Assembly: GCA_003647765.1 (NCBI GenBank)
Contig: QMNM01000043.1
Span: forward strand, 1 to 8,752
Reading direction: 5' to 3'
DNA: 8,752 nucleotides
Source of the DNA: Candidatus Cloacimonadota bacterium
GTDB lineage: Bacteria; Cloacimonadota; Cloacimonadia; JGIOTU-2; B8-G9
Part shown: piece by piece, positions 1 through 8,752 of the stretch
How positions within the stretch are numbered: position 1 is the stretch's first letter
Layout of the letters: every line of letters starts with the position of its first letter
The notes under the pieces: generated by a model
Seen by the model: the letters and a program-made list of their open reading frames with translations, nothing else
Databases searched by the model: none
What the model was told of the DNA's origin: nothing
Position numbers and translations under genes: made by a program

Positions 1-1
1 A

Positions 2-136
2 CAATCAGCTACATGGTTTGGCCAATGGATAGGAGATTTAAATATAATGGAGCCTGGAATTAGTTATAAATTGAATATGAACTCTGAAGATCAACTTATA
101 TATCAGATTGATAAAAGTAAGTTCTATTGTAAGTAA
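2..136 (+). CDS. 3' end of a protein gene truncated by the window edge (possible surface/secreted protein)
   Basis: An open frame enters from the left edge in frame 2 and runs 44 codons to TAA at 134-136. The tail contains the stretch FGQWIGDLNIMEPGISYKLN, followed by a Met-Asn-Ser-rich strand and LIYQ. The pattern 'W/G-x-L-x-x-(M/L)EPG-x-x-Y-x-(L/I/V)-x-(M/V)' resembles C-terminal beta-strand modules of secreted or surface-anchored proteins in environmental bacteria, where I recall versions such as 'LEPGKGYWI'. That resemblance is from memory and is not a domain assignment. The gene converges with the leftward ricT-like gene; the two stop codons are 75 nt apart and no clear terminator lies between them. 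The start and the bulk of the protein are outside the window, so function cannot be assigned. Confidence 0.55.
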   Translation, partial: QSATWFGQWIGDLNIMEPGISYKLNMNSEDQLIYQIDKSKFYCK

Positions 137-163
137 TAGTTAGATATACTTTGAGTTTTTACA

Positions 164-178
164 TATTGACTGTCAATA
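164..178. repeat. Odd palindrome TATTGAC-T-GTCAATA
   Basis: Two perfect 7-nt arms flank a single central base in the gap between two convergent genes. With a 1-nt centre it cannot form a full hairpin without opening pairs, and no U-tract follows on either strand, so it is not a standard terminator. It could be a protein-binding dyad or chance in AT-rich DNA. Confidence 0.3.
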
Positions 179-200
179 AGATTATTGTGCCTATAAATTA

Positions 201-230
201 CTCTTTGTGCCTTATGTGTCTTTGTGGCAA
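201..230 (-). repeat. Family 1 repeat fragment overlapping the end of the ricT-like gene
   Basis: On the minus strand the segment reads TTGCCACAAAGACACATAAG followed by GCACAAAGAG, a degenerate version of the CCACAGAGACACAGAG motif seen at 1154-1170. It covers the stop codon (212-214) and the last five codons of the ricT-like gene, so part of the repeat is translated as Cys-His-Lys-Asp-Thr. Confidence 0.6.
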
Positions 231-1048
231 TATGCTGTGGTTTTCTCTGCTTTTCTGAATTCTTCTAATGGTATAACAATATCAACATTTTCTTGTGTTC
301 TTACTCTCACATTATTAGTAAGATAGTGGTTTTTCATAACCTTAACCTTTTTATAATTATATTCAATTTCAGTTCCAATGGATGGGAATTTGTCAGCAAT
401 ATCAAGATAAAAATTCTCTTCAAAACTTAAACAACATAATAATCTTCCACAGGGTCCGGAGATTTTAGAAAGATTTGTGGTTAAATTTTGGTCTTTTGCC
501 ATCTGGAGAGTTACTTGAACAGAATTTTTCTTGAAAATAGTACAACAATATTCCCTTCCACAAACTCCGATACCACCAAGTCGTCTTGCTTCTTCTCTTG
601 GATTTATCTGTCTTAATTCTATTCTTGTCTTAAATATGCTAGCTAAATCACGGACAAATTCACGAAAATCTACTCGCCCACCAGCAGTGAAATAAAAAGT
701 TACTCTATTGCCATCAAATTGGTATTCTGTATCAACTAAAAATAATTCAATAGGAAATCGTAATAATCTATCTTGGAATATGACACTTGCTCTTCGCTCC
801 TTTTTATGAATTTTATCTAATTTCTTTAAATCATCATCATTAGCTACACGAATTATAGAAAATAGGTCATTATAATCTATCGCCTCTTCTTCCTGATTGA
901 CTGTGATATATTGTATAACCTTTCCAAGGTTAATGCCTCGTTCTGCTTCTACTACTACATATTGATTTGGAGAAAATTCCAAGTCATTATCAATATGATA
1001 AAATTCCCGTCTGCCTGCCTTAAATTCTACTTCTACTATCCTTTTCAT
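212..1048 (-). CDS. ricT: PSP1-domain protein, RicT (YaaT) homologue
   Basis: The 278-residue product is close to the length I recall for Bacillus subtilis YaaT/RicT (about 275). Its hallmark is two matched Cys clusters, GVCGREYCC (residues 161-169) and GPCGRLLCC (198-206), within a PSP1 C-terminal-type domain; the N-terminal half is an alpha/beta region (MKRIVEVEFK...). In B. subtilis RicT acts in the cytoplasm with RicA and RicF in a complex reported to carry iron-sulfur clusters; it promotes mRNA processing by RNase Y and affects competence, sporulation and biofilm formation. Whether those partners exist here cannot be seen. The usual neighbour in many genomes (DNA polymerase III delta' gene) is absent; instead the gene lies downstream of sppA on the same strand. 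The start ATG (1046-1048) has only a weak GAG-type ribosome site. The final residues CHKDT derive from a dispersed repeat, so the native C-terminus may have been replaced. Confidence 0.88.
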   Translation of the reverse strand: MKRIVEVEFKAGRREFYHIDNDLEFSPNQYVVVEAERGINLGKVIQYITVNQEEEAIDYNDLFSIIRVANDDDLKKLDKIHKKERRASVIFQDRLLRFPIELFLVDTEYQFDGNRVTFYFTAGGRVDFREFVRDLASIFKTRIELRQINPREEARRLGGIGVCGREYCCTIFKKNSVQVTLQMAKDQNLTTNLSKISGPCGRLLCCLSFEENFYLDIADKFPSIGTEIEYNYKKVKVMKNHYLTNNVRVRTQENVDIVIPLEEFRKAEKTTAYCHKDT

Positions 1049-1070
1049 AATTAAATCTCATATTATGGTA

Positions 1071-1103
1071 GGAAGAGTACGCCCTTTTTGAACATACTCT
1101 CCC
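1071..1103. repeat. Imperfect inverted repeat upstream of the ricT-like gene
   Basis: GGAAGAGTACG (1071-1081) and CATACTCTCCC (1093-1103) pair at 9 of 11 positions around an 11-nt loop. It sits about 25 nt upstream of the ricT-like start, in what would be its 5' leader or the sppA-ricT readthrough transcript. No U-tract follows on the minus strand, so it is not a normal intrinsic terminator. Confidence 0.35.
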
Positions 1104-1150
1104 AATATCTGATATGTTTTTGTGTTTTTACGCATTACGCTATATGGATA

Positions 1151-1252
1151 TTACCACAGAGACACAGAGAACACAGAGAGGGATCTATGGACACAGAGAG
1201 AGAAATAATCTTGGTGTCGCATTACGCACTACGCATTACGCACTACGCACTA
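1151..1252 (+). repeat. Family 1 composite repeat, copy A
   Basis: Three parts are visible in order. First, TTACCACAGAGACACAGAG (1151-1169) continues as a CACAGAG-rich run to about 1182. Second, a 34-nt segment lies at 1186-1219, beginning TATGGACACAGAGAGA. Third, there is a heptamer array at 1218-1252. The same three parts recur in the same relative order, on the opposite strand, at 7293-7416. The first part is identical over 19 nt and the second over 31 of 34 nt. It fills most of the gap between sppA and the ricT-like gene. No gene is supported here. Confidence 0.75.
1218..1252 (+). repeat. Tandem array of five 7-mers, CGCAYTA
   Basis: Five head-to-tail units read CGCATTA, CGCACTA, CGCATTA, CGCACTA, CGCACTA with no spacers. 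A further isolated unit (CGCATTACGC) lies at 1131-1140. A shorter inverted version occurs at 7293-7311. The 7-nt period is out of register with codons, which explains the spurious repetitive reading frame here. Confidence 0.85.
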
Positions 1253-1277
1253 TGTGTTTTTGTGACTAACAGATTAT

Positions 1278-3026
1278 TTAGTTAATCTCTATTTGTGGCA
1301 TTAGTAACAGAACAGGTTCATTTTTCATAATATCCATTAATATCTGGGTCTGTTTTAAATCATTAACAATCTTACTATCCTTAAAGAGTGAATTTACTAT
1401 TGAATAGGTGCTTATCATTTTATTTTCTTTAATGAAGTCAATAATACCTTTTTTATGCGGCATTACGATAGTTCTGTAAGCAGTGATATTAGCTAATTCA
1501 GCGGCTTTTTTGATAGCAATATCTAATCCACCTAATTCATCAATCAGCTTATTCTGTTTAGCATCAATGCCAGACCAGATTCTTCCTTGTGCTATTTTTT
1601 CAACTTGCATAATTGATAAATTGCGTGCTTTGGCTACTTTCTCCTTAAATTCTACATACACATCTTCCATCATATCATCCAAATACTTTATGTTCTCTTG
1701 ACTTGGAGTGAAATTTGGAGATAAGAATGCAGAGAATTTGCCACGCTTAATAATTTCTGTATTGATGTCTAGCTTATGCCTTAAATTTTCCCAGCAAGGA
1801 AAAAGTCCAATTACTCCAATTGAGCCAGTTATTGTATTAGGCTCAGCTACAATATAATTAGCACAACAAGAGATGTAATATCCACCTGAAGCAGCTACAT
1901 TACCCATTGATACAACCACTGGTTTTGTCTGTTTGACCTCTTCTATTTTACGCCATATAATATCAGATGCTAACGCACTACCACCAGGACTATCAACACG
2001 CATTACAATAGCTTTTACAGATTTATCCTCTTTTGACTTGTCAAGCATTTCTACAATCTCTTTTGGCACAATATAGCGATAATCAGGTGAGAAAGCAAAA
2101 TCCTTACTTCTTTCCATTACAATCGGTCCTTGAGCATAAATCACTGCTATCTTATTAGCTGATAGCGTAGCTGTTTTTTCAGGATAATCTTCAATCTTAA
2201 TCTTATTCAATTCTTTGCCAAAAGAAAGCTTATTGTAAAAATCCTCCTCAGTAATCAATTCGTCAACCAAACCATATTTTATAGCATCTTTACCATTTAT
2301 AAACAGCTTATCTCTATTCTCAAAGATATATTTTATTTTTTCATAAGGTAATTTTCTTGATTCAGCTATATCTTTAAGATATTGATCATAATACACATCA
2401 AATACACGAACTATGCTTTCTTTTAATGGCTTGGACATATTTTTCCGACTGAGTTGCTCAGCAGCTCCTTTATATTTACCTTTCTGAAGAGTAATGAACT
2501 TAACTCCCAATTTATCAAAAAATCCTTTATAGAAGCTAAACTCAGAGCCTATGCCAGTTAACAGAATGCCTCCTGACAAAGCCGGATTAAGATAAATTTT
2601 ATCAGCGGATGCAGATATATAATAGCTTTTATCAACTGCTATGTCTAAATAAGCATATATCTTTTTCTCTGATTTTTTGAAATCAAGCAAAGCATTTCTA
2701 ATCTCTTTTGTCAATGCCCATCCTGCTTGATAAAAGCCTGGCTTCAGGATAATCCCCTGTATCCGCTTATCATTCTTGGCTGTTTCTAATTTCTTACATA
2801 TACTTTCCAATGATATTTCCTCTTTCACAAATGGTATGTTCCGATATTTGTTATAATCGCGATGAATACCAGATAAGTTCATTTCCAAATATGAATTATC
2901 AGCAATTTTTACCTTCTTCTCTTTTACAAATCCAGCAATTGTAGAAGTCAATATTATACTAAAGATAATTGTCAAACAGCCAATAATCGCCAATATCCAT
3001 AGTATTACTTTCCCTACTTTTTTCAT
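1278..3026 (-). CDS. sppA: Signal peptide peptidase SppA, long (67K) type, family S49
   Basis: The predicted membrane-bound serine protease cleaves residual signal peptides and other membrane-proximal substrates. From the preferred start it has 582 residues, the length of the two-domain 67K form, versus about 300 for short forms. An N-terminal membrane segment spans roughly residues 5-35. The catalytic dyad expected from Escherichia coli SppA (Lys209/Ser409) is visible: Lys186 in YKGAAEQLSR in the first S49 domain, and Ser380 in GNVAASGGYYIS in the second. A DSPGGS motif lies at 345-350 and TGSIGVIG at about 400-407. The start was placed at 3026, where GGAGG precedes ATG by 4 nt; an in-frame ATG 14 codons upstream (3068) has no ribosome site and would put a polar MNFVNIHNKNNGG ahead of the signal anchor. 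The gene is transcribed toward the ricT-like gene 229 nt away and diverges from the aminotransferase. Confidence 0.93.
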   Translation of the reverse strand: MKKVGKVILWILAIIGCLTIIFSIILTSTIAGFVKEKKVKIADNSYLEMNLSGIHRDYNKYRNIPFVKEEISLESICKKLETAKNDKRIQGIILKPGFYQAGWALTKEIRNALLDFKKSEKKIYAYLDIAVDKSYYISASADKIYLNPALSGGILLTGIGSEFSFYKGFFDKLGVKFITLQKGKYKGAAEQLSRKNMSKPLKESIVRVFDVYYDQYLKDIAESRKLPYEKIKYIFENRDKLFINGKDAIKYGLVDELITEEDFYNKLSFGKELNKIKIEDYPEKTATLSANKIAVIYAQGPIVMERSKDFAFSPDYRYIVPKEIVEMLDKSKEDKSVKAIVMRVDSPGGSALASDIIWRKIEEVKQTKPVVVSMGNVAASGGYYISCCANYIVAEPNTITGSIGVIGLFPCWENLRHKLDINTEIIKRGKFSAFLSPNFTPSQENIKYLDDMMEDVYVEFKEKVAKARNLSIMQVEKIAQGRIWSGIDAKQNKLIDELGGLDIAIKKAAELANITAYRTIVMPHKKGIIDFIKENKMISTYSIVNSLFKDSKIVNDLKQTQILMDIMKNEPVLLLMPQIEIN

Positions 3027-3030
3027 GATA

Positions 3031-3035
3031 CCTCC
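3031..3035 (-). promoter_or_regulatory. Ribosome binding site that decides the sppA start
   Basis: On the minus strand GGAGG is followed by TATC and ATG (start at 3026). The same 4-nt spacing is seen at the aminotransferase (second ATG) and trpS, supporting this start over the upstream ATG at 3068. Confidence 0.75.
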
Positions 3036-3396
3036 ATTATTTTTGTTATGTATGTTGACAAAGTTCATTTAATACTACATAAATAAATTTTGCATAAAAA
3101 ATACTATGTTAAAATTAAGTAAAGAAATCTTTGTCCATTTCTTGTTGTCAATTAAAAATATAAAGCAAAAATATTTTAACTTATATAGAAATGCTCATAC
3201 ATTTAATTGAATGTCTATTAGTGTATTGATGACTTTATGGCTGTATAATTACAGATATTTTTAAATAGATGACAGCATATACCAAATCTGTAACATATAA
3301 ATTTTGACAATATATCTTACAAATTTGTTTTTTTGTAATATGTTAACAATTAAGCAAAAGCTATTGCCAAATTAGTAATGATTTGTTTTAGTTAGA

Positions 3397-3405
3397 TGGC
3401 ATAAT
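3397..3405 (+). promoter_or_regulatory. Candidate extended -10 promoter for the aminotransferase gene
   Basis: TGGCATAAT matches an extended -10 (TGn plus CATAAT, 5 of 6 to TATAAT). No good -35 lies 16-18 nt upstream, as is tolerated for extended -10 promoters. Transcription would start near 3412, giving a leader of about 50 nt to the ATG at 3462. This is a prediction by eye only. Confidence 0.28.
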
Positions 3406-3452
3406 TTATGTAATTTTGTGGCTAAATTTGACGAATATCAAGTAAGATTTAA

Positions 3453-3457
3453 GGAGG
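3453..3457 (+). promoter_or_regulatory. Ribosome binding site deciding between two adjacent ATGs
   Basis: GGAGG is 1 nt from the ATG at 3459 but 4 nt from the ATG at 3462. The latter matches the spacing at sppA and trpS and is physically more reasonable, so the second ATG is preferred. Confidence 0.65.
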
Positions 3458-3461
3458 AATG

Positions 3462-4682
3462 ATGATTTCTGATTTTGAAAATATCCTTTCGGATAGTTCC
3501 AAAGGCATGAAAAAGTCTGTAATAAGGGAATTATTGAAATTGACGAACAAGCCAGATATTATTTCTTTTGCTGGTGGACTGCCTTCGCCTGATTCTTTTC
3601 CTGTGGACGAATTAAAAGAGATTACTCAGGAGGTCATGGAAAAGGAGTGGAAAAAAGCATTACAGTATGGTTCTACAGAAGGTGACTCATTATTAAAAGA
3701 GCAATTGATTATTCGTGCAAGAAATGATGGAATGGATATTGATGAAAAAAACATTACAATTACAACTGCTTCTCAGCAAGGATTAGATTTGCTTAGTAAA
3801 ATTATGGTCAATCGTGGAGATAATGTAATTGTAGGATTACCTTCCTATGTTGGAGGACTTGGTGCGTTTAATGCTTATGGTGCTAATATAATCGGTATTC
3901 AGTTAGATGAAGAAGGTATGAGTGCTGAGAAATTGGAAAATGTATTAGAAGATTTGAAAGCAAAAGGTAAAAAGCCCAAATTTATTTATGTGGTGCCTGA
4001 TTTCCAGAATCCTGCTGGCATTACTATGTCTGTCAAAAGGAGAAAGGAAATTATTGCTCTTGCTCATAAGTTTGATGTTATGATTATTGAGGATAGTCCA
4101 TATCGTGAATTACGATTTGAAGGTGAAGTACAACATACGATTTACAGTTTAGATAATACTGGACAGGTAATTGTATTAGGGACATTTTCTAAAATACTAG
4201 CTCCTGGCTTCCGCATTGGCTGGATCATTGCTGATGAAAAATTCATTGATAAAATAGTTATAGCTAAGCAATCAGCTGACTTATGTACTCCACCTTTCAC
4301 ACAGAGAATAGTTGCTCGCTATTGTGAAAAAGGATATTTGGAAAAGAGAATTCAAAAGACAAGTAAAATGTATCGCGAGAAAAAAGATCTTATGATAGAA
4401 TGCTTTGATAAATATATGCCAAATGGAGTATCATGGACAAATCCAGAAGGCGGATTGTTCTTATTAGTTACAGTGCCAAACTACATTGACACAGACAATC
4501 TCTTTGATAAAGCATTAGAAAAGAAGGTAGCTTTTGTAGTTGGCTCTGCATTTCATTGTGATAATTCAGGACATAATACTATGAGAATAAATTTCTCTTA
4601 TCCATCCAAAGAAGAGATTGTACAAGGCGTAAAACGATTAGCAGAAGCAATAAAAGAATATATGGCTGAATGTAAAAAATAA
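3462..4682 (+). CDS. PLP-dependent aminotransferase, class I/II, LysN/Aro8-like
   Basis: A cytoplasmic fold-type I transaminase of 406 residues (407 if the immediately preceding ATG at 3459 is used). Seen in the sequence: ISFAGGLPSPDSFP (34-47), YGSTEG (69-74), the cofactor-contacting NPAG with Asn183, D211 and Tyr214 in EDSPYREL, the Schiff-base Lys244 in GTFSKILAPGFRIGW with Arg251, and the substrate-carboxylate Arg375 in MRINFS. This signature set belongs to the group that includes Thermus LysN (2-aminoadipate transaminase), kynurenine/alpha-aminoadipate transaminases and the catalytic part of MocR regulators. No winged-helix DNA-binding domain is present, so it is an enzyme and not a MocR regulator. 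Members are often broad-range (aminoadipate, aromatic, branched-chain), and the exact substrate cannot be read here. It is monocistronic: it has its own upstream region and a strong terminator 18 nt after the stop. Confidence 0.9.
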   Translation: MISDFENILSDSSKGMKKSVIRELLKLTNKPDIISFAGGLPSPDSFPVDELKEITQEVMEKEWKKALQYGSTEGDSLLKEQLIIRARNDGMDIDEKNITITTASQQGLDLLSKIMVNRGDNVIVGLPSYVGGLGAFNAYGANIIGIQLDEEGMSAEKLENVLEDLKAKGKKPKFIYVVPDFQNPAGITMSVKRRKEIIALAHKFDVMIIEDSPYRELRFEGEVQHTIYSLDNTGQVIVLGTFSKILAPGFRIGWIIADEKFIDKIVIAKQSADLCTPPFTQRIVARYCEKGYLEKRIQKTSKMYREKKDLMIECFDKYMPNGVSWTNPEGGLFLLVTVPNYIDTDNLFDKALEKKVAFVVGSAFHCDNSGHNTMRINFSYPSKEEIVQGVKRLAEAIKEYMAECKK

Positions 4683-4700
4683 AGCAAATCAGATAAGTTT

Positions 4701-4737
4701 CTTGTTCCCAGCTCATATACTGGGAACAAGATTTTTT
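4701..4737 (+). terminator. Rho-independent terminator after the aminotransferase gene
   Basis: A perfect 11-bp stem, CTTGTTCCCAG (4701-4711) with CTGGGAACAAG (4720-4730), closes an 8-nt loop and is followed by ATTTTTT. It lies 18 nt past the stop codon. This is the only textbook intrinsic terminator I see in the window. Confidence 0.93.
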
Positions 4738-4764
4738 ATCATATTATAGCTACTGCACTGTAAG

Positions 4765-4838
4765 ACCGTGAAACCCGACTCGAGTTCAAAGAACCCGAGT
4801 CGGGTTTCTGCGAAAAAAAATCCCGTAGGGATGAAATA
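4765..4838 (+). repeat. Family 2 hairpin element, copy 1
   Basis: The 74-nt element starts ACCGTG. A 17-bp inverted repeat (4771-4787/4791-4807; one A-C mismatch; loop AAA) is followed by CTGCG, eight A residues, and the mini-hairpin ATCCC-GTA-GGGAT (4820-4832) with GAAATA. The copy at 8675-8747 is in the same orientation and differs by two substitutions and one A. No U-tract follows the large stem on either strand, so it is a REP-like dispersed element and not a terminator. Confidence 0.85.
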
Positions 4839-4869
4839 CTCATAGCAATAATTACAATAGCAAATCATA

Positions 4870-4882
4870 GCTCCGTAGGAGC
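4870..4882 (+). repeat. GTA-loop mini-hairpin GCTCC-GTA-GGAGC
   Basis: A 5-bp stem with a GTA loop is followed by GATATAAA. It matches the layout of ATCCC-GTA-GGGAT plus GAAATA at 4820-4838, but three of the five base pairs are changed on both sides so that pairing is kept. It lies 78 nt upstream of the folP start. Confidence 0.65.
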
Positions 4883-4960
4883 GATATAAATCTTATGCAG
4901 GACTCAAACATGTGTGCAAAGAGCAGCATATTAGAGAGGGTTTATTTATTATAACTCATT

Positions 4961-6172
4961 ATGAATAGAATTTTATGCATAAATAATATTGATGATATAA
5001 AAAGAGAATTATCAAGAATCGGTGTGTCTACTCAGGGAATTGAGGCAATGTCGCTTAAATCCACTGGCATAGCATTAAAATTGAAAAATATACGAATTGG
5101 AGCTGCAAATATCATTAAGCAAAATATGTTAAGTATTGGTGGAGATGCAGCTGTTTCAAAGGGTGTAGTTAATGGCAAAAAAGAAATTTCTGATGTAATT
5201 ATATTAGGCAATATCTCTGAATTACAAAAGCTGATTGATAAATTGTCTTATCAGGATATATTTGAAATACCTGAAATACGAAAAAACATTAAGCAATTGC
5301 TCAATCTCTATTATTATCCTAAACATAACGAATTGAATTGTCGGGGATATAAGTTTTCTTTGGATAAGCCATTATTGATGGGGATTCTAAATATAACTCC
5401 TGACTCTTTTTATGATGGCAATAAGTATCTAAACAAAGAGAAAGCATTGACGCACTGTGAGGATATGATAAAACAAGGTGTTGATATTATTGATATTGGT
5501 GGAGAGTCAACTCGTCCTGGAGCAGAATCAGTGTCTATTACACAAGAAATTGATAGAGTAATGCCAATTTTGGAACAGATTGTTAAAAATTTCAATGTGC
5601 CTGTTTCCATTGATACTTATAAATCAGAAGTAGCGAAAATAGCATTGGAAATAGGTGCTAATATGGTAAATGACATAAGTGCTTTGACTTTTGATGAAAA
5701 TATGGGAAAAATTCTTGCATCTTATGTTGATGTGCCTGTTGTGTTAATGCATATAAAAGGCACTCCAAAAAATATGCAGATTAATCCATCATACAAGGAT
5801 GTAATTGAAGAGATAATGGAATTTTTAGATAATGCTATAAATAGAGCAAAGCAATTTGGCATAAAAGATGAAAATATCATTATTGACCCAGGAATCGGCT
5901 TTGGCAAACGATTACAAGATAATATAACTATTATAAAAAAACTCGCTGAATTTAAACCGTTAGACAAACCAATTTTAGTTGGCACTTCTCGGAAAAGCTT
6001 TATCGGACATATTCTCAATTTAGAATTAGAAAAGAGATTAACAGGAACTATTGCGGCAAATTTACTATGCCTCATAAATGGTGCAAATATTCTCCGTGTT
6101 CATGATATTACTCCTCATAGACATTTGATTGATTTCTGGCAATATTTTACGAATTATAATATTACCAATTAG
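4961..6172 (+). CDS. folP: Dihydropteroate synthase, long form with N-terminal extension
   Basis: The enzyme condenses 6-hydroxymethyl-7,8-dihydropterin diphosphate with p-aminobenzoate to give 7,8-dihydropteroate in folate synthesis. The TIM-barrel motifs are all visible: MGILNITPDSFYDG (140-153), DIGGESTRPGA (178-188), SIDTYK (216-221), NDISA (237-241), LMH (262-264), IDPGIGFGK (308-316), GTSRKSFIG (341-349) and RVHD (379-382). The protein has 403 residues, whereas the usual enzyme is about 270-290. The first 125 or so form an extra domain containing AANIIKQNMLSIGGDAAV (48-65); I recall similar long forms in several anaerobic bacteria, so this is probably native and not a fusion artefact. 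The ATG at 4961 is the first possible in frame (stop at 4952-4954). There is no Shine-Dalgarno at normal distance (GAGAGGG is about 20 nt away), unlike its neighbours. The stop is TAG. Other folate genes are not in the window. Confidence 0.93.
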   Translation: MNRILCINNIDDIKRELSRIGVSTQGIEAMSLKSTGIALKLKNIRIGAANIIKQNMLSIGGDAAVSKGVVNGKKEISDVIILGNISELQKLIDKLSYQDIFEIPEIRKNIKQLLNLYYYPKHNELNCRGYKFSLDKPLLMGILNITPDSFYDGNKYLNKEKALTHCEDMIKQGVDIIDIGGESTRPGAESVSITQEIDRVMPILEQIVKNFNVPVSIDTYKSEVAKIALEIGANMVNDISALTFDENMGKILASYVDVPVVLMHIKGTPKNMQINPSYKDVIEEIMEFLDNAINRAKQFGIKDENIIIDPGIGFGKRLQDNITIIKKLAEFKPLDKPILVGTSRKSFIGHILNLELEKRLTGTIAANLLCLINGANILRVHDITPHRHLIDFWQYFTNYNITN

Positions 6173-6194
6173 AATTTTTTGTGCAAAATTTTTT

Positions 6195-6209
6195 ACTACA
6201 AAGACACAG
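6195..6209 (+). repeat. Family 1 fragment in the folP-trpS gap
   Basis: ACTACAAAGACACAG resembles TACCACAGAGACACAG of copy A at 1152-1167. It is short and degenerate; the call rests on recurrence of the motif in the other gaps. Confidence 0.4.
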
Positions 6210-6242
6210 TATTTAATAAATCTTATATCCAGCAGTTAATTA

Positions 6243-6258
6243 GAACCCGACTCTGGTT
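6243..6258 (+). repeat. Family 2 hairpin-arm fragment upstream of trpS
   Basis: GAACCCGACTCTGGTT differs at two of 16 positions from the right arm of the family 2 hairpin (4791-4806). The left arm and the mini-hairpin are missing, so it looks like a decayed or truncated copy. It ends 18 nt before the trpS ribosome binding site. Confidence 0.5.
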
Positions 6259-6285
6259 AGAAATAAATTATATGTAGGAGGTGAA

Positions 6286-7272
6286 ATGAAGCGAATTTTT
6301 AGTGGAGTTCAGCCGAGTGGTAGATTACATATTGGCAATTATTTAGGAGCGATAAAGAGTTGGATAAAATTGCAAGATAAATATAAATGTATCTATGGTA
6401 TTGTAGATTACCATGCTATGACTGTAAAATATAGTCCAGATGATATGCAGAAAAGAGTATTGGATTGTGCAACCAGTTATCTTGCTATAGGACTTGACCC
6501 AAAAAAATCCAGTTTGATGATTCAATCTGCTGTTAAGGAACATACTGAATTAGCATGGATTCTGAATACAATAACGCCTATTTCATGGCTAACAAGAGTG
6601 CCTACATATAAGGAGAAATCATCACAACATCCAGATGACTTGAACATCGGATTACTTGACTATCCTGTATTGATGGCAGCAGATATTATTCTTTATAAAG
6701 CGGATGCTGTGCCTGTTGGAGAAGATCAGTTATCCCATTTAGAATTGACAAGAGAAATTGTTCGTCGTTTTAATTATCGGTTTGGACGGGTCTTTCCAGA
6801 GCCAAAAAGCATACTCAGTAGCGGTGCTAGAATTATGGGATTAGATGGTAAGTCAAAAATGAGCAAGTCCCTAAATAATTGCATCTATCTTGATGATACC
6901 CCAGATGATATTAGAAAAAAATTGGCAAGAGCAGTTACTGACCCACAAAGACAAAGAAGAAATGACGCAGGTAATCCTGATGTCTGTAATATTTTCTCAT
7001 TACATAAATTATTCTCTATATCAGAAGAGATTGAGAGAGTAAATAAGGAATGTCGCACTGCTGAAATCGGATGTGTTGAATGCAAGAAAATTCTAGCAAA
7101 AAATATGAGTAATGACTTAACACCTATCCGTGAAAAAAAGTTAGAATTAAATAAAGATATTGATTATGTCAAAGATGTGTTATTAGCAGGGATTAAAGAA
7201 AGTAAGATAATTGCAATGGAAACAATGGAAGAGATAAAGCAAAAGATTGGAGTAAAATATACATTTCTGTAA
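6286..7272 (+). CDS. trpS: Tryptophanyl-tRNA synthetase with putative [4Fe-4S] Cys motif
   Basis: This class Ic synthetase charges tRNA-Trp with tryptophan using ATP in the cytoplasm. Its 328 residues are a normal bacterial length. Seen: the HIGH-type motif PSGRLHIGNYLGA (10-22, HIGN 15-18), YPVLMAADIILY with Asp133 at the place of the indole-binding Asp132 of the Geobacillus enzyme, GEDQ (145-148) and KMSKS (191-195). Four cysteines, Cys234, Cys256, Cys263 and Cys266, form C-x21-C-x6-C-x2-C. Thermotoga maritima TrpRS binds a [4Fe-4S] cluster through C-x22-C-x6-C-x2-C, so a cluster near the anticodon-recognition region is likely here; this is inference. The start is supported by AGGAGGTG with GGAGG 4 nt before ATG. 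The gene lies 113 nt after folP. No T-box (no conserved T-box sequence, no terminator) is visible in that short gap. Confidence 0.96.
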   Translation: MKRIFSGVQPSGRLHIGNYLGAIKSWIKLQDKYKCIYGIVDYHAMTVKYSPDDMQKRVLDCATSYLAIGLDPKKSSLMIQSAVKEHTELAWILNTITPISWLTRVPTYKEKSSQHPDDLNIGLLDYPVLMAADIILYKADAVPVGEDQLSHLELTREIVRRFNYRFGRVFPEPKSILSSGARIMGLDGKSKMSKSLNNCIYLDDTPDDIRKKLARAVTDPQRQRRNDAGNPDVCNIFSLHKLFSISEEIERVNKECRTAEIGCVECKKILAKNMSNDLTPIREKKLELNKDIDYVKDVLLAGIKESKIIAMETMEEIKQKIGVKYTFL

Positions 7273-7292
7273 GAGTTCAATAAGTATTTGAA

Positions 7293-7438
7293 GCGTAATG
7301 CGTAGAGCGTACGACGCCAAGAGTATTTATCTCTCTGTGTCCATACAATCTTTTCAATCTTTATGAATCTTTCAATCTTTATAATCTTCTCTATGTCCTC
7401 TGTGTCTCTGTGGTAAATACTTCGTGAACTTCGTGGCT
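7293..7438 (-). repeat. Family 1 composite repeat, copy B (inverted relative to copy A)
   Basis: Read on the minus strand, the order is GCCACGAAGTTCACGAAG, then TTACCACAGAGACACAGAG (7416-7398, identical to 1151-1169), then an extra 9-mer array, then the 34-nt segment (7345-7312, 31 of 34 identical to 1186-1219), then a short heptamer array (7311-7293). It occupies much of the 247-nt gap between trpS and the carbamoyltransferase gene. No gene is supported in that gap. Confidence 0.75.
7346..7390 (+). repeat. Five tandem 9-mers inside copy B
   Basis: Units are CAATCTTTT, CAATCTTTA, TGAATCTTT, CAATCTTTA, TAATCTTCT: five in exactly 45 nt without spacers. The array sits precisely at the junction between the CACAGAG part and the 34-nt part, where copy A has only a few bases. 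This makes it an insertion or local expansion in copy B. Confidence 0.75.
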
Positions 7439-7445
7439 ATATTTT

Positions 7446-7490
7446 CTCTCTGTGTCTCTATGGCAACTTTCTTCGTGTTTCTTCTTGGCT
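7446..7490 (-). repeat. Second, diverged family 1 unit next to copy B
   Basis: The plus strand reads CTCTCTGTGTCTCTATGGCA and continues through TTCGTG and CTTCTTGGCT. It aligns by eye with CTCTGTGTCTCTGTGG...CTTCGTGGCT at 7397-7438, so two diverged units lie in tandem. The unit ends 13 nt before the carbamoyltransferase ribosome binding site. Confidence 0.6.
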
Positions 7491-7519
7491 AAAATTGAAT
7501 TATAAGGAGGCTATAAAAA

Positions 7520-8560
7520 ATGAGAGCAAATTTCAAAGGAAGAGATTTTCTCAGTTTATTGGACTTTTCAAAAGAGGAGTTTGAGTATATTTTGGATGTA
7601 GCTTCTGATTTGAAAAGGCGGAATGCAATTGGAGAGTTGCATAATCACATTTTACCAGCAAAATCACTTTATATGATTTTCTATAATCAATCTCTACGGA
7701 CAAGAAACTCATTTGAGTCAGGTATGACACAACTTGGTGGTCATGCACACTACTTGGCATCTGACAAGATATATACGCCTGCAATTGAAGGTGAAGAAAA
7801 AGCATATTCTACAGAGAGAGTATCAGATGTTGCCAGAACTTTATCTCGGTTTGGACATGCTATTGCAATAAGAATGTATGGTCCTCCGACTAACTGGATT
7901 TATGGTAAAGCACATTCATACATAAGAGAATTTGCTAAATGGGCTGATATTCCAGTAATAAATATGGAATGCGACAAATATCATCCTTGTCAAGCTGGTG
8001 CTGATATGCTGACAATCAAAGAGAAATTAGGTGGATTCAAAGGTAAAAAATTTGTGATGAGCTGGGCTTATTCTCCAAGCTATGAAAAGCCATTAAGCGT
8101 TCCTCAAAGTGCAATTATTGCAGCTACAAAACTTGGAATGGATGTAGTTCAAGTGCAGCCACATGGCTTTGAACTTGATGACAAAATTATTTATGCCTGT
8201 AAAGATATGGCAGAACAGAATGCTAGTAAGTTTGAAATTATGTACGATATGGAAGAGGCGTTCAAGGATGCTGATGTAGTGTATCCAAAATGTTGGGGTG
8301 CAAAAAAAGAATTTGATAATCTTGGCAAAGGTGATGATATAGCAATGCGTAAGTTATTTGAGAAAAATAAAAATTGGATTTGTAATCAGGACATATTAAG
8401 CCTAGCTAAAAAAAATGTCCTATATATGCATTGTCTACCAGCTGATCGTGGATTTGAAGTAACTGATGATGTAATAGATGGACCGAACTCTGTTGTTTTT
8501 GACGAGGCAGAGAATCGTCTTCATTTTCAAAAAGCAGTGATGGCTTTGATTATGAGATAA
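7520..8560 (+). CDS. Knotted carbamoyltransferase (acetyl-/succinylornithine carbamoyltransferase-YgeW group), substrate uncertain
   Basis: The 346-residue protein transfers a carbamoyl group from carbamoyl phosphate to an amine. The carbamoyl-phosphate site is visible as SLRTR (58-62), HPCQ (155-158) and HCLP (304-307). SLRTR resembles SMRTR/SLRTR of acetyl- and succinylornithine enzymes, not the STRTR of standard ornithine or aspartate enzymes. The proline-rich WAYSPSYEKPLSVPQ (182-196) corresponds to the loop that makes the knotted fold and is almost that of E. coli YgeW. KCWGA (257-261) stands where ornithine carbamoyltransferase has its SMG ornithine-binding motif, while the C-terminal ENRLHFQKA is ornithine-enzyme-like. 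By my alignment from memory, Thr98 replaces Glu92 of Xanthomonas acetylornithine carbamoyltransferase, and Glu313 replaces its Lys302. An arginine-synthesis role is the default guess. AAGGAGG lies 9 nt before ATG. Confidence 0.85.
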   Translation: MRANFKGRDFLSLLDFSKEEFEYILDVASDLKRRNAIGELHNHILPAKSLYMIFYNQSLRTRNSFESGMTQLGGHAHYLASDKIYTPAIEGEEKAYSTERVSDVARTLSRFGHAIAIRMYGPPTNWIYGKAHSYIREFAKWADIPVINMECDKYHPCQAGADMLTIKEKLGGFKGKKFVMSWAYSPSYEKPLSVPQSAIIAATKLGMDVVQVQPHGFELDDKIIYACKDMAEQNASKFEIMYDMEEAFKDADVVYPKCWGAKKEFDNLGKGDDIAMRKLFEKNKNWICNQDILSLAKKNVLYMHCLPADRGFEVTDDVIDGPNSVVFDEAENRLHFQKAVMALIMR

Positions 8561-8566
8561 TACACC

Positions 8567-8635
8567 AAATCATTTTTTGCCACGAATTCACAAATAAATT
8601 TAGTAAAGAAACACAGAAGTAGTGGTGAATGATTT
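8567..8635. repeat. Inverted repeat bracketing a family 1 fragment after the carbamoyltransferase gene
   Basis: AAATCATT (8567-8574) pairs with AATGATTT (8628-8635), and CCAC (8580-8583) with GTGG (8622-8625), closing a loop of about 38 nt. It begins six nt past the stop codon. No U-tract follows, so a terminator role is doubtful. Confidence 0.35.
8579..8618 (+). repeat. Family 1 fragment downstream of the carbamoyltransferase gene
   Basis: The segment begins GCCACGAATTCAC and ends GAAACACAGAAG. This follows the minus-strand order of copy B, GCCACGAAGTTCACGAAG...GAGACACAGAG, with several changes. It appears to be a decayed copy lacking the 34-nt and heptamer parts. Confidence 0.5.
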
Positions 8636-8674
8636 ATTAACTAAAGCATCTTAAATTGAATACAACTTAATACA

Positions 8675-8747
8675 ACCGTGAAACCCGACTCGAGTTCAAA
8701 GAACCCGAGTCGAGTTTCTGTGAAAAAAATCCCGTAGGGATGAAATA
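8675..8747 (+). repeat. Family 2 hairpin element, copy 2
   Basis: The 73-nt element matches 4765-4838 except for G4803 to A8713, C4811 to T8721 and one fewer A in the poly-A tract. The large inverted repeat (8681-8697/8701-8717) therefore has two mismatches instead of one. The mini-hairpin ATCCC-GTA-GGGAT (8729-8741) is unchanged. It reaches almost to the window edge and may continue in related sequence. Confidence 0.85.
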
Positions 8748-8752
8748 ATTAT

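Follow-up and report, generated by a model that had tools for sequence, protein, structure and literature searches.

The reductive urate pathway comprises XdhD-YgfM, YgfK, SsnA and HyuA, together with YgeW, which removes one ureido group by phosphorolysis, YgeY, which removes the other by hydrolysis, and YgeX (PMC12507026). Phosphorolysis of 2,3-diureidopropionate by YgeW has been published (PMC12507026). Which of the two ureido groups leaves first is stated to be open; two laboratories disagree, one assigning the 2-ureido group to YgeW and the other the 3-ureido group (PMC12990295). The second-substrate residues proposed for YgeW include Ser200, Lys203, Lys270, Asp334, Glu344, Gln98 and Gln160, while N-acetylornithine transcarbamylase (AOTC) is recognized by Glu92, Asn185 and Lys302 (PMC4581275). 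In a published survey, any PF00185 neighbour was counted as YgeW (PMC12507026).

The carbamoyltransferase gene and its position in the family

The window, which is the whole stretch of 8,752 nt analysed here, is contig C68 of a draft genome of a Cloacimonadota bacterium (1.97 Mb, 89% complete, 360 contigs). An open reading frame on the forward strand at 7520-8560 starts with ATG and encodes a protein of 346 aa without interruption, referred to here as A. A Shine-Dalgarno-like AAGGAGG was read directly at 7504-7510 (+), 9 nt 5' of the ATG. Both Pfam transcarbamylase domains were matched strongly by the 346-aa protein (136.7 and 132.1 bits), and the motifs of the superfamily were all present on the same strand, namely SLRT at the phosphate site for carbamoyl phosphate (residues 58-61; 7691-7702), HPCQ at the carbamoyl site (residues 155-158; 7982-7993), HCLP (residues 304-307; 8429-8440) and the beta-4 Arg as Arg118. 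Two sequence features of the knotted transcarbamylases were also seen, a proline-rich loop, WAYSPSYEKPLSVPQ (residues 182-196; 8063-8107, +), and an insertion after Tyr120 relative to the P. furiosus ornithine transcarbamylase (OTC).

The AlphaFold models of A and of a second carbamoyltransferase, B, were confident (pLDDT 93.4 and 94.4). The closest PDB structure to the A model was an acetylornithine transcarbamylase (Z 44.9, 1.5 Å over 324 residues), making the knotted AOTC its closest fold match, and the B model likewise matched AOTC structures best. As these matches speak to the fold and not to the substrate, they do not separate the substrate hypotheses. Among the NCBIfam models, A matched best to the N-acetylornithine model at 277.5 bits, just below the cut-off of 288; this was rejected as an identity because it lies below the cut-off and is contradicted by the tree. 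The YgeW equivalog models were both missed (174.1 bits for a cut-off of 453, and 165.9 bits for a cut-off of 500).

Genomes of the host's order and class supplied one set of relatives, and the best 80 loci of a genome-contig scan were kept as another. A maximum-likelihood tree of 109 transcarbamylase proteins was then built with acetylornithine (L152, 3kzc), succinylornithine (L148-L151, 1js1), putrescine and ornithine enzymes and E. coli YgeW as references. The window protein fell in a clade of 41 rows (clade A, support 99/99), with B proteins forming a clade of 29 rows (100/99). YgeW and the YgeW-like singletons grouped together (100/99) with clade A as their sister (91/84); the acetyl- and succinylornithine enzymes formed a separate group (100/99), and A was also placed outside the ornithine and putrescine transcarbamylases. 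The preliminary description had allowed for a substrate that is another amine or for an intermediate branch of the family, and this agrees with a clade of its own that is sister to YgeW, lies outside the acetyl- and succinylornithine enzymes and has relatives in urate-degradation clusters. A position inside the acetylornithine enzymes, or a Glu at site 98, had been named beforehand as speaking against that description, and neither was found.

Within clade A, the partner of the window protein was a protein from Eisenbacteria (96/89; 68% identical) and not one of the A proteins of other Cloacimonadota (58-61% identical), a grouping that suggests lateral transfer. A contig of Kitasatospora phosalacinea carries a 51% relative of A (L127:9986-11000) that has a long branch and lies beside a ThrC-like gene, in a region where the ORF calls are unreliable. 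A distant YgeW-like singleton labelled as ornithine carbamoyltransferase (L153:8995-9987) is plasmid-borne in the gut bacterium Pusillibacter faecalis; on this conjugative plasmid it adjoins preA and an amidohydrolase, with arcC further on.

Active-site residues of A and B

Alignment with the X. campestris acetylornithine transcarbamylase (PDB 3kzc series) bore out the earlier placement of Thr98 opposite Glu92 and of Glu313 opposite Lys302. Thr98 (7811-7813; Pro90 in succinylornithine transcarbamylase, SOTC) is indeed distinctive, though it is no quirk of one gene but a signature of the clade: the residue was Thr in 40 of the 41 clade-A rows and Ser in the other; YgeW and almost all singletons have Gly there. 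At position 313, the Lys is missing as described; YgeW, OTC and putrescine transcarbamylase (PTC) normally carry the Glu found there, so only the missing Lys is informative. The loop that had been called nearly YgeW-like proved to be exactly that, with WAYSPSYEKPLSVPQ in the window protein and WAYSPSYGKPLSVPQ in E. coli YgeW. The remark that SLRTR and the ENRLH end are unlike YgeW was also correct, as YgeW has STRT and a longer C-terminus, and the ENRLH end resembles that of OTC.

Eight residues (Tyr85, Pro87, Glu99, Tyr120, Glu150, Lys190, Pro191 and Lys257) were invariant across the 41 clade-A rows. Based on the alignment, Ser200, Lys203, Lys270, Asp334 and Glu344 of YgeW are retained in A as Ser187, Lys190, Lys257, Asp309 and Glu313, while Gln98 and Gln160 are replaced by Tyr85 and Glu150. 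The first of these replacements lies in the 80s loop at Tyr85-Thr86-Pro87 (7772-7780), where Gln98 of YgeW aligns with Tyr85 and the Trp of AOTC and SOTC aligns with Thr86. Glu150 (7967-7969) corresponds to Glu144 of AOTC. Lys257 (8288-8290; Lys252 in AOTC), a predicted carboxylate anchor, lies within YPKCWGA, at the position where OTC and PTC have the Asp of the 240s loop (DxxxSMG in OTC). The segment from Asp309 to Glu313 (8444-8458) holds the equivalents of Arg298 and Lys302 of AOTC. Clade B differs from A at several of these sites, with Ala for Glu150, Arg for both Lys190 and Lys257, a loop without prolines and mostly HPMP or HCMP replacing HCLP; its carbamoyl-phosphate residues were intact in nearly all rows.

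Gene neighbourhoods and the YgeY-YgeW slot

In the window, A is accompanied by trpS, folP, a PLP aminotransferase-like gene, sppA and ricT, none of which are purine genes. The dihydropteroate synthase (4961-6172) has ~135 N-terminal residues that gave no Pfam match at the threshold used. Near-identical intergenic stretches of ~80 nt with an internal palindrome were present at 4765-4843 and 8675-8752; the palindrome recurs on two other contigs of the genome (C150 and C219), and none of the loci retrieved from other genomes contained it. Intergenic repeats of the CACAGAGACACAGAG type were found in inverted orientation at about 1151-1241 and 7293-7466, and also on C82 and C219.

Elsewhere in the same genome, B was found on C187 (1129-2148), directly upstream of the only carbamate kinase gene. 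YgfK was over the cut-off on C41, an SsnA-like protein was just below the cut-off on C219, and a CysK-like companion was present on C295 (1271-2710). A separate OTC-like gene (L050, C150) is cut by the contig end. Mis-binning of these contigs was considered, but their GC content (31-34%) and tetranucleotide correlation with the window (0.96-0.97) argue against it. Within this 89% complete assembly of 360 contigs, the molybdenum subunit of xanthine dehydrogenase was searched for and not found, and no convincing hydantoinase match was obtained. A 'HyuA' match on C82 was left uncounted, because its pyrK/pyrD-like neighbours indicate that it is probably a dihydroorotase (pyrC). It may thus be that the host lacks the first step of the pathway or enters it elsewhere, or that the assembly does not contain these genes.

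The gene order in relatives of the host at order and class level is A-B-carbamate kinase; YgfK lies upstream, and PLP enzymes, MocA, XdhC and xanthine dehydrogenase subunits are nearby. In other Cloacimonadota, these three genes form part of a reductive urate cluster that also includes YgfK, SsnA and xanthine dehydrogenase. The nearest relatives of the window protein (L067, L079 and L115) adjoin SsnA together with UacX and/or ThrC-like and CysK-like genes, and there, too, B and carbamate kinase are on a different contig from A. Bipolaricaulota clusters hold hydantoinase, a GntR-type regulator, carbamate kinase, A and B together. In Thorarchaeota, A and B were outside any recognizable purine cluster, one genome also having carbamate kinase and a CysK-like protein; the neighbours of A and B there (penicillin-amidase-like and flavodiiron-like) gave no hint of a pathway. 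Overall, carbamate kinase was present in 42 of the 46 genomes searched compared to 2 of 14 control genomes, and by the criterion of this partner A is a catabolic-type carbamoyltransferase. Among the matches listed for named genomes of other phyla, B occurred in 34 of 39 genomes with A, leaving five A genomes without B, and in none of the 11 singleton genomes.

The canonical YgeX model had no match in 57 of 59 relatives. Beside A/B, singleton and YgeW clusters alike, a recurrent gene encodes a CysK-like PLP protein of ~489 aa (L042:4242-5708, -; C295 in the host), which is a possible substitute for the diaminopropionate ammonia-lyase (YgeX). A ThrC-like PLP protein recurs beside the same three kinds of cluster. 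In one locus, a luciferase-family protein (L089:7274-8329) is encoded directly 5' of an SsnA-like gene and A, and fits the F420-dependent reductase proposed in Chloroflexota in place of YgfK (PMC12507026).

Comparison within genera revealed that the slot after YgfK can be filled in two ways. In genus g17, one genome (G032) has the order SsnA-YgfK-YgeY-YgeW-carbamate kinase-CysK-like-xanthine dehydrogenase and is without A or B, while another (G033) has YgfK-A-B-carbamate kinase-CysK-like-ThrC-like-xanthine dehydrogenase and is without YgeY. Thus, the position after YgfK holds YgeY-YgeW in the one and A-B in the other. Similarly, in genus g29, one genome (G056) has YgfK-YgeY without A or B and another (G058) has A-B-carbamate kinase without YgeY. 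The YgeY-YgeW form was also present in three further genomes (G025, G028 and G049). For the 22 relatives with YgfK over the cut-off, 12 had A only, six had YgeY only, one had both and three had neither (Fisher p = 0.007 for A vs YgeY, shared ancestry ignored). Among the matches listed for named genomes of other phyla, YgeY was found in 10 of 11 singleton genomes compared to 13 of 34 genomes with A and B, the other 21 having no YgeY over the cut-off. Strict exclusion was nevertheless ruled out, both by these 13 genomes and by three cases in which the two modules occur together: in two Cloacimonadota loci, L103 (7487-13144) and L118 (5307-11601), YgeY, a singleton, A and B are in one cluster, giving three carbamoyltransferases, and G014 carries both the A-B and the YgeY form. 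The modules are therefore compatible.

Proposed function and comparison with known systems

The position of A in the family tree, the linkage of A, B and carbamate kinase, the replacement of YgeY-YgeW at the same slot and the intact carbamoyl-phosphate sites are directly supported. On this basis, it appears reasonably likely that A and B are a catabolic carbamoyltransferase pair of the reductive urate pathway that replaces YgeW and YgeY. SsnA and a hydantoinase would produce 2,3-diureidopropionate, from which A would take one ureido group and B the other. Both reactions would be phosphorolytic (ureido + Pi -> amine + carbamoyl phosphate). The end product would be 2,3-diaminopropionate, and carbamate kinase would form ATP from each carbamoyl phosphate. 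Since A is nearer to YgeW in both the tree and its residues, B probably takes the share of YgeY while A carries out the step of YgeW. With both ureido groups phosphorolysed, instead of one being hydrolysed as in E. coli, this version would yield one more ATP per urate than YgeW with YgeY. We infer the substrate, the direction, the assignment of ureido groups and the ATP gain from these gene contexts and residues.

A different division of labour, in which A is YgeW-like in the urate pathway and B does not perform the YgeY step, acting instead on another ureido compound or joining A in a mixed trimer with shared active sites, is unlikely but deserves consideration. The clusters in which YgeY and a singleton accompany A and B (L103 and L118), and the 13 of 34 A+B genomes that keep YgeY, are in its favour, whereas the 21 genomes without YgeY over the cut-off, and the mutual exclusion of A-B and YgeY in two genera, count against it. 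A mixed trimer would be consistent with transcarbamylase active sites spanning subunits (PMC4581275) and with the contributed 80s-loop residue being Tyr85 in A and Arg in B; however, the five A genomes without B indicate that A persists without needing B. It is rather improbable that A and B act on a different ureido substrate, such as carbamoyl-beta-alanine, allantoate or another hydantoin product, and are merely located near purine genes. The Thorarchaeota genes without neighbouring purine genes, the Bipolaricaulota clusters joining hydantoinase and a GntR-type regulator to carbamate kinase, A and B, and a host genome showing no xanthine dehydrogenase would all fit such a substrate, but the swap occurs exactly at the YgeY-YgeW place, between YgfK and carbamate kinase/CysK-like, and A keeps most of the YgeW substrate residues.

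The suggestion in the preliminary description of a different acyl-ornithine as substrate was not supported. Arg278 of SOTC, the anchor of the acyl carboxylate, is Asp309 in A, the 80s-loop Trp is missing, no arginine-biosynthesis gene adjoins A and a separate OTC-like gene is present in the genome. A biosynthetic acyl-ornithine transcarbamylase that makes arginine but prefers another acyl group could still be read from the best PDB match and from the N-acetylornithine model (277.5 bits for a cut-off of 288), but it is excluded by the tree, all of Trp77, Glu92, Asn185, Arg298 and Lys302 of AOTC are changed, and the usual partner is carbamate kinase; we regard it as highly improbable.

For the proposed A-B pair, no description of a two-carbamoyltransferase variant was found in the main texts of the openly accessible papers searched. 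There is perhaps an even chance that a widespread form of anaerobic purine degradation, extending over many uncultured bacterial phyla and Asgard archaea, conserves both ureido groups of 2,3-diureidopropionate as ATP via two dedicated and separately evolved carbamoyltransferases, with YgeY as a dispensable alternative. If so, uncultured lineages of sediment and groundwater, Asgard archaea among them, would gain more energy from fermenting purines, and a likely function would be available for proteins whose best-scoring annotation model is that of ornithine or acetylornithine carbamoyltransferase. If each ureido group has its own carbamoyltransferase, the two steps could be assayed separately with a common read-out, helping to settle the disputed order.

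Compared to its sister clade YgeW (YTCase; E. coli b2870, PDB 3q98; E. faecalis 2yfk), A has a nearly identical proline-rich loop and the same type of neighbourhood, with carbamate kinase, YgfK and SsnA. However, it is only ~33% identical, is ~50 residues shorter without the extra ends of YgeW, has an 80s loop of AOTC length with Tyr85 for Gln98, carries Glu150 for Gln160 and Thr98 for Gly, and is partnered by B where YgeW is partnered by YgeY. With the N-acetylornithine transcarbamylase of Xanthomonas (3kzc), A shares the fold, the proline-rich loop, the equivalents of Glu144 and Lys252 and the long 80s loop, but belongs to a different clade, has replaced Trp77, Glu92, Asn185, Arg298 and Lys302 (with Thr98, Pro191 and Glu313 in place of Glu92, Asn185 and Lys302) and has carbamate kinase as its partner instead of arginine genes. 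With the N-succinylornithine transcarbamylase of Bacteroides (1js1/2fg6), it shares the fold, Glu142, Lys236 and the Pro at the position of AOTC Asn185; the succinyl-holding His176, Arg178 and Arg278 are replaced by Ser185, Ser187 and Asp309, Trp75 is missing and the clade is again different. At the level of the pathway, the E. coli YgeW + YgeY and C. difficile UacY + YgeY systems (PMC12507026) have YgfK or UacX, SsnA, hydantoinase, xanthine dehydrogenase, carbamate kinase and a PLP lyase-like protein in common with the A-B clusters, in which two carbamoyltransferases occupy the place of YgeY and YgeW. For the two ureido groups, E. coli uses one carbamoyltransferase and an unrelated hydrolase, YgeY, compared to the proposed pair of A and B.
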